64,000 nucleotides of DNA from Haloplanus sp. HW8-1 (lineage in GTDB: Archaea > Halobacteriota > Halobacteria > Halobacteriales > Haloferacaceae): the NCBI RefSeq assembly GCF_023703795.1, contig NZ_CP098518.1, forward strand, positions 1,054,001-1,118,000, in the 5' to 3' direction. Of this stretch, positions 1 to 64,000 are shown one piece after another. Made by a program: the position numbers and the translations under genes. Under the pieces are notes generated by a model. It had not been told where the DNA came from, did not search any database, and saw nothing but the letters and a program-made list of their open reading frames with translations. Numbering within the stretch: position 1 is the stretch's first letter; each line of letters opens with the position of its first letter.

Positions 1-1262
1 GCCTCTACGGTCTCTTGGCGGTGTTTGCCGACCGCCGCTACGCGTTCGATGAGCAGGAACAGGAACTACTCGCAGAATTGGGGGACGATATCGCTCACGC
101 GATGCATGCACAACAGGTGCAGGCTGATCTACGAAACCGTGACCGAGCGATCAATGAGGCGCCCGTCGGAGTTACTATCACCGACCCCGAACAACCGGAC
201 AATCCGACAGTTTATGTCAACGATGAGTTTACTAAGGTGACCGGATATACACCGAACGATATCCTCGGTGAGAACCACCACCGGATACTGCAGGGGCCGG
301 AGACCAACGAAGAACCGGTGGCGGAAATACGAGAGGCCATCGATTCCAAAGAACGCGTGACGGTCGAGCTTCGAAATTATCGGAAGAACGGAGACCTGTT
401 CTGGAATCGTGTCTCGGTCGCTCCAGTCTACGACAGCGAGGGAGAACTGGCAAATTACATCGGATTTCAAGAAGGAGTCACCGACCGCAAGGAGTCCGAA
501 CAACAGTTACGTCGAAACGAACTTCGATTTGAGGCGCTGTTCAACGACCCGAATCTGCTGGTCGGTCTACTGGAAACCGATGGAACAGTCGTTGACGTGA
601 ACGAGACGGCGGTAGAGTACATCGAGGCCGACCGAGACGCCGTGATCGGCGAACCGTTCTGGACGACACCGTGGTGGGGCGACGAGATGCGACCGGTCAT
701 CAGCGAGAAGGTCGAACAGGCGGCAGCGGGACGATACGTCGAATATGACGCCGATCTGACGAAGCCGAACGGTAACCAATATAGCGTCACTGGCGTGATT
801 CGCCCCGTAACAGACGAGAGTGGTGACGTGGTTTCGCTTATCGTGTCCGCCCGTGACGTGACGGATCGGGTTAGCCGCGAGCGGATACTCGATTCAATCC
901 TCGAACACACAACGGTGCCGATGTTTCTGAAAAGTCGGGCTGGAGAGTACATTTTGGTTAATGACGCGTTCCGAAGTCTGTTCAACCTTGACGGCACAGA
1001 TGTGCACGGACAGACAGATGCCGATCTCTTTGATCGGGAGATGGCGTCTGAGGTACAAAAGAACGACAGACGAGTCCTCGAAACGGGTGACCCCCTCGAA
1101 ATCGAAGAGCGAATCATCGTTGACGGGGACGAGCGGGTTTATTTGAGTTCGAAGACACCGGTCTACGATATTGGAACCGCCTCGGATCCGGACAGTCCAG
1201 TTGCTATTTTCGGCGTTGCAAGCGATATTACTGACCGAGGCCGACCTCAATCCGATCAGTAG
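1..1262 (+). CDS. GAF/PAS multi-domain sensor protein, 5' end outside window
   Basis: The frame is open to the left edge, so the start is missing. The first ~30 residues (YGLLAVFADRRYAF...) look like the end of a GAF domain. Three PAS domains follow: one near residues 45-155 with a LOV-like core and a PAC tail (GFQEGVTDRK), one near 165-285 (ARDVTDR), and one near 290-405 (ASDITDR). The LOV-type Cys motif NCRFLQ is replaced by NHHRILQ, so flavin-cysteine photochemistry is not expected. The protein stops after the third PAS with no HisKA/HATPase or HTH output domain, and none is seen downstream. It may be a truncated kinase or a stand-alone sensor. Likely a cytoplasmic signalling protein; ligand unknown. 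Confidence 0.8.
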   Translation, partial: LYGLLAVFADRRYAFDEQEQELLAELGDDIAHAMHAQQVQADLRNRDRAINEAPVGVTITDPEQPDNPTVYVNDEFTKVTGYTPNDILGENHHRILQGPETNEEPVAEIREAIDSKERVTVELRNYRKNGDLFWNRVSVAPVYDSEGELANYIGFQEGVTDRKESEQQLRRNELRFEALFNDPNLLVGLLETDGTVVDVNETAVEYIEADRDAVIGEPFWTTPWWGDEMRPVISEKVEQAAAGRYVEYDADLTKPNGNQYSVTGVIRPVTDESGDVVSLIVSARDVTDRVSRERILDSILEHTTVPMFLKSRAGEYILVNDAFRSLFNLDGTDVHGQTDADLFDREMASEVQKNDRRVLETGDPLEIEERIIVDGDERVYLSSKTPVYDIGTASDPDSPVAIFGVASDITDRGRPQSDQ

Positions 1263-1370
1263 GGGACGACTGAGTTATCGGCCGGATACCGGAATTGCAA
1301 TTCATTCAGTTCGTAGCCTTAGTGAGTGAACAACTCGGTAGTTACGACGCGAAGCGACGATGGCTGAAGT

Positions 1371-1455
1371 GTTGACTACATTCTCTGTATCTCGCACGCC
1401 ACTACTGACAGCGACTGGGTAGCTTGTTAAGGCTGTGCTGTATAGGGAGCGCAAG
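1371..1455 (+). repeat. Short hairpin repeat family, copy A
   Basis: About 85 bp resembling three other places in the window (6904-6987, 7627-7713, 12527-12612). Shared landmarks are GACTACATtCTCTGTATC at the left, a central GCCaCTACTGaCAG block and a GTATAGGGAGCGCAA-like right end. Left and right ends pair imperfectly (CTGTAT with ATACAG in the better copies). It looks like a small non-autonomous element or structured repeat. This copy is degenerate. Confidence 0.45.
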
Positions 1456-1463
1456 TCCGTCGA

Positions 1464-1916
1464 TCAGGACTGTCTTATCAAAGGCTTCGGATAGAGCGCA
1501 AGTCCAACGACCGCTGATAGACATGCGATGACGTTCCCTTGCCAAGGCGGAGTCCCGGGCGTGTGCTGAAGCACCGACAGTGTCGCCCATAAGTTCGGGA
1601 GATAGAACAACAGGATGACTGTAGGCAACGCGTACACAGCCCATTTCCGGTCGTTACGGAATGGGAAAGCCAACAGCAGCAGAATCACAACTCCGACCGT
1701 GAACCACCCTCCTCCGGCAACGGTCATCAACGCTGATATCAATACCTGAGTCGCTGCCTCAACCTCGCCCCAACTCCGTGAGAATGCTTCCGCGTGGTAT
1801 GTCATAAACGTACGCTTGAGCGTGTATAATCCTCCCAGAATGAGACTCACTATGGCCGTAATACCGTACGAGAATCCAGCCGCCCATTTTCTGTGTTTAC
1901 TGTCACGGATCGGCAT
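1464..1916 (-). CDS. Small four-helix membrane protein, unknown function
   Basis: A 150-residue protein with about four hydrophobic segments (near residues 12-30, 55-82, 90-110 and 128-143) and a basic N-terminus. No catalytic motif is recognised. It stands alone between short repeat A and the broken DUF4188 gene. The 3' end lies in DNA with a repeated AGCGCAAGTCC word (about 1447 and 1497), so the terminal residues may be altered by the neighbouring repeat. Hypothetical haloarchaeal membrane protein. Confidence 0.5.
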   Translation of the reverse strand: MPIRDSKHRKWAAGFSYGITAIVSLILGGLYTLKRTFMTYHAEAFSRSWGEVEAATQVLISALMTVAGGGWFTVGVVILLLLAFPFRNDRKWAVYALPTVILLFYLPNLWATLSVLQHTPGTPPWQGNVIACLSAVVGLALYPKPLIRQS

Positions 1917-1972
1917 GAGATGTCACCAGCAGCGTCGGGTACATATCACCGCAAGGTATCGCCGCGACATGT

Positions 1973-2520
1973 TTATTTCTCACCGGAATGCTCTAGCGGC
2001 GAATCGCTCCCATCGGTGCGTCCAAGCCGGCCCGCTGCCGTGTTGTGCTGATCCGCGGCTGGTATGATTTCCGTCTCCTCGCTCGCTGCCAGCCCGAATG
2101 GGGGCATATTGTTGTAGACTGTTTCGTACTCGTCGGGATCGATGAGGTACGTCTCGTGCCAAATTCCGACAGCGGCGTCTTCCTTGGTGCTGTCTTCGTA
2201 GTACTCCTGCCAAGCGGGGAAATGGAGATGATCGCTATCCCGTGCGTAGTCACGGAGAGTCTTGAAGGATTCCCAGTACTGGACGAAGCCGACGTTTCGG
2301 ATGCCGGGACCGAGAACCGTACGATTCCCGATCAGTCCTGACTCTGGCTCCGACACCAGTTCCCGGGCCATGCGCGGGGCAGCGAAAAAATCGGGAGCCA
2401 TCGGTGAACCTTCCAGAACGCGTTGGTTCGGAGGCCGATGTGGAATACCACGAATTCATCGTCGCGGTTAGCCGCGACTTTCTGTTCGATCACTTCGTCT
2501 GTGTTCCGCTGGTTCGTCAT
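1973..2520 (-). pseudogene. DUF4188 (monooxygenase-like) gene split by a one-base frameshift
   Basis: Two minus-strand frames together make one DUF4188 protein. The N-terminal part from 2520 reads MTNQRNTDEVIEQK... then FVVFHIGLRTNAFWKVHRWLP. The C-terminal part resumes as FFAAPRMARELVSEPESGLI and ends at 1973 after the family motif YWESFKTLRDYARD...HFPAWQEYY. The frames switch at a run of six A (2384-2390 region, T on the coding strand); seven would restore one frame of about 180 residues. DUF4188 proteins are dimeric ferredoxin-fold enzymes of unclear substrate. Either real inactivation or a homopolymer error; the rest looks intact, which favours recent damage or an artefact. Confidence 0.75.
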
Positions 2521-2884
2521 TGGTCTGGATCACGAATGATACCGAGACGGTGACACGGCTTTCGTGGACGGGTTGGGTATCCTGTCACGTATGCTATATC
2601 GCAACCGTGGATGTTACCCATTCCAGCGCCCGTCAACTCCGACGCCTCACTCACATATTTGCTCAGCAAATCAAAACCTTAGTATAATTATACTATGCGT
2701 ATCCATTCCGATTTCCTACTGTTTCAATTATGAATATCACTGCCCATTCGAGTGTCTGGTGGCCAATACGAAAAAGCCGATACCGTGGAGACTTCACTAC
2801 GTCGTCGACGGCTGTGATGCCTCGAAACCGAGGAAACTGAAAACTTTCACCGGGTGATCGCTGGAGTTCGCACCATCCTTGCCA
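2521..2884. other. Intergenic stretch, no gene seen
   Basis: About 360 bp upstream of the DUF4188 gene. The middle (2650-2750) is AT-rich and could hold promoters, but no convincing reading frame or repeat is visible. Confidence 0.4.
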
Positions 2885-3273
2885 CGAGCGCGTGGGGAAC
2901 TATCGTACGACCGTGACGTCTTCCCAGCAGTGATTTCTAGTGTGTTCAGTACCCTCCGATTTCCACCGTTTCAGGCCCAACAAAAGCTCGTTCATCGAGT
3001 GACCGAGCGCCTGCAGCGCCCATCTCGAATTTTTCGCTCGCAATCGCACGACAACGGCGGGGTGGTCGTCGAGATCACTCTCTCGGAGTGCAATGTCATT
3101 AATTTCGTTCGGTCACCGAACGGTTCCGACCGGCGGCGGTTTTGTCCTCTGGTTCGCCGTCTCTACGGCGTGGTGCACGACCTCTAATCATTGGGTCGTT
3201 GAACGTCACTCGGTCACGAGCAACTGCGTCCCAACAAAATCGGGCGGTGCTGGTCACGGAAACGCGACACTAC
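2885..3273 (+). repeat. Long dispersed repeat R, copy R1
   Basis: One of five similarly oriented copies (others at 4465, 11060, 48078 and 53367). Landmarks in order: CGACCGTTTCAGGCCC-like block (here with one change), CGAGCGCCTGCAGCGCCCAT, AATCGCACGACA, TTAATTTCGTTC, TCTACGGCGTGG, AATCATTGGGTCGTTGA and CACGAGCAACTG. The part from about 3200 into the following PIN gene also matches the R5 copy near 53650-54065, so R1 and the vapC 3' end form one duplicated block. Confidence 0.75.
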
Positions 3274-3323
3274 ATAGTTGATGGGAACGAGTATAGAACA
3301 CGCTCGGTCATCCTGCCCTCGAA

Positions 3324-3869
3324 TCAGTCGAACTCGGGGACGAAATCCTCTGCGAGTTCGGCAGCGAGTTCACTACCGGTGAGCCAAGTGATTTGCTCGT
3401 CGTCGAATCCGTAGTTCGGGAGTAGCGATTCGGCTGCTTCGCCGAGTGGAATATCGTTCGTGACGACGAGAACTCGATCCCCAGCCCCATCAAGCAGGGT
3501 TTCGAGCGCCAGTCCCACGATTTCCGTATCCGCTTTTTCGACGATGTCCTCCGATCGATCACTGGAGTTCGCGATGAAGTTCCGTGCCCGATCCATCACC
3601 GTTGAGACGTCCGAGTCCGAATAGGCCGGACTCTCGGTGACCTTCATCCACCCCTCCCGTACTGCCTCGTCGACAGGAGATTGATCGGGGAAATACGCGT
3701 CGAGTGCGGGATCACCAGTCACCTCGGCATACACCTGTGGTGAGATCCGGAAGACAGCATCGCGCTGGCGGGCTTCGCGAGCGAGTGCCTGGAACCGCGT
3801 ACTGTCACGTCGACCACAACTGATGAGAACCGACGAATCGATGAAGACTATTTCGCCGTCGCGTTCCAT
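3324..3869 (-). CDS. PIN-domain ribonuclease, VapC-like toxin
   Basis: 181 residues with the PIN-fold acidic set in order: D11 in FIDSSVLI, E49 in YAEV, D114 in KADTEIVGLAL and D139 in VVTNDIPLG. PIN proteins are Mg/Mn-dependent RNases; VapC types cut tRNA or rRNA when released from an antitoxin. It begins 6 bp after the upstream winged-helix gene, and the two form an operon of regulator/antitoxin plus toxin. It is longer than a classic VapC (~130 residues), so it belongs to the larger PIN class common in haloarchaea. The operon lies between direct repeats R1 and R2. A truncated near-identical copy is at 53821-54065. Toxicity is inferred. Confidence 0.8.
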   Translation of the reverse strand: MERDGEIVFIDSSVLISCGRRDSTRFQALAREARQRDAVFRISPQVYAEVTGDPALDAYFPDQSPVDEAVREGWMKVTESPAYSDSDVSTVMDRARNFIANSSDRSEDIVEKADTEIVGLALETLLDGAGDRVLVVTNDIPLGEAAESLLPNYGFDDEQITWLTGSELAAELAEDFVPEFD

Positions 3870-3875
3870 ACCGGA

Positions 3876-4391
3876 TCAGTCCTCGACGACGGGGCGGAGT
3901 GCATCCAGAATGACGCCTGCTTCCAAGGGAGAGAGTTCCTGTTCACGAGCCATAATCCGGTGTGTGACGGACCCGCCGACGTATTCGCGGACGTAGTCAA
4001 GTGCGACGGCGAGCCCGTCGAGCCCGTGGCGATCGATGTACGTATCGACGTCGTCATCCCGTATTCGACGGGCGATCGCCTCGACTAGCTCCGGCGTGAT
4101 TCGTCGTTCGGCATCGCCTGCGACCAGTTGGAGGTCGATCCCGTGAGCCGTATATTCCGCCGGTCGTCCGTCGTTCGACTGTTCGATGAAGCCTGCGGCT
4201 TCGAGGTCGTCGACGTATTCGTAGACCGTTCGCTGTGGGAGATCGAGGGTTTCGACGATAGCCTGAATCGTCGTCGCCGGGTGATGGTCGATATAGGTGT
4301 AGATCCACGCTTTTCGGGGATTTCCGAGGAGCGCGAACACCTCGCCACCAGTATCGAGTGGGGTATCCCAGTTCGCTTCTCTCGTCGCCAT
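3876..4391 (-). CDS. Winged-helix regulator paired with the PIN gene (TrmB/MarR-like)
   Basis: 171 residues from ATG at 4391. The frame stays open further upstream, but those codons lie inside repeat R2 (MGAAGARSV... also appears in R3), so they are rejected. Residues ~15-75 form a winged helix: KAWIYTYIDHHPATTIQAI, then recognition helix LPQRTVYEYVDDLEAAGFI, then a wing. The C-terminal half is helical and may contact the toxin. It precedes the PIN gene by 6 bp, as a regulator-antitoxin would. Upstream DNA has an imperfect TTGC...GCAA repeat (about 4401-4420) that could be its operator. Antitoxin role is inferred from position. Confidence 0.7.
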   Translation of the reverse strand: MATREANWDTPLDTGGEVFALLGNPRKAWIYTYIDHHPATTIQAIVETLDLPQRTVYEYVDDLEAAGFIEQSNDGRPAEYTAHGIDLQLVAGDAERRITPELVEAIARRIRDDDVDTYIDRHGLDGLAVALDYVREYVGGSVTHRIMAREQELSPLEAGVILDALRPVVED

Positions 4392-4464
4392 CAGTAATAG
4401 CAAGTTGCACGCAAATTGCAATAAGTCTTGTTGAGATGGAGTCGTCACTGACATCAGCCTTCTA

Positions 4465-4994
4465 CGAGCGCGCGGAGGGCTATCGTACGACCGAGATATC
4501 TTCCCAGCGGTGTATTCAGTATCCCCCGATTTCGACCGTTTCAGGCCCAGCAAGGGAAATCGTTCAGCGACCGACCGAGCGCCTGCAGCGCCCATCGCCG
4601 ATTTCTCGTTCGTAATCGCACGACAGCGACGGGGTGAACATTGGTGTCGTCGTCTCTGGGTGCACTGCCGTTAATTTCGTTCAGTCACTGAACGATTCCG
4701 ATCGGCGGTTATTTTCTCCTCTGGTTCGCTGCCTTTACCGCGTGGCGCATGGCTGCTAATCATTGGGTCGTTGACCATCACTCGGTCACGAGCAACTGGG
4801 TCCCAGCAACTTCGAGAACTGGGAGTGGTTGGTAACGGAACTCCATACTGTCGCCGAGTGGTGGTTTCGACGTAGGGGATCGGAGATACTTGGGATAGTA
4901 CCTGAAAACGAGGTACCCCAGTCGTAGTTCGATCGTCGCATCAACTGGCAGTTGTTAATTACGGGTGTTCCACATTCAGAAACTACTAGTAGAC
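4465..4994 (+). repeat. Long dispersed repeat R, copy R2 (long form)
   Basis: About 530 bp. The core matches R1. Beyond CACGAGCAACTG it continues in similarity with R3 through GAACTGGGAGTGGTTGG, TACTGTCGCCGAGTG, AATTACGGG and a final ACTAGTAGAC. R2 directly precedes the start of the winged-helix gene, so it supplies that gene's upstream region. Same orientation as R1, making R1-vapC-HTH-R2 a direct-repeat-bounded cassette. Confidence 0.75.
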
Positions 4995-5414
4995 TCGACG
5001 CTGGCTGTTCCTGCCAGGAGAATCACCAGATAGCAGTAGATCTGGACGATATGAAAATGAACCGATGCCCGTGCTGAATCCACTCTTTCTGGGTGTTTTA
5101 GAGGCGCTATTACCCACTCAGCATGGCATTGCTGAATTCGCGTAGAATTCGTTACGGGTTGTGTTGGGAGTCTTCGCCGGCTGTGATTCGCGTTCCCCGG
5201 TTCGGGGACAGGACACACAGCCGCCAGAAAATCAATCGCTCAGTGAGTACGCACTCGGCCAGGCCGCGCCACGCTGCCACACTGGCCAACCGGTCGGGAA
5301 TTGACAGCCAGATAGCATCGACACCTAGCTCTAACAGTCGTGTCGGACCCGCTCGTCACCGATTGGTGAACTCGACGCTGGTAATTTCGAAGTGTTTATT
5401 TTGGTAATATCCGC
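4995..5414. other. Intergenic region with possible gene relic
   Basis: No start-to-stop gene is seen. On the minus strand, about 5330 to 5150 is open and reads RLLELGVDAIWLSIPDRLAS..., which looks protein-like, but it has no start and I cannot name the family. It may be a decayed gene fragment. Confidence 0.3.
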
Positions 5415-6809
5415 TCAAGTATTACAGTACGTTGTATACTCTGCATCGAACTCTCGGGGCGGTGGTTGCTGGAATTGTGGACCCATCTCCTTCGATGTAT
5501 AGGGGTTTTCCAACACGGTCAGTAACCTCTTGAATTTGGATAGATACCGGGTTTCGAGATACTCATCCAGTGCCTCTTCAACTAGGTAGTTGCGGGGGAT
5601 ATACCGCGGATTGGCTTCCTGCATCAACTCCTCATCTAGGCCGACAGCAGCCAACTTATTCCTAAGCCGTTCGAATTCTGCAGTTGCAAACACTGGGTCA
5701 TCAAACGTACCGGGCGTCTCTAATTCGAGGAACGCATTGGTATAGTCTGCGTTCGATTTGCGAAGCCACTCGAAGAATTCATCGACGAGTTCTTCCTCGC
5801 CATCTGAGTTGATCCCCAGTTTCCTCCGCATCATCGTGTAGTATTGCGCATCAAATCGATCCTCGAACTCGTCTAGTTTGCCTTCGATTTCATCATACGT
5901 GAGCGCTGACTGTGTACACAGCGGTTGGAGTGCCTCTGCGAACCGTTCGAGATTCCACCGCAAGACGGGTCGCTGGTTTCCGAATGCATATCGCCCGTGC
6001 TTATCGATTGAGCTGAACACCGTCTCCTCATCATAGTAATTCATGAAGGCACAGGGTCCGTAATCAAATGTTTCTCCATCGATACTCATATTGTCCGTAT
6101 TCATGACGCCATGAATGAATCCGACACGTAACCAGTCAACGACCATCTCAATCGACGACTGCATGACTGCATCGAAGAACTCTAGGTACGTACGATCTTT
6201 TTCATTTAATTGCGGGTAGTGCCGGTCAATAACGTAGTCAGTGAATCGCCGTAGTTCGTCGGATGCCTGGCCTGCAACGTACTGGAAGGTCCCGTATCGA
6301 ATGTGACTGTTCATCACTCGGACAAGGGTGGCTCCAGGTTCTGTCTGTCGTCGTTCGACTGCTTCGTCAGTTTCGACGACTGCCAGACCTCTCGATGTTT
6401 TGATGTTTAGATTCTGCATCGCATATGAATACAGATACTCTCTGAGCATCGAGCTGACAGTTGCGTTACCATCGCCTCTTCCGGAGTACGGCGTTCGACC
6501 AGACCCTTTCAGTTGAATATCGTATCTATTACCATCGTGCACATGTTCGCCGAGTATCATCGCTCTCCCATCGCCCAAGACGGTAAAACTTCCATACTGG
6601 TGGCCTGCATATGCTTGGGCGATTGGTTCTTCCAAGCGGTCCTGGCCTGCTAGAATCTTAGCATTGAGCTTCGTTATATCCAATCCAAGATCAGCACATA
6701 GCCCGTCATTAAGAACCAAAATTTTGGGATTAGCGATACTTTTGGGCGTTACTCTCGAATAGAGGTTCGAGTCTAAATCCTTGTAAGTGGTATCAAATGA
6801 AAAGACCAT
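5415..6809 (-). CDS. selO: SelO/YdiU-family protein adenylyltransferase (pseudokinase fold)
   Basis: 464 residues, close to the family's ~480. SelO enzymes have a kinase-like fold with inverted ATP binding and transfer AMP to Ser/Thr/Tyr of target proteins in redox stress. Visible motifs: AYAGHQYGSFTVLGDGRA (residues ~66-83), QLKGSGRTPYS (K101 is the ATP-phosphate lysine), the REYL helix, and HGVMNTDNMSI followed by DYGP near 231-250 (metal and catalytic residues). The C-terminus ends YTTYCNT, echoing the conserved near-terminal Cys. The usual YSRRGDG reads YSGRGDG. By eye the gene is AT-richer than its neighbours and SelO is uncommon in archaea, suggesting transfer from bacteria. It stands alone, in its own strand context. 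Confidence 0.9.
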   Translation of the reverse strand: MVFSFDTTYKDLDSNLYSRVTPKSIANPKILVLNDGLCADLGLDITKLNAKILAGQDRLEEPIAQAYAGHQYGSFTVLGDGRAMILGEHVHDGNRYDIQLKGSGRTPYSGRGDGNATVSSMLREYLYSYAMQNLNIKTSRGLAVVETDEAVERRQTEPGATLVRVMNSHIRYGTFQYVAGQASDELRRFTDYVIDRHYPQLNEKDRTYLEFFDAVMQSSIEMVVDWLRVGFIHGVMNTDNMSIDGETFDYGPCAFMNYYDEETVFSSIDKHGRYAFGNQRPVLRWNLERFAEALQPLCTQSALTYDEIEGKLDEFEDRFDAQYYTMMRRKLGINSDGEEELVDEFFEWLRKSNADYTNAFLELETPGTFDDPVFATAEFERLRNKLAAVGLDEELMQEANPRYIPRNYLVEEALDEYLETRYLSKFKRLLTVLENPYTSKEMGPQFQQPPPREFDAEYTTYCNT

Positions 6810-6903
6810 TTGATTTCATATGTTGTCATGTTGCTTGCTTCAAGAATCTTGTCTTTGGAATATTAATCATCGATCGATTAGAGAGGTTCAAATTGGCGTG
6901 TAC

Positions 6904-6987
6904 TGCATAGACGCTCTGTATCGGTCACGCCCCTACTGGCAGACGATGAGGAGATCGGAACGGCGGCGCTGCATACAGTGCGCGAAT
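6904..6987 (+). repeat. Short hairpin repeat family, copy B (upstream of hicBA)
   Basis: 84 bp with the best-preserved hairpin: CGCTCTGTATC near 6912-6922 pairs with GCATACAGTGCG at 6971-6982 (one mismatch). It matches copy C (7627-7713) over its whole length in the same orientation, so the hicB-hicA pair lies between two direct copies. Confidence 0.6.
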
Positions 6988-7046
6988 GCAGCACGGAGTC
7001 CGCTATACACACCAGATTTATTCGACTCCCAAGTCTCTCTGGTGAT

Positions 7047-7331
7047 ATGAGTACAGACATCGACGACCCCGGCGACGAGGAGTCCACACTACCGGTCAAC
7101 ATTTCACTATCGCTTGGCGAGAGCGGCGACATGTGGGTCGCTCGTGACGAAGACACAGGTGTCACGTCACAAGGACAGACCCGAGAGGCCGCGCTCGAAA
7201 ACCTCGACGAGGCCGTTGTCGGCTATCACGGTGCCGGAGAGTCACCGAGCGACGAGGAGCTCCGTGCGATGGGAATTGACCCGAAACAGAACACCTCCGG
7301 GTCGCTGGACGAGTCTGACGTGTTCCAGTGA
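7047..7331 (+). CDS. hicB: HicB-family antitoxin
   Basis: 94 residues from ATG 7047. The partial RNase H-like HicB core is clear: LPVNISLSLGESGDMWVARD, GVTSQGQTREAALENLDEAV, then an acidic tail. HicB binds and neutralises HicA and usually represses the operon. The tail after residue 60 (SPSDEELRAMGI) resembles other haloarchaeal HicB proteins and has no obvious ribbon-helix-helix domain. The stop at 7331 is 4 bp before the hicA ATG. The antitoxin-first order is common in archaea. The start was chosen because upstream in-frame codons lie next to repeat B and do not look like protein. Confidence 0.85.
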   Translation: MSTDIDDPGDEESTLPVNISLSLGESGDMWVARDEDTGVTSQGQTREAALENLDEAVVGYHGAGESPSDEELRAMGIDPKQNTSGSLDESDVFQ

Positions 7332-7335
7332 CCGT

Positions 7336-7590
7336 ATGGCACACGGACCGTTTTCCGGCAAGGAGATCGTGAAGGCGATGGTGAACAGCGGTATCTACGA
7401 GTGGGACCGAACGAACGGGGACCACGCGATTCTCCGCTGGGAACCGCCCGCAGACCACGATTCGGACGCGCGCACTGTTCCGGTCCCGCTGCATGACGAG
7501 GTCGATATGGGGACCTTGCGGAGCATCGCCGAGCAGGCCGGCGCAAAGGATTTCGAAGAATTCTGTGCGTGGATCGAGCGTAATAGTTAG
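7336..7590 (+). CDS. hicA: HicA-family mRNA interferase toxin
   Basis: 84 residues from ATG 7336. The dsRBD-like HicA fold is recognisable: FSGKEIVKAMVNSGIYEWDR, then GDHAILRW with the catalytic His after Gly-Asp, then VPVPLHDEVDMGTLRSIAEQ. HicA cleaves mRNA and tmRNA independently of the ribosome when free of HicB. All key positions look intact, so the toxin is probably functional. It is co-transcribed with hicB, with 4 bp between them. Repeat C starts 37 bp after its stop. Confidence 0.87.
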   Translation: MAHGPFSGKEIVKAMVNSGIYEWDRTNGDHAILRWEPPADHDSDARTVPVPLHDEVDMGTLRSIAEQAGAKDFEEFCAWIERNS

Positions 7591-7626
7591 CTGATACTGG
7601 TCTGACGTGGTCCAGTGATGACTGAC

Positions 7627-7713
7627 TGCTGAATAGACGCTCTGCATCGGTCATGCCGTTGCTGACGGGGATCAGGGAGGTTCCGGCGTCGATGCTGCAT
7701 ACAGGGCGCGAAT
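7627..7713 (+). repeat. Short hairpin repeat family, copy C (downstream of hicBA)
   Basis: 87 bp matching copy B: GAATAGACGCTCTG, CATCGGTCA, CTGAC..., GCTGCATACAGGGCGCGAAT. The left and right ends are partly complementary. It lies in the same orientation as B on the other side of hicBA. Confidence 0.6.
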
Positions 7714-7922
7714 CGGCCACTGGACGGCCCTCAGTTTGGGAACAGCCCAAATCGGCAGACCCCGAGGAGATACGTATCGTACAAAGATACGGTACTGGAA
7801 TTGGTTTCCGAAAGGACTACCGACAGGATTCAAACGGAGCAGCCATGATGAAACCGCCAATATAACAATGAATTTATATTTGAGGTCGAGGAATATATAA
7901 GTCCTAGTCAGCTCATGAAATT
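7714..7922. other. AT-rich upstream region of the 7.9-kb lipoprotein gene
   Basis: No gene is seen. The stretch 7860-7910 is AT-rich with TATATAAG-like words (about 7895) that could be the promoter of the downstream lipoprotein gene. Confidence 0.35.
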
Positions 7923-8903
7923 ATGCAGAAACGTCATCACACCGGCGGAAGTTCCTCTTGACCGCGTCGTCCATTATGACCGCTGGCATCGCCGGATGTT
8001 CATCGAGTGATAATTCTGGGACGACATCACGGTCGACCGACACAACGCCGACGGCGAGGGACACACCGACAGCGACCACCCAACCGACGGCAGAGCCAAC
8101 CGAGACGCCCCAAGGACCGACCACAGGAGAGGTGATCGAAACGTGGGAGGACGAATACACTGTCGGCACGTACGAGCACCCCGACGATATGGATATCGTT
8201 GAAGACGCCCAGTACCTCGGCCGGGGCTCGATTCCCGTCCTTCTCAACCATACGGCGCAGGTTGAGTACACGGTCGATCTGAGTGTGCAAGAAGGGTACG
8301 AGACGATTCCGCTAAACTTCTATTTCATCGACGCGGCCAATTATTTGTATCTTCAGCAGGCCCCCCACTGCGGACGATTTCGAGACGACCGCTGATGGGA
8401 CACGAGAAGGAATCGAAGACAGTGCTTCATTCTCGTTCACCAACGACCCAGATGTGTACTTTCTACTCTTCGAGAGCGCAACCGTTGGACGCGAGTCGGA
8501 GTTCGGTATCGAGTTCGAGACTCGGCAGTACCTGAACGCAGACGATGGCTGTCCGGAGTCCGAACTGAACGTCCCGCTGCTTACCTTGGAACACGTGGAT
8601 ACGACGCTGAACGTCGAATCTTGGGATGCCTATTACCACATCCAATACGATGGCGAGGCGGAGACAACCTATCAGTCGGAAGTGACGTTTATTTCGTCCG
8701 ATGACGAGGAGACTATCACGCAGACGCAGACACAACTTGAGGGGTGTGAAACCAATTTTGTACACCTCGACGAAATCACGATGAACGTCGTCGAACTGGG
8801 TGAGCCAATCATGGCCGAGGTGAAAGTATTCGATGAGGCTGGTGAGGAGCTACTCGCAGAAGATAGTGGTGAGATCGGATACGTAACAGGTACTGCAGAC
8901 TGA
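7923..8903 (+). pseudogene. Tat-exported lipoprotein gene broken by one or two indels
   Basis: A single ~320-residue lipoprotein spread over frames. A strong twin-arginine and lipobox signal, HRRKFLLTASSIMTAGIAGC, is encoded at 7940-7999, but the nearest ATG (7923) is out of frame with it. The frame runs through a Thr/Ser-rich linker and a domain to LYLQQAP, then hits a run of six C (near 8361-8366). Removing one C continues as PTADDFETTADGTREGIEDS and on to the stop at 8903. The mature part is a beta-rich domain I do not recognise, with two Cys in the second half. Both breaks are near simple runs, so errors are as likely as decay. Confidence 0.65.
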
Positions 8904-9184
8904 AAGCCTGTTACCGATGCGAAAAATACCTGTTGTCAAGGCTCAACAAAGAACAGTGGAAGCAAGTACGAGAGGGGGACGCCCAGCTCACACCCATCGT
9001 ACCCTCTCACACTCCGGAAATCCTCCGTGTTTCGGATTTCATCGGTTGTTAGTGAGAGAAACGGAGCGATGACAGTTCTACACCAAGTGACTGTAAAGCT
9101 ATATTCCGGTGTGAGCTGTGTGTGGAACAGCATCTCTGTCGGGCGACCCTGGGGTTTTAACCCACTATTTCACAACAGGGTGCT

Positions 9185-9715
9185 ATGGCGACTGAGACGC
9201 AGGCACGTGACGGAATCGTGTTGGATACCGGAGTGATTACTCAAGCAATCAAATACTACGCGATCATCGGGGCAGGCCTTGGGGTCCTTGGGGTCGTCCT
9301 CTTACTTCAACTCGGCGCTGGTGAGGAAGGCGGCGGGATCATTGGGGGCATCCTTTCGATGGTCGTCTTGGCCTTTGCTGTCCTGAGCGGACCGGTTATT
9401 GCAGCGTTCATCGGCTATGCCACCGCCGGAACGGGAATTGGGGATATTCGGACCCGGGCAGTAAACAGCGGCATTGCAAACGGCATCGGCTTCGCGATTT
9501 TTGGAATCATCGTCGCCGCAATCCTCTGGACTGGTCTTGCTGTGCTTATGGGTAGCGGTGGTGACGGTGGTGCAGCCAGCGGTGGCGGTGGCAGCTCCGG
9601 GCCGATCGAGATTACCAAACTCATCACGCTTATCATCCTGATGATGATTCCAAATTCGATTGTCGGTGGTGCCATTACCTTCTTTCTCGGAGGGCGAGGG
9701 CGAGCCTCGCCATAG
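9185..9715 (+). CDS. Four-helix membrane protein (possibly first part of a longer protein)
   Basis: 176 residues from ATG at 9185. Four hydrophobic segments lie near residues 20-40, 50-75, 95-120 and 145-170, with a Gly/Ser-rich loop (GGDGGAASGGGGSSG) before the last. No catalytic motif is seen. The next frame overlaps its end by 56 bp and has only a TTG start. Removing one G near 9690-9695 would fuse both frames (FLGGEGEPRH...) into one ~458-residue protein, so the stop at 9715 may be an artefact. Confidence 0.55.
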   Translation: MATETQARDGIVLDTGVITQAIKYYAIIGAGLGVLGVVLLLQLGAGEEGGGIIGGILSMVVLAFAVLSGPVIAAFIGYATAGTGIGDIRTRAVNSGIANGIGFAIFGIIVAAILWTGLAVLMGSGGDGGAASGGGGSSGPIEITKLITLIILMMIPNSIVGGAITFFLGGRGRASP

Positions 9716-10562
9716 CGAGTCTGCACACGCACCATCTACAGGACAAGGGACCGCGTCGGGGCATGCGTCGTCCGGCGGCGGCATTAGCCGACGCACAATT
9801 GGTGCCGTGATTATCATCGGCCTATTCATGCTTGTCGGGGGCATGGCCGTGTCTGGGGTCCTGCCCGGGCTGGATAGCACTCCACTTACTGGGACAAGCG
9901 ACTCGGCTGCGGAGGGTGGTGTTCCCGATGGGGCGTTCGGGCCCTCGGTAAATTCGACAGCGTTGCGCCAAGCACACGCCGACAGACTCAACGAAGCCGG
10001 CTCGTTCACATTTACTGAGGAGTATAGCGTTGAAAGTACCAGTGCGGACGGGCCATCGAGAGATGAAACGATCACCGCCACGTTCGATCTTGAGAGCGAG
10101 CAGTCACTGATTGAAATTTCGACTGCGGACTTCGGGCGGGTCGCATACGGAACGAGTACTGAAAGTTACGAACGAATTGAACTTTCCTCGGAGGAGCCAC
10201 GGTATCAAGTTCCCGACCGAGATATCGGCCCTGACGCATACCTCGATTCAGGGCTACTGGGCGAGTTGGAGACAATGGAGACGGAGCATCGGGAGATCGA
10301 GACGGGCCACGTGTATACGGCGAGCGGTGTTGATGCCGTCTCAGATGGATTCCTTGATGCGGATGTGGATTCGTTCCGATCGTTCGAATTCGAGGCTATC
10401 GTGTCCGATCAAGGCGTTCTCACGGAGTTCTCGTATCGAGTGGTGCTCGAGGATGGCGGTGAGGTAATCACCGTTACACGATCGGGCGAAATCACGGATA
10501 TCGGATCCACTGAAGTGCGCGAACCGGGGTGGCTTGGTGATGCCCGTGCCGCCACGAACTAA
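9660..10562 (+). CDS. Membrane-anchored extracellular protein, DUF7537-like
   Basis: Up to 300 residues; the only in-frame start is TTG at 9660. A Ser/Gly/His linker is followed by one transmembrane helix (TIGAVIIIGLFMLVGGMAV, ~residues 46-66) and an external beta-rich domain. That domain begins LRQAHADRLNEAGSFTFTEE, resembling the haloarchaeal DUF7537 lipoprotein pattern of an AxxH...L..A.SFT start followed by alternating strands. Function unknown. It may be the C-terminal part of the 9185 gene through a one-base indel. If separate, the 56-bp overlap implies translational coupling. Confidence 0.55.
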   Translation: MSVVPLPSFSEGEGEPRHSESAHAPSTGQGTASGHASSGGGISRRTIGAVIIIGLFMLVGGMAVSGVLPGLDSTPLTGTSDSAAEGGVPDGAFGPSVNSTALRQAHADRLNEAGSFTFTEEYSVESTSADGPSRDETITATFDLESEQSLIEISTADFGRVAYGTSTESYERIELSSEEPRYQVPDRDIGPDAYLDSGLLGELETMETEHREIETGHVYTASGVDAVSDGFLDADVDSFRSFEFEAIVSDQGVLTEFSYRVVLEDGGEVITVTRSGEITDIGSTEVREPGWLGDARAATN

Positions 10563-10631
10563 CAGCTAATCTCTCTTCGAGATCTGCTTTTCGGGAGTAC
10601 TACTTGTGACTCTTGCAGCGCAGTCCAAGTC

Positions 10632-10955
10632 TCACACTTCGGCGTTGGCCTCGCTCTTCCCTGTCTGCTCTGAATGGTCATCGTCGCCCGCTACCTCAAA
10701 GTCATCAATCGTGTGGTCCCGCCGACTGAGCCGTTCGGCGATCAGAAATTTCCGGAGGCGATCAAGTTGCTCCCAGTGGAGATGTGGAGGTGGATCCGCA
10801 TCCAACTCATTGAACCGCTCGATAACCACAGTATTGACGAACCGATCGAACTCTCCGCAAACGCCGCATGTGCGGGAAAGATGTGAAACGTCGAATTCGC
10901 GCGTGACGGTCTCGTCCATACAGGTGATACAGCGGTACTTCGAGGAGTGGCTCAC
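10632..10955 (-). CDS. Small zinc-ribbon protein, unknown function
   Basis: 107 residues. Two CxxC pairs, CITC (residues 9-12) and CGVC (30-33), make a zinc-ribbon module; a helical segment (NTVVIERFNELDADPPPHLH, then LDRLRKFLIAERL) and an acidic tail follow. Such haloarchaeal proteins are often nucleic-acid-binding or adaptor proteins, but no role is known here. Its 5' end lies about 100 bp from repeat R3, as the winged-helix gene abuts R2 and vapB abuts R5, so the repeat may carry its promoter. Confidence 0.65.
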   Translation of the reverse strand: MSHSSKYRCITCMDETVTREFDVSHLSRTCGVCGEFDRFVNTVVIERFNELDADPPPHLHWEQLDRLRKFLIAERLSRRDHTIDDFEVAGDDDHSEQTGKSEANAEV

Positions 10956-11059
10956 ATCTATTCTTTGAGGAGAGTCGCCTTGTATTCACGGATCGAACCC
11001 GGTGCGATGGAAACGGATCCTCGATCTGCGATATGCGAGTCGTCTCTCGGAGTGTCAGC

Positions 11060-11570
11060 GACCGAGACCGACATATCCTTCTCAGCGGTGTATTCAGAAC
11101 CCCCGATTTCGACCGTCTCAGGCCCAGCAAGGGACTTCGTTCGCCGACCGAACGAGCGCCTGCAGCGCCCATCGCCGATTCCTCGCTCGTAATCGCACGA
11201 TAACGACGGGATAATCGTCGGTGTCACCGTCTCTGACTACAATGCCGTTGATTTCGTTCGGCCACTGAACGATTCCGATTGACGGCGGTTTCGTCCTCTG
11301 GTTCGCTGCCTCTACGGCGTGGCGCATGGCTGCTAATCATTGGGTCGTTGATGTCTCTCGATTGCAATCAACTGGGCTCCAGCAACTTTGAGAGCTGGGT
11401 GTGGTTGGCTACGAGAATCCGTACTGTCGCCGAGTGAGGGTTCCGACGAAGCCTATCCGAGAACCCTCCAATACCACCGATAAACGAAGTTCCTAGGTCG
11501 TGGTTCGATCTTGGGATCTACTGGTGGCAGTTAATTACGGGCGTTCCGCATCCAGAACAGACTAGTAGAC
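11060..11570 (+). repeat. Long dispersed repeat R, copy R3 (long form)
   Basis: About 510 bp matching R2 almost end to end, from CAGCGGTGTATTCAG through CTCAGGCCCAGCAAGGGA, CGCCTGCAGCGCCCATCGCC, TCTACGGCGTGGCGCATGG and AATTACGGGCGTTCC to ACTAGTAGAC. The minus-strand frame 11327-11118 stays open and carries peptide words shared with other copies (WPNEINGIV, VRLRARNRRWALQAL). Confidence 0.75.
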
Positions 11571-11689
11571 ACACATCTGCGATACACCAGCAATCAGAGC
11601 TGATTCTCCGAATCGAACTCCTCGATGTCTGATATAATTTGGAGGATTGCTGAATGCAGAGCGCGTATCTCTCAGACAGAAGCTTCGAA

Positions 11690-12448
11690 TTAGACTGCCC
11701 TGCGCTCGGTTTTGATGTGGTCGGCGTACTTCTCTACGACCGTCTCGATGACTATTTCTCCTGCCTCGGCAGTCGCTTCGGTCGGGTCGCCGAGAACACC
11801 GTTCTCGGTGATTGACTTGAAGCCCTCGCTGAGCAGGCGTGCTGGGGAGAATTCTCCTTCTGGCCCGGGGTCGAGAGCATCCATCCTGACGAGGTCATCA
11901 TTGATTGCTAACATTATCGCCGTCTCGGCAGCTCCGGCGTGAATCACGTCTTGATCGTACTCGATGCCAGCCCTACTGAGTCCCTCGTTCAGCAATTGCA
12001 TGTGTTCATCGAGATCGGCAAGCGGAATCACAGCGGCATCGATTTCGCGGGCGATTTCTGGGGCCACAGTCTTCACCGGACCGAAGTTTCCACCGTGCGT
12101 CGGGACGAGAGCGATATGCTCGAACCCGTGCTCGTCGAGAGACCGACAGTACGACCGGATTACGTCCATGAGTGTCTCCGGGGGGACCGTAATCGTCCCG
12201 GGAAACTCCATATGATGACCTGAACACCCAGGGCGGATTGTTGGAGCAGCGATGGCATCGCCCAGTTCCGACGCGATGCGACGTGAGAGTTCGTCACCGT
12301 CCAGCGTATCCATGTTCAACGGCAGGTGAGGGCCGTGTTGTTCGATCGAACCGACGGCGACAATCGCCGTTCGATTGCCGTTTTCGAGAGTGGATTCGAC
12401 AGCTGGCCATACCATCTCCTCGAGGGTTACTGATCGGCGAAAAGACAT
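11690..12448 (-). CDS. Creatininase-family amidohydrolase
   Basis: 252 residues, the usual family length. Metal-site motifs are present: GSIEQHGPHLPLNMDT (residues ~33-48; Glu, His and Asp ligands), PGCSGHHMEFPGT, and THGGNFG near 115. HAGAAETA stands where creatininases have HAGELETS, so the substrate pocket may differ. Family members hydrolyse creatinine or cyclic amides, or act in flavin and mycofactocin-type pathways (ArfB-, MftE-like); the substrate here cannot be assigned. It stands alone between R3 and short repeat D. The start is the first ATG giving the family N-terminus. Confidence 0.88.
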   Translation of the reverse strand: MSFRRSVTLEEMVWPAVESTLENGNRTAIVAVGSIEQHGPHLPLNMDTLDGDELSRRIASELGDAIAAPTIRPGCSGHHMEFPGTITVPPETLMDVIRSYCRSLDEHGFEHIALVPTHGGNFGPVKTVAPEIAREIDAAVIPLADLDEHMQLLNEGLSRAGIEYDQDVIHAGAAETAIMLAINDDLVRMDALDPGPEGEFSPARLLSEGFKSITENGVLGDPTEATAEAGEIVIETVVEKYADHIKTERRAV

Positions 12449-12526
12449 ACGCTCCCGCTGGTCACGACGAACGTGAAAATCTTGTGAAATCGTAGAGCTA
12501 CTGTGCTCGGAGATTCAAGGAATCCG

Positions 12527-12612
12527 CTGCTGACTACATCCTCTGTATCGATATTGCCGCTACTGGCAGAAATTGAGTAGTTGTCGGAGACACTGTTGCT
12601 ACACGCGCGAAA
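12527..12612 (+). repeat. Short hairpin repeat family, copy D
   Basis: About 86 bp: CTGACTACATCCTCTGTATC, GCCGCTACTGGCAGAAATTG, GTTGTCGGAGAC and TTGCTACACGCGCGAA. It is close to copy A on the left half and to B and C at the right end. Confidence 0.5.
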
Positions 12613-12885
12613 CGGTCAAACAGTATCAGTAGACCCCTGGTGGTCGGCGAGAGTAATCACTACGAAGCGCACCTTTACTCAAGCTGTTTCAGGAGTTGGT
12701 CCATTCAGTTCTCTAGACCGGTCCATTGTTCACGTTGAAACTGTTGTCCCGGATTTAATTATGTCTCCGAGGGTGTCATACAACCCTTCACAAGGTGTTA
12801 ATTTCATATATAAGAAGTGAAATATTTGTTCGGTGAACTTGCGTATGTCTCAACCCTCCATGTGATTTAACCGCTCTTCCTCGCT
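12613..12885. other. Intergenic region, no gene seen
   Basis: About 270 bp between repeat D and the small membrane gene. The right part (12800-12835) is AT-rich, with a TATATAAG-like word, and is a plausible promoter. Confidence 0.3.
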
Positions 12886-13049
12886 ATGACCACTATGTCA
12901 TCCCAGACAACGCTTGGATGGTCGCTTCTGTCATCAGGTGTCGTGACAATTATCTTACACTACTACCCGGGGATGACCTTTGGTGGGGAATTGGCCTCTG
13001 TGTGCTCGGCCTCACAGTCTTCTACACGCGTCGTAATCGGGGCTTCTAA
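12886..13049 (+). pseudogene. Small two-helix membrane protein with a frameshift
   Basis: From ATG 12886 (or 12895) the frame encodes a hydrophobic helix ending ...VVTIILHYYPG, then loses sense. Shifting at the four-G run 12969-12972 gives DDLWWGIGLCVLGLTVFYTR followed by RNRGF and a stop at 13049. The result is a ~55-residue protein of two helices joined by PGDDLWW, a common layout among haloarchaeal small membrane proteins. One extra G would restore it. Decay or assembly error. Confidence 0.55.
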
Positions 13050-13217
13050 CGAGTCTGTCAGCAATAATATGAAGCCAGACTGTAACTCAGTCTATGCTAC
13101 TCTGATGTCCGGATCGCTGTACTGGCCGTTCGCTCGGGATTCGAGTTCGAGGACGTGATGGACTCTACCTCGGCTACGAGAACGTCCGCTAGGCCGAGCG
13201 AACAGCTGACATCCGCT

Positions 13218-14309
13218 TTACTCACCCTTGTCGCCGACACCCGAGTTCTCCCCGCTCTTCGCTTTGGGTTCTCCCCAGTCGAGGTCGCGGGACCGGTCGG
13301 TCTCTCGGAGGATGAACGGCCCGATGGAGAGTGTGCGCTTCGTCACGGTGACGATGCGGAGGATGTAGGACAATAGGAACGCGAACGGCAACAGGGAAAT
13401 GGCCACGCCAGCGCTCACCACCACGACCAGCGTGCGCACGCCGAATACGGTCCCTGGGAACATCGCCGGTTCGAGGTAGAAGACGCCCGCGACCGCCGTG
13501 AGGAGCGCGGGTATGGACGCGTACAGCATCGTCCGGGAAAGGTCGATGAGCGCCCACTGGAAGTACAGCGTCTTGAAGTGCTCGCGTGCTGGCCCGAACA
13601 GTTCGAGCGCGTTGATGAGTTCGTCGAACGCGTGGTGCGCTTCCTCGGTGAGCAGGTCCTCGTTCTCTGCGCGAATGCGGCGCGCCGCATACAACTTCCA
13701 CGAGTAGTTGTAGTTTAGCGCGGAGAAGACCACGTCGAACTCCCCGAACTGGGACCCTTCGAGATTATTCTGGACGGCGTCCGCGTTTTTCTTCACGTTC
13801 TCTGTGAACGCGGCCACCTGGTCGTTCAGGTTGTCGTTGTCGATGTCTGCGATGGCGTCTTGGAGGGCGTCCGTGTGGCGCTTCGTGAGTTTCACGAGCG
13901 ACCGGAGGAACGCCGAGGGCTGGGCGGGACTGACGGGGTCCTTGATGACGTCCTCAACGTCCTTCCGGAACGCCATCGCACCCTCCATGCGTTCACGCTG
14001 GTCCCCGATCGGCCCCTGTTCCTGGGAGAGTACGAGCTGGCTGAGCGTGAGTACGAGCGTGACAGCCGTGATGATGGACGTGAGCAACCCCTGGAACAGC
14101 GTCTCGATAGGGTCCGCCTGGCTGAACAGCGCCAGCGTCCCGATCGGGTGGAGTTGCCCAATGATGGCAAGTGCGAGGAACACGCCGCCCGAGATTCCGG
14201 CGGCGACCAGCCACCGGTTCGCATTCAACAGTAGCCAGAATTTCCGACTGCTCTCCGGTACGCGCTCCCGCATCGTGTCGCTTGGGCGACTTCCTTCACT
14301 GTCGCTCAT
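13218..14309 (-). CDS. Four-helix membrane protein with cytosolic helical domain, unknown
   Basis: 363 residues. Two helices lie near 33-55 and 75-100, then a long soluble helical region (~105-255, with DALQDAIADIDNDNLNDQ), then two helices near 265-285 and 295-325, and a charged tail. The overall plan recalls DUF2254-like or chaperone-type membrane proteins, but no motif is decisive. The gene and its surroundings are GC-richer than the DNA before 13 kb. It stands alone, with a ~500-bp gap to the next gene. Confidence 0.65.
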   Translation of the reverse strand: MSDSEGSRPSDTMRERVPESSRKFWLLLNANRWLVAAGISGGVFLALAIIGQLHPIGTLALFSQADPIETLFQGLLTSIITAVTLVLTLSQLVLSQEQGPIGDQRERMEGAMAFRKDVEDVIKDPVSPAQPSAFLRSLVKLTKRHTDALQDAIADIDNDNLNDQVAAFTENVKKNADAVQNNLEGSQFGEFDVVFSALNYNYSWKLYAARRIRAENEDLLTEEAHHAFDELINALELFGPAREHFKTLYFQWALIDLSRTMLYASIPALLTAVAGVFYLEPAMFPGTVFGVRTLVVVVSAGVAISLLPFAFLLSYILRIVTVTKRTLSIGPFILRETDRSRDLDWGEPKAKSGENSGVGDKGE

Positions 14310-14807
14310 ACCATCCGTATTCCGCTCACGATTGAAAATTCTGGGCGACGAACTCGTCAGTCTGGCACGCGTCCACGTCCCGTGACGGATAAGCCGCCGG
14401 GCGTCGAACCCCCTGGCATACCCCAGCAGACCGTTCTGGTACCTGGCGGCCTGACGTAGAACCGACCCTCGACCCGCTCAAAGGCAGGACGTCGGCAGAC
14501 GTGGTGCCGTGTCCGCCGAACCCTCAGCACCGGAGCCACTGTGGCGGCGCCCGCCTCGTCGCAGTCTCGGCGTTCATCGCGGTGCGCGCCGGCGCAGGCC
14601 TGCGGTCCGACAGCGGTGACTGGGATGGGGGGAGCACGAGGACGCGTTGAACGCGTTCAGGTAGGCCGTACGACGCGGTGGGGTTGTTCGGGTTCTATCT
14701 CTGAGAGAGCGTTATCGCGTTTTTGTCGTTGAGCTCGGCAACGTATTTTGTAGTAGCAACTTACAGTCCGGTTTCCTTGACGAGCACGTATAGCCCAGCG
14801 GTCCCAC
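14310..14807. other. Intergenic region, GC-rich, possible relic
   Basis: About 500 bp. Part of the plus strand around 14540-14640 reads GGARLVAVSAFIAVRAGAG, which could be a gene relic, but no start or family is visible. Confidence 0.3.
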
Positions 14808-15269
14808 TCAGTTGTCAGGTTCGACGGGGATTTCGACGCCGCCGCCTGTCCTGTCGCCAGACCCGTCCGTCTCCACCGCTTCGGCGAGGTCCTCCAGTGC
14901 GAGCGCGACGTTGCGTTTGTTCGCCTTCCAGAGCGCGTCGATCACAGTACCGACGTAGGGGATGGATCCACCCGCCACGTCGATGGTGATGTTGGCGAGC
15001 ATCTCCATAAGTGTCGTGAAGGTGACTCCGAGGTACGCCGACTCGGCGACGATGTACAAGGAGAAGGCGCCACTCACCACGTCGCCAGCAACGGGGAGTG
15101 CTCCCAGAACGGGGTCGATTCCGATGCGGAAACCGATGCCGGGAACGCGCACACTCTCGTCGAGTATATACGCGACCGTCTCCATCCGCTTGAGAGCCGC
15201 TTCGTCGAGGCTCGCCGGTAGTTCACCCTCGTAGTCGACATCGAAGCGGGATTCGAAGTCCGCGGGCAT
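14808..15269 (-). CDS. DUF4112 membrane protein
   Basis: 153 residues from ATG 15269. DUF4112 landmarks are clear: LDESVRVPGIGFRIGIDPVL, GALPVAGDVVS, a hydrophobic helix, MLANITIDVAGGSIPYVGT and DALWKANKRNVAL. The family is a small two-helix membrane protein of unknown role, found next to many unrelated genes. The in-frame extension to 15377 is left out because it adds a basic non-conserved leader. Confidence 0.85.
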   Translation of the reverse strand: MPADFESRFDVDYEGELPASLDEAALKRMETVAYILDESVRVPGIGFRIGIDPVLGALPVAGDVVSGAFSLYIVAESAYLGVTFTTLMEMLANITIDVAGGSIPYVGTVIDALWKANKRNVALALEDLAEAVETDGSGDRTGGGVEIPVEPDN

Positions 15270-15352
15270 GGGGAACTGTTTCGGGTTAGTGACGGAAAGT
15301 CTGTGTGGTGGGCGTCGTCCCGACGCTAGTCTCGGACCATTCATTTGGTCTA

Positions 15353-15590
15353 GAGGGTGCCATAGAAGACCTCTCACACCATAATTATGGTACTTCCCGG
15401 ATTGTCACCACGTTCGTAGTTGGTAATTGCGACGACGAGGCGAAGACACAGCGCAAGGAACACCTGCGCTCGTGCGTGGACGCGGCCTCGAGCGTGAGTG
15501 CGCCCGAGGCCGCAGTCCTTGACTGCTTCGTTGGTTCGTTCTACTCCTGTCCGGCGGTTGTACGTCTCGTCTAAAGTCGATTGCTTCAGC
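15353..15590 (-). mobile_element. 3' remnant of a transposase gene with its terminal repeat
   Basis: The minus strand encodes the end of a DDE transposase: YNRRTGVERTNEAVKDCGLG and then RVHARAQVFLALCLRLVV. This Arg-rich tail after a YxRR...E motif is typical of haloarchaeal IS4/ISH-type enzymes. The N-terminal two thirds are missing. Just past its stop is GGGTGCCATAGAAGA (from 15354), which matches two further repeats at 15599 and, inverted, near 15920, so it is the element's terminal inverted repeat. The exact IS cannot be named. Confidence 0.6.
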
Positions 15591-15597
15591 TGAACAC

Positions 15598-15922
15598 AGG
15601 GTGTCATAGAAGAGTTGGCACGGTGTTTATTTCGCACTCTCACAACTGATTAAGTCGTAAGACCCTGCGTGCACGATGATTAGTTAGAGTGGTAACGAGG
15701 AGCGAAAACTTGAGTCGGCACGTTATTGTAATGACCTACTTACAGTTCCGTATGGTTGGTTCTGCAACTCTCATTATTCTAATCACGGTCACTGTTGCGA
15801 TGGTGCTGGCTCTGGCTATGCTGCTACGGCTATGGAAGTACGCTGATGGCTTGTAACCGGTAAGTCAATTGTATTGAATGAATCCTGTGTGGTGTGCGAA
15901 GTCTTCTATGACACCGTCCCAT
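15598..15922 (+). mobile_element. 325-bp inverted-repeat element (MITE-like) carrying a small ORF
   Basis: Bounded by GGGTGTCATAGAAGA at the left and its inverse, TCTTCTATGACACCG, at the right. Both match the terminal repeat of the adjacent transposase remnant. No transposase lies inside; a 41-codon membrane ORF does. This suggests a non-autonomous derivative of the same IS, or a deleted second copy that kept a passenger. Confidence 0.5.
15731..15856 (+). CDS. 41-residue membrane peptide inside the inverted-repeat element
   Basis: ATG 15731 to TAA 15856. The peptide is MTYLQFRMVGSATLI followed by a continuous hydrophobic helix and a basic end (LLRLWKYADGL), so one membrane span. No family is recognised. 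It sits between terminal repeats and may be a passenger or chance. Confidence 0.35.
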   Translation: MTYLQFRMVGSATLIILITVTVAMVLALAMLLRLWKYADGL

Positions 15923-16064
15923 CAATACCAAAATCGGAGCTATCGGTCATCGTAACATCCCGTTCGACAGGCACGAACTGAAGACGATTTGCAAAAGCCA
16001 CGAAGCCACTGGCGTGCAACGCGCCACGTGGCTCCTGTACTAACCAATCCTCTGCTCTGACAAC

Positions 16065-16172
16065 TCACGGCAGATACGTTGCGAGCAAGTTGATGACCCG
16101 ATCCAGTCTTTCGTTGATTTCGCTTTCTTCCCGATCCGGATCGTTCCCTCCCTCGGAAGGTGCCTTGCTCAT
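16065..16172 (-). CDS. 35-residue acidic helical micro-protein
   Basis: ATG 16172 to TGA at 16065. The product is an acidic head (MSKAPSEGGNDPDREESE) and an amphipathic helix (INERLDRVINLLATYLP). The composition fits haloarchaeal protein better than chance. Function unknown. Confidence 0.4.
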   Translation of the reverse strand: MSKAPSEGGNDPDREESEINERLDRVINLLATYLP

Positions 16173-16274
16173 ATCTGGCTCGTTGAATCACCGTGCTGTC
16201 TCGCCGCGGCCGACGGATCTCGTCCGCCGATCCACGAGCTCGGTGATTGACGGGCGATAGTTGCTGTACATCGG

Positions 16275-16649
16275 TCAGTCATAGAGGCCCTCAGTCAGGC
16301 TGAGAGTTCCATTTCCGATCTCGATAACGGCCGTGTGATCTGGGGACGAATCAATTCGACAGTGTCTAGATGCTTCTTGCACGTCATCAAGGACAGCAGT
16401 GATCTTACAGTCGATACTTGGAAGTAGATCACACTCGCTGACGACCGCTCCTGGTGGGAGGTAGTATCGTTTCTGAAACGTCGTGTTATCCGGATGCGTG
16501 ATGACAGTCAAATGGAGATCGTATCCACTGCGATGATCGTAGTTCCGAATCAGGATATCTTCATTGCTGTCTGCTGTGGAGTCGACGACCCGTTCTGACT
16601 CCTGTCGGTTACGAGACGGGTGGTCATCTCTACCTCGTGGGGAGGGCAT
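16275..16649 (-). CDS. Small beta-rich protein, unknown
   Basis: Up to 124 residues. From about residue 20 it reads as a beta-sandwich-like domain: ILIRNYDHRSGYDLHLTVI, FQKRYYLPPGAVVSECDLLP, then AVIEIGNGTLSLTEGLYD. No signal peptide is evident, and the first ~20 codons may not be translated. Such proteins recur in haloarchaea as predicted intracellular hypotheticals. No operon partner. Confidence 0.55.
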   Translation of the reverse strand: MPSPRGRDDHPSRNRQESERVVDSTADSNEDILIRNYDHRSGYDLHLTVITHPDNTTFQKRYYLPPGAVVSECDLLPSIDCKITAVLDDVQEASRHCRIDSSPDHTAVIEIGNGTLSLTEGLYD

Positions 16650-17052
16650 ATCTGAACGTTACATCCAAACAACGAAAGAATAGCGTAGGCTCAAACGCTG
16701 ATTTTAGCGCACTAATCGGAACTCATCGTACTGAAGTCCTCAACAGTTCGAACGTGTTTTCTCTCTCCCGGTTTCGTATACGTACCGTAGCTGAAGCCGG
16801 ACCTGATGCTCTCCATCACACGATGGAACGCCGTGACGCTACTCACGGGCGTAGTTGCGATCGGAGCGATCGGCAGTGCCGTAGCACATACCACTCGGAA
16901 GGCCCTGACTCACCTCCGACTCTACACTGTCTTTTTCGAGAGCTGACCGCCTTGTGGTACTCGTCGTGGCTGTTTCGTCCGTGAGAATTATCCACAAGTT
17001 ACGATATGAGAAACAGTGAGATACGTTGAATTGTGTCGGCACACCGACAACT

Positions 17053-17451
17053 ATGCCACTCTCCGATATCGAGTGGGACAGCGGTGCCCGAGCGGACAGC
17101 GGATCGGTGGTGGGAACTACCCCTGTCGGCGAATACGACGATGAAAAGCGGTTGCTCGTCGCGTTCCTCTCGGAAAACGCCGACAATGCGTACGGGAAAA
17201 CCGAAGTCATTCGTGGTGTCGACTTCGGTAACGACGCCCGCCCTGAGAAAATCCGCGACGTACTAACTGAGATTCGGGACCAACTGGCTGACGTCGCGCG
17301 CGACATCGTCGCAAGTGGAATGCTGATCGACGATATTCACGGAGCGCTCGATGAACGGGCTGCCGAAGGTGCGGTTGCGACGAAGGATATCGAGACGAGC
17401 GATGGAACGACGACACACTATCGACTCGAGACCGACGAAGACAAAGAATGA
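17053..17451 (+). CDS. Small soluble protein, possible winged helix, overlapping a PQQ lipoprotein gene
   Basis: 132 residues from ATG 17053. The middle (LVAFLSENADNAYGKTEVIR, then RDVLTEIRDQLADVARDIVA) looks like a winged-helix-type N-terminal helix pair plus a coiled segment; the end (IETSDGTTTHYRLETDED) could be a wing. The stop overlaps the start of the PQQ-propeller lipoprotein gene by 4 bp (ATGA), so the two are translationally coupled. A regulatory or chaperone role is possible but not shown. Confidence 0.6.
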   Translation: MPLSDIEWDSGARADSGSVVGTTPVGEYDDEKRLLVAFLSENADNAYGKTEVIRGVDFGNDARPEKIRDVLTEIRDQLADVARDIVASGMLIDDIHGALDERAAEGAVATKDIETSDGTTTHYRLETDEDKE

Positions 17452-18569
17452 TGTCTCCACGAAAGCCTGCCGACCGACCGGATACTGAATCCGGACGGCT
17501 CAAGTCTCAGTCTCCGGTTTCCCGCAGAACTGCCCTCCAGTCCTTCGGTATCCTCTTCGCTGGTATTGGTTCCGGGTGTATCGGTGAGTCTGGCCCATCC
17601 TCCGATCGGATCCGCTGGCGCAAGAGTATTCGTGGCCGACCGCTCCTCGACGGGGAGACACTCTACGTCATGGACCGACTGACGCTCCACGCGCCCTCAG
17701 CTACCGATGGGAGCTCACAGTGGACAGCCGAGTACAGCGAGAGCGACTTCGATCGGCAGCTCTGTCTCGGCAGTGACATCACCGTCGATACGGACCGAAT
17801 CTACGTTCCCGGTTGCGACGGACTCCGTGCCCCCCGGCGCTCGGACGGCAAACAGGCTTGGTTCGTCGGATCATCACTCAGACTGGGTGTCGGCCTCGGC
17901 GACGGGCAGGTGTACGCCAATGCCGAGGATCTACTCGCCATCGATACCGACAGTGGTGATGTCGTCTGGCGGGCGGATACGAGCGGTGACCGTCTCACGA
18001 CACCGGCCGCGACGGCAAACGGCGTTGTCTTCACTAATCGTGTCGACGGGGTCGTTACAGCGTTTGACCTCGATGGCGAGCGACGGCGGCAGTATCGGAC
18101 CGATACTGAGACGCGGAGCCCGACGGTTGCGGACGACACCGTCTACGTGGCTACGTCGACCGAGCCGGGACGGACAGGGAGACTGTTTGCGCTGAACCGT
18201 GTGGACGGCTCCGTTCGATGGGCAGTCGACACGCCGTCACCGAAACGTGGAACACGTCCAGTCGTCGACGACGATTCGGTGTATCTCGGCTGTAGCGGAC
18301 GGGAGCACGGGACGCTCGTCGTGCTCGACCGCTCGGACGGCTCCGAACGGTGGTCGTTCACGGACGAGAACAGCACTGTGTACGAACTCGCCGTGACTGC
18401 CGACGTGGTGTACGCTGGATCGAACGACAACCACGTCTATGCGTTCTCGCGGACGGGTGAAACCCTGTGGCAACTTGAGACGAACAGCGTCGTCGGGACG
18501 GTCGTCGCGGGGGTGAATCTCCTCTACGCGGCGAACAACGAACGGCTCTTCGCTGTCGACCTGTCGTAA
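17448..18569 (+). CDS. Tat-exported lipoprotein with PQQ-type beta-propeller
   Basis: 373 residues. A twin-arginine signal (SRRTALQSFGILFAGIGSGC) ends in a lipobox Cys. The mature part is a run of propeller blades with the repeated pattern W...T...DGxVYV/YLG...VVLDRxDGSERW (for example AVDTPSPKRGTRPVVDDDSV, VYAGSNDNHVYAF). Such BamB-like or PQQ-like propellers on the outer face act as protein-assembly scaffolds or sugar/redox binders; no PQQ dehydrogenase residues are visible, so a scaffold is more likely. Coupled to the upstream 17053 gene by a 4-bp overlap. Confidence 0.85.
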   Translation: MMSPRKPADRPDTESGRLKSQSPVSRRTALQSFGILFAGIGSGCIGESGPSSDRIRWRKSIRGRPLLDGETLYVMDRLTLHAPSATDGSSQWTAEYSESDFDRQLCLGSDITVDTDRIYVPGCDGLRAPRRSDGKQAWFVGSSLRLGVGLGDGQVYANAEDLLAIDTDSGDVVWRADTSGDRLTTPAATANGVVFTNRVDGVVTAFDLDGERRRQYRTDTETRSPTVADDTVYVATSTEPGRTGRLFALNRVDGSVRWAVDTPSPKRGTRPVVDDDSVYLGCSGREHGTLVVLDRSDGSERWSFTDENSTVYELAVTADVVYAGSNDNHVYAFSRTGETLWQLETNSVVGTVVAGVNLLYAANNERLFAVDLS

Positions 18570-18756
18570 TCGCCTCCGGCTTGGCGTACGCTCGTTCCCC
18601 GTGGGGGAGATTATGATCGATAACGGTACGACAGTAGTGATTCAGCTACCGGATATTGACTCGACCTAACTGCGGGTACGCGTGCTTTCGCTGGAGACGT
18701 CAACGTCGTTCTTCCACCGAACCACTTTCACGACCCGATACAAAATCGTCGATTCG

Positions 18757-20166
18757 ATGGTCTCCGCAAACCGGCGTACTGTCCTCCGGATGATTGGCCT
18801 CGTCGGTACGAGTAGCCTCGCAGGATGTGGCGGGCTTAACCCTTCCAGCAGTCCGAACGAACGTCCTCCAAACGCTCTCGGTACGTCGTGGTCTCCTCCA
18901 GCCGGGGAGTGGCGATTCCCCCAGGGCGACCTCCGACATACCGCACGGAGTCGACGCACACTTCGTTCTCAGCCTACGGATACGTGGCAGCACCGTCAGG
19001 ACGCTGCCGCCACAGAAGACGTCGTCTCGGGCGACGTCGTCGCCGCCACTAACGAGATAGTCGTGACTGCGACCGCACGTGATGCGAGTGTCGTCCTGTA
19101 CGCGTACGATGCGACCGATGGTGCCAAGCGCTGGCGACAGCAGATCGAGTTTTCGCGAGAACGTCGCTATCCACAATTCGGTGGGCTCGTCAATGGAACG
19201 GTGTATCTAACGGACACTCGAACAGACGTCGTCGCCGTCGACGTATCGGATGGAACCGTCCGATGGCGAGTAAACCTCCACGAGCGACTCGGTGAGACCG
19301 TTCCCGACCGCTTTCTCACTGGATCCGGACGCTCGGCAGATTGGTTCTCGCTGCTCCCGATGGCAACTCCCGACACGGTCTACATACAGTCCAGTTACGG
19401 GATTCATGGGCTCAACCCCGAAGATGGGAGCGAGCAGTGGCGAATCTACCTCGGGAATCGAAACGGCGACTCCCACGTGTTGGAGGATCTCGGTGGGCTC
19501 GCAGTACGTGCCAATCGGGTGTGGGCGAGCTACGGTGGCCCCACTCCAGCAGTATTCACGATCGAGATGTTCGATGGATCTCCGAGTATCGACCGCGCGA
19601 CTGCACCACTAGATCTTCCGGGTAGACCGGTCGTGACCAGTGACGGAGACGTCAGTATCGCCCGCAAAGTCGTCTGGTCGACGGATGCACGCGAGACGCT
19701 CGCGTTCGGGGTAGCCGGAGGCACAGGAGTTACGTGGCAATTCCCGGGTCTGGCGAGTTCCGGCGCTGCGGCGTTCTCCTCACTCGCGACGGATGGTGAG
19801 CGGATGTTCATCTGTGAAGGACACGAGCAACAGGAACTCTTCGTCGTCTATGCATTACGTGCCTCGACCGGCGGGATCGAATGGATCGTCCGAGACTCGC
19901 TCTCTGACCGAAACGTTGCAACAGCGTCCCCGGCAGAATTCAGACTCTGCCACCCCGTCGTCGCCGGCGACACCCTGGTCGTCGGGTACGGAATCGCTCC
20001 GGATCAAGAAACCGGCCAAGGAGAACTGATTGCACTCTCGACGAGTGACGGGCGCGAGCGCTGGCGAACCGATCTTTCGATTGCTCCCAGGGATGTTGCC
20101 GTTACTGTCGATCGTATCTACGTCGGCGGCCAGCAGAGAGGGATCCTCGCCTTCGCTAGGGACTGA
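18757..20166 (+). CDS. Second Tat lipoprotein with PQQ-type beta-propeller
   Basis: 469 residues from ATG 18757. The signal ANRRTVLRMIGLVGTSSLAG is followed by CGG. About seven blades can be traced (VVLYAYDATDGAKRW, TDVVAVDVSDGTVRW, HGLNPEDGSEQWR, VYALRASTGGIEW, LIALSTSDGRERWRTD). It follows the first propeller gene after ~190 bp in the same direction, with a possible promoter between. The pair likely arose by duplication and divergence. Cell-surface protein; ligand unknown. Confidence 0.85.
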   Translation: MVSANRRTVLRMIGLVGTSSLAGCGGLNPSSSPNERPPNALGTSWSPPAGEWRFPQGDLRHTARSRRTLRSQPTDTWQHRQDAAATEDVVSGDVVAATNEIVVTATARDASVVLYAYDATDGAKRWRQQIEFSRERRYPQFGGLVNGTVYLTDTRTDVVAVDVSDGTVRWRVNLHERLGETVPDRFLTGSGRSADWFSLLPMATPDTVYIQSSYGIHGLNPEDGSEQWRIYLGNRNGDSHVLEDLGGLAVRANRVWASYGGPTPAVFTIEMFDGSPSIDRATAPLDLPGRPVVTSDGDVSIARKVVWSTDARETLAFGVAGGTGVTWQFPGLASSGAAAFSSLATDGERMFICEGHEQQELFVVYALRASTGGIEWIVRDSLSDRNVATASPAEFRLCHPVVAGDTLVVGYGIAPDQETGQGELIALSTSDGRERWRTDLSIAPRDVAVTVDRIYVGGQQRGILAFARD

Positions 20167-20195
20167 CCACCTTCCAGCGGTTAACTTCGGATTAT

Positions 20196-20790
20196 TTGAG
20201 TTACTGGTCTCGCGTCCCCAGAGCACATAGCCGAGACCGATGTCGCTCAGCGAGACGCCGGCACCGACTCCGGCTCCGACCAGGAACTCCTCGTCCTCGT
20301 CTTCGGACGAACTCCGGCCGTACCTCTTTTGGAGGTCACCTTTGCTCTGAACGGAACTACCTCGTGGAGCATAATCTTGGCCACGTCGTCATTATCGGTG
20401 TCTCCTTGACTGCGATCAGTTTCTTCTGAGGCAGGTATCCGACAGGAGCCACCTTCAGCGCCGACGTTCGAATTTTCGTTCGCCAGCGCGTACAGTCGCC
20501 CCGAATTATCACCGATGTAGATGACGCTGTCGACGACTACGGGCGGTGTGTTGACCCGATCTTCGAGCTGGTGACTCCAATACATCTCGCCGGAGGCGGC
20601 GTCGGTACTGAACACGTTCCCCGCATCGCTTCCGATGACGACACTCTGGTCGTCGGAGCCGACGACGGTGGGTGGTTGGCTGAGTCTTTGTCCCCCATCG
20701 AATCGCCACTGCTCTTCTCCCGTGTCCCGATTGAGGGCGTACAGGTTTCCATCGGTCGCGGCCACGTACACGGTAGAGTTAGCAGCGCCC
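20196..20790 (-). pseudogene. Truncated and frameshifted PQQ-propeller gene
   Basis: The minus strand from ~20785 encodes three blades (STVYVAATDGNLYALN, SVVIGSDAGNVFSTDAASG, SVIYIGDNSGRLYAL) with no start codon or signal, so the 5' part is lost. After ~20360 the sense frame shifts: a different frame reads SSSEDEDEEFLVGAGVGAG followed by VSLSDIGLGYVLWGR, a likely membrane-anchored tail. It faces the intact propeller genes tail to tail and may be a relic of a third family member. Confidence 0.6.
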
Positions 20791-20920
20791 CTCGTTTACT
20801 TTAAATCACTCAGTGTCGAAACGGCAGTCCAACAAGTGCGCGTGTGTCTCAAACTAGTGATTGTAGCGTCCCGCGATTTTTTGGGTTGAACGAACTTCGG
20901 AATAGTATGAGGCGTCGTAC

Positions 20921-21301
20921 GTGTCTCTATCTGTGCGCTGGATCCTCACGAGTGGGTGTCTCGGCCAGACAGACCAGCCGACGACGAAAATTGCCTGGAT
21001 ACACCTCGAGAATAACCGCGACGAAGCCCGTCACGTCACTGTCGTTATCGAGCGAAACGACGAGGAGGTGTTCAGAGCGACCACCCAACTCGGTACCAGC
21101 GTTGAGCAATCAACGCGCAGGATAGACGACCCCGTGAAAGGAGCGGGACACTACACGGTTTATTTCGACATCGGCGACCAAGTGGTTCACCTTCGCCCCT
21201 CGGAATATGCAGACGTAACCGACCCCTGTGTCGGTATTCAGTACGCGTTTCGTGATCAAGAGACGACGGGATTCGAACTCAAACCCATCGGTGAGTGTTA
21301 A
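20921..21301 (+). CDS. Small lipoprotein with Ig-like domain, start uncertain
   Basis: 126 residues from GTG 20921. The lipobox-like LTSGCLG near residues 9-15 precedes a beta-sandwich domain (IAWIHLENNRDEARHVTVVI, then GHYTVYFDIGDQVVHLRPSE). This resembles small haloarchaeal exported Ig-like lipoproteins. The signal before the Cys is too short. ATG 20907 in another frame gives MRRRTCLYLCAG, a good signal start, so a small indel near 20940 may separate the two. Functional state unclear. Confidence 0.5.
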   Translation: MSLSVRWILTSGCLGQTDQPTTKIAWIHLENNRDEARHVTVVIERNDEEVFRATTQLGTSVEQSTRRIDDPVKGAGHYTVYFDIGDQVVHLRPSEYADVTDPCVGIQYAFRDQETTGFELKPIGEC

Positions 21302-21492
21302 GTCTCCCCTCGGTCCGTGACGTCGAGTCCAGGCAAGTCTCGTGGCCGACTCGCGTGCTGTATTCGGCTTCGCCTTGACAGATTATCAGTGGTTGGGGAT
21401 TCCAATAGAACCGATGGAACGTAAATCGATAGACTACGACGAATGTTATAATCATCCAACCTTTGATAGGAGGATCACCCACAATATCGACT

Positions 21493-22197
21493 ATGCAGAT
21501 AGAATTCGATGGAACCACTGCTCACAATCGGCTACGAGCAATCTATCGCTACCTGTTCGCCCTGTTTTGGTGGGTATACAGCGGTTGCTCGTGGGTAGCG
21601 GGGCAGACCAGAAACATGACTCGGGAGGTGCGACGCTGGGCTGGCTCAGTAACGAGTACTCTGTCTGACTCTTTCAGCGCTGCTCTCGGGGCCGAGAGAA
21701 CGAGACGTGTGCTGGAACGCGTGACGAATGGTCTCATCGGGATTCGCAGGGAGATCTCGGTCGTGGCCTTCCTGAGTGCACCGTTCCTCGCCTTTGAAAC
21801 CGAGTGGTGGGTCGTGACCAACTCCAGTTACCGCCATATCGAGTCGATGGCAGTCGGTACGTGGACGGGAGCGAATCCGGAACCGCTCGTCTTCGTAGGT
21901 GTTGCCACAATCGTTGCTGTTGCTACTCTGTTCACGGTCTTCAATTCAGGATTGATCCCAGCCACCGTCCTCGCGATGGCACCGACGTTCGGTATCGGAT
22001 TCGCGCGCTATGGACTCTCGACCGAGTACTATGGCACAGTCGGAATCCCCGATGCGACAGCCATCGGTCTGATGACTGCTGTAGTGGTCGGTCTCCCACT
22101 GGGGGTGACGGGTTTCTTGATTGGTACCGTACTTCGACGAATCAGGGGACACTTCGAGGATCAGTCGGGAGCTGGCGAGGCGTCGATGCAGGCCTAG
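21493..22197 (+). CDS. Polytopic membrane protein, unknown
   Basis: 234 residues from ATG 21493. A basic N-terminal region with an amphipathic or hydrophobic patch (LFALFWWVYSGCSWVAG) is followed by about four membrane helices (near 95-115, 135-155, 158-180 and 195-220) and an acidic tail. No motif recognised. It overlaps no neighbour; a hypothetical haloarchaeal membrane protein. Confidence 0.5.
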   Translation: MQIEFDGTTAHNRLRAIYRYLFALFWWVYSGCSWVAGQTRNMTREVRRWAGSVTSTLSDSFSAALGAERTRRVLERVTNGLIGIRREISVVAFLSAPFLAFETEWWVVTNSSYRHIESMAVGTWTGANPEPLVFVGVATIVAVATLFTVFNSGLIPATVLAMAPTFGIGFARYGLSTEYYGTVGIPDATAIGLMTAVVVGLPLGVTGFLIGTVLRRIRGHFEDQSGAGEASMQA

Positions 22198-22257
22198 CCC
22201 TGAACAGGAAACCGATACACGTCGGAGAATTGCGGAAGACGTAACGAACGCTTCTGC

Positions 22258-23304
22258 TCACCAGCGTGGATACCAGGCCGCCTGTCCCGGCGTGTGGTGG
22301 TGCCACAGGTCATCGTCAAGCAGCCCCGACTTTCGCCACCTGAAGCGTCCATTTACGGTGTAACTGAACTGTTCTTCGACGGTGTCGGTGGTGATGACGG
22401 CACGCTGGCACGCCGTGAAGGACTGACGGGCAGCATCACTCTCGGGTGTGACTGCCTGTTCGACGACTCCATCGGAGCGCTTCGAGCGGTCGTCGATGTG
22501 GAGAGCGTCCACCGGCACGCCGCCGACTCCAAGGGTAGCAGATTCGACCTGTCCGTCAGCATGGGTGACGAGTCTGATCTGGTCGCTTCGATAGTTGCTT
22601 GCGTGTCTGGCTGTCGGGCTTGCGAAAATCGTCCCGGTGATATCGACGACGTAGCCGGCACCGCCGGCGTGTTTCGTTGCGCGAACGCGATACCAGCGAT
22701 CGAACCCGCCGACGTCGTTCACGCCGCGGATGCGCGAGATGCTGACCGGCTGTGTGTCCTCCGTGAATCGTTCTGAGTGCTCCGAACCGTTCTGCCGAAG
22801 CGTGCATTCCGGTCCAGTAGTCAGGAGAGCGTCGTCAAGTGCCCAGAGCAGGTCGTCCGGGACGTCGACACCGACGAACAGGTGGGTGTCGATACGGTCG
22901 CCGCTCGGGGTGGCAGCGACGACGGACGTTTCCGGACCCCAACTGTTGCGGGCGAAGCCGTACGAACGGCCATCGGCCGCGCATGCCTCCATCAGGGCTG
23001 CCTGTGCGTCGGCTCCAACGACCGCCGTGGCAATCTCAGCCTGAAGAGAGTCGGTGATGGAATCAACGCTCGCATCGGCCGGATAGACCGCAACGTCGGC
23101 ATTCGATGGGTCGGAGGTTCTGTCGAGGCTCTCGGCTCGTGACAGGGTGACTCCTTCAGCGGCGAATACCGTGTGGTTTCCGAGCTCGGATGGAGTGTTC
23201 CCATTCGTCGATGAGCCGTCTATCCATCCAGAACAGCCAGCAGACGTGCCAGCAGCTCCGACTGCCATAGTCGCGAGGAGGGCGCGACGCGATAGCGGGG
23301 GCAT
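22258..23304 (-). CDS. Tat-exported lipoprotein, unknown domain
   Basis: 348 residues from ATG 23304. Signal SRRALLATMAVGAAGTSAGC with the lipobox Cys at ~24. Residues 50-140 have alternating strands and helices (NADVAVYPADASVDSITDSL, IATAVVGADAQAALMEAC) that could bind a ligand. The second half contains WYRVRATKHAGGAGYVVDIT and is beta-rich. No family recognised. The longer frame to 23376 lacks a better signal. It lies next to the ABC operon on the same strand, about 75 bp after it. Confidence 0.65.
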   Translation of the reverse strand: MPPLSRRALLATMAVGAAGTSAGCSGWIDGSSTNGNTPSELGNHTVFAAEGVTLSRAESLDRTSDPSNADVAVYPADASVDSITDSLQAEIATAVVGADAQAALMEACAADGRSYGFARNSWGPETSVVAATPSGDRIDTHLFVGVDVPDDLLWALDDALLTTGPECTLRQNGSEHSERFTEDTQPVSISRIRGVNDVGGFDRWYRVRATKHAGGAGYVVDITGTIFASPTARHASNYRSDQIRLVTHADGQVESATLGVGGVPVDALHIDDRSKRSDGVVEQAVTPESDAARQSFTACQRAVITTDTVEEQFSYTVNGRFRWRKSGLLDDDLWHHHTPGQAAWYPRW

Positions 23305-23378
23305 TCGACTGCGAAAGTCGAGTAGACGACACGAAAGCGTTCGGGTTTCCGAGTAGGCCCCGTCTCGAGGTGCCACTC

Positions 23379-23960
23379 CTATATCGGCAATCGTCGTTTT
23401 TCTTCGATACCGAGACGGATCTGGTACTCGAGCGTTTCCCAGTCGTCACCCCTCGAATACCGTGAGTCTCGTCCATCGAACTTCTCCACGATGTAGTGCG
23501 TCCCCGCGCTTGGAAGGTCGTCGCCGCGAAGTTCATATCGTCTGCTGATACTCTCACCGGGATCGAGCGGTCGGGTTATCGGCGTCCCATTCAACGACAT
23601 CGACGACCCGCCACGGTCGACTTCTACGTGAGTGGATGCCTCGTACGATGGGGAGTACAGCGTCGTCTTCCACGTGTCTTCGCCGGGGGTCGGCGACGGA
23701 GCGAGTGCGAGGACGCCGAATGGCCAGACGCCGTAGCTCCGGATTCGAATCGGGTCGTCGGCCGTGTTCTCCAGCGTAAGGATGAGTGCGGCCGGATGTT
23801 CGATCGTCGCGTCAGCGACCGCGATGCGTACTGACAGCGAGAGCGAGTCTAGAGGCGTCTCCGTAGCCGTGTTGGTGATTCGATATTCGGTATCACCGAG
23901 ACACCCGGAGAGACCAGCGATGGACAGCGTACTTGCCGTCAAGAACGTTCGGCGCTTCAT
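23379..23960 (-). CDS. Lipoprotein encoded last in an ABC-export operon
   Basis: 193 residues. Signal MKRRTFLTASTLSIAGLSGC with lipobox. The domain is immunoglobulin-like (HPAALILTLENTADDPIRIR, ESISRRYELRGDDLPSAGTH), like extracellular accessory proteins of haloarchaeal transporters. Its ATG overlaps the ATPase stop by 4 bp, so it belongs to the three-gene operon permease-ATPase-lipoprotein. A partner at the outer face of the exporter is inferred; no ligand motif is visible. Confidence 0.7.
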   Translation of the reverse strand: MKRRTFLTASTLSIAGLSGCLGDTEYRITNTATETPLDSLSLSVRIAVADATIEHPAALILTLENTADDPIRIRSYGVWPFGVLALAPSPTPGEDTWKTTLYSPSYEASTHVEVDRGGSSMSLNGTPITRPLDPGESISRRYELRGDDLPSAGTHYIVEKFDGRDSRYSRGDDWETLEYQIRLGIEEKRRLPI

Positions 23961-24712
23961 CGCGGCTCACCCCCGTCGTCGACACGGGCGTCGGTGAGTT
24001 CGACGAACACGTCTTCCATCGTCGCGTCCTCGGGAGATGCAGTCCGATTTCGGAGTTCGTCGAGCGTTCCCTCGGCAACGAACTTCCCCTCGTGGAGGAC
24101 ACCGATCCGGTCACAGACCAGTTCGACCTGCCCGAGAACGTGACTGGAAAAGAACACCGTTGCACCACGCTGGGTCTCCTCGTGGACGATTTCCCGCACT
24201 CGCCGGACGCCGTGTGGGTCGAGGCCGCTGAACGGTTCGTCCAAGATGAGTAGTTCGGGGTCACCGACGAGCGCCATCGCGAGCGCCAACCGTTGCTCCA
24301 TTCCACTGGAGAACTCACCCGCATCGTCGTCGACGGCATCTCCGAGTCCCACGCGTTCGAGGAGTGCTGCTGGATCGTCGTCGACGCGTTTCGTCTCTGC
24401 GACGAACGCGATATGCTGACGGGCGGATCGGTCCTCGTAGAGACCAAATCGATCCGGAAGCACCCCGATTCGGTCGTGAACCTCGACGATGTCACGTCGT
24501 GGATTGCGACCGAGGACGCGAACCGTTCCTGAAGTCGGTCGCAGATAATCGAGCAACAGTCCGATCGTCGTCGATTTGCCAGCACCGTTCGGGCCGAGAA
24601 ATCCGTACGTTTCGCCGCGCTCGACTGTCAGGTCAAGGCTATCGACGGCGCGAACGTCGCCGTACTCCTTAGTCACCGCGTTAGCTTCGATTGCGGGCCC
24701 TGACGAACTCAT
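23957..24712 (-). CDS. ABC transporter ATP-binding protein
   Basis: 251 residues. Walker A GPNGAGKST (~residues 39-47), Walker B LLILDEPFSGLDP (~155-167) and switch His in FFSSHVLGQVE. The signature loop reads FSSGMEQRLALAMAL, where LSGGQ is usual; the M and paired S are shared with some NosF/CcmA-type ATPases. Short ABC-2-type ATPases like this drive export. It overlaps the permease (upstream) and the lipoprotein (downstream) by 4 bp each, so all three are translationally coupled. Substrate unknown. Confidence 0.92.
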   Translation of the reverse strand: MSSSGPAIEANAVTKEYGDVRAVDSLDLTVERGETYGFLGPNGAGKSTTIGLLLDYLRPTSGTVRVLGRNPRRDIVEVHDRIGVLPDRFGLYEDRSARQHIAFVAETKRVDDDPAALLERVGLGDAVDDDAGEFSSGMEQRLALAMALVGDPELLILDEPFSGLDPHGVRRVREIVHEETQRGATVFFSSHVLGQVELVCDRIGVLHEGKFVAEGTLDELRNRTASPEDATMEDVFVELTDARVDDGGEPR

Positions 24713-25590
24713 ACTGCGTCACCTCTGGTGAAGACACGGCGAGCGAGAGCTACCGGCACCACCACCCAGACGAGGAGGACGACCGAACTCAGTGCGGGAT
24801 GGAGGTACCATGGACCGCCGCCGTCGAATGCTGCCTCAACGACGAAGGCGTTCACAGAGACACCTGGAGCGAGTTTGGTGTAGACGATGTGGAACAGTTC
24901 CGTCGAGTTGCCGACGTCGAGAAACCAGTTCGTCAGGACGTTATACGCGCCATCGGGGGTCAGTCTGAGCGCGAGAAAGAGCGGCCCACTCGCCGGCGCA
25001 TCGTATGGGTCGACCGGAATGCCGGTGACGGCCGTATAGAGCGACGTGACGATCTGACTCCAGAACAGCGTCACGAGAAAATACGCGAATACCCCTGTCG
25101 CGGCGGTCACGGTTCGTCGGGTGACCGTCGAGACGAACACGCCGACGGCGACCATCGCGCTGGCGAGTAACAGTGTTGCGACGAGCGTTCCGAGGAAGGG
25201 AAGCAGACCGAACGTGCCGTGTTCGACGAGGCCGATTCCGGCGAGAACGAGCGTTGCCGCGACGATCGCCGTCCCGATGCCCACGAACCGCCCAGTCGTC
25301 TTCCCGAAGAGGATCTGCGTCCGCGTCAGCGGCAATCCGAGGAGGAATTTGATACTACCAGTGGTTCGTTCACCGATGAGTGACTGATACGATAGGAGGA
25401 GGGCACCGATCGGGAGGAACAGGTCGACGCCGATCTGGATGTATCCGATGGTGATATTTCGTCCGACCGCATCCCACCCGGCGTAGGTCGGTCGGAACCC
25501 CCAAAGGACGACGAAGAGAGCGAGTATCCACGCTCCCTTGGAGGTGAGGACTGTCCGGTATTCGCTGCGTGCAAGCGGGGACCACCGCAT
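24709..25590 (-). CDS. ABC-2-type permease (NosY-like)
   Basis: 293 residues with six predicted helices. The layout fits ABC-2 permeases near copper-enzyme or multidrug exporters: N-terminal LARSEYRTVLTSKGAW, SYQSLIGERTTGSIKFLLG (the conserved ExTTGxxK..L loop), and a large external region between helices 5 and 6 (~200-265). First gene of the operon; the last codons overlap the ATPase start by 4 bp. Likely promoter at 25595-25620. Confidence 0.88.
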   Translation of the reverse strand: MRWSPLARSEYRTVLTSKGAWILALFVVLWGFRPTYAGWDAVGRNITIGYIQIGVDLFLPIGALLLSYQSLIGERTTGSIKFLLGLPLTRTQILFGKTTGRFVGIGTAIVAATLVLAGIGLVEHGTFGLLPFLGTLVATLLLASAMVAVGVFVSTVTRRTVTAATGVFAYFLVTLFWSQIVTSLYTAVTGIPVDPYDAPASGPLFLALRLTPDGAYNVLTNWFLDVGNSTELFHIVYTKLAPGVSVNAFVVEAAFDGGGPWYLHPALSSVVLLVWVVVPVALARRVFTRGDAV

Positions 25591-25735
25591 GGCTGGAGAG
25601 ACAGCAAGCCGTCACAAAAGCTCTGCTCTTGTACGCTCAGTGTCTGCTTTCGGCCCCGTCTTCGCGCGGGACCGCTGCCCCACCCATCACGACAACGTCC
25701 AATTCATTTTTACGCCGTCCGTTGGGCTACCCAGT

Positions 25736-26215
25736 ATGCAGAGACGTGCCCTCCTCGCGTCACTACCGACCGTTCTCGCGGGCTGTTCGGTCGCGCCTGC
25801 GGGTCCCTCGACGACGGCGTACCCCGCAAGTCAACCGAACATCTTCGTTTCGTTCAATTGGGACAGTGATCGCTCGGAACTGACCGTTCGATTCGAGCGG
25901 GGGAATCAGCTGACAGCAGCGAATACCGCGCTCCTCGTGGTGCGAACGGAGGCCGATACACTCCACCGAACGGTCTGGGTCGCGAGCGACGAGGTGTCCG
26001 ATCGTGGCGACCCTGTCGATACCTTCCCCATTTCGCCGGGAGCGAGGGTGATTCACGAGATGCCAGAACCAGCCGCTGCACGCCTCGTGTGGGTCGCTCC
26101 GGACGGCAATCGCTCACGGGCGGTCGCCCAGTGGACCCCGCCGACCCAGTCGGCGACGCCCACATCCAGTTCAACCGACTCGACGACAGTCCCGCGGACG
26201 GGGAACACGGAATGA
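25736..26215 (+). CDS. Small lipoprotein, Ig-like
   Basis: 159 residues from ATG 25736. Signal MQRRALLASLPTVLAGC with a lipobox Cys. The mature domain (FVSFNWDSDRSELTVRFERG, ALLVVRTEADTLHRTVWV) is beta-rich, and a Thr/Ser-rich tail follows, probably O-glycosylated. Its stop overlaps the ATG of the next gene by 4 bp, so the two products are made together at the surface. The frame extends upstream, but those codons lack a signal. Confidence 0.65.
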   Translation: MQRRALLASLPTVLAGCSVAPAGPSTTAYPASQPNIFVSFNWDSDRSELTVRFERGNQLTAANTALLVVRTEADTLHRTVWVASDEVSDRGDPVDTFPISPGARVIHEMPEPAAARLVWVAPDGNRSRAVAQWTPPTQSATPTSSSTDSTTVPRTGNTE

Positions 26216-27204
26216 ACCGACGGCAGTTTGTGACCGCTTTTGGGGGAACGGCAGCACTGGCGACGGGCTACGTCAGTGCCCGGATCGGCGACATCCGTCC
26301 ATATTCCCCCGAGCGACCGACGGGAGAGACGCCACGCGAGCGCATCATCGCTGCGGCCACCCACCGATTTGCGGTCGACCACCGGGCACTCACTAGTATC
26401 GAAATCCGACGGGATTGGACTGACCAGGCACCCTACGAGTTGGGTCGCCACCAGCAGTGGCACGAACACTCTCGACGTCGGCATCTGCACGCGCTCACCA
26501 CCTTCGACGCACCACTGCTGGCGAGCGTGACACCTGAACGGGCGCCCGGCCTAGAGTACCTCTCTCCGCATGGAACGCTGCCAGCCCTCTTGCACTACAA
26601 CCGTGCGTTCGGTGCTGACTCGCTGCCGCTGACCTACGTGATGTACGTCACGGATGGGACGATACTGTACGATTTCGACGCACCGACGCCGAGTGGGGGC
26701 ACAGCTGCAGGGGACATCCAGGTCACAGACCAGACTGGCCGGAGTGGCGTCGGAGTCAATCACGACAGCTCTGATCCGCTACTGCAAGAGTATATTCGCC
26801 CCCACCGGGCCACGTGGGAGCGTGTGCGTGAGAACGAAGCGACGGTCACGTTCCGTATTACTGCCCCCGATGCGTACGCCCAGGTGGTTCCACTGGCACT
26901 CACCGCCGTTACGGGATTTGTAGGCCCGTTCATTGAGGTCACGCTCGATCGTGATACGGGTCGCCTTCGAAAGGTGGTCGATCATCGAGACGTCTTCGTC
27001 GACGTCTGGCCTGACGAAGCGAGAGGGTCACCACAGACCCATGCTTCACAGGACACTAACTCTGCAGAAAAACGGCTAACCTATCGAATCGAAACCGTGT
27101 TCGACCAGTATGGTACTGCGAGTGCTCCTCGCCCTTCCGGTGAATTCGATGTTGCTCTCGAAACGAAAGTGAAGGGATTCCTGTCCGATCTCCTGCGATA
27201 CTAG
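26212..27204 (+). CDS. Tat-exported protein, unknown
   Basis: 330 residues from ATG 26212. Signal MNRRQFVTAFGGTAALATG with no lipobox Cys. The mature domain has paired strands and helices (AAATHRFAVDHRALTSIEIR; VTFRITAPDAYAQVVPLALT; EVTLDRDTGRLRKVVDHRDV), reminiscent of DUF7537-type beta-barrels that bind lipid, but the match is weak. Coupled to the upstream lipoprotein gene by a 4-bp overlap. Confidence 0.6.
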   Translation: MNRRQFVTAFGGTAALATGYVSARIGDIRPYSPERPTGETPRERIIAAATHRFAVDHRALTSIEIRRDWTDQAPYELGRHQQWHEHSRRRHLHALTTFDAPLLASVTPERAPGLEYLSPHGTLPALLHYNRAFGADSLPLTYVMYVTDGTILYDFDAPTPSGGTAAGDIQVTDQTGRSGVGVNHDSSDPLLQEYIRPHRATWERVRENEATVTFRITAPDAYAQVVPLALTAVTGFVGPFIEVTLDRDTGRLRKVVDHRDVFVDVWPDEARGSPQTHASQDTNSAEKRLTYRIETVFDQYGTASAPRPSGEFDVALETKVKGFLSDLLRY

Positions 27205-27244
27205 CCTCTGCGATCCTATTGAGTGGACTGTCGAATCTTGCCCC

Positions 27245-28108
27245 TCAATCGCTCGCTTGTGAGGCCTCCTGCCGTGCCGGCGTGACGGAGATTCCGGCGG
27301 ATTCGGTCACGTATGCGGTCACGAGTACGAACAAGATGATCGAAGCGTACTCGATAATCCCCACGAGGAGGTGTAGGTTCGACGGGATCTGAATCGTCAG
27401 GAGGAACGGTGGCTGGTTCATCGTCGCGTGGAAGAGGGCGACGAGCCAGAGATTCCTCGTCACTGCGTACACAAGCCCGTAGGCGAGGCCCGCAAGGGTC
27501 AGCCCGAGGAGATGACCGGCCAGTGCGGGGCCGATTCCGTGATTCGACATGAGAAACCACCTTGGTAAATGAAAGAAGGCAAACAGGACTGCTCCGACCG
27601 CGACGCCGATAGCGACCGCACGTCGGACATTTCCCTCCGTGAGTGCGACTGCTTTTGACTGGAGATATGCGCGAAACACGAGTTCCTCTGGAATGGCAGT
27701 GAAGACGAGGGAGCTACCGAGTGCTGCCAGATACGGCAAGGGGTGGGCAACAACCCTTGACGAGGCGATGTCGAATCCGGCGACTCCGGAGAGGGCGAGA
27801 CCGTACGCAACGAGATTGTAGAGCGCCCAGAACGTGATGAGAACGCCCAACACTGGCACGAGAGATCGAGTTGGCGGTAGGAGTGAGCGAGGGGAGACGC
27901 CCTCGACTGTGAGTGCAGCGAGTCCGACTAGGATGAGGAACATGCCCCACGCCATTCCCAGAATGGGTGACGGAGACTCACCTGTAGAGATGAGTGTAAC
28001 TCCAGATAATACAATGAGTATCAGGAGATACGTTACGATGGGGACCAGATGTCCGCTCTCGAACACGGGCGAGTCGCTCACAACACGCGACATTCGGGTG
28101 AATTTCAA
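27245..28108 (-). CDS. CPBP-family intramembrane metalloprotease
   Basis: 287 residues, seven or eight helices. CPBP motifs are present: PEELVFRAYLQ (the EExxxR motif is present as EELVFR) near residue 141, FAFFHLP near 178, and LWLVALFHATMN near 222. Such proteases (Rce1-like) cut prenylated or peptide substrates in the membrane and often give immunity to bacteriocin-like peptides. It stands alone, convergent with the previous gene. The second Met (residue 6) is an alternative start. Confidence 0.88.
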   Translation of the reverse strand: MKFTRMSRVVSDSPVFESGHLVPIVTYLLILIVLSGVTLISTGESPSPILGMAWGMFLILVGLAALTVEGVSPRSLLPPTRSLVPVLGVLITFWALYNLVAYGLALSGVAGFDIASSRVVAHPLPYLAALGSSLVFTAIPEELVFRAYLQSKAVALTEGNVRRAVAIGVAVGAVLFAFFHLPRWFLMSNHGIGPALAGHLLGLTLAGLAYGLVYAVTRNLWLVALFHATMNQPPFLLTIQIPSNLHLLVGIIEYASIILFVLVTAYVTESAGISVTPARQEASQASD

Positions 28109-28314
28109 ATAGTCCGGTTAAATTATCTTCCATTCGTCAGTTCCCTCCCTCAATCACTCCGGTGTAGAGAGCTGCTGTCGACGGGGACGATCGCAGCTAT
28201 TCGATCATGGATGCGGTGCTTCAATTCTGGATACAGGGAGGAAGTCAATCACGACCTGTTCAGAGAGAATCAAGGGACGCCAATCTTATTGATTCTCCGA
28301 CTGAATGTGGGGAT

Positions 28315-28509
28315 ATGAACTCTGCTGTACTAACGTCTATTTCCATTTTTGCGGCTCTTTTCCTCGGATTCACCGTCTCCTTTGTCGTTACCCCCGACCC
28401 AACAGGTATTCTCCCAGTCGTCGTAGGAGTCGTTCTGACTGGTGTATTGATTCCTGCTATTTACTTCGGAATCCCGCGGCTATTCGATCCAAACGAGCGT
28501 TCGACGTGA
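28315..28509 (+). CDS. 64-residue two-helix membrane protein
   Basis: ATG 28315. Two hydrophobic segments (SISIFAALFLGFTVSFVV and ILPVVVGVVLTGVLIPAIYF) joined by TPDPTG, then a polar end. This is a common haloarchaeal small-membrane pattern. Upstream frame codons to 28207 are not part of it. Confidence 0.5.
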   Translation: MNSAVLTSISIFAALFLGFTVSFVVTPDPTGILPVVVGVVLTGVLIPAIYFGIPRLFDPNERST

Positions 28510-28680
28510 CCGACACACCCTCGTATTCAGCACGCCAGTTCAATCAGGTTCCAAGGATGTCAACAGAGCCACCGAACCATGAATGTACATTTGCTGGACA
28601 TATGTAGGTATGGGAGCACTCCCAATACTGGGGAAGCATCATCGGCGTTGGTTTGACAATCTCTCGACTTGCGAACTGCA

Positions 28681-29580
28681 ATGCAACGGTCCCCAACCCG
28701 CAGACAACTCCTCCGCAGCACCGCTCTCGCTGGTATCGTGGCGATAGCTGGGTGTAGCACAACAAATCGGACAGCAGACACTCCGAGCACCACATCGCCG
28801 ACAAGTACGAACACCCCCGAAAAAACGGCGACGACTGCCACAGAGGCTACTCTGACGCCACCCGCGTCAACCGACGACTGGCTGACGAATGCCAACGGGT
28901 ACCGAGAAGAGACGCCTCGATACGGGCCTGGCGAGCAACCGACGATCGACGTCGGCCACCCGGTTGAGGACGGGTTGTCGTTCGATCCCCCAGTGATCGA
29001 AGTCGCTCCCATGACGAACGTGACCTGGGACTGGACTGGTCACGGCGGCCTCCACAACGTCGTCGCGCTTGATGGGACGTTCGACAGCGGCCGACCGAAC
29101 GCCCAACCGGGTACGGCCTATCACTACATCTTCGAGGAACCGGGAACGTACCCGTTCGTCTCGGAACCGCACCGAGAGGAGGGAATGCGTGGCGCCGTGA
29201 TCGTTAGAGAGCCTCCGTCGACGGGGAATCAGACCGTCGATATGTGGGTCGTCGACAGCAGTAACTTCGACGGCACGGTGGTCGATCGAACCGATTCCGA
29301 CGTGGCGAGAGTCACCGTTGGGTCACGAGGTAACAGGGGTCACTTGGCCTTCGACCCGCCAGTCCTGAAGATTTCGACGGGCACGACGGTCGAGTGGAAG
29401 TGGACTGGAAGCGGTGGGGGGCACAACGTGGTGTTCCTGAACGCCGACATCCACTCCGGGCAGGTGACCCACGAATCCGGTGTCCACTTCCAGCACACAT
29501 TCGAGCAGTCCGGAACGTATCGCTACGCCTGTCAGCCTCACAGAGCACTCGGACAGAAAGGAGCAATTATCGTCGAATGA
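28681..29580 (+). CDS. Two-domain halocyanin-like cupredoxin lipoprotein
   Basis: 299 residues from ATG 28681. Signal RRQLLRSTALAGIVAIAGC, then a Thr-rich linker. Two cupredoxin domains follow: ~75-180 (GHGGLHNVVAL ... VSEPHREEGMRGAVIV) and ~195-299 (GSGGGHNVVFL ... ACQPHRALGQKGAIIV). Type-1 copper needs His, Cys, His and Met. Domain 1 keeps His and Met but has Ser for Cys. Domain 2 has both His and Cys but Gln for the axial Met, as in stellacyanins. So domain 1 probably binds no copper and domain 2 may have a low-potential site. It is an extracellular electron carrier. Confidence 0.88.
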   Translation: MQRSPTRRQLLRSTALAGIVAIAGCSTTNRTADTPSTTSPTSTNTPEKTATTATEATLTPPASTDDWLTNANGYREETPRYGPGEQPTIDVGHPVEDGLSFDPPVIEVAPMTNVTWDWTGHGGLHNVVALDGTFDSGRPNAQPGTAYHYIFEEPGTYPFVSEPHREEGMRGAVIVREPPSTGNQTVDMWVVDSSNFDGTVVDRTDSDVARVTVGSRGNRGHLAFDPPVLKISTGTTVEWKWTGSGGGHNVVFLNADIHSGQVTHESGVHFQHTFEQSGTYRYACQPHRALGQKGAIIVE

Positions 29581-29711
29581 CTGTTGCCATCTAATTGAGA
29601 CAGCGACGAGTGAGACAGCACGGGATTTTTCAATTGATGCGGTAGCACGGAATCCCCTTCCTCGAGCGCGAGCGCAGCGAGCGTCAGAGCGGAGTCGTTG
29701 ACCAAGGTTGT

Positions 29712-29900
29712 TCAAGCTACTCGTCGATAGAGCTCCCAGCCCACAGCGATACTGACACAGATGACCCCGAGAGCGAACGCGATCGTGCTATCAGTTTCCC
29801 CGAATCGCCAGCCGAATACGACGTATCCGATCACACCGACGATTGCGGCGATGACTCCGACATACCGGAGAACGTTCGACGACGAGGTGCGCCCTGGCAT
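29712..29900 (-). CDS. 62-residue two-helix membrane protein
   Basis: Two helices, YVGVIAAIVGVIGYVVFGW and TIAFALGVICVSIAVGWELY, split by RFGETDS; basic ends. Such short proteins are frequent in haloarchaea; function unknown. Confidence 0.5.
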   Translation of the reverse strand: MPGRTSSSNVLRYVGVIAAIVGVIGYVVFGWRFGETDSTIAFALGVICVSIAVGWELYRRVA

Positions 29901-29947
29901 CGGTTTCTAGTGAGACGAGTCTCGGACAAATACCTCCGGAGAGACGG

Positions 29948-30343
29948 TTACGTTCGTTGGCGGAGGGAAAGCCAGACAAGGTTTCCGAGGTCCGTTACGA
30001 GAAACGCCCCGGCCGAGGCGTAGAGCGGTGTGAGATCAAGGTACTCAGTCCCGACGATGTAGAGACCAATGAACTCGATGGTGACGACGACACAGGCGGT
30101 GAGTATCCAGCCGATTGCTTTCCACGTCTGGTCGTACTGGGGCCAGTACTCGTCGTAGGCTGTCGGTACACCGACCGCCAGCGTGACCAACAGAAGGAAG
30201 CTCCCCGCTGATGCACTCCCGGAAACTATTGATTCGAACGCGTAGGACAGTGGAAATGCGGCGAATATCGAGACGAAGATCGTGAGGTTTCGTTGGCTCG
30301 TTGCCCAATTCATCACTCTGGATCCAAAGCTTGTGGAGGGCAT
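29948..30343 (-). CDS. Four-helix membrane protein, unknown
   Basis: 131 residues with four predicted helices (FVSIFAAFPLSYAF, GSFLLLVTLAVGVPTAY, IGWILTACVVVTIEFIGLYI, ASAGAFLVTDLGNLVWLSL). It follows the 30.6-31.4 kb membrane-protein genes on the same strand, but a 300-bp gap lies between. No recognised motif. Confidence 0.5.
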   Translation of the reverse strand: MPSTSFGSRVMNWATSQRNLTIFVSIFAAFPLSYAFESIVSGSASAGSFLLLVTLAVGVPTAYDEYWPQYDQTWKAIGWILTACVVVTIEFIGLYIVGTEYLDLTPLYASAGAFLVTDLGNLVWLSLRQRT

Positions 30344-30403
30344 GTGCGTGAGTGGTGCTACCGAAACGTAAAATAAGTCAGGTTGAACGTGTCCCGAGAC
30401 CTG

Positions 30404-30534
30404 CTACCGCAGGCGACCGCTACCGATGTATGCGAGATTGAGGCTGCCTAGGAGAATCAACCCACCAATACGATATCCGGGAGTGAGAAGATTCGGTCTC
30501 GCGGCCTCAAAGAAGTAGGAGTGGGATACTCCGA
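30404..30534 (-). pseudogene. C-terminal fragment of a small membrane protein
   Basis: Open minus-strand frame without a start: SYFFEAARPNLLTPGYRIGG followed by a hydrophobic helix (LILLGSLNLAYIGSG) and a stop at 30404. The rest of the gene is absent, so a relic is likely. Confidence 0.3.
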
Positions 30535-30639
30535 ATCAACACCTGTGGAGACTGCGCTCCCTGTGGATGCGTCCACATCTGCAAAGCGCGTCGTGGAAGT
30601 TGTGACTGGTCCACAGAGCGTCTATGGTCCGGTGGCGCT

Positions 30640-30972
30640 TCAGTTAGTGTTGTTCCGTTCGGAAGTGGACTCGTAGCGGCGAGCACCCCGGATCATTCGG
30701 ACGGCGATAACAACGATGGCGAGCACGAACACGATCCAGTACCACTCGCTGTCGACGGTCGACGGCTGAAGTTCCAGCACACCGACGCAGACCGTTAGGA
30801 CCGCCACGTAGAGTGCGTTCATGCCAATAAAGTCAGCTAGACCCTCTTCGTCTGCAACCTTCTCGGGGTCGTATCCAGCGATCAAGCCCACCACACCCAC
30901 GTACTTGATCAGTACGCCGAGGACACCAACGAAGATTCCCGCTCCGATCGCAGACAGTGCGTCTTCAGTCAT
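30640..30972 (-). CDS. DUF3784-like membrane protein
   Basis: 110 residues from ATG 30972. Three helices, with the diagnostic loop LIAGYDPEKVADEEGLADFI between the first and second, as in DUF3784 proteins. Its start overlaps the preceding gene's stop (30965) by 8 bp, so both are coupled. Function unknown. Confidence 0.7.
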   Translation of the reverse strand: MTEDALSAIGAGIFVGVLGVLIKYVGVVGLIAGYDPEKVADEEGLADFIGMNALYVAVLTVCVGVLELQPSTVDSEWYWIVFVLAIVVIAVRMIRGARRYESTSERNNTN

Positions 30973-31423
30973 GGGACTGCTGAGACACCACTTTCTCTCG
31001 GAGTCGTTCGATACTTGATCTGCCGAGATATCCAACGGCGAACCCGACGGTTCCGATGATGAGGGTCGCGACGCCGAGCACCGTCAATCCGACCGGGTCG
31101 AAGAGGAAGGCGAACTGCCCGTCGAGCGAGTGACTCGAGAGCCCGAGGAACGCCCAGTCGGCCCGAAAGCCGATGTAGGCCGCGAACAGGCCGAGCCACG
31201 CGATGACCAGTCCACCACGTCGAGCCCCGACGCCAACGGCGACGAGGAAGCCGACGAGTGTCGCCGCTGCCGGCAGGACGATCACACCACCAGTCACCTG
31301 AAAGATTCCGAGCGCGTACGCACCGAATGTCCCGGTGAGGATCGTGAGGATAACGAGGACATTGAGCAGTCGCTGAAAGCGGCTGCGTGGACGGCCGACG
31401 AGTACTCTACGGAGGGGGACCAT
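30965..31423 (-). CDS. Four-helix membrane protein coupled to the DUF3784 gene
   Basis: 152 residues from ATG 31423. A basic N-terminus (LRRVLVGRPRSRFQRLL) is followed by four helices (near 22-40, 45-65, 75-95 and 115-135). Downstream overlap with the DUF3784-like gene supports a two-gene unit. No motif. The upstream in-frame extension to 31573 is charged and unlikely. Confidence 0.5.
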   Translation of the reverse strand: MVPLRRVLVGRPRSRFQRLLNVLVILTILTGTFGAYALGIFQVTGGVIVLPAAATLVGFLVAVGVGARRGGLVIAWLGLFAAYIGFRADWAFLGLSSHSLDGQFAFLFDPVGLTVLGVATLIIGTVGFAVGYLGRSSIERLREKVVSQQSHD

Positions 31424-31626
31424 ATTCCCGGTTCCAGAGCGAACGGGAAAAGTGCTGTCTCGTCTATTGTTCGTTCGTGTGGCATCCACTTTTTGACACT
31501 GATCGTGTTTCTCCCGGTTAGTCGATGATCCGGTACTGAATTCTGGTCGTGATCCGATCGGTTCTCGGCTCATCTTCGTTCGTGACTCATCAAAAATTGT
31601 TTGTCAGTCCCGATTGACGACTCCGT

Positions 31627-31944
31627 ATGGCCCTCCCCGCAGTGCTCGGAGTTCCAGATTCGACACTCGGTATACTTCTTGGACTCGCCTGGTTGGTCGT
31701 TCTCGTTTTCGCCGTGTACCAATACGCGAGCGGCAATCGATCACAGCAACAGTTCTATATGGTGGCGTGTATGGGTTCGTTCTGGCTGGCGTACAGCCTG
31801 TTACAGGTTTCGACTGCCCTCTCGGGGACAGCGGAGATCGGTGTCGTGGGTTTCGCCGCTGGAGCGTTCCTCGTCGGTGTCGTTGCCGGTCTGCGATGGC
31901 GGGACAGTCGCAGTTCGGATACGGACGACGATGTCGTTGTTTGA
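31627..31944 (+). CDS. Three-helix membrane protein, unknown
   Basis: 105 residues. Helices at TLGILLGLAWLVVLVFAVYQ, QQFYMVACMGSFWLAYSLLQ and VVGFAAGAFLVGVVAGLRW; acidic tail. The start is 10 bp past a probable promoter region shared with the divergent gene at 31423. Confidence 0.5.
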   Translation: MALPAVLGVPDSTLGILLGLAWLVVLVFAVYQYASGNRSQQQFYMVACMGSFWLAYSLLQVSTALSGTAEIGVVGFAAGAFLVGVVAGLRWRDSRSSDTDDDVVV

Positions 31945-32119
31945 GAGAGTCGAACCGAGAGTGGATGACCCACCGTACAAGAGGGCGGGGGATGTTGGTC
32001 GTAGTGCCGCGTCTCCTGTCGACCTGAAGCAGTTTTGGCCAAGTCTGCACCTATACTGTCCAACCGTGCAACTTCAGGCATATCACAATCGTAATACTAT
32101 CTGATACATTAACCAGATC

Positions 32120-32296
32120 ATGGACCGGACGGAATTCTTTCTCGCTCTGATCGTTTTCTTACTGGCCGTGCAGATCTACGAAAGGGGGGACGGTCATACG
32201 CCTGAATTCATCGTCATTCCAGTGATGATGATACTTTTCCTACTCCCGATTTACGTCGTCAGTGCTGCGATAACCGAGAACGTTCTCGACGGATGA
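32120..32296 (+). CDS. 58-residue two-helix membrane protein
   Basis: ATG 32120 to TGA 32296. MDRTEFFLALIVFLLAVQ, a short polar turn (ERGDGHTPEF) and a second helix (IVIPVMMILFLLPIYVVS). Looks real from composition. Function unknown. Confidence 0.45.
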   Translation: MDRTEFFLALIVFLLAVQIYERGDGHTPEFIVIPVMMILFLLPIYVVSAAITENVLDG

Positions 32297-32307
32297 TTCC
32301 TCTGTAC

Positions 32308-32400
32308 TGGCTCTGTTGAAATCCTTGAGAGGTGATATGTTTTGGAGTGCGTGCTGACTATAGAGGATGAGTTCAGCACGAAGTCCGTGTTTATTTCACG
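32308..32400 (+). mobile_element. Possible IS6-family end remnant
   Basis: Begins GGCTCTGTTGAAATCC (from ~32309), similar to the terminal repeats of haloarchaeal IS6-type elements, then reads GAGAGGTGATATG and GTGCTGACTATAGAGGATGA. No transposase or second end is found nearby, so it would be a leftover or solo end. Confidence 0.35.
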
Positions 32401-32434
32401 GTGAAGCTACTGAACCACCTGCCCAGTGCGCTGT

Positions 32435-32644
32435 TTACCGTTCACGATACCATTCGAACATCTGTATACTAACTCCGAGAGCGAGACCGCCGAAGGTCAG
32501 TATCCCAGCTACTGTTGCTGTGAAGCCACTACTAACAGAGAGTTGCCATCCAACCACGACAGCAGTCACAAATAAACTCAAAACCCAATCAGTCGATGTG
32601 AGTGATGTGTGAGATTCCACAGCCCTCACCTCCTTGATTTGCAT
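32435..32644 (-). CDS. 69-residue two-helix membrane protein
   Basis: Helices WVLSLFVTAVVVGWQLSV and TVAGILTFGGLALGVSIQMF flank a short loop; the end (EWYRER) is charged. No motif. Confidence 0.45.
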   Translation of the reverse strand: MQIKEVRAVESHTSLTSTDWVLSLFVTAVVVGWQLSVSSGFTATVAGILTFGGLALGVSIQMFEWYRER

Positions 32645-32938
32645 TTTAGTGTAAAATATATTAGGACCATCTGTTTAATTGCCCGATACGGAATTCCTCT
32701 TCTAGCAAAGCTTTCCTGCGAGATACGCGCCCCCTATTCAGCACGATTTGGCGGTACTCATTTGCTAGCAGGAGAACGACGACGGGTGTCTCATCACAAG
32801 CAACCCGGAACCGAATGGGCTGACCAGCATCGACGAGCACTCACGACCCGGTACCCTCTGTTTTACCTGCAAAGCACTGCGAAACTACCCACCTCGTTCC
32901 CATTCAAGCTGTTTTGACTCTTCCAAGTTCGCTCTTGG
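32645..32938. other. Intergenic flank of the IS1595 element
   Basis: About 290 bp without a recognisable gene; it includes the 5' region of the 32435 gene and the DNA up to the left IS end. Confidence 0.35.
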
Positions 32939-33922
32939 GAAGCAGGTTGTTGGTCGCGTAGATCTGGCACTGTCGATGCGTAGCGGGCAAGGGTGACGCG
33001 AACGCGTCACCCGATGCAATGTTCCCAGTTGAATTGCTGAACTCAGAGGCGAGTGCCGCGAACCTGCTCCAGCAGGTTCGCTGGCGTGATGGCCTCTACT
33101 GCCCGCGCTGCCGGTCTGAGTCGGTGATCAAACACGGCAGCTACCGAGAGTATCAACGGTACTTCTGTAAGGATTGTGACCGTACGTTCAACACCAGGAC
33201 CGGCACGACCTTCGCGCACGCGAAGATCGGCCTCGACAAGCTCTTGTTCGCGTTCTACACGTTGCTTCGGTTCAACACGAGTATTCGCCAGCTAGACGCT
33301 GAACTCGATGTCTCCTACCGGTCGCTCCGGCGGCGCGTCGAGCAGTTCGCCAGAACGCTCGACGCGCCAGCCATCAACCTCGTTGGCCCAGTCGAAATCG
33401 ACGAAGTGTACGTGACTGCAGGCCTGAAAGGCCGCGAGCGCGACCAAGAGTCGCACTCGCGTGGTCTTTCGAAACGTGGTCGTGGAAGCTATGCCGAGGA
33501 CAAGCCACCAGTGTTCATACTCGTTGATCGTGGGAGCGATCAGCAATACGTCGTGCCAGCGAAATCCGCTGACGAATCGACCGTGCGACTCCTCCTCGGC
33601 GACCACGAGGAGGAGTCGCTGACCGTCTATACTGACGGATTTCGAGCGTACGATCCACTCGAAGATGACGAGAACTTCCAGCGAGAAGCAGTGATTCACA
33701 GCGACGGCGAATACGTTGATGACGACGCACACGTGAACACCTGCGAGAGCCACGCGTCGCTGGCGCGACGGTGGCTCTCGCCGCACCGAGGCGTCTCAAA
33801 AGACAAGCTGACGCCGTATCTCAGAGCCTTCCAGCTTCGCCGACGAATCTTCCGCAAACCTGGTCGAGATGCTCTCAAAGAAATCGTCCGAACCGTTCTC
33901 TAACTCACCAACAAAGTGCTTC
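32939..33922 (+). mobile_element. IS1595-family insertion sequence (ISH4-like group)
   Basis: Inverted ends GAAGCAGGTTGTTGGT (32939-32954) and ACCAACAAAGTGCTTC (33907-33922) match at 14 of 16 positions once inverted. They enclose one full transposase gene. No obvious 8-bp target duplication is seen beside them, so the outer borders may extend a few bases. The element appears complete. Confidence 0.75.
33019..33903 (+). CDS. IS1595-family transposase
   Basis: 294 residues. The N-terminal zinc ribbon (CPRC and CKDC, ~residues 30-53) is followed by a helical domain and the DDE-like core: VEIDEVYV (first Asp), TVYTDGFRAYD (second Asp) and CESHASLARRWLSPHRG (third acidic residue region). This layout is that of IS1595 transposases, ISH4 subgroup in haloarchaea. 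Cut-and-paste enzyme acting on the flanking 16-bp repeats. No frameshift; probably active. Confidence 0.9.
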   Translation: MFPVELLNSEASAANLLQQVRWRDGLYCPRCRSESVIKHGSYREYQRYFCKDCDRTFNTRTGTTFAHAKIGLDKLLFAFYTLLRFNTSIRQLDAELDVSYRSLRRRVEQFARTLDAPAINLVGPVEIDEVYVTAGLKGRERDQESHSRGLSKRGRGSYAEDKPPVFILVDRGSDQQYVVPAKSADESTVRLLLGDHEEESLTVYTDGFRAYDPLEDDENFQREAVIHSDGEYVDDDAHVNTCESHASLARRWLSPHRGVSKDKLTPYLRAFQLRRRIFRKPGRDALKEIVRTVL

Positions 33923-33976
33923 GCATGAGCGCAGGATCATATTGATTCCGGCGATGTGGGCAGTGCACGGGTGACT

Positions 33977-34177
33977 ATGATAAAGAATCTGCCTGACTCG
34001 CTCTACGAGAGACTCACGCAGGACAAGCTTGTACTCAAGCCGTTGTACGCCGCACAGCATCCGCAGTTGGAGAAGACTTGTGTCTCCGCCTACCCTGCTG
34101 GGGAGTATGATCGTGGAGCCTCCCGAATGTTGATCACAACCGAATCTCAGCTGTCAGTGACGAAACATCGGACGTAG
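33977..34177 (+). CDS. Doubtful small ORF after the IS
   Basis: From ATG 33977: MIKNLPDSLYERLTQDKLVL and so on, 66 codons. The N-terminal half looks protein-like; the second half does not. It could be the tail of a gene interrupted by the IS or a chance frame. Confidence 0.25.
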   Translation: MIKNLPDSLYERLTQDKLVLKPLYAAQHPQLEKTCVSAYPAGEYDRGASRMLITTESQLSVTKHRT

Positions 34178-34383
34178 TCGGAACGTACGGCGGCCACGCT
34201 AATTCGATCTAAGTTCAAATATCACATAATTAAGCCCAGATTCATCTGTTTGTGGGAGTTGTACCGAATTGGCCTCTCACCGCGATGTGATCCCCGTGAA
34301 CTCTCGACTTGTCCAAATTCTTAGCATACTACAATCAAATATGTTCGATTTATAAAATTCGGTACTGCGAAGGGTTACACACA
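34178..34383. other. AT-rich gap, no gene seen
   Basis: About 200 bp, distinctly AT-rich, between the IS region and the metal island. No gene or clear repeat. Confidence 0.3.
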
Positions 34384-34671
34384 CTAGACTACACACGGTT
34401 GTTTCAGGGTTCTACGAAACCAGGCGACGGGGAGGGGTTGACTTGCTGAGGGAAGAATGCGTTTGACGGTCTCAGAACCGCTATCAAGGAGTGAGTAAAC
34501 GAGATAGAGCGGGACGGCAATCGTGAGCCCCATCCAGAGGAGTCCCCAGAGCCCCATCGCTCCGCCGAAGAGGCCCCAGCCGCCGCCCATCATGCCGCCG
34601 CCGCCGTAGCTCCCATTACCGTGGGCAGCAGCCGTTCCAGTCGCCGCGACCAGCAGCAGGACGGCGAGCAT
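34384..34671 (-). CDS. Exported or membrane Gly/Met-rich protein (SHOCT-like N-terminal half)
   Basis: 95 residues. Signal or helix MLAVLLLVAATGTAAAHG, then GSYGGGGMMGGGWGLFGGAM and a second helix (LLWMGLTIAVPLYLVYSLL). This layout matches small SHOCT-domain proteins found beside copper genes, but the expected SHOCT tail (ERYARGEIxxEEF) is replaced by an unrelated stretch (TVKRILPSASQPLP), so the end may be frameshifted or recombined. His and Met residues could bind metal. First of a minus-strand group. Confidence 0.5.
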   Translation of the reverse strand: MLAVLLLVAATGTAAAHGNGSYGGGGMMGGGWGLFGGAMGLWGLLWMGLTIAVPLYLVYSLLDSGSETVKRILPSASQPLPVAWFRRTLKQPCVV

Positions 34672-34776
34672 CGCGAGTCGACGAGCAGTGCGTCCGATGT
34701 GAGTGGTGAGTTGTGTCCTTGTCTTGAATTGATGAATCGCGGTGTTCAGCCGGAGCGATCGGAACGGTCAGGACCG

Positions 34777-35097
34777 TCAGCAGTGGCCTCGCCCGTACAT
34801 CCCGCCGTGGTACTCGTCGTCAGCCTCGTCGTGGTATTCCTCGTTAGCCATGTTCTGGGCCATCTCGTCGACGGTCACACCCATGTGCGACTCCATCCAC
34901 TCGACAGCACCCGGACCCATGTGGTCGGTCATCTGCGTTTCCATCCAAGTGGCCCATTCATCTGCGGTGGCATCGTCCGTGGGCGCGTCGTCAGCGGTCG
35001 TGTCGTTGCCGTGCGCGCTGACAACGGGCGCGGCAAACACGAGTCCGAGGATTGCGAGGGCCACGAGCAGCCAGCGGCCGAGTTTGAAGTTGGTCAT
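34777..35097 (-). CDS. Exported Met/His-rich acidic protein, putative metal binder
   Basis: 106 residues. Sec signal WLLVALAILGLVFAAPVVSA, then an acidic domain with METQMTDHMGPGAVEWMESH and MAQNMANEEYHDEADDEYHG and the end MYGRGHC. The many Met, His and one terminal Cys suggest binding of copper or another soft metal outside the membrane. No enzyme motif. Likely co-regulated with the SHOCT-like gene, on the same strand. Confidence 0.6.
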   Translation of the reverse strand: MTNFKLGRWLLVALAILGLVFAAPVVSAHGNDTTADDAPTDDATADEWATWMETQMTDHMGPGAVEWMESHMGVTVDEMAQNMANEEYHDEADDEYHGGMYGRGHC

Positions 35098-35292
35098 TGT
35101 CTTTCTCCTCGGTTACTCGTAGGACCCCTCTGGAGTTATCGGCGTGGGTATGAACCCACGCATGAGAGCGTTCGAGAGCGTGTATCAATCGTTCTAATCG
35201 TTTCTCAGAGACACGGCCGTTCACGAGTGCCGAATTCGACGGTGTCGGGGGGAGCGCCCCCACACGGCCACTGTAGACGTTCACGTGTGCCC

Positions 35293-35583
35293 TCACGGAC
35301 GAGTTTCCAGCGATGCGAGGATCGTACGAACCACACGGGAGAGCCCCCATGCGAGAAGGACGAGGAAGCCGAGCGCGATGACGTGCGCTCGGAGACGGGG
35401 GGTGACGGGCGTGTGGACGACCACGACGCCGAGCTCGGGGACGCGTTCGGTGAAGTGAGCGCTTCCGAGGAGCGTCTCGACGACGCCCATCACCACCAGT
35501 CCGAGGAGGACGAGACCAAGACCGGTGGCAAGCGCTGCGTCGTCGAGCCAGCCGTAGTCCGAGTGTGGTGGTGTCGTGTCCAT
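35293..35583 (-). CDS. Two-helix membrane protein after DoxX
   Basis: 96 residues from ATG 35583. Helices near residues 18-38 (ATGLGLVLLGLVVMGVVETL) and 65-85, with a periplasmic-side loop. It starts 7 bp after the DoxX stop, so they form a pair. Function unknown. Confidence 0.6.
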   Translation of the reverse strand: MDTTPPHSDYGWLDDAALATGLGLVLLGLVVMGVVETLLGSAHFTERVPELGVVVVHTPVTPRLRAHVIALGFLVLLAWGLSRVVRTILASLETRP

Positions 35584-35590
35584 TATCCCC

Positions 35591-36112
35591 TCAGCCGAGT
35601 AGGTACCGCAGCCACGGTCTGTTTCGCACGAGATCGGTCGTCTCCAGATAGGAGTCGACGCCCCAGACACGCCCGGCCCCGAAGACGACGATCGTCACGA
35701 ACAGGACGAGCCCCATCAACTCGCCGTTGACGAGGCCGCGGCGCCAGTGTTCGGACCCGAAGTAGAAGAAGAAGAGCATGAACGTGCCGAAAAACGCGGC
35801 CGTTCGCGTCAGGAGACCGAGAATCACCCCGAGACCGATCAACACCTCGCCGGCCGGGACGACGAGTTCGACGGCCGCTTCCGTCGCGCCGCCCGCGAAC
35901 GCGTTGAGAACGGGCGAGACGACCGTGCCCGTCTTCTCCAGAAACCAGCCGGCCCGGAACCGGCCCGGAGCGACGTACTTGTTCAACCCCTCGTGGAGGA
36001 ACCACCAGCCCACGAGCAACCGGAGAAAGACGAGCCAGTAACCCGTCAGCGTCCCCGAGAGCTCGAGCGTGTACTCTCGACCGAGGATAGTCGTCTGAAT
36101 CTGTTGTCTCAT
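35591..36112 (-). CDS. DoxX-family membrane protein
   Basis: 173 residues with four helices. Family features: GYWLVFLRLLVGWWFLHEGL in helix 1, FRAGWFLEKTG, LVVPAGEVLIGLGVILGLLT and WRRGLVNGELMGLVLF. DoxX proteins join membrane redox complexes (thiosulfate:quinone oxidoreductase, redox stress). A partner (35293) overlaps in transcription. Position in the metal island hints at a redox link to the halocyanin next door; inferred. Confidence 0.85.
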   Translation of the reverse strand: MRQQIQTTILGREYTLELSGTLTGYWLVFLRLLVGWWFLHEGLNKYVAPGRFRAGWFLEKTGTVVSPVLNAFAGGATEAAVELVVPAGEVLIGLGVILGLLTRTAAFFGTFMLFFFYFGSEHWRRGLVNGELMGLVLFVTIVVFGAGRVWGVDSYLETTDLVRNRPWLRYLLG

Positions 36113-36195
36113 GGGTGAGAGGGTCGTCGGTCGGCGAGGCGAGTCACGCCCCGAATCGGAGGGCGGTTTCGCTCCGAATCTCGACGAGTGTCGTC

Positions 36196-37038
36196 TTATT
36201 TACGCTTGGGTGTGTGTGTCTCATCGTCGTGACCGTGGCCGTCGTCGGTATGGGTCTCCTCTTCCGTGTGTGTCTCTTCTTCGTGACCGTGGCCGTCGTC
36301 GGTATGGGTCTCCTCTTCCGTGTGTGTCTCTTCTTCGTGACCGTGGCCGTCGTCGGTATGGGACTCCTCTTGGGTGTGCGTCTCCTCCTCGTGAGGGCCC
36401 TCCCCCATGATCTCTCGGACCATCGTGTTGAGCTCCTCGAGTTTTCTGTGGACTTCCTCGGGTTTGTTCTCCGGCATCGTCTGGAGCGCCCGCTGATCTT
36501 CGAGGTGCGGCTCCCCGACGATGACGGTGGCTATCATCCCGAACTGCTCGTGGGGCGTACAGAGGTAGTGGTAGACTCCCTCTGTCCCGAAGGTGTGTTC
36601 GAACGTCTCGCCTTCCTCTGATATCGTTCCGCTATCCCAGGCGTCCGTCCCCTCGGGAACGAGTCGCGGTTGGTCGTTACCTGGGTGGTACGCGGTTGCG
36701 GTGTGCGTGCCGCTCTCGAGTCGCCACGTGACCGTCCCGCCGACCTCGACCCACGTGACGTGGGGGTCGAAGTGATACTCGGTCGACCTCTCGGTTCGCG
36801 CCGTGTTGACCGCCACCTCGCGTGACGCTTTGGGTTCGCTCACCGTGTCGTGGCCGTGTTCTTCTTGTCCATGGCCGGGTTGGTCGTCTCCCCCGGATTC
36901 TCCCTCCTCTGTGGGAGTATCCCCCGCTGCCTGTTGCCCCGACCCGCTCGGAGCGCCGGTACAGCCGGCCAGCCCAGCAACAGCTAAACCAGCGGTTCCT
37001 TCGAGCAGTCGCCGTCGCGTGAGTCGTGGTTGGCTCAT
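36196..37038 (-). CDS. Tat halocyanin-like lipoprotein with His-rich repeat tail
   Basis: 280 residues from ATG 37038. Signal TRRRLLEGTAGLAVAGLAGC. One cupredoxin domain (~75-190) with all type-1 copper ligands: His in GTHTATAYH, Cys in YHYLCTPH and Met in EQFGM. The tail (~215-280) has three near-perfect 18-residue repeats (HTDDGHGHEEETHTEEE), a probable metal-binding region. It is divergent from the winged-helix regulator gene, and palindromes lie between the two. It carries electrons or buffers copper at the cell surface. Confidence 0.88.
   Translation of the reverse strand: MSQPRLTRRRLLEGTAGLAVAGLAGCTGAPSGSGQQAAGDTPTEEGESGGDDQPGHGQEEHGHDTVSEPKASREVAVNTARTERSTEYHFDPHVTWVEVGGTVTWRLESGTHTATAYHPGNDQPRLVPEGTDAWDSGTISEEGETFEHTFGTEGVYHYLCTPHEQFGMIATVIVGEPHLEDQRALQTMPENKPEEVHRKLEELNTMVREIMGEGPHEEETHTQEESHTDDGHGHEEETHTEEETHTDDGHGHEEETHTEEETHTDDGHGHDDETHTPKRK
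36231..36392 (-). repeat. 54-bp tandem repeat, three copies, in the halocyanin tail
   Basis: Units start at 36231, 36285 and 36339 (GACCGTGGCCGTCGTCGG...), each exactly 54 bp and nearly identical. They encode 18-residue units rich in His, Asp, Glu and Thr. Copy number could vary by slippage. Confidence 0.85.
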
Positions 37039-37094
37039 AGCACCGGTCACCTTACAGTTCGAGATAGGCGGACTGGAGACATAGCGAGCCTCCT

Positions 37095-37115
37095 GTTTTG
37101 CACGCGACGCAAAAC
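37095..37115. promoter_or_regulatory. Palindrome between halocyanin and regulator genes
   Basis: GTTTTGC, seven spacer bases, GCAAAAC: a perfect 7-bp inverted repeat 57 bp before the halocyanin start and 54 bp before the regulator start. A fitting operator for the divergent pair. Confidence 0.5.
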
Positions 37116-37146
37116 TGTTCCTCATTTAAGCATCTCCGAGTACGTA

Positions 37147-37161
37147 CCTCGTATTGCGAGG
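37147..37161. promoter_or_regulatory. Second palindrome at the regulator start
   Basis: CCTCG TATTG CGAGG, 8 bp before GTG 37169. It could be an autoregulatory site or chance. Weaker than the one at 37095. Confidence 0.3.
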
Positions 37162-37168
37162 AACAGTC

Positions 37169-37519
37169 GTGTCCACTGACGACCGCTCCGACGAGCTTCT
37201 GGAGCTGCTCGGTCAGGAGCGCGTCCGGCAGATTCTGGCCGCGACGAGCCGTACTCCCAAGTCGGCGAAGGAACTCAGCGAGGAGTGTGACGTCGCTCTC
37301 TCGACCGTCTATCGCCGGGTCGAGGACATGATTGCAAGCGACCTGCTCGTCGAGCGGACACGCATCGAATCAGACGGAAGTCACCACAGCGTCTACGAGG
37401 CGAACGTCGACCACCTCGACGTCGATATCGAGGACGGAACCATCGACGTCAGCGTCCACGTTCGTGAGGACGCCGCCCAGCGGTTCTCGCGCATCTGGAG
37501 CGACATCCGGGAGAGTTGA
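37169..37519 (+). CDS. ArsR/winged-helix regulator
   Basis: 116 residues from GTG 37169. The domain reads LLGQERVRQILAATSRTPKS, then AKELSEECDVALSTVYRRVE (recognition helix), then a wing (LVERTRIESDGSHHSVYEAN) and a short tail. The wing holds two His and one Cys lies in the helix, but no clear metal site. The gene is divergent from halocyanin and is followed 7 bp later by two small membrane-protein genes, so it probably controls its own operon and halocyanin. Redox or metal control is inferred. Confidence 0.8.
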   Translation: MSTDDRSDELLELLGQERVRQILAATSRTPKSAKELSEECDVALSTVYRRVEDMIASDLLVERTRIESDGSHHSVYEANVDHLDVDIEDGTIDVSVHVREDAAQRFSRIWSDIRES

Positions 37520-37526
37520 ACAAACC

Positions 37527-37826
37527 ATGCACATCGAACTCGTCATTGCGAAGCTCGTCACGGTCGGACTGGGGCTGTTGATAACGTACCAGGCGTACAA
37601 GGGGTATCGAACGTACGGCAGCGAGCCGATGCGCTACGTCGCCATCGGTTTCCTGTTCATCAGTATCGGCTCCGTCATCGAGGGCGTCCTGTTCGATGTC
37701 GTCGGCCTGTCGATCTTCCTAGCAGGGACCATCCAGACGGCCATCGTCGCAGTCGGGATGCTCGTCATTCTGTACTCGCTGTACGGCCAGATACCACAGC
37801 AATCGAAGGGGGTGGAAGGTCCATGA
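37527..37826 (+). CDS. Three-helix membrane protein, DUF7521-like
   Basis: 99 residues from ATG 37527. Helices KLVTVGLGLLITYQAYKGY, RYVAIGFLFISIGSVIEGVL and GTIQTAIVAVGMLVILYSLY. The pattern (first helix, then YxxYGSEPMRYVAIGFL) recurs in the next gene and at 43542, so these are paralogues. Located directly after a DNA-binding regulator; perhaps a membrane partner of it. Confidence 0.65.
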   Translation: MHIELVIAKLVTVGLGLLITYQAYKGYRTYGSEPMRYVAIGFLFISIGSVIEGVLFDVVGLSIFLAGTIQTAIVAVGMLVILYSLYGQIPQQSKGVEGP

Positions 37827-38098
37827 CCAGTCACTGGGACCTCGCGTTAGTCGGTGTTCGTGTCCTCTTACTCCTGATAGGCCTTGCGACGACTACGATC
37901 AGTTTCCGCGCCTACCGCCGAGACAGGACCCGATACCTCCGTGACGCGACGATCGGATTCGGATTTATCACGTTTGGTGTTCTCATCGAGGGATTCCTCT
38001 ACCAGTACACTGAATTGACGCTCACGCAAGTCCATATTGCTGAATCCGTGGCTCTTGTCTTCGGGCTCGGTGTGCTTCTCAGCTCGTTTCTCGATTAG
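37823..38098 (+). CDS. Three-helix membrane protein, DUF7521-like paralogue
   Basis: 91 residues; the ATG overlaps the stop of the previous gene by 4 bp. Helices VLLLLIGLATTTISFRAYRR, IGFGFITFGVLIEGFLYQY and ESVALVFGLGVLLSSFL. The sequence is diverged but the plan and key turn match its neighbour, so a tandem duplication. Confidence 0.6.
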   Translation: MTSHWDLALVGVRVLLLLIGLATTTISFRAYRRDRTRYLRDATIGFGFITFGVLIEGFLYQYTELTLTQVHIAESVALVFGLGVLLSSFLD

Positions 38099-38126
38099 CC
38101 CGGCAGTCAGCGATCGATTCTGGCTG

Positions 38127-38134
38127 TATAAATA
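38127..38134 (+). promoter_or_regulatory. TATA box for the 38151 mini-gene
   Basis: TATAAATA, 24 bp upstream of ATG 38151, the spacing expected for leaderless transcription in haloarchaea. Confidence 0.5.
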
Positions 38135-38150
38135 CTGACGAGGGACGTGT

Positions 38151-38279
38151 ATGGAAGAGGTGAAAACCACCATCAAGAAGATCGCAGAGAAAGCCGAGTT
38201 GAGCGATTCCCTGAATGCTCCCCTTCCGATTCCGATTTTCCACCGGGTCTGGACTGCTATCTCTATGACTAGTGTCTGA
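38151..38279 (+). CDS. 42-residue peptide with promoter, unknown
   Basis: ATG 38151 to TGA 38279. MEEVKTTIKKIAEKAELSD and a Pro-rich middle. The TATA box is well placed. It could be a real micro-protein, or the head of a gene whose remainder is lost. No family known. It ends 3 bp before the convergent regulator gene. Confidence 0.35.
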   Translation: MEEVKTTIKKIAEKAELSDSLNAPLPIPIFHRVWTAISMTSV

Positions 38280-38281
38280 TT

Positions 38282-38863
38282 TTACCGCAGATCATCGCTC
38301 GGATAGATGCGATACGTACGGCCCTGGCGTTCCCGATACAGCAGACCGCGCTCCTCAAGGGAACTCACGGTCTGGCTCACCTTGCTCTTCGAGAAATCGG
38401 ACCGATCCCGGAGTTCGATCTGCGTGATTCCGGGGGAGTTCAGGACGGGCTCGAGGACGCGTCGTTCATCATCCGGTAAGATATCGAGAACCCTCCCCTG
38501 TGGGTCCGATTCAGGATTGATAGACGTCGGTGGCGAGGCCTCACCGTCCACCGACGTAGCCGTTGCCGCCGATGTCTGTGCGGGATCGACAGGCGCCGTT
38601 GTGTCGACCACTTCTGGATCGGTGAGTTCTTTCCGGACCACATAATAGACGCCACCGATAACACCTGCGACCAGCAGGGTGCCAACCACGTACCAGAGCG
38701 GGTCTGGGCCGTGCATCGTCCCCATAGATGAATCCATCATCGGCCCCATCGATTGCTCGATAGCCCGATGCTGTTGATAGGCCCGCCAGCTGAATGCCCC
38801 GCCGGCTAGGAGGACGAATCCGAGGAGCACACCGACGACAGTATCTGCTCGACGGCGATTCAT
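38282..38863 (-). CDS. Membrane-bound winged-helix regulator with Met-rich external loop
   Basis: 193 residues. Two helices near residues 8-26 and 56-76 enclose a short outside loop SMGPMMDSSMGTMHGPDP, with five Met, one His and acidic groups, a possible Cu(I) or Ag(I) site. A Thr/Ser/Pro linker leads to a C-terminal MarR-type winged helix (~130-193): ERRVLEPVLNSPGITQIELR, DFSKSKVSQTVSSLEERGLL, REGRTYRIYP-like wing. A one-component membrane sensor is inferred. It is next to, and on the same strand as, the YHS permease gene. Confidence 0.75.
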   Translation of the reverse strand: MNRRRADTVVGVLLGFVLLAGGAFSWRAYQQHRAIEQSMGPMMDSSMGTMHGPDPLWYVVGTLLVAGVIGGVYYVVRKELTDPEVVDTTAPVDPAQTSAATATSVDGEASPPTSINPESDPQGRVLDILPDDERRVLEPVLNSPGITQIELRDRSDFSKSKVSQTVSSLEERGLLYRERQGRTYRIYPSDDLR

Positions 38864-38988
38864 ATGGCGACCCCGAATTGCGAGATTTGACTATTCATAC
38901 CGTCTGTTTGGGCGCGTCAGGTGTGACAATTGCGGGTTGAAACTGTGATGATGAACCCCTTCACAGCGGAATAACCACAGTGCGATCA

Positions 38989-40383
38989 TCAGTGGTCATG
39001 GTCGTGATCGTGACTTGATATCTGCGGGGTTTGATCAGCAAATTCCGTCGGTTCTTCTTCGAACTGGCGCTTGCAAGTCTTCGAGCAGAAATAGTACGTC
39101 GTCCCATCATGGGACGCACTCGGGCCCTCATCGTCGGTTCGCATCCCGCACACCGGATCACGATACTGACCCGGTGCGCCGAGTCCCCGCCGGTAAACGT
39201 AGAGAAGGAATCCAGAGAGCGCGAAGGCGATGAGGTTGAGGTAGAACGTGTAGTTGAGTTCGAAGTACGTCTGCTCGGTCGCAGTTTCACCGCCGGCCAG
39301 ATCCGGGACGATGCCGAGCGCGTCGAATAGCAGTTCCATGAGGAAGCCGGTGAACGCCATCGTGACGAAGAACACACCGAGGATGTAGAGCATAATCTTC
39401 CAGCCGTAGTACTTCCGGTAGACGTTCAACACGGGAATCGTGATGAGGTCGGCGTAGACGAACGCGATGACGCCCGCGAAGCTGATGCCACCGCCCCAGA
39501 GCGCGACGGCGAACGGGACGTTACCCATACTGCCGACAAAGCTGATGACAGCGATTGCGACGCCCATGATCGCGTTCTCGGCAGTCACGAGCAGGCCGTC
39601 GCCCTGGATGAACAGGGTGCTCCACACCCACTGGGGGACGAAGACGATGACGAACCCGGAGATGAGAAAGCCCGCGACGACGTCCTTCCAGATCATCGAC
39701 CACTCCTTGCGGTACTGGTTCCCGATCTTATACCAGCCACCCCACGACAGTAGCTCCTCGCGCCACCCGCCGCTACTTGACGCCTCCTGACGGTAGGTCT
39801 CCATACAGCCCTCCGAGCAGAATTTGAGCGTCTCGCTGCCGTCAGTCGTGAGGGTGTACTCGTCTTTCCCCTCCATCCCGCAGGTGGGGTCTTCCGTGAC
39901 GGCCGACGTGTGATCGCGCTCGTTGAGCGTTTCTCGAACTTCGCTGAACAGGTTCTCGGGCAGCGTGAGGTGAACGATGACCGCCATGACGGCGATGAGG
40001 ATGAGGCCGCCGAGCAACTCCGCGAGAAGAAATTCCCACCCTAGCAGGATCAGGATCATCAGCCCGAGTTCGACGATGAGGTTCGTCGAGGCGAACATGA
40101 ACGCGAGGAAGTTCACCGCGTGGGCACCCTTCTTGAACAAGCCTTTCCCGATGGCGACGGCCCCAAAACTACAGCCACTACTCGCTGCTCCGAGCGCGGT
40201 CGCTTTGGTGAGACCGCTCAGATCGCCATCACCCAAGACCTGGGCCATTCGCTCCTTGGAGACGTAGACTTGGACGAGACTCGTGATCGTGAGCCCCATG
40301 ATGATCGCCCACGCCGCCGTCCAGAGGAACCCGACACCGATGCGGAGGGATTCGAGAACGCCGTCGAGTATCGTCGCCTGCAT
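38989..40383 (-). CDS. ArsP/UPF0718-like permease with two Cys-rich YHS-type modules
   Basis: 464 residues. The N-terminal permease half has SSGCSFGAVAIGKGLFKKGA and then FMFASTNLIVELGLMILILL; the second half has SFVGSMGNVPFAVALWGGGI. Between them and at the end are YHS/TRASH-like modules: DPTCGMEGKDEYTL...FCSEGCMETYR (~165-200) and DPVCGMRTDDEG...YYFCSKTCKRQFEE (~410-447). The tail is HDHDHDH. Known ArsP permeases export organoarsenicals; related ones are found in metal clusters. The modules may deliver or sense Cu, Zn or As. Eight to ten helices. Upstream DNA has a CAATTGCAAT motif. Confidence 0.85.
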   Translation of the reverse strand: MQATILDGVLESLRIGVGFLWTAAWAIIMGLTITSLVQVYVSKERMAQVLGDGDLSGLTKATALGAASSGCSFGAVAIGKGLFKKGAHAVNFLAFMFASTNLIVELGLMILILLGWEFLLAELLGGLILIAVMAVIVHLTLPENLFSEVRETLNERDHTSAVTEDPTCGMEGKDEYTLTTDGSETLKFCSEGCMETYRQEASSSGGWREELLSWGGWYKIGNQYRKEWSMIWKDVVAGFLISGFVIVFVPQWVWSTLFIQGDGLLVTAENAIMGVAIAVISFVGSMGNVPFAVALWGGGISFAGVIAFVYADLITIPVLNVYRKYYGWKIMLYILGVFFVTMAFTGFLMELLFDALGIVPDLAGGETATEQTYFELNYTFYLNLIAFALSGFLLYVYRRGLGAPGQYRDPVCGMRTDDEGPSASHDGTTYYFCSKTCKRQFEEEPTEFADQTPQISSHDHDHDH

Positions 40384-40639
40384 AGTTGAATCATCGTGGG
40401 GATCATCTATTGCAATTGTCTTTAGAAAACGTCCGCTTCCAGGGTGTCCAAACTATGGAAGCAAAAGTATGAACTGGTCCAATCACGCGAAAAGAGGGTG
40501 ACAATCAAGCTCTCGCTACCTTCGCAGACAGTGCGCGCGCTTCGACTATCCTGAGCCGACGTGCGAGTATCGTCGTCTGTTCCCAGAGAGATCCAAGTTC
40601 AACGCTTTGTCGGGTAGTTACTACCGGTGTTTCTCGAAT
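40384..40639. other. Intergenic region, no gene seen
   Basis: About 250 bp upstream of the YHS permease gene; it holds its probable promoter (AT-rich 40400-40440). Nothing else is recognisable. Confidence 0.35.
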
Positions 40640-40880
40640 CTACGAGTCGGTTCTGAGCGTCTCTAACAGAAAGTCAGCGACATCAGCCCGTGAAATCGGC
40701 CGGGCACTGGCGTCAATATCGAAACCACGGATGCGCATTCACGGACTGCAGTCGTCAGAGCCCATGGAACGCGTGCCATCTGGACGGTCTCAAATTCTCC
40801 GAACATCACGAAGTGTGCCATCTCTTCCCCATCTTCGGGAGCAGTAGCGTTCGGCGTACTCAGGGGCCGAAGAACAGAAT
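40640..40880 (-). pseudogene. Relic of an SDR/NmrA-type oxidoreductase (3' part)
   Basis: The minus strand ends with RGFDIDASARPISRADVADF and then LLETLRTDS and a stop at 40640. ISRADVADFLL is the conserved C-terminal motif of atypical short-chain dehydrogenases. Upstream codons in another frame (EEMAHFVMFGEFETVQMAR) suggest further frameshifted pieces. No Rossmann start remains. Confidence 0.4.
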
Positions 40881-40980
40881 ACCGAACTCGATCAACCGGA
40901 CTATTCGATGACTGTACGACGATTCGATAGCTGGACGCGAATGCACTTTACAACCGTGTGTCTCTGCTCGATTGCAAACG

Positions 40981-41331
40981 ATGCGTCTTCCCGTTCCGAA
41001 CAACCGACTCGTCGCGTTCACCCTCGTCGGCGCACTTCTAACCACGCTCGTCGCTGGAGGACTCGCGTTCCCTGGCCTCGGCCTCGGGCGGCCGACCGAC
41101 CAAGTCAGTGACGGCACTAACGGGCCACGGCAGGCCGGAACTGACGCTCCAACGCCCAATCAGGACTTTACGCCCGCTGTGCAGACACAGTCCGGGTCCG
41201 ACGAGGATCACGAGGAAGAGTACGAGAAACATGAGGCCGAAGAGTACGAAGACCACGAAGAGGAGCACGAAGAAGACGAAGCGGAGCACGAGGACCACGA
41301 AGAGGAGCACGAAGAAGACGGGGAGGAGTAA
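40981..41331 (+). CDS. Exported protein with His/Glu/Asp-rich tail
   Basis: 116 residues from ATG 40981. Signal LVAFTLVGALLTTLVAGGLA, a short linker, then a tail made of EDHEEEHEED-like units (~75-116). It resembles a metal-sequestering peptide (zinc or copper) or a polyelectrolyte. No enzyme domain or flavin-acceptor motif. It is followed directly by apbE (stop and start abut), then by a calcium-repeat protein and a cytochrome gene. Confidence 0.6.
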   Translation: MRLPVPNNRLVAFTLVGALLTTLVAGGLAFPGLGLGRPTDQVSDGTNGPRQAGTDAPTPNQDFTPAVQTQSGSDEDHEEEYEKHEAEEYEDHEEEHEEDEAEHEDHEEEHEEDGEE

Positions 41332-42207
41332 GTGCAGAGAATGGCCGCTCTCGAAACAGCGTACGAACGAGTGGGAGCCGCGCACCGTGATTTTCGGTGT
41401 TGTGACACGTCGTTTCACATCGAAGTGAAGGGAATCCGCGCCGCCGCTGCGGCGGACGCCGCCCGGCGCACAGTCAAGGAGCTTGAAAACCAGTTAAACG
41501 CGTTCGACGCCGATAGCGCAGTCGGTCGACTCAACAGCCACGGCGCAGTCGAGAACGAACACGTCGCTCGCCTCGTGCATCGTGGACTCGAATACTACGA
41601 CCGAACCGAGAACGTCTTCGACGTTCACCAGGGCCGTGTCGAGCACTCGCTCAAGGCGTATCTCCGCGGGGACGATGACGCCGTCCCAGAAACGTTCGAT
41701 ACCGGGACGATCAGTATCTGCGGTCACCACGTCAGTACCGAGGTTACCCTCGATCTCAACGGGCTCGCCAAGGGGTACATCGTGGATCGAGCGGCGGAGA
41801 CGCTCGCCGGACTCGGCCGACGTGGCTTCGTCAGCGGCGGTGGCGATATGTCGCCCCCAGTCGGGCCGGTCGCCGTCGAAAGTCCATACAGTGACGCGAA
41901 ACCGCTCAAGACCCTCGAGACGGAGTGGGCGGTCGCCACCTCCGGAAATTATCGCCGCGAGCGGGCTGGTACTGACCACATCTACGATCCGGCGACCGGA
42001 CGGCTTGGCTCCCGACACGAATCGGTGACCGTCCTCGCTGAGCGGGACTGTATGGAAGCGGACGCACTTGCGACGACGCTCGCCGCCCTCCCGCTCGATG
42101 AGGCCAATACACTCGCTGATGACTGGGATGGACTCGAGGCGCTCATCGTTCACGACGGCGTCTTCCACCCGACAGACGGCTTCGACACCCATGTCCTGGA
42201 CGCGTAA
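41332..42207 (+). CDS. apbE: ApbE-family FAD:protein FMN transferase
   Basis: 291 residues (GTG 41332; ATG 41341 is possible). Motifs: TLDLNGLAKGYIVDRAAETL (substrate/FAD site), GFVSGGGDM, DHIYDPATGRLG and MEADALATTLAAL (metal and Asp site). ApbE moves FMN from FAD to a Thr/Ser of target proteins outside or at the membrane. It lacks a signal peptide. A target with the S/D-G-A-T/S-x-S/T motif is not seen among neighbours. Genes around it are coupled (tail-to-head, overlap of 17 bp with the next). Confidence 0.9.
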   Translation: MQRMAALETAYERVGAAHRDFRCCDTSFHIEVKGIRAAAAADAARRTVKELENQLNAFDADSAVGRLNSHGAVENEHVARLVHRGLEYYDRTENVFDVHQGRVEHSLKAYLRGDDDAVPETFDTGTISICGHHVSTEVTLDLNGLAKGYIVDRAAETLAGLGRRGFVSGGGDMSPPVGPVAVESPYSDAKPLKTLETEWAVATSGNYRRERAGTDHIYDPATGRLGSRHESVTVLAERDCMEADALATTLAALPLDEANTLADDWDGLEALIVHDGVFHPTDGFDTHVLDA

Positions 42208-42478
42208 ACAACGCATCACGATCGCCGCCCTCCTCATGCTAGTCGTCGCGGTCCCCCTGCTCTGGCAGATCGGGAACGTCCGGGCGACACAGGCGACCGA
42301 ACAGAAACAGGCAGACCTCGTCAACCAGACCGTCGCGACGCGCCACGCACCCGACGACTACGACGGGGACGGCATCCCCGACTCACAGGACCAGTGTCCG
42401 ACGCGGCCGGAAACGGATAACAACTTCCAGGATGCGGATGGCTGTCCTGATGTCGTCGCCACGACGGGGGCCTCGTGA
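42191..42478 (+). CDS. Small exported protein with thrombospondin type-3-like calcium repeats
   Basis: 95 residues from ATG 42191, overlapping apbE by 17 bp. N-terminal helix ITIAALLMLVVAVPLLWQIG, then DYDGDGIPDSQDQCPTRPET and FQDADGCPD, the Asp-rich DxDGDGxxDxxDxCP pattern of Ca-binding repeats (one disulfide). It probably stabilises a complex at the outer membrane face. Its last base is shared with the next ATG. Confidence 0.75.
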   Translation: MSWTRKQRITIAALLMLVVAVPLLWQIGNVRATQATEQKQADLVNQTVATRHAPDDYDGDGIPDSQDQCPTRPETDNNFQDADGCPDVVATTGAS

Positions 42479-43023
42479 TGTCCGAACTCGTCTGGCTCCT
42501 CGACCGCGGCGCTGCGCTGATCGCGTATCCGGCATTGTATCTCGCGGTTCTCACCGGTATTCTCTACAATACCGAATCGTTCGGTATCCTCCACCGGGCG
42601 GCACGACGCGTTCACGTCGAACTCTCTGTGTTTGCGATGGTCGTCACCCTCCTCCACGCCGGCCTGGGATTCCTCGACACCTGGTTCGTCGTCACCGGCC
42701 AGGCTCCGACACCGGCGTACTCGCTGTCGTACTTCCTCGAAGGGGTCGCCATCGGTGTCGGCGCACTACTGTTGCTCGTCGTCGCCGTGCTTGGATTCAC
42801 GGATGCGACGCGGTTCGACCAGCCGTGGGGGCCTCGAGTCGTTCACGCGTTCGCCTACGGCGGGTTCGTGTTCGCTACGCTTCACGCGGCTGCCGTCGGC
42901 ACCGATCTGGCGGGTCTCATCGTCCCGTTTCTCGGACCGACGATCATGTTTCTCGTGTACGTACTCCTGTTGCGGTTGTTCGTGCTCCGTGAGACGGTCA
43001 CGGTCGGGACGTCCGCTCAGTAA
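42478..43023 (+). CDS. Five-helix b-type cytochrome-like membrane protein (ferric-reductase-like)
   Basis: 181 residues from ATG 42478. Helices near 10-30, 42-65, 85-110, 122-145 and 150-172. Two helices carry paired His about 14 residues apart (RVHVELSVFAMVVTLLHAGL and VVHAFAYGGFVFATLHAAAV), the arrangement that binds two hemes in ferric reductase or b561-type proteins. With ApbE next door it could pass electrons to a flavoprotein outside. Heme binding is inferred from His spacing only. The 3' end overlaps the convergent regulator by 7 bp. Confidence 0.65.
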   Translation: MSELVWLLDRGAALIAYPALYLAVLTGILYNTESFGILHRAARRVHVELSVFAMVVTLLHAGLGFLDTWFVVTGQAPTPAYSLSYFLEGVAIGVGALLLLVVAVLGFTDATRFDQPWGPRVVHAFAYGGFVFATLHAAAVGTDLAGLIVPFLGPTIMFLVYVLLLRLFVLRETVTVGTSAQ

Positions 43024-43538
43024 CCCTCCCAGAGATCCAACAGCCGGTCGACGACGCGGTCCGTGAACGACTGCCGGTGTACCGTGTAGAGATACGTGAC
43101 GCGGTCCGCGTCGGTAACTTCGTAGATGACGCGCCGGCCATCCCGCTCTTTCGTGACGAGGCCGGCATCGGCAAGGTTCGAGAGATGCCAGGAGACGGTC
43201 GACTGGGCTTTGTCCAGCCGCTCGCTCAGTTCGCTCGTCGTGAGCGGCTCGGCCGCGAGGAGATGGGCGAGGATCCGACGGCTGTACCCGCGTCGGAGGG
43301 CGTTCATTACGGTCCGGTCGGCCTCGTCGAACTCGGCGGCCGGGTAGTAACGGGTATACTGGCCGTCGTCGGACACCTCTATGAGCCCTTCGTCGACGAG
43401 CCACCGGAGCTGGTACTGGAGCGTCCCCTGCGCGTACTCGAGTTCGTCGAGAATCCGGCGGAAGTGGACACCCGGGTTGTCGGCGACGTACTGGTAGATT
43501 GCGCGACGGGACGATAGCTCCAGCTCTGGCTCCGACAT
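43017..43538 (-). CDS. Double winged-helix regulator
   Basis: 173 residues. First winged helix ~8-70 (RAIYQYVADNPGVHFRRILD, TLQYQLRWLVDEGLI); second ~75-145 (RRILAHLLAAEPLTTSELSE, STVSWHLSNLADAGLV) with a wing (KERDGRRVIYEVTD). A C-terminal helix follows. This DUF7343/ArsR-like layout is frequent in haloarchaea. Its stop overlaps the cytochrome gene; the next gene lies 3 bp upstream, so they are coupled. Possibly controls the flavin/cytochrome operon. Confidence 0.8.
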   Translation of the reverse strand: MSEPELELSSRRAIYQYVADNPGVHFRRILDELEYAQGTLQYQLRWLVDEGLIEVSDDGQYTRYYPAAEFDEADRTVMNALRRGYSRRILAHLLAAEPLTTSELSERLDKAQSTVSWHLSNLADAGLVTKERDGRRVIYEVTDADRVTYLYTVHRQSFTDRVVDRLLDLWEGY

Positions 43539-43541
43539 TGC

Positions 43542-43847
43542 TCACGTTCTGGTGAGGGCGACGAAGAACGTCAGCAGGCCGCCCAGAATGAGTAGCGCAC
43601 TGGCGTGTTCGAGCAGTTCGAGGGTCGCGTAGGGGAGGTACGGAATCAAGAGATATTCGAGGAAGACGACGAGCCCGTAGAGGCCGAACATCCCGTATCC
43701 GACTGCAACGATCCGCATTCGCGAGTCGCGCTCGCGACGCCACGCACGATAACTGAACGCGCCGAGTGAGGCAGCAACCAGGAAGACGCCGAGGCTGACG
43801 TACTGTTCGAGGAGTTGTGCGAGTTCGAGGAGTTGTGCCGATTGCAT
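43542..43847 (-). CDS. Three-helix membrane protein, DUF7521-like
   Basis: 101 residues from ATG 43847. Helices FLVAASLGAFSYRAWRRERD, RIVAVGYGMFGLYGLVVFLE and ALLILGGLLTFFVALT. Same plan as the 37.5 and 37.8 kb paralogues. It precedes a winged-helix gene by 3 bp, again a regulator-membrane pair. Confidence 0.6.
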   Translation of the reverse strand: MQSAQLLELAQLLEQYVSLGVFLVAASLGAFSYRAWRRERDSRMRIVAVGYGMFGLYGLVVFLEYLLIPYLPYATLELLEHASALLILGGLLTFFVALTRT

Positions 43848-43995
43848 AGAGTTCCCACCGGGTGGGCGAACACGATGTAGTGGTCCCATTCCCAGAGTGG
43901 GGAAGGTGCGGGGAAAACGGTTGGCGTCCAATCGTCGAATCCACGTTCAGTCGGTCGTTTCCCGTCGGATGGGCCACCAAAGGTGAGTTCGGAGC

Positions 43996-44517
43996 TTAGT
44001 TTCGGGACGAACGGACGAACGCACGCCGCAGGACAGTCAGGAGGACGTACGTCTCGTATTTCTGGGTCCGGCAGTGTTCGCAGGGCTGCATGTCCGCGAC
44101 GATTTCCTCGATCGCATCGTCGTACTCGTCCGTGAGCGTGGTGAGTGCGTCCGTAATCTGGGGCTGGATAGCGTCGATCATCTCCTCGACGGCGGCGTCG
44201 GCCGAATCCGGTAGTGAGTACGAGAGAACGATCGTGTTCGCGTGGTAGTACTTCGTCGTCCCACCGCGCCCCTCCTCGAAGCGAACGACATCGACGAGGC
44301 CCGCGTCCCGGAGCTCGTTGATGTGGTGGCGAACCGTGTTCTCAGTCCGGTCGATGCCGCGATCTTCGAGGCGTTCGTGGACCTCGGTCGCGGTCAGGGC
44401 CTTCTCGGCCAGAATATCGAGGATCATCGCCCGCATCGGCTCGTCGATGGCGTCCGAAACCCGAGTGTCTCGCACCGCGATGTCCTCGAGACGGTGGTCG
44501 GTGTCGGAATCACTCAT
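43996..44517 (-). CDS. ArsR-type winged-helix regulator with CxxC tail
   Basis: 173 residues from ATG 44517. The DNA-binding domain (~15-95) reads RAMILDILAEKALTATEVHE, TENTVRHHINELRDAGLV, then a wing (EEGRGGTTKYYHAN). The C-terminal region is helical and ends with CEHC near 150, a possible metal site. It is divergent from the metallochaperone and P-type ATPase genes across 200 bp, the usual place for their repressor. Metal identity unknown. Confidence 0.8.
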   Translation of the reverse strand: MSDSDTDHRLEDIAVRDTRVSDAIDEPMRAMILDILAEKALTATEVHERLEDRGIDRTENTVRHHINELRDAGLVDVVRFEEGRGGTTKYYHANTIVLSYSLPDSADAAVEEMIDAIQPQITDALTTLTDEYDDAIEEIVADMQPCEHCRTQKYETYVLLTVLRRAFVRSSRN

Positions 44518-44718
44518 ACGAGAACTGAGCGCGAGCACGCGGGAAAAGGTAGCGGGACAGAGGTCAGGCAGGTGTCTATCGTGGAATCGAACACGGAATG
44601 GATCCGCGATAGCGAAAGCCCTAGACGACCTGTTTGACCGTTCCAACCCCCTGTTTCCGTATTCAAACATATCATTTAAAAAATACTTATTGGGGTATGG
44701 CCACTACTTCAAACTGTG

Positions 44719-44934
44719 ATGAGCGACACCACCCAGTTCCGCGTCCTCGACTTCGACTGCCCGACCTGTGCGAGTACGGTCGAACGCGCCCTCGACAACG
44801 TCGACGGCGTCCAGTATGTCGAAGTCCACTACGCGACCGGCCGCGTCGAGATCGAGTACGACGACGGCGTCGCCGACCCCGACGCCTTTGCAGAGACCAT
44901 CGAAAAGCAGGGCTACACGCCCCAGCCCGCCTAA
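44719..44934 (+). CDS. HMA-domain metallochaperone (CopZ-like)
   Basis: 71 residues from ATG 44719. The ferredoxin-like HMA fold with FDCPTCASTVERAL (CxxC metal site), VEVHYATGRVEIEYDD and AFAETIEKQGYTP. It binds soft metals and hands them to the ATPase encoded 3 bp later. The TATA-like AT stretch (44671-44690) serves both. Confidence 0.9.
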   Translation: MSDTTQFRVLDFDCPTCASTVERALDNVDGVQYVEVHYATGRVEIEYDDGVADPDAFAETIEKQGYTPQPA

Positions 44935-44937
44935 CCC

Positions 44938-47034
44938 ATGAACAAACGAGCGATCACGCAGTACTACCGGAAACACCGGAAGGCTATCGTCACGGCGACG
45001 AGCGGCCTCCTCTACGGCGGCGGCTGGAGTCTCGGCTACCTCACGAGTTTCGAGATAGCAAGCGCCGCCATCCTCGTCCTCGCGACGACCGTGGGTGGCT
45101 ACGACATCGCCAAGACCGCCTACCACGAGGTCACCAACCGGACGCTCGGCATCAAGACGCTGGTGACGCTGGCCGCGATCGGGGCCATCGTCATCGGGGA
45201 GTACTGGGAGGCCGCAGCCGTGGTCTTCCTGTTCAGCCTCGGCAGCTACCTCGAGGGCCGGACGATGCGGAAGACCCGGACGGCCCTCCAGGAGCTACTG
45301 GAGATGACACCCGACACGGCGACCGTTCGTCGCGACGGGGACCTCCAGGAAGTCCCCGCCCGCCAGGTCGAAGAGGGCGAGATAGTTATCGTCAAACCGG
45401 GCGGGAAGATTCCGGTCGACGGGACCGTCGTCGACGGCGAGAGTGCGGTCAACCAGGCGCCGGTCACGGGCGAGAGCGCACCCGTCCACAAGGCCGACGG
45501 CGACGAAGTCTACGCCGGGACGGTCAACCAGGAAGGCGCACTGGAGATCCGGACGACGGGCGCAGGCTCGGACACGACGCTCGAACGCATCATCCGCCGC
45601 GTCGAGGAGGCCCAGGAGGCCCAGTCGCCCACGGAGAGTCTCATCGATCGGTTCGCGAAGTACTACACGCCGGCCGTCGTCGTGCTCGCCATCGGCGCGT
45701 TCGCTGTCACGGGGAACGCGATCCTGTCGCTGACGCTGCTGGTCATCGGCTGTCCCGGGGCGCTCGTCATCGGGCCGCCGGTCAGCATCGTCTCGGCCAT
45801 CGGGAACGCCGCCCGGTCGGGCGTGCTGATGAAGGGCAGCGAACACCTCGAACGCGCCGGCAAGATCGACCTCGTCGCCTTCGACAAGACGGGGACGCTC
45901 ACGAAGGGCGAGACCCGCGTGGCGGCTTCGCAGCCACGGAATGACGAGGGCGGCGGAGCCGCCCTCGCTGTCGCCGACGTCGAGGGGTTCGGCGTCACCG
46001 ACGACGAGGTCCTCTCGCTCGCGGCGACCGCCGAGAAGAAGAGCGAGCACCACCTCGCCGACGCCATCGTCGACGCGGCCCGCGAGGGCCCGACCGCTGC
46101 GACGGATGGCGGTGCGACGGTCACCCAGGTAGACGATACGGACGCGGGACGCCAGTCGATTCCCGATCCGGACGACTTCGACGTCGTCGCCGGCAAGGGC
46201 GTTATCGCCCATACCGATAGCCACGAACTCGTCGTCGGCAACCGCGCGCTGCTGGACGACCGCGACATCGACGTCCCCAGTCGAGTCACCGAATACGTCC
46301 GCGAGCGGGAGGAGCGCGGCGAAACGGTCGTCCACGTCGTGCGGCGGGCGGTCGGAGCGACTAACGGGAGCGAGACCGCCGAACGCGCGAACGGGGAGCG
46401 GGAGCGACCCGTGAGCGGCGACTGGGACATCATCGGCGCGATCGCGATGCGGGACGAACTCCGAGAGGCCGCTCCTGGCGTCGTCGCGTCACTCCAAGAC
46501 GCTGGCATCGAGACGGTGATGCTCACCGGCGACAACGAGCGGACGGCCGCCGCCGTTGCCAAGGAGGCCGGTTTCATCGGCCTCCGAGAACGTGGCGGCG
46601 AGGCCGCCACGCAGGAGGTCGGCATCGACGAGTACCGCGCCGAACTCCTCCCCGAAGACAAGCAGTCCGTCATCGAAGCCTACCAGGCCGACGGCCACGT
46701 CGTCGCGATGGTCGGCGACGGCATCAACGACGCGCCGTCGCTGGCGACCGCCGACGTCGGCATCGCGATGGGTGCTGCGGGGACGGACACCGCCATCGAG
46801 ACGGCGGACATGGCGTTGATGGCCGACGACCTCGAACGGATTCCGTACGCGGTCAAATTGAGCAAGGCGACGCGTTGGAACGTCCTCGAGAACGTCGGAC
46901 TCGCGGTGCTGACCGTGACCGTTCTCCTCGCGGGCGTACTCACGAGCTACGTCACCCTCGCTGCGGGAATGCTCGTCCACGAGGCCAGCGTCCTCGCGGT
47001 GATCCTCAACGGGATGCGACTGCTCCGCTACTGA
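44938..47034 (+). CDS. Heavy-metal P1B-type ATPase, CPG variant
   Basis: 698 residues. Helices A and B, actuator loop with PVTGESAPVHK, membrane site CPG at 272-274 (GCPGALVIGPP) where CPC or SPC is usual, phosphorylation DKTGTLTKGE (Asp316), nucleotide domain, then MLTGDNERTA and VGDGINDAPSL hinge. The HP motif reads SEHH (371-372) rather than SEHP. The last helix has HEASVLAVILN. These changes suggest a specificity other than Cu(I). In-frame inserts with inverted repeats lie near 45918, 46347 and 46563. No N-terminal metal domain; the chaperone gene supplies it. Confidence 0.9.
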   Translation: MNKRAITQYYRKHRKAIVTATSGLLYGGGWSLGYLTSFEIASAAILVLATTVGGYDIAKTAYHEVTNRTLGIKTLVTLAAIGAIVIGEYWEAAAVVFLFSLGSYLEGRTMRKTRTALQELLEMTPDTATVRRDGDLQEVPARQVEEGEIVIVKPGGKIPVDGTVVDGESAVNQAPVTGESAPVHKADGDEVYAGTVNQEGALEIRTTGAGSDTTLERIIRRVEEAQEAQSPTESLIDRFAKYYTPAVVVLAIGAFAVTGNAILSLTLLVIGCPGALVIGPPVSIVSAIGNAARSGVLMKGSEHLERAGKIDLVAFDKTGTLTKGETRVAASQPRNDEGGGAALAVADVEGFGVTDDEVLSLAATAEKKSEHHLADAIVDAAREGPTAATDGGATVTQVDDTDAGRQSIPDPDDFDVVAGKGVIAHTDSHELVVGNRALLDDRDIDVPSRVTEYVREREERGETVVHVVRRAVGATNGSETAERANGERERPVSGDWDIIGAIAMRDELREAAPGVVASLQDAGIETVMLTGDNERTAAAVAKEAGFIGLRERGGEAATQEVGIDEYRAELLPEDKQSVIEAYQADGHVVAMVGDGINDAPSLATADVGIAMGAAGTDTAIETADMALMADDLERIPYAVKLSKATRWNVLENVGLAVLTVTVLLAGVLTSYVTLAAGMLVHEASVLAVILNGMRLLRY
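45918..45967. repeat. Palindromic in-frame insert in the P-type ATPase gene, site 1
   Basis: CGTGGC...GCCACG (45918-45938) followed by a perfect 10-bp inverted repeat CGAGGGCGGC / GCCGCCCTCG (45945-45967). It encodes the extra loop ASQPRNDEGGGAAL between the phosphorylation site and nucleotide domain. Confidence 0.6.
46347..46380. repeat. Palindromic in-frame insert in the P-type ATPase gene, site 2
   Basis: GGCGGTC (46347) and GACCGCC (46374) arms around 20 bases with the repeated word GGAGCGA. It encodes part of a hydrophilic extra loop (GATNGSETAERANGERER). Confidence 0.45.
46563..46611. repeat. Palindromic in-frame insert in the P-type ATPase gene, site 3
   Basis: Two hairpins in a row: GGAGGCCG / CGGCCTCC (46563-46585) and CGTGGCGGC / GCCGCCACG (46591-46611), both perfect. 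They encode EAGFIGLRERGGEAA, an addition before the usual EVGIDEYRAELLPEDK. Confidence 0.55.
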
Positions 47035-47062
47035 CCACTAGATACGATCACCACTACTACTC

Positions 47063-47725
47063 ATGACATCGAATTCCACTGCGACTGACGCGACTCAGAC
47101 GAGAACCAATTGGCAGGTCGACTACGACGTCGATCCGGTCGAAATCCGCGATCCCGTCGCGGAGGCTCTCGGCGTCCTGGAACCGGGCGACCCGTTCGTC
47201 ATCACCTATAGAGACGCGGTGAAAGAGGCGGGACACTCCTGTCCGACGGCCTCGGGTGCCTACCGGATCGTCCAGTTCGGGCTCGACGCCCTGTATCCCG
47301 ACGACTATCCAGTCCGAAGCGAAATCGAGGTCCAGGCGGCCGGCCCACGGGACGATGCTGCGTACGGCGTGATGAGCCGCATCATCTCGTACGTGACTGG
47401 TGCGGCCAAGGACGACGGCTTCGGCGGTCTCGCCGGCGGCTACGGCGGCCGCCGCGATCTCCTGCGCTTCGACGCCTTCGACCCGGACACGGCGGAGCCG
47501 ACGTTCCGGTTCCGGCGAACCGACACGGATGAGATCGTCGAAGTGGTCTACCACGTGAGCGAGATCCCGGACGGTGGGCCCGCGACCGGAAATCTCCAGC
47601 GGATACTCGACGGGTCGGCGAACGAACAGCAGCGCGACACCTTCGCCGACGCCTGGCACCGCCGCGTTCAAATCGTCCTCATGGACGACTCCCTGTTTAC
47701 CGTCGGAGCAATCGGTACTGTGTGA
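47063..47725 (+). CDS. FmdE-like soluble protein next to the metal ATPase
   Basis: 220 residues. Central landmarks are AGHSCPTASGAYRIVQFGLD (Cys/His that could bind metal), EIEVQAAGPRDDAAYGVMSR and GGLAGGYGGRRDLLRFDAF. GHSCP is the hallmark of the FmdE domain, although FmdE proper has HGHxCPG. No methanogenesis genes are near, so a metal-binding or metallo-assembly role is more likely. It begins 28 bp after the ATPase gene. Confidence 0.6.
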   Translation: MTSNSTATDATQTRTNWQVDYDVDPVEIRDPVAEALGVLEPGDPFVITYRDAVKEAGHSCPTASGAYRIVQFGLDALYPDDYPVRSEIEVQAAGPRDDAAYGVMSRIISYVTGAAKDDGFGGLAGGYGGRRDLLRFDAFDPDTAEPTFRFRRTDTDEIVEVVYHVSEIPDGGPATGNLQRILDGSANEQQRDTFADAWHRRVQIVLMDDSLFTVGAIGTV

Positions 47726-48077
47726 CGATTCCGTAGCCCAATCATAAACGGAACTAACATCTGTTCGATATTACTTCCGTTATCGATACTATCGAGCGCT
47801 TCAGTAGCAACATTCCCGAACTCGCCAACTTCGATACGTGAGCACCGCTCCAGCGGCAGTACGCAGAATCGCTGCGTTCGGTCCGCTTTCGGTGAGTCCC
47901 GAGTACTCCGAAGAGACACACGAGCATCAGGAAGCAGTGTTCCGGCTCGGCGGGGTGGTCCTCCCACAGTCGGAGCCTCCCTGCCCATGATGGTAGTGTA
48001 CGGCATAGTTTTGTCGAATCGATCTCGTAGTGTAATCCGTTCATTCCGTCTCAGACGTTCGGATGGGTTCAACCGCT
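47726..48077. other. Intergenic region, possible relic
   Basis: Before repeat R4. The minus strand holds an open frame from ~48044 to 47754 (AGRLRLWEDHPAEPEHC...) without family match. It might be a transposase relic, but I cannot show it. Confidence 0.25.
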
Positions 48078-48400
48078 CGACTGCGACCGTCTTACGGCCC
48101 AAAGGACGATTCGTTCACCGATCGAACGAGTGCCAAGCGCCAATCGCCGATTTCTCGTTCGCAATCGCACGACAGCGATGAGATGAACGTCGACGTCATC
48201 CGCTCTGAGTGGAATGGCGTTGCTTTCGTTCAGCTACTGGCCGATTCCGAACGACGGCGGTTTCGTCCCGTGGTTCGCTGTCTCTACGGCGTGGCGCTTG
48301 GCCTCTAATCATTTGGTCGTTGAGCGTCCCCAAGTCACGGTCGACTGCCCTCCCAACAAAACGAGAGTCAGTCGTCTTTGGTCACAGGAACTCGGCATTG
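48078..48400 (+). repeat. Long dispersed repeat R, copy R4 (most degenerate)
   Basis: Shares CTTACGGCCC, CGATTTCTCGTTCGCAATCG, CACGACAGCGATG, TCTACGGCGTGGCGCTTGG, AATCATTTGGTCGTTGA and ACAAAACGAGAG... with the other copies. It lies downstream of the FmdE-like gene and beyond the 3' end of the transporter gene at 48583. Confidence 0.65.
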
Positions 48401-48582
48401 CCGTTGTTGAGCGGACCGACCACGGTAGGAACACATGATCTTCGCCGATGTGCTAACTGCAGGACGATAACAACGCCAGAGACAGCGGGTTTCTGCGAGC
48501 AATCATGAATTCGACCCGGCCCATTGGCAGAACGATTTCCGAGAGGTAGAATCCCGAAGGGGGTAGCGAGACGTCCCGCCGC
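48401..48582. other. Gap between R4 and the APC transporter gene
   Basis: About 180 bp, no gene seen. It may contain the transporter's terminator. Confidence 0.3.
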
Positions 48583-50820
48583 TCAGAACAGTCGTTCGAG
48601 GAGGCCACGGTCGCGGTGTTTCTCCGCGAGCAGGACCGAACACTCCACATCGTCGATAACGTCCAATACGAGCGATCCAGAGACGAGGCGGCGAAGGAGC
48701 CCTTCTTCGGTCGCCCCGAGGAGCAGAAGCGTCGCATCGTCCGCAGCGTTCCCGATAGCCGTCTCTACGTCTCCGGATTTAACGAGCAGGTCGGCATCCT
48801 CCAATCCGTTGTCTGCAGCCCACTCTTCGAGGAACTGCTCGCCCGCGTTGCGGTCCTCCGCGACGTTGAGCAACGCCACCTCGGCGTCGAACTCCGACTG
48901 GAGATATTTCGCGATGGTGGCCGAGAGCTCCGAATCCGGGCCACCGGCCGTCGGGAGTAGAACCCGCGAGGGATCGAACCCACGGTCGCGGAGAATCAGG
49001 AAGTCACAGGGGACTGCCTCGGTGAGTTCATCGAGTGCCGACTCCGCTCGCCCGGGTGAGCCATGCGAATCGGGTCCCCAACCCATAACGACGAGGTCGG
49101 CCGTGTGGGTTCGGGCCGCATCGAAGATGGCCTCGTAGGATTTGTGCGACAGGATGGTGTGTGTCTCGACGTCGACGCCGAACGTTTCGGCGTCCTCGCG
49201 GGCGTTGTCCAGCAGGTGCTGTGAGCTCTCGTCGATGTCGTCGGACCGGTCGGCTGCGGCCGCCAGCGCCGTCTGATCGGGCACCGTGACGATGTGGGTG
49301 GCGACGACGGTTCCACCGCGCTGTTTGGCGATGGCGCTGGCGAGTGTGATGAGTTCTTGCTGGTGTGCGGGGTTGGCCAGTGGCACCATCACGCGGTACT
49401 GGCCGCCATCAGGCTGAACACCGGTAGCTGCGCTAACGGCAGCGTCGGGCATCTCTTCGGACTGTGAGACGATGTGCTTCGAGAGGATCCCCTGTTTTTC
49501 CGTTCGTGTCCGAGCGTAGAGGAAATACCACAGTATCGCTGCTATTGCGATGCCGAACGACAGGATCAGTGCGTCACTGGCGACGAAGATCAGTAGCGCA
49601 AAGGAAAGCACGGCGCCCAAGATCGGTAATATCGGATACAACGGAACGACGAAATCCGGGGTGTACTCCTCGGGAGCGACGTAGCGCATCACGATGAGCG
49701 CCAAATTCAGCAGGCCGTAGATGATGAGGTGCAAGCCCGACGCGGCCCCGGACAGCAGCGTCAGGTCGCCGATGACGATGAACAGGAGAATGAGGCCGCC
49801 AGTGATACCGATAGCGCGGTAGGGGGTTCCGAACCGCTCGTGTATCTGGTTGAGTGCCGGCGTGACGATACGGTCACGACCCATCGCGAAGTTGATCCGC
49901 GAGGAGGCGAGGATGGAGGCGTTCGCACTCGAGGCGGTCGCGAGGAGGCCACCGAACAGCAATGCACCGCCCATCGCGGCACCCTGAATGTAATCGCCCA
50001 CTTCGACGACTGCGATGGGGTTCTCGGCGTCGGAACTGATGATATCCGCGATGAATCCTGGGGGCACGGCAGCGCTCATAATCACCAAAACGAGCGCGTA
50101 GATGACCGTCACGATGACGACGCTGCCGATGACCGCCCGCGGGAGGTTCTTGCCGGGATCTTTGATCTCCTCGGCGACGCTCGTGATCTGGACGAAGCCG
50201 AGATAGGAGACGAAGATGAGGCCCGTCGTCTCCAAGGTGGTGACCACGTCGGTCGCGGCCGGAAGGTTCGACGGTTCGGCTCGGAGCGTTCCGAGGAACG
50301 TGAACACGGTGAGGATACCGACCAACAGGACGACGATGATGTTCTGGAGTCGTCCCGTCTCCTTCGCGCCGACGTAGTTGACGAGGATGAAGAAGGCACC
50401 CCCGACGAGCGCGATTATCTTCACGACGGTGATCGATACCGGGCCGGCACCGATACTGCCCGAAAGACCGAAGATGCGGGCGATGTACCGGCCGAACCCG
50501 ACCATGTAGAACGCGCTGGCGAAGGCCAATCCGAGCCAGTTGGCCCAGCCGGCGACCGACCCGAACAGGGGTCCCAGCGCGTGGTTGACGTAGTAGTAGG
50601 CCCCGCCCGATCGGGGCATCGCGGTGCCGAGTTCGCTGGCCGACAGCGCCGTGAACATGGCGATGACGCCACCCAAAACGAACGCCACGGACGCCAGCGA
50701 TCCGGCCTTGAGGATGGCTTCACCCGGTAGAACGAAGATACCCGCACCGATCATCGTCCCGACGCCGATGGTCAGCGCCGCGAGCGGTCCGAGGTCCTTG
50801 GCGAGGTCTTCCTCGCTCAT
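48583..50820 (-). CDS. APC-superfamily transporter fused to two UspA domains
   Basis: 745 residues. Residues ~10-430 are an APC-type permease with 12 helices (GVGTMIGAGIFVLPGEAI is the substrate-site GAGIF motif). Two UspA-like domains follow (~460-600 and ~610-745): RVMVPLANPAHQQELITLAS ... LVVMGWG, and RVLLPTAGGPDSELSATIAK ... LLLLGATEEG. Such fusions control transport by nucleotide state or stress. The ATG overlaps the UspA stop by 4 bp. Substrate: amino acid, amine or cation; not determined. Confidence 0.9.
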   Translation of the reverse strand: MSEEDLAKDLGPLAALTIGVGTMIGAGIFVLPGEAILKAGSLASVAFVLGGVIAMFTALSASELGTAMPRSGGAYYYVNHALGPLFGSVAGWANWLGLAFASAFYMVGFGRYIARIFGLSGSIGAGPVSITVVKIIALVGGAFFILVNYVGAKETGRLQNIIVVLLVGILTVFTFLGTLRAEPSNLPAATDVVTTLETTGLIFVSYLGFVQITSVAEEIKDPGKNLPRAVIGSVVIVTVIYALVLVIMSAAVPPGFIADIISSDAENPIAVVEVGDYIQGAAMGGALLFGGLLATASSANASILASSRINFAMGRDRIVTPALNQIHERFGTPYRAIGITGGLILLFIVIGDLTLLSGAASGLHLIIYGLLNLALIVMRYVAPEEYTPDFVVPLYPILPILGAVLSFALLIFVASDALILSFGIAIAAILWYFLYARTRTEKQGILSKHIVSQSEEMPDAAVSAATGVQPDGGQYRVMVPLANPAHQQELITLASAIAKQRGGTVVATHIVTVPDQTALAAAADRSDDIDESSQHLLDNAREDAETFGVDVETHTILSHKSYEAIFDAARTHTADLVVMGWGPDSHGSPGRAESALDELTEAVPCDFLILRDRGFDPSRVLLPTAGGPDSELSATIAKYLQSEFDAEVALLNVAEDRNAGEQFLEEWAADNGLEDADLLVKSGDVETAIGNAADDATLLLLGATEEGLLRRLVSGSLVLDVIDDVECSVLLAEKHRDRGLLERLF

Positions 50821-51254
50821 GTCTCGTCCTCACGGGGGAGGGCGATGACCGGACGATCTGCCTGGGTCACCAGTTTCAGTGAGATGTCGCCGGAGAGGAA
50901 CTGCATGAGTCGGTTCCCCCCGCGAGATCGGAAGGCAATGGCGCTGGCGCCGACCTCGTCGGCGGCTTCGAAGATCGTAGCAGCCACGTCCCGTCCATAG
51001 GCGGTGTGTTCGTCGGCATCGGGGAATACCGACCGGACGGCGGCGTACGATTCCCTGGCCAAGTCCTCGGACTGCTCGACCGGCGTTTTGTCCGGCACGC
51101 CACCGCCCTTCTCTACGACGTGAAGAGCGGTCACGTGGGTCGGCCCGTAGGGTTCGAGTTTCTTCGCCGTCGCTAACGCGTCGGATTCGTGAGCGACGGG
51201 AAGAAGGACATGGGTGAGGATGTCTTCGTCGTCCGTCTTACTGCACATACTCAT
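50817..51254 (-). CDS. Universal stress protein (UspA family)
   Basis: 145 residues (ATG 51254; 51266 is also possible). VLLPVAHESDALATAKKL, VTALHVVEKGG, RDVAATIFEAADEVGASAIA, then RSRGGNRLMQFLSGDISLKL, where the usual GxxGxnG(S) nucleotide motif is changed (RGGNRLMQF), so ATP binding is uncertain. Coupled to the APC gene by a 4-bp overlap. Confidence 0.85.
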   Translation of the reverse strand: MSMCSKTDDEDILTHVLLPVAHESDALATAKKLEPYGPTHVTALHVVEKGGGVPDKTPVEQSEDLARESYAAVRSVFPDADEHTAYGRDVAATIFEAADEVGASAIAFRSRGGNRLMQFLSGDISLKLVTQADRPVIALPREDET

Positions 51255-51393
51255 AGATCCATCCACTATCTGTTAAGCGTGTGTATCCGATCGTGGATCG
51301 TGAGCGAGCGGATCCCAGTGATGCCGTATCGTGCGGCTGAGAGTTCAGCATCCCGAAGAATCGAGACGGGACACTCGATGTGCCCGTCCGGGG

Positions 51394-53079
51394 TCAGTTC
51401 TCGGGTTCGATCGCCGAGACGTCGAACTGCTTCCGAAACTGTTGTACCGCTTCGTCGGACCCGACGAGGACGATGTGTTCGGGTCCCACGAACTCCCGCT
51501 GTGGATCGACCGTGGTGGTGAGCCCGGATTCGTCTTCGATGGCGATGACGCGACAGCCCGTCTTTTCGTAGATGCCCGACGCTGCGAGCGTCGACCCCGA
51601 AAGCGGTGTCGCTGGAACGCGGAGGAGCCGAATCTGGCTCGCCGGAGCGAGGACATCCTCACCGCGGAGTTCCCTGGCGACCATCCGAGCACTCACCCGT
51701 GGGACGGAGAGTACGTAGTCCGCTCCGGCACTCAGTGCCTTCCGGGTCGTGCCTGGGTCACTCACCCGGGCGAGAATCTCGATATCGCGGTTCAGCGACC
51801 GGGCTAACACCGTCGTCAGCAGTGATGCGGAATCGTCCGGCAGTCCGACGATGATCGCACCGGCAGTCTCTATCTCTGCCTCTTCCAGGATTTCGTCCGA
51901 TCTGGAGTCGCCCACGACGTCCACCTCCTCGCGGTCTTCGATATCGATAGTCACGACGTCGATTCCTTGCTCGGAGACGAACTCCCGTGCGGCTTTGCCG
52001 ACTTCGCCCTGTCCGGCAACGACGATGCGCTCGTGGGTCCGAAGCATGCGGGACGGCTGAGTGAAATCACTGAACGCCTCCAACGCATCGTGTGCGCCCG
52101 TGAGGAGCAGTACCGTATTCGAGCGGATGATGGCGTCCGGATCCGGGGGGAGCTGTAGTTCCCCGTCGATCCACGCACCGATGATGTTAGCCCCCGTTTC
52201 CTCTCTAATTTTCGAGTTACGGATTCGTGTTCCTATCAGTCGGTTTCCCTGCTGGATGGGGACCTCCGTGACTTCTAGTTCACCCCCGAGCTTGATCGTG
52301 TCCGTCAACTCCGATTTGAACGAAGAGACCGCTTTCTCGGCGAGTCTCTGTCCGAGCACTCCATGCGGAGACAGGACGGTATCCGCACCCGTGTCCAACA
52401 AGATGTCCCGCATCTCGCTGTCGTCGGTCAGCGTGATGACGTCGATATCCGAATCGAGTGACCGCACGGTCAGGATCGTGTTGACGGTTGCATCCCCGGT
52501 ATCCGTGATGACTGCTCGTGCCGTCTCGATGCTGGCTCGTTCGAATGCCGACGCGTCCTGTGGAGAGCCGTGAATGACTGAATACCCGTCGTCGGACAGT
52601 TCTTTGGCGTTCTCTTCGGACGAGGAAATCAAGACGTAGTCGATACCCAGTTCTCGGAGTTCATCGAGGAGGATGGCGGAGTCACGCCGGTATTCACAGA
52701 TGATGACGTGATCGGATTTGGGAGAGAGCCGGTTGTCGAGGTTGACCTCGGCTCCCGTGAACAACGGGATGATGATGAGCCTGAGCGTGAAGAACCCCAG
52801 CGCGATACCGGAAATCTGCGTTCCAGCGACGAACAAGAACATCAGCGGATGACTCCACAGCCCGGAATCCTGTCCGTATCCGGTCGTAGTCATCGTCTGG
52901 ACGACGAACTCGAACGATGCGAATATCGACTGGTCGACCCCTTCCAGCCGAGCCAGTGCAACGTTGTACGTGACTGTGTACACAGCGATCAGCACAGCTA
53001 GTCCGGTGAGATAGTAGACGACGATCCGATCCCGACGAGAGAGTTGAATATCGAACGGGTGTTCTGGAAGATCAGGCAT
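51394..53079 (-). CDS. Potassium channel with two TrkA-N/TrkA-C pairs
   Basis: 561 residues. Two to three membrane helices with the filter TMTTTGYGQDSG (~residues 62-73), then two RCK modules: TrkA-N ~120-235 (VIICEYRRDSAILLDELREL; the GxGxxG motif is degenerate) and TrkA-C, then a second TrkA-N ~340-450 (RIVVAGQGEVGKAAREFVSE, GxGxxG present) and TrkA-C (~480-555). It gates K+ by nucleotide or ion binding, relevant to salt-in osmoadaptation. Downstream are UspA and APC-UspA; upstream, 11 bp away, a VapB-like gene. Confidence 0.92.
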   Translation of the reverse strand: MPDLPEHPFDIQLSRRDRIVVYYLTGLAVLIAVYTVTYNVALARLEGVDQSIFASFEFVVQTMTTTGYGQDSGLWSHPLMFLFVAGTQISGIALGFFTLRLIIIPLFTGAEVNLDNRLSPKSDHVIICEYRRDSAILLDELRELGIDYVLISSSEENAKELSDDGYSVIHGSPQDASAFERASIETARAVITDTGDATVNTILTVRSLDSDIDVITLTDDSEMRDILLDTGADTVLSPHGVLGQRLAEKAVSSFKSELTDTIKLGGELEVTEVPIQQGNRLIGTRIRNSKIREETGANIIGAWIDGELQLPPDPDAIIRSNTVLLLTGAHDALEAFSDFTQPSRMLRTHERIVVAGQGEVGKAAREFVSEQGIDVVTIDIEDREEVDVVGDSRSDEILEEAEIETAGAIIVGLPDDSASLLTTVLARSLNRDIEILARVSDPGTTRKALSAGADYVLSVPRVSARMVARELRGEDVLAPASQIRLLRVPATPLSGSTLAASGIYEKTGCRVIAIEDESGLTTTVDPQREFVGPEHIVLVGSDEAVQQFRKQFDVSAIEPEN

Positions 53080-53090
53080 TGGTCGGTCGT

Positions 53091-53321
53091 CTACGCCGAT
53101 TCCTCGTCGATGCGCTCGCGTCCGCGTTCGTTGATCTTGTCGGCGATATCCCGCACGTCGCTCTCGGTGAGTTCGCTCTCGCTCGTGAGTTCGTCCATCA
53201 CTTCGAGGGCGTCGACCTTCTCTTCGATCGCTTGCCGCGTGACCTCGCTCCAGTTGATCTCCGGGTGCTGCTCCATTCGCTCTTTGAGGTCGTCGTCCAC
53301 GTTGACCGTGATCGATGGCAT
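53091..53321 (-). CDS. VapB-type antitoxin-like protein, no partner gene adjacent
   Basis: 76 residues from ATG 53321. PSITVNVDDDLKERMEQHPE and INWSEVTRQAIEEKVDAL form a ribbon-helix-helix DNA-binding domain typical of VapB, then an acidic helical tail (toxin-binding region). No PIN gene follows; the K+ channel begins 11 bp later. The only related toxin piece is the truncated vapC beyond repeat R5. It may act as an autoregulator of the channel/stress operon or be orphaned. Confidence 0.8.
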   Translation of the reverse strand: MPSITVNVDDDLKERMEQHPEINWSEVTRQAIEEKVDALEVMDELTSESELTESDVRDIADKINERGRERIDEESA

Positions 53322-53338
53322 ACAGGATACTATAAAAT

Positions 53339-53352
53339 CACAGAATACTGTG
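53339..53352. promoter_or_regulatory. Palindromic operator upstream of the VapB-like gene
   Basis: CACAG AATA CTGTG, 17 bp before ATG 53321 and next to an AT-rich TTTTATAG box. VapB-type proteins repress by binding such palindromes, so autoregulation is likely. Confidence 0.55.
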
Positions 53353-53366
53353 TTCTTTGGTGTATA

Positions 53367-53690
53367 CATCATCCGTCGATTTCGACCGTTTCAGGCCAAG
53401 CAAGGGGGTTCGTTCGCCGACCGAGTGCCTGCAGCGCCCATCGCTGAATTTTCGTTCGTAATCGCACGACAACGGTGTGGCGAACGTCGATGTCATCGTC
53501 TCTGGGTGCACTGCCGTTGATTTCGCTCAGCCACTGACCGATTCCGACCGACGACGGTTCCGTCCCGTGGTTCGCTACCGCTACGGCGTGGCGCTTGGCC
53601 GCTACTATTGGGTCGTTGAACGTCACTCGGTCACGAGCAACTGTGTCCCGGTAAAATCGGGAGGTGTTGGTCACGGAAACGCGACACTAC
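53367..53690 (+). repeat. Long dispersed repeat R, copy R5
   Basis: CGTCGATTTCGACCGTTTCA, GGCCAAGCAAGGGGG, GTGCCTGCAGCGCCCATCGC, AATCGCACGACAACGG, TGCCGTTGATTTCGC and CACGAGCAACTGTG follow in order. It is most similar to R1, and both are followed by the same vapC 3' region. The minus-strand frame 53674-53369 is open for 101 codons. Confidence 0.75.
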
Positions 53691-53776
53691 CTATAGTAGC
53701 GTTTGGAACTGTTTGCACACCTGATCGCCAGACTGCGTGCGATCAGGTGTGCGATGACTTACAAAGGCTACTATAG
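53691..53776. mobile_element. 86-bp palindromic mini-element (MITE)
   Basis: Outer ends CTATAGTAGC and GCTACTATAG are perfect inverses; inside, GCACACCTGATCGC pairs with GCGATCAGGTGTGC. The same junction in the R1 copy (3261-3285) reads ACACTAC then ATAGTTGATG with no insert, so this is a recent insertion with a known empty site. Non-autonomous; its source IS is not in the window. Confidence 0.8.
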
Positions 53777-53820
53777 TTGATGAGAACCAATATAGGACAC
53801 TCAATCATCTTGCCTTCGAA

Positions 53821-54065
53821 TCAGTCGAACTCTGGGACCAAATCCTCGGCGAGTTCGGCAGCGAGTTCACTACCGGTGAGCCAGGTGATTTGCTCGTCGT
53901 CGAATCCGTAGTTCGGAAGTAGCGCTTCGACTGCTTCGCCGAGTGGAATATCGTTCGTGACGACGAGAACTCGATTCCCGGCCCCATCAAGCAGGGTTTC
54001 GAGCGCCAGCCCCACGAGTTCCGTATCCGCTTTTTCGACGACATCCTCCGATCGATCGCTGGTGT
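53821..54065 (-). pseudogene. Truncated vapC-like PIN gene (3' part only)
   Basis: The frame DRSEDVVEKADTELVGLALE continues to VVTNDIPLGEAVEALLPNYG and the stop at 53821. It is a near copy of residues 102-181 of the PIN gene at 3324. Identity ends at 54062-54065; the first ~100 residues, including D11 and E49, are missing, so it is inactive. Together with R5 it forms the same block as R1-vapC. Confidence 0.85.
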
Positions 54066-54164
54066 ATCAACGATCTCAACCTCTTTAGGGTTTCTAACGG
54101 GAATCCGTTTTGCTGTCTTCGTGGGGGCCCAGACAGAGAGATAGTCCTTCCGTGTGGCCGATAC
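54066..54164. other. Junction between vapC fragment and BREX locus
   Basis: About 100 bp unlike either copy of vapC. No gene. This is one end of the R5-vapC duplication. Confidence 0.4.
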
Positions 54165-57071
54165 CTATACTGGGAACGCGAAGCACAGGTTCTCCACCTC
54201 CGGGGCGAGTGAGACTATCTGCGCCTTTCGTTCTAACTCCTGGCGACGACTCTCGATACGCTGTTCAAGTCTATTGAGACGCTCCTGTTGGCCGCGAATT
54301 GCGATGTCCATGTTCGACCCCGTCTCAGCCTTCTGTTCGTAGTTCTCGATGAATTCTTGGATTCGCTGACGCTCTGCTTCAGCATATTCTTCGAGATCGT
54401 TCAGTTCCTGTTGAGTTTCCTCGCGGCGACGTTCATACAGTTCTTCTTTCAGAGAGGCAACTCTCTGACTGACATAGCGATCAGCAGCCGCTCGCAACTG
54501 CCCTTGGTGCTCAATCAGAGATCGTGCGCGGTCCGCATCGGGCGAACCTTTGATGCTCTCTCCATCGACAACTCGTTGACCGAGGCGCCCTCGGGGATCT
54601 CGGTGGTTCGCATCGACATACACCGAAATCATGTCTTCGCGAATGACTTCACCCGTTCCGTCTTCAAACGTCACACGGTAGTTGTAGGCGATTCCCGGCT
54701 GGTCAACGAACGGAAGGAGCTTCAGACCGACATTACCCTGCTCACTCTCCAGCACTCGCTGCATGAGTCGCTGAACCAGTTCGTCGTCAGGAGAGACGTA
54801 ATCGATGCCATCGTGGTCCATGGCGAACTCTCGGCTGAACGTGAACGGGCCGTACTTTTCGTCAGTACCCTGCCGAAGGGAGCGAGGTAGTTCGGCTCGA
54901 TAGAGATTGGTCCCTGCCTTCTCGACGTCACCACCAAGCACCTCGATTCCGCGCTCGACGAACTCGTGGATGTCTGCTTCGGTCCCGTAGACATCCTCGG
55001 ACTCGTCCATGACTTCCTGGATCTTCTGTCGGCTCTCTTGATCGAACGTGCTCGTGTCGACGAGGCTGCGTTCGTACCACTCTTGGAGCGTGCGTTGGCG
55101 CTCGTCGATGAGTTCTTCGAGTTCCTCTTTCGTGGCACTCGCTGGTTCCTCGTTCCGGATAGACTCCATGATGAGCGAGTCGACGTTGATGTCGTCGAGC
55201 ATCCCAAGGACGTCGGCCGTGTTGCCGAGTTTCCCCCGGATGCTCTCGACCTTGTTCTGGAGCATGTCGAAAATCTCGCCCTCGCGAGTATCTTCGAACG
55301 TGAAGTTCCAGACCTTGACCTCTTCGTCCTGCCCGTAGCGGTGAAGGCGACCGATACGCTGCTCGAGGCGGTTGGGATTCCACGGCAGCTCGTAGTTCAC
55401 CATAATGTGGCAGCTGTGCTGGAGGTCGATCCCCTCACTCGCTGCATCAGTCGCAAAGAGGAGACGGGACTGCCCGTGGTTGAACTCCTCCTCGATACGA
55501 GCACGCTCCTCCTTGTCGACGTCACCGTGGATGACGAGAATCTCGTCGGCCCAGGGTTCGTCCATCACGAGGTCGAGAAGGTAATCCAGCGTGTCGCGGT
55601 ACTGGGTGAACAGCAAGAGCTTCTCGTCGGGTTGCTCCTCAAGCAACTGCTGGATGTAGCGGCGCACCTTCTGCGCTTTCGAGTCGACGGAGATGCTCTC
55701 TGCCAGCGAAACGAGATCGCGAAGCGTTTCGATCTCTTCCTCGAGTTGTGCGTCGCTCTCGGTGACGGTCAGCGCAGAGAGTTCCTCCTCAGCCCGTTGC
55801 TTGTCGTCTTCGCCGAGGTCTTCGCCGTCGAGATACGCTGACGCCTCCTCCGAGAGACGGGTGGTGCTTGACTGTTCGTCGACGAGGTCGCCCAAGCGAC
55901 GGCTCAGTGTCGCTTTGATGGCGCCGATGCTGCTGACGAGTCGCTTCTGCATGAGCGCCATCGCGAACCCGACCGCTGGTTCGTTCAGTTTCTCGGACCG
56001 GTTGTAGACGTTCTGTACGTAATCAGTAACCGCACGGTAGAACTGCCGTTCCTCGTGGGGCATATCGATTGGAATCGTGGTGACCTCACGGTCGGGGAAG
56101 ATGCGTTCGCCGTCGTCGTCGTACAGCGTCTGTTTCCCGCGTCGGATCATCACGCGGTCGACGGCCTCCTTCGAGAGATGCTGGTCCTCGGCGACGAGGA
56201 ACGGGTCGATGTACTCGACGAGCGAGCGGAACGCTTCGCCCTTGCCGTCGTGTGGCGTCGCGCTGAGGAGGAGGAGCGAGTCAGAATTACCGGCGACCCG
56301 CTCAACCATCTTCGACGTTTTACTCGGCGACTCTCCCCGCTTGGCGGCCTTGTGGGCTTCGTCGACCACCACGACATCCCAGAACGTCTCGTCGAGGGCG
56401 GGCTGGAACTCCTCCTGCCGGAGAAACGCCTGGCTCGTGACCAGTTGCTGATGGTCTTGGTCCCAGATATTGGATTCCTCGCCGAGTCGGCGGCGCTCTC
56501 CTTCGGCCCACTGCCTGTCGGCCGGCGTGAGGCCGATGTCGAAGAACCGATCCATGTCTCGGATCCACTTCTTCTGAAGGTGGGCAGGAACGACGAACAG
56601 GACACGCTCAGCGCGGTTTCGAGCGGTGAGTTCTTTGAGAATGAGGCCTGCCTCGATGGTCTTCCCGAGGCCGACATCGTCGGCGATCAGCGCGCGCTGG
56701 CGGAGCTTCTGCATCACCCAGTTGACCGCGGCGAGCTGGTACGGTTCGAGGCGAACTAGCGAGTTCGAGATGCTCAGTAGCTGGCCTTGCTCGTGGGCAA
56801 TCTGAAACTGGAGCGCCTGGGAACGCAGATCGAACCATTCGGCTGAGACTGCTTCGTGATCGGGATGCAGTTTATCGGCCGACGCTGGTTCCAACTCGGC
56901 GAGTCGATTGCGTTTTGACTCAATCTCGACATCGTCGATACAGACGGTCTTCACACCCGCGTCTTCGACGTACGCTCGCAGGTACTCAAGATCGCCGACT
57001 GAGTATGTTTTGATGACCTCGGCCGGAGTCCCGTTCAGGCGTATCGAGTCGCCAGGATCGAACGAATTCAT
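54165..57071 (-). CDS. brxHII: SNF2-family helicase of BREX (BrxHII-like)
   Basis: 968 residues. SNF2 motifs: LEPYQLAAVNWVM, ADDVGLGKTIEAGLIL (Walker A, ~131-145), VVVVDEAH (DEAH ~237-240), LLLSATPHDGKGEAF, DKEERARIEEEFNHG, ATDAASEGIDLQ (motif V) and RIGRLHRYGQDE (motif VI). The rest is helical with a coiled tail (~850-940). BrxHII helicases belong to type 3 and haloarchaeal type 5 BREX. Its ATG overlaps the preceding nuclease stop by 4 bp. I considered DISARM DrmD, but PglX and PglZ beside it point to BREX. Confidence 0.85.
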   Translation of the reverse strand: MNSFDPGDSIRLNGTPAEVIKTYSVGDLEYLRAYVEDAGVKTVCIDDVEIESKRNRLAELEPASADKLHPDHEAVSAEWFDLRSQALQFQIAHEQGQLLSISNSLVRLEPYQLAAVNWVMQKLRQRALIADDVGLGKTIEAGLILKELTARNRAERVLFVVPAHLQKKWIRDMDRFFDIGLTPADRQWAEGERRRLGEESNIWDQDHQQLVTSQAFLRQEEFQPALDETFWDVVVVDEAHKAAKRGESPSKTSKMVERVAGNSDSLLLLSATPHDGKGEAFRSLVEYIDPFLVAEDQHLSKEAVDRVMIRRGKQTLYDDDGERIFPDREVTTIPIDMPHEERQFYRAVTDYVQNVYNRSEKLNEPAVGFAMALMQKRLVSSIGAIKATLSRRLGDLVDEQSSTTRLSEEASAYLDGEDLGEDDKQRAEEELSALTVTESDAQLEEEIETLRDLVSLAESISVDSKAQKVRRYIQQLLEEQPDEKLLLFTQYRDTLDYLLDLVMDEPWADEILVIHGDVDKEERARIEEEFNHGQSRLLFATDAASEGIDLQHSCHIMVNYELPWNPNRLEQRIGRLHRYGQDEEVKVWNFTFEDTREGEIFDMLQNKVESIRGKLGNTADVLGMLDDINVDSLIMESIRNEEPASATKEELEELIDERQRTLQEWYERSLVDTSTFDQESRQKIQEVMDESEDVYGTEADIHEFVERGIEVLGGDVEKAGTNLYRAELPRSLRQGTDEKYGPFTFSREFAMDHDGIDYVSPDDELVQRLMQRVLESEQGNVGLKLLPFVDQPGIAYNYRVTFEDGTGEVIREDMISVYVDANHRDPRGRLGQRVVDGESIKGSPDADRARSLIEHQGQLRAAADRYVSQRVASLKEELYERRREETQQELNDLEEYAEAERQRIQEFIENYEQKAETGSNMDIAIRGQQERLNRLEQRIESRRQELERKAQIVSLAPEVENLCFAFPV

Positions 57072-57559
57072 TGCCCCTCTACTGGGTCAGATGACGACGT
57101 CTCGTCCTCTTTTTCCGTCTCTGTTCCAGTCGTATATTCACGAAATGCTCGTTCGAACGTATAGTCCTCGATCAGGTTCGCCTCGCTCGCGTTGTGGTCG
57201 CTCAATTCTCCTCTATCTTTTGTATTCACCCTGAAATCGGTTCTCCCGATTTCATCGAAGGCCACGTAGAATATCTCGTCTTCCTCGACGACATATCCAG
57301 CAAAAATATCGACCTGCCCATCCTGATACTGTTCAGTGAACAGCCGATATTTCCAGGGTTTCTCGTCGTTTTGGTTCGCCTTCTTGACCTGTGTCCGGAG
57401 GAGTTCGTCGTCTTTGTCAGCAACGAGGTCGTATTTGTACGACCCGTGGGTGTAGGACACTCGACATCCTTGACGAACGAGATGGGCTGCGACAGCGAGT
57501 TCGGCTTCTTCACCATCGATGTGACCCGTATTACGGTTCATCTCTACGCTCGCTTCCAA
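57068..57559 (-). CDS. PD-(D/E)XK-like nuclease in the BREX operon
   Basis: 163 residues (ATG 57559 or 57541). The fold is like group I intron-type PD-(D/E)XK nucleases: GEEAELAVAAHLVRQGCRVS (helix with first Glu), YTHGSYKYDLVADKDDELLR (Asp) and TQVKKANQND (the second K; D-x-n-QxK type). An acidic Ser-rich tail follows. It is not a standard BREX gene. It overlaps brxHII by 4 bp and follows pglZ by 61 bp, so all three are expressed together. By eye the gene is AT-richer than pglZ. It may be the effector or an add-on defence gene. Confidence 0.7.
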   Translation of the reverse strand: MEASVEMNRNTGHIDGEEAELAVAAHLVRQGCRVSYTHGSYKYDLVADKDDELLRTQVKKANQNDEKPWKYRLFTEQYQDGQVDIFAGYVVEEDEIFYVAFDEIGRTDFRVNTKDRGELSDHNASEANLIEDYTFERAFREYTTGTETEKEDETSSSDPVEGQ

Positions 57560-57620
57560 CCAACGTATTGTGTTGTGGGAGCAGCATCATCGTTCACGGT
57601 TCCTTCGGGGCATACTGGTG

Positions 57621-59900
57621 TTACTCTTGGGTGATCGTAACGAAGTTCAATACAAACTCTTGAGGGAGAACGCCGCCGTGGTAGAATCGGGCGTCCGGTA
57701 GTCCCCGGTTGCGGAAGCGTCGAATCGGGTCCGCGAGGACGCTAACCTTCGTGTCGTCGTCGAGGTAACCGAGGTGAGCGTTCTCGTCGAGAAGTACGCC
57801 AGGCGTATTCTCGTCGAGATCGGCGCCGGCAACCCACCGACGAGTCACTTTCTCGGCTTCATCCGGTGGGTGGATGTCGTCGATGTCGACGTTCTCTGGG
57901 AGTGAGACGAAGCCGTGATCGGCGAGGATGTACGCTCGGTCCCACTCGCCCTGGTCGATCTTCTCGCAGATGATGGCCGATATTTTCTCGATACGGTCGC
58001 TGAACACGCTCTCGAAGTCGATCAGTTCCTCCTCGCCCGCCTTATCGAGGTCGTTCCAGTAGTAGGCGACACGGGTGTTACTCCACCCCGACTCGTCGTC
58101 CTCGCTCTGCATGATGTAACTCCAGCCGTCGTCCTTCAGTATCTTCTCGCGCTGGTAGTTACTGATCTCGCGGCCGTTGCGTTCGGGAATCAGTTCCCCA
58201 TCGTCGAGTTCGGTGTTGAAACTGAACTTGCTGCCTGGTGTGAGGGCTGCCTTCCCAAACTCGGTGTCCGAGGGGAGCGTCCCGACCCAGGCGGTCTCGT
58301 CGACCTCGAGGCTGGGAAGGTCACGGCGGACCGATTCGGCCAGTTCGTGTGCGAGGTCGAAACGCAGTGCGTCGACGATGAACAACGCGACGCTCTGGCC
58401 ACTCTGGAGGTGTTCTTGCTCCTGGTCGAAAAACTGGTGCGCGTAGTTCTCACCCACGAACGGCGAACCAGCCTCGATTTGGTCGACGACGAGATCACCC
58501 AGGTCGCTGAGATAGTCGAGGTACCGCGACTCAGTCAGCGACGTGCGTAAGTCGTCGAGTGTCGCCGTCGCGGGGTGCTCTTCGGGGAGGTCATGTTCGG
58601 GCTCGCCCGAGACGACGAGAGTGTACACGGCGTTGTCGATCTGCCAGGTTCCGTCGTCGACGTCGCCGTAGAGGTCGACGACGTCGGTCGTATCGCCGCG
58701 TTCCTCCCACGTCTCGAGTTCGTGTGCCAGTTTGGCGACTTCGACGGCCTGCTCCCAGACGTGCGTCCACGGGACGTCGCCGTAGGTCGTTTCGAGACGC
58801 CGGTGGCGATTGGATGCACGAGTCGTGCACGTCTCGTACTCGCCGGCGTGGAATGCTTGCGTCCATTCGTCCCAGAGTTCGTGTTCGAGCGAGGCGTCGA
58901 CGGGACAGTCGGCGAGTTCCCACGGATCGTCGTGAGTGCGGAGGACATCGTGCCAGAAGCGAGCGTCAGGGTCGAGGTAGACGTGTGCCAGTTCCTCGGC
59001 ACGTTCGGAATCGACCTTGCTCAGCAGCGACTGGAGTTCGGGCCGGGAGATTCCCAGTCCGGAACTGGATTCGGGTCGGTATTCGGCGTCGAGCAGTGAC
59101 GTATCGAGACCTTCCTCGACGAGCCACTCGGCGACCGCCCAACGTCGCGTGCGCCTCACGAGCAACTCCTCGTCGGTGATTCCTTCGACGGCAGCGACGC
59201 CGTCGTCGACGAGGAGATCGCGAATCTTCACCAGGTCATCGGGATCGTCAGGGAGGTTTTCGGCGCCGTGTTCGAGCACGAACTGCACCGGGTCGTCGTG
59301 CCCGTCGAGGACGATCTTCGTCTGAAGGCCCTGAAGCGTCGGCAGACCACCCTCGCCGTTGAGCTCCCGGAAGAGCGTCTTCGCGACCTGCTCGCGGTCG
59401 CTCTCGTCGGCGTCCCCGCGAGCTTGTGAGCGGGGGGTCGTGGAGTCGTCCGAAAGATCGCTGGGCGATCTTTCGTGATCACGAGAGCGGCCATTGGCCG
59501 CTCTCGAACGACTCCGCTCCGCGGCGTCTTCGTAGGCCGTGCGGATCGAGGCCGCCTGGATGCGGTCGTTCTCGAAACAGCGTGCGGCGAGCTTGCCGAT
59601 GTGTGCTTCGACGACACCACCAGTGTTCTCGACGTCCTGGAACCAGTCCACGTCGTCGTTGTGTGCCTGGGGTACGTACCAGACGGTTCGGTCCCGGGGC
59701 GCGTCGGCGCGGAGCTCCAATGGCGACTGTTCGGCCGCGTGGAACTCACAGCCCAGCGAGTGGCTCACACTCTCGACGACGTCGCGAAGGTAGCCACCGT
59801 CGTCCCACCAGAGTACGACCGGCTCTTCGTCGGCTGCCTCGGCGATGGCAGTCTCGATGGCGTCTTCGGCGCACTGTGGGAGGGTTTTGGTTGCGGGCAT
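57621..59900 (-). CDS. pglZ: PglZ-domain protein of BREX
   Basis: 759 residues. The alkaline-phosphatase-like PglZ domain covers ~495-740: SVALFIVDALRFDLAHELAE (metal Asp), WVGTLPSDTEFGKAALTPGS, ILADHGFVSLP (DHG metal site) and RRWVAGADL. The N-terminal part (1-490) is helical with VVLWWDDGGYLRDVVE at the start. PglZ is a core BREX protein needed for both modification and exclusion. A palindromic in-frame insert (59442-59515) lies in the linker at residues ~129-153. It starts 2 bp after pglX. Confidence 0.88.
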   Translation of the reverse strand: MPATKTLPQCAEDAIETAIAEAADEEPVVLWWDDGGYLRDVVESVSHSLGCEFHAAEQSPLELRADAPRDRTVWYVPQAHNDDVDWFQDVENTGGVVEAHIGKLAARCFENDRIQAASIRTAYEDAAERSRSRAANGRSRDHERSPSDLSDDSTTPRSQARGDADESDREQVAKTLFRELNGEGGLPTLQGLQTKIVLDGHDDPVQFVLEHGAENLPDDPDDLVKIRDLLVDDGVAAVEGITDEELLVRRTRRWAVAEWLVEEGLDTSLLDAEYRPESSSGLGISRPELQSLLSKVDSERAEELAHVYLDPDARFWHDVLRTHDDPWELADCPVDASLEHELWDEWTQAFHAGEYETCTTRASNRHRRLETTYGDVPWTHVWEQAVEVAKLAHELETWEERGDTTDVVDLYGDVDDGTWQIDNAVYTLVVSGEPEHDLPEEHPATATLDDLRTSLTESRYLDYLSDLGDLVVDQIEAGSPFVGENYAHQFFDQEQEHLQSGQSVALFIVDALRFDLAHELAESVRRDLPSLEVDETAWVGTLPSDTEFGKAALTPGSKFSFNTELDDGELIPERNGREISNYQREKILKDDGWSYIMQSEDDESGWSNTRVAYYWNDLDKAGEEELIDFESVFSDRIEKISAIICEKIDQGEWDRAYILADHGFVSLPENVDIDDIHPPDEAEKVTRRWVAGADLDENTPGVLLDENAHLGYLDDDTKVSVLADPIRRFRNRGLPDARFYHGGVLPQEFVLNFVTITQE
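59442..59515. repeat. Nested palindromic insert in the pglZ linker
   Basis: Outer arms GGAGTCGT (59442-59449) and ACGACTCC (59508-59515) enclose two perfect hairpins: CGAAAGATCGC / GCGATCTTTCG (59451-59475) and CGAGAGCGGCCA / TGGCCGCTCTCG (59482-59506). The three-stem form looks like a mobile palindromic element read in frame, giving an Arg/Ser-rich linker (RSRAANGRSRDHERS). Confidence 0.7.
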
Positions 59901-59902
59901 GG

Positions 59903-62900
59903 CTACAGCACTTGGTCGTCGACGGTTTTCGACACGATCTCGGCGTCGGCAAGCGGCGTGATGTTGATTTCGACGCCGTGTTTCCGGTTGGGCTGATAGC
60001 CGGCGGTCGTGATCTCCGAGAGTGCGCGATCGGCCCAGTCCGACGGAACCTGCTTATCCACGGCTTGACAACGGTCGTCGATCTCCTCTGCCAGCGCCTT
60101 GAACTCGGCCAACGGCGGGAGGTCCCCCACGCGCTCGATCTCTTCGTCGTCGACCATCGCTTCTAGGTACTCCCGGTCGACGAGGCTGGGGTCGTCGAGG
60201 CCGGTCGCGAGCGAGGCGAGCAGGCGTTCGTCCTCGGTCAGAGTGTCGTGCGGGTTTCCGTCTTCGTCGAGAAGGGCGGCGCCCTCGCGGTCGAAGTAGT
60301 AGGTCATAAAGAGGATACCCGTACTGGAGTAGTGGTCCGAGCCTTTGAGCCGCCAGTTGAAGTAGTCGAACAGGTCGGCGAGATGCGCCTCGACAGGTTC
60401 GTCGCTCGGTCGACCGTACGCCTCGCAGGCGCGTTCGAGTTCGTCGAGGGCGTCGAGCCACTCGTCGCGCCACTCGTCGACGGCGTTCCAGAAGTTGTCG
60501 GAGAACGTCTCTTGGAACCACGCCTCGCCCTTGCGCTCGCGCAGGTCCGCCAGCGTCTCGAGGCGCTTGCGGGTCTCCTCGCGGAAGCCGGCGACCTTCG
60601 GGGCCAGTTCCGCGACGCGCTCGCGGTCCTCGACGTCGAAATCGCGCTCGTCGGTGCTGCCCAACTCTTGGAGCACGTCCTCGAAGACGGCGATCTGGTC
60701 GAGGCCGCTCGCACAGCGCTCGTACTGCTCCGCGGCCTCGGCCTGCTCGCTCGCCGACAGGGAGTCATCGCTCCGCCGACGGTTGGCCGCCGACCGGCGC
60801 TCGCGAAGCTCGGCTTTCTGCGGTTCGAGGTACTGGTTCGAGAGGCGGTCGAACAGCCCCGAGTCTAGGCTGTGGTAGTCGAGGAAGCACGCGAATCCCT
60901 CGCCGGTCGAGTCGGAGACGAGGCGCTCGGTGGTGAGCCGCCAGACTATCGGCGTGTTTTCCATCCGGTCGACGTGGTAGTCGAACAGGTCCTCGGAGAC
61001 GAACGCTCGGAGATTGGGGTACGCCTCCTCGGCGGCAGATTCGGCCCCGAGAATTTCGTCGACCTCGATCAGGCGGTCGTCGGCGTACTCGCCGTAGGCG
61101 TCCTCGAAGCGCTCGACGATCCGATCGAGCATGTCTGGCTGGTCGTCAGTCGAATACACCGGGATGATACCGTCATCCTCCTCACGGACGGCCTCCATCG
61201 CGAAGTGATGGACGAGGTCTTTGACTTGCTCGTCGATGTTGTCGGGGACTTCGGGAACGGATTCGGGGTCGGGGACTTCGCGGTCTTCGGGGGATTCAGC
61301 GGTTCGGAGGAAGATTTCTTGGCGAATATTTTTGCGTGTCTCTTCTTCAATTCCAATTTCATCATAAATGAGGCGATCAATCTCATCGGAGATCTCTTCT
61401 AGCCTGTTTTTTCGAATAAGGCTCTTCTTTTGTGCTTTTCTGGCAGCCTTTTTGATTGGTTTATCAACAGTTGGTGACTGCACGTGGAGATCGAGATCAG
61501 ATTTTGCTTGTTCTGCGTGTGGGTGCTGATAGCCAAAACTGGGTCTTGTTCTGTTCGGGAGTAGCTCTGGATGAGAATAGTATGGACTGATGGGATCATG
61601 GAGTCGCTGTTTCAGAACAATCGAATATTGTTCCTTACCTAATCTCTCCAGCTCGTCTACATCTTCAAGCTTCTCTACCCAAGGAACGCTTCCGACTTCG
61701 TTGGCATTCCAGTGGCGTTCTGTCGTTAAAGACAAAAACAGATTGTGGTACAGGCTTGAGTTTAGAATACTCATCATCTGCCACAGCGATTTTTCTTCCC
61801 TTGGGAACATCATGAACCCGGTGTGGCTAAACAGCCCCCCCGGGTAGTAGCCAAAGCGGCGGCCCGTCCGCTTAATATAGGTCCAAGTTAAGCCCGGTTC
61901 CTCGTATAATTCCTCGTGGGGTGTTCTTACCGTTGTACTAGACCGCTTCAATCTTGTTCCGCTTTTACCCCACTCTACCGTTTCTGTGACTTGAGGAGAT
62001 ATCCATGCCTCGGAGCCACCTTTGGAGATTGGCTTGAACTGATCGAAATCATTCAGTTCCCAATGCAACCGGGCAAAACGTGTGTCGTCTCCTGTCAGTA
62101 ATCCAGGAACGGCATTACAAACAGACTTCCCTTCAACATCTGCATGTTCAGCATCCAGTTTCACTGGAATATTATGGAGGTCCCTAACCGAACGAGGAAC
62201 AGAGTAACAGATTGGTGTGCCTGGTATTTTTGAAAACTCAGACAATTTCACCTCAAAGTGTCGCCTGACTCCACTCTCTTGTCCTGAAATTGAATTGAGA
62301 AGCTCTCTCTCCTTTGATTTTGTATCTATGTCGTGGAGTCGCAGGAACGTACCCTGTTTTGAATTTGATTTAGTATTCGTCTGGACGACAGTCCCAACAG
62401 TACCGACTGTTGCGTTGTCGAGGACGCCGTAGCCAAATTCTGCTAAGAAATCAAACCCCCCTTGGTCTCCAACAAAGTCTTCTCGGAAGCCCCGGAAGGC
62501 CCGTTTAAACATGAAACTCCAGGGGACTAGCATACCGACACGACCGCTCTGCTTTGATAGGCTTTCACATGCTTCAAAGAAATTGATGTAAAACTCTGCA
62601 GAATAGCTATAACGGTTATTTACATAGTTCTGAACAACGTCCGGCATCCGATTCTGCGACCCATACGGCGGATTCATCAACGCCACGTCGTAGTCCTGCG
62701 CCAGAATATCCAACAGACGCACGAAACTCCGCAAGTCCTGCGCCAGGAACGAGTCCCCCTCCCGATGTTGTTCCACCGCCTCCCGCAGACTGTGGAGCAC
62801 CTGCCCGAGCGTATGGCTCTCCCGCGGGTCGTCGCCGAGCGTCAACTGCGTACCCCCTACCTCGGCGTCGTCCTCGAACAGGTCCCCGAGGGTGCCGCGC

Positions 62901-64000
62901 ACGTCGAGCAAACTACCGAGCCCGTGGACTTCCTCGAAGGCGTCGAGGATGCGGTCGAGCGCCTCTTCGACCTCCGGATCGTCGCCGGCGACCTCGTCGA
63001 ACACCGCCTCGACGCCGTCGGCCTCGGCGATCGACGCGTCCGCGCAGACGATCCCGACCTCGGGGATGTTGAAGCCGTCGGCGCCCTCGGCCTCCGCACG
63101 GGTGCGGCCTTTCAAGTAGAGGTTGAACGCCGAGAGCTGACACGCACGCATGTCGAGGTCGACGCCGTAGAGGTTGTGTTCGAGGATCTTTCTAGGAATC
63201 TCCGCGCCGCTCAGGTCGGTCTCGGCGCGCCAGATTCGCTCCAAGACGTCGAACGCATAGAGGAGGAAGTGCCCGCTCCCACAGGCAGGATCGATCACGC
63301 GAAGCTCTTTCGGATGCTCGAACTCGGTCGGATCTCCCTCCTCCTCGCTCGGAACGAGGTAGGTACAGAAGTCGGCGATGTCCGGCGATTCGTCGGGCGA
63401 GAGCGGGCGGTTCTTGCGCTCCTCGGGGGCGAACGACTCCTGAGCGTCGACGACGTCCTGTAACTCACCGGTGTGTTCAAGATAGAGCTTCCCGAGCGAG
63501 TTGTCGGTGAGCATCCGGACGACCCAGTGAGGCGTGTAGAACTGGTTCGCCGGTGGGACGTCCTCAGGTTCGAGGCCCTCACGGTCGCCCTTGCGGCGCA
63601 AGTCGTCGAGCAGTTTGACGTTGTAGTATTCGTAGACCCAGCCGAGCACGTCGTCGGCCCGCCAGACTTCGTCGGGAACCGAATCGAGCTTCTCGCAGAG
63701 TTCTTCGAACGTGTCGTCGTCGGGGTCGATCAAACTGTAGGCCGACGAGCGATCGAAGAGGATCTCGATCTCTTCGGCGAGGTCGTCGCAGGCGTTGTGA
63801 TATGCTTCGAGGATGGCCTCGTCCTCCAGCAGGAACGCCTCGTGGACCAACGTCTCGGCGGCGGGCGTCAGGCCGTCGTCCTTGAAGACGGTGACCTCCT
63901 CGTCGACGAAGTCCCGCACTTCCATGCAGCGCAGTGCTGCGAGGCGATTGACGATGGTGTATCCCACGCCCGTGACGTACTGATCGAAGGCTTCAGACCA
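59903..64000 (-). CDS. pglX: PglX-type BREX DNA methyltransferase, 5' end outside window
   Basis: At least 1365 residues; the frame is open at the right edge (WSEAFDQYVTGVGYTIVN...). Motif I RVIDPACGSGHFLLYAF near residue 225 (from 63967) and motif IV NPPYG at 432 mark an N6-adenine methyltransferase; FYTPHWVVRMLTDNSLGKL is the PglX lead-in. PglX methylates non-palindromic sites that tell self from phage. Residues ~440-883 (62650-61320) are coded by much AT-richer DNA and include the likely target-recognition region. It starts the visible operon; brxB/brxC would lie upstream, outside the window. Confidence 0.9.
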   Translation of the reverse strand, partial: WSEAFDQYVTGVGYTIVNRLAALRCMEVRDFVDEEVTVFKDDGLTPAAETLVHEAFLLEDEAILEAYHNACDDLAEEIEILFDRSSAYSLIDPDDDTFEELCEKLDSVPDEVWRADDVLGWVYEYYNVKLLDDLRRKGDREGLEPEDVPPANQFYTPHWVVRMLTDNSLGKLYLEHTGELQDVVDAQESFAPEERKNRPLSPDESPDIADFCTYLVPSEEEGDPTEFEHPKELRVIDPACGSGHFLLYAFDVLERIWRAETDLSGAEIPRKILEHNLYGVDLDMRACQLSAFNLYLKGRTRAEAEGADGFNIPEVGIVCADASIAEADGVEAVFDEVAGDDPEVEEALDRILDAFEEVHGLGSLLDVRGTLGDLFEDDAEVGGTQLTLGDDPRESHTLGQVLHSLREAVEQHREGDSFLAQDLRSFVRLLDILAQDYDVALMNPPYGSQNRMPDVVQNYVNNRYSYSAEFYINFFEACESLSKQSGRVGMLVPWSFMFKRAFRGFREDFVGDQGGFDFLAEFGYGVLDNATVGTVGTVVQTNTKSNSKQGTFLRLHDIDTKSKERELLNSISGQESGVRRHFEVKLSEFSKIPGTPICYSVPRSVRDLHNIPVKLDAEHADVEGKSVCNAVPGLLTGDDTRFARLHWELNDFDQFKPISKGGSEAWISPQVTETVEWGKSGTRLKRSSTTVRTPHEELYEEPGLTWTYIKRTGRRFGYYPGGLFSHTGFMMFPREEKSLWQMMSILNSSLYHNLFLSLTTERHWNANEVGSVPWVEKLEDVDELERLGKEQYSIVLKQRLHDPISPYYSHPELLPNRTRPSFGYQHPHAEQAKSDLDLHVQSPTVDKPIKKAARKAQKKSLIRKNRLEEISDEIDRLIYDEIGIEEETRKNIRQEIFLRTAESPEDREVPDPESVPEVPDNIDEQVKDLVHHFAMEAVREEDDGIIPVYSTDDQPDMLDRIVERFEDAYGEYADDRLIEVDEILGAESAAEEAYPNLRAFVSEDLFDYHVDRMENTPIVWRLTTERLVSDSTGEGFACFLDYHSLDSGLFDRLSNQYLEPQKAELRERRSAANRRRSDDSLSASEQAEAAEQYERCASGLDQIAVFEDVLQELGSTDERDFDVEDRERVAELAPKVAGFREETRKRLETLADLRERKGEAWFQETFSDNFWNAVDEWRDEWLDALDELERACEAYGRPSDEPVEAHLADLFDYFNWRLKGSDHYSSTGILFMTYYFDREGAALLDEDGNPHDTLTEDERLLASLATGLDDPSLVDREYLEAMVDDEEIERVGDLPPLAEFKALAEEIDDRCQAVDKQVPSDWADRALSEITTAGYQPNRKHGVEINITPLADAEIVSKTVDDQVL

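Follow-up and report, generated by a model that had tools for sequence, protein, structure and literature searches.

When the middle of a methyltransferase gene departs in base composition from both of its ends, the question arises of how this part came to differ from the remainder and what it contributes to the protein. The question is raised here by X1, a pglX gene at the end of a 64,000-nucleotide stretch of Haloplanus sp. HW8-1 (referred to as the window; positions 1,054,001-1,118,000 of a 3.5-Mb contig), the close relatives of the gene being haloarchaeal.

Judged by profile matches and gene content, X1 is a PglX methyltransferase gene of 1440 aa within a complete BREX type 5 operon, in which the genes are ordered brxA, brxC, brxB, brxC, pglX, pglZ, PD-(D/E)XK gene, and brxHII. 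The gene is located on the minus strand, occupying positions 59903-64000 of the window with its start outside it (window-equivalent position 64225), and its product matches the BREX-5 PglX profile NCBIfam NF033454 over the full length with 2385 bits against a cut-off of 900. It adjoins pglZ (57621-59900, minus strand; NCBIfam NF033444, 1108 bits, cut-off 250), followed on the same strand by the PD-(D/E)XK gene (57068-57559; Pfam PF11645) and the brxHII helicase gene (54165-57071; PADLOC PDLC02504, 1916 bits, residues 3-968 of 968). Upstream of pglX, and entirely past the end of the window, are brxA, brxC, brxB, and a second brxC, identified by matches to PDLC02456, PDLC02474, PDLC02467, and PDLC02473, respectively, so that PglX, a neighbouring PglZ, brxA, brxB, two brxC, and BrxHII, the gene content that defines BREX type 5, are all present. 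The SAM-binding motif I, DPACGSG (63272-63292, minus strand; residues 312-318), is recognized from the sequence and from the Pfam N6_Mtase / Eco57I families and lies in the fixed N flank of the gene.

The GC content falls to 0.45-0.50 (about 0.47) at about 61250-62750, compared with 0.61-0.71 on either side. A two-boundary likelihood fit of third-position GC (GC3) places the AT-rich block at residues 530-992 (61250-62638, minus strand), with a start range of 518-534 and an end range of 970-995; GC3 is 0.46 inside and 0.84 outside, and the log-likelihood gain of 111 compares with at most 9.6 in 200 codon shuffles. The GC and GC3 plot that a preliminary description of this DNA had proposed is accordingly far from flat, with both flanks GC-rich and the block low. 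At fourfold-degenerate sites the GC fraction is 0.89 in the N flank, 0.44 in the block, and 0.89 in the C flank, which indicates that codon choice rather than amino-acid need carries the drop and rules out amino-acid content as its source. Low conservation was also rejected as a source, since conserved stretches of the block are AT-rich and variable stretches of the flanks are GC-rich.

Borders close to these are found in protein identity. Across 80 distinct full-length BREX-5 PglX genes, a sample of one genome per species that holds no strain pairs, identity falls after NPPYGS (residue 523) and remains so up to QEIFLRT (residue 969). In the fifteen closest relatives, identity to X1 is about 77-91% over each whole flank and only 39-60% in the block. 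The N border is mostly at 524-530, or else near 615 in genes whose block happens to resemble that of X1 at its start, and the C border is at 962-972 in most; in none of these relatives does conservation pass smoothly across both borders. Among 126 pairs with conserved flanks and a differing block, the N border falls at 522-532 in 77, with a second peak of 20 at 612-620; C borders cluster at 965-970 (53 pairs), with a tail. The cassette defined by protein identity thus comprises residues 524-968 (61322-62656, minus strand). The preliminary description had read the block as 61320-62650, in agreement almost to the codon, while its residue numbers (~440-883) refer to the truncated reading frame in the window. 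As in exchangeable cassettes of the HsdS kind, the borders are sharp and lie within conserved anchors. The N anchor (62657-62755, minus strand; residues 491-523) ends in the catalytic motif NPPYGS and is 99-100% identical among close relatives, and in the C anchor (QEIFLRT...; 61205-61321, minus strand; residues 969-1007) identity recovers. Both are likely crossover zones. Low GC3 in X1 continues for ~20 codons of conserved sequence beyond the C identity border, which would be expected of a crossover inside the conserved anchor.

The history of the block was found to be independent of that of its flanks. In Mantel comparisons of 34 close homologues, the two flanks correlate with each other (r 0.70), as do the two halves of the block (0.74), whereas the correlation with the block is -0.01 for the N flank and 0.13 for the C flank. 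With operon lineage labels taken from the brxC and pglZ genes, neither of which was used in the trees, each flank tree requires 6 changes of lineage and the block tree 27, against 29 for shuffled labels (67 of 300 label shuffles were equally low). Flank trees thus concur with the operon lineage and the block tree does not, in line with the earlier proposal of a swap independent of the flanks. Supported block clades mix operon lineages (L064 with L122; L046_3517 with L152, L153, and L154), the nearest blocks to X1 belong mostly to another lineage (L098, L056, L101, and L102) while its nearest flanks belong to its own, and some pairs have blocks 74-83% identical yet flanks 46-74% identical. The N-flank and C-flank trees have only 9 of 75 exact splits in common, which implies some recombination between the flanks as well, and given this low agreement split counts alone were not taken as proof. 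Since the block ignores operon lineage and its halves co-evolve, it behaves as an independently exchanged unit. It is thus very probably an exchangeable specificity cassette of BREX-5 PglX, swapped as a whole between its anchors, and homologous recombination is the mechanism that we infer. The cassette would span the region from just after motif IV (NPPY) to where the conserved C-terminal region begins, recombination at the NPPYGS and QEIFLRT anchors, whose DNA is conserved, would replace it whole, and the donors would be PglX genes at other BREX-5 loci, including those of different operon lineages and genera.

Comparison with structurally characterized homologues suggests what such a cassette carries. 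Residues 524-968 align in sequence to about 514-950 of E. coli BrxX, and an AlphaFold model of residues 200-1010 (mean pLDDT 74.7) matches DNA-bound BrxX 9ewz with a Z of 29.2, superposing 598 residues at 4.2 A; MmeI and DrdV match the model too. The corresponding stretch of BrxX contains DNA-backbone lysines after NPPY, a loop (587-601) that reads the last base, a hinge, and the target-recognition domain (TRD, 651-837), which by ConSurf is the most variable part of BrxX (PMC11842806). Within the cassette, the approximate equivalent of the specificity loop, located by alignment to E. coli BrxX and from PMC11842806, is at 62393-62437 (minus strand) and the approximate TRD at 61661-62239 (minus strand; residues about 663-855), so that the block does cover the target-recognition region, as had been supposed. 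On the alignment and the model, the cassette is predicted to hold the half of the methyltransferase fold that reads DNA, including the specificity loop and part of the base-flipping pocket, together with the TRD and a helical spacer, and the main DNA-reading parts, including loop and TRD, are thus predicted to move together. The preliminary description had assumed that a swap would keep the catalytic domain; the N border, however, lies directly after motif IV (NPPY), so the methyltransferase fold is split and its second half travels with the TRD. In BREX, PglX serves for modification as well as for recognition, and one cassette replacement should therefore change methylation and exclusion specificity together. 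By analogy with the structures and mutants of BrxX and PglX, a swap probably changes the recognized motif (PMC11842806, PMC11341690); engineered point changes in E. coli BrxX and Salmonella PglX do alter it (PMC11842806, PMC11341690). In E. coli-E. fergusonii hybrids with only the loop swapped, anti-phage defence was lost (PMC11842806), a result that may be explained by loop and TRD moving together and by the cutting of the fold in two.

No donor of the X1 block was found in 391 genomes of the class, where the closest block is 61% identical, and no recent swap event is therefore caught in X1 itself. Relatives of the block were absent from IMG/VR viral contigs, a phage collection yielded distant PglX-like matches only and no donor, and in a plasmid collection the identity of BREX-5 PglX blocks to the X1 block reached 58%. 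A search within the genome of X1 itself yielded, besides three widely separated full-length pglX genes, only one 36-base match. The two full-length paralogues, X2 and X3, might act as silent donors that reshuffle X1 in the manner of a shufflon, an explanation that is scarcely credible, since both are intact genes 0.2-0.8 Mb from X1, their blocks share only 48% and 40% identity with the X1 block, and no partial or silent pglX copy, the hallmark of a shufflon, was found at the BREX locus. Two loci that retain only the N end of PglX (L080 of Halomicrobium katesii and L086 of Halosimplex aquaticum) were considered as cassette junctions and rejected as broken genes, one having an early stop with an assembly gap after it and the other a stop beside a transposase-like reading frame.

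The composition of the block calls for an explanation of its own. The mean GC3 of 54 operon PglX genes follows a step function with steps at residues about 521 and 990, and of the operon PglX whose flanks are GC-rich, 92% have a GC3 drop above 0.1. Low GC is thus family-wide in haloarchaeal BREX-5 PglX, and the AT-rich block of X1 does not signal a single recent import. The sharp GC borders of X1 would suit one recent arrival of a foreign block in this gene alone, but this reading is very improbable, being largely refuted by the family-wide profile and left without a close donor. Rapid TRD evolution in place, with relaxed codon selection lowering GC and no exchange at all, would accord with the ConSurf variability of the TRD in BrxX (PMC11842806). 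Such a course is extremely improbable, given that blocks are common to different operon lineages against their flanks, that block and flank trees disagree, and that AT richness follows neither conservation in the block nor variability in the flanks; PglX genes outside operons, moreover, have GC-rich blocks, so the fold does not need AT.

A further explanation accepts that the cassette is exchanged and attributes its low GC to escape from GC-biased gene conversion, with cassettes too divergent to pair drifting to AT while the flanks are still converted. The low GC does end close to where homology between relatives runs out, and the type I hsdS genes of haloarchaea, just as hypervariable, have a GC3 below that of the neighbouring gene in 28 of 29 cases (mean difference 0.23; the neighbour is the longest same-strand reading frame in a short locus, only assumed to be hsdM). 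This account is a serious competitor, if somewhat unlikely, as the low GC of X1 reaches conserved codons on the far side of the C identity border and as haloarchaeal BREX-5 loci that are AT-rich throughout exist (L066, L068, L070, and L140, one of them on a plasmid), which indicates that an AT-rich pool is real. Low GC is instead the sign, we infer, of frequent exchange within such a pool, in which cassettes would circulate, with replacement outpacing their adjustment to the composition of the host. PglX copies remote from BREX genes are informative in this respect. The GC3 drop of such copies, defined by having no BREX gene within about 6-10 kb (twelve compared, one of them on a short contig with undefined context), is 0.07 against 0.21 in operon copies (p 0.0003), nearly flat on average, although the remote copies L058 and L069 still show a drop. 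Under exchange from an AT-rich pool, turnover of these copies would have ended and their AT signature would have been nearly lost.

Two such remote copies reside in the genome of X1 itself. X2, at 1.95 Mb, and X3, at 0.89 Mb, are full-length PglX with intact catalytic motifs and a block GC3 of 0.74. Directly downstream of X3, and next to X3 only, is a tyrosine recombinase gene (L011:9424-10434, minus strand) that may have brought X3 in. Altogether, eleven remote copies occur in nine genomes, all nine of which carry a brxC gene, against a background of strong brxC matches in only 62 of the 391 class genomes. An operon PglX is present as well in four of the nine, each of which has BrxHII; in the five with remote PglX only, a full BrxHII orthologue was found in none. 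Four of these five have brxA, brxB, both brxC, and pglZ with no full pglX between brxC and pglZ (in G240 the sequence read ends within brxA), and in the fifth, Halorussus ruber, the brxC match is interrupted and pglZ has no match. In E. coli, BREX methylation needs brxB, brxC, brxX, and brxZ, while loss of brxL abolishes protection and hardly affects methylation (PMC6326788), so a BREX core lacking its effector could still methylate. Provided that BrxHII takes the role of BrxL here, as we assume by analogy, the association across five genomes is consistent with, and suggests, "disarmed" BREX systems confined to methylation. In these the core (brxA, brxB, two brxC, and pglZ) would have survived the loss of BrxHII, with one remote PglX of settled composition as the only copy, yielding a domesticated epigenetic device, and in the genome of the window one core could serve three specificities (X1, X2, and X3). 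Tentatively, and with more doubt than confidence, the observations may be joined in one reading, according to which BREX-5 specificity is a detachable, traded module drawn by all lineages from one AT-rich pool, with PglX also acting in trans and some BREX systems disarmed.

The place vacated by pglX in such cores is variously occupied. Intact small reading frames of 120 aa in Halorubrum sp. 48-1-W (L159:12367-12729, plus strand) and 135 aa in Haladaptatus sp. DYF46 (L160:12463-12870, plus strand) lie between brxC and pglZ and fuse the ~50 N-terminal residues of PglX to roughly 65-90 C-terminal ones, a full-length PglX being present elsewhere in the genome; they are either deletion scars kept for the translation of pglZ or docking adaptors. 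Decayed remnants of the reading frame at this place occur in G240 and G166, and in G335 a winged-helix regulator gene (MarR/TrmB-like, with an HVO_2833 C-terminal domain; L157:11610-12479, plus strand) replaces pglX between brxC and pglZ.

Other variants of the BREX-5 locus were also observed. Two pglX genes flank pglZ in L045, L046, L048, L049, L060, L107, L111, and L118, where one core may serve two specificities. In a divergent BREX-5-like layout (L050, L064, L066, L068, L070, L083, L085, L093, L119, L132, L140, and L153), brxA, brxC, and brxB point away from pglX-brxHII, and several of these loci, one on a plasmid (L070), have a pglX that is AT-rich throughout. Frameshifts, gaps, or insertions break pglX in L085, L060, L120, L123, L129, L130, L144, L080, and L086, in agreement with the frequent pglX disruption already remarked in print (PMC9122589).

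In the literature searched, no report was found of a fixed-border cassette in BREX-5 PglX, of its independence of operon lineage, or of its AT signature, nor of remote PglX beside BREX cores without BrxHII. The system is thus of a known kind, and the fixed-border, lineage-independent, AT-rich cassette and the helicase-less split loci are, within that literature, new details. If the cassette reading is true, this defence probably shifts its target sequence by cassette exchange between many species, a case at the level below the gene in which the specificity part of a defence can evolve apart from the machinery that relies on it. For re-targeting BREX, the segment bounded by NPPY and the C-terminal anchor, rather than the loop alone, supplies natural crossover points. 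The low-GC mark in common with HsdS provides an inexpensive cassette finder that perhaps separates actively exchanged from settled specificity genes, and the BrxHII-less cores with remote PglX make it testable whether BREX can turn into a plain methylation system.

Among known systems, the X1 operon is like BREX type 5, which is treated as a subtype of type 1 (PMC12839542), in brxA, brxB, two brxC, pglX, pglZ, and brxHII, and X1 has the same fold and motif order as E. coli BrxX and Salmonella PglX (9ewz, 8c45, and 8q56). As a BREX type 5 system, the operon would be expected to methylate a non-palindromic motif and to exclude phage lacking that modification. In contrast to the published BrxX hybrids, the natural borders of the X1 family lie at NPPY and before the C-terminal region and do not delimit the loop alone. 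Type I HsdS likewise has exchangeable specificity domains, with a similar GC3 drop in haloarchaeal hsdS, but is a separate subunit, whereas the PglX cassette sits inside the methyltransferase gene. Type IIL/IIG enzymes (MmeI and DrdV) and type III Mod resemble PglX in combining methyltransferase and TRD in one chain, and in these one-chain enzymes a single change alters modification and restriction together; they carry or pair with a nuclease, whereas BREX works via a multi-protein core.
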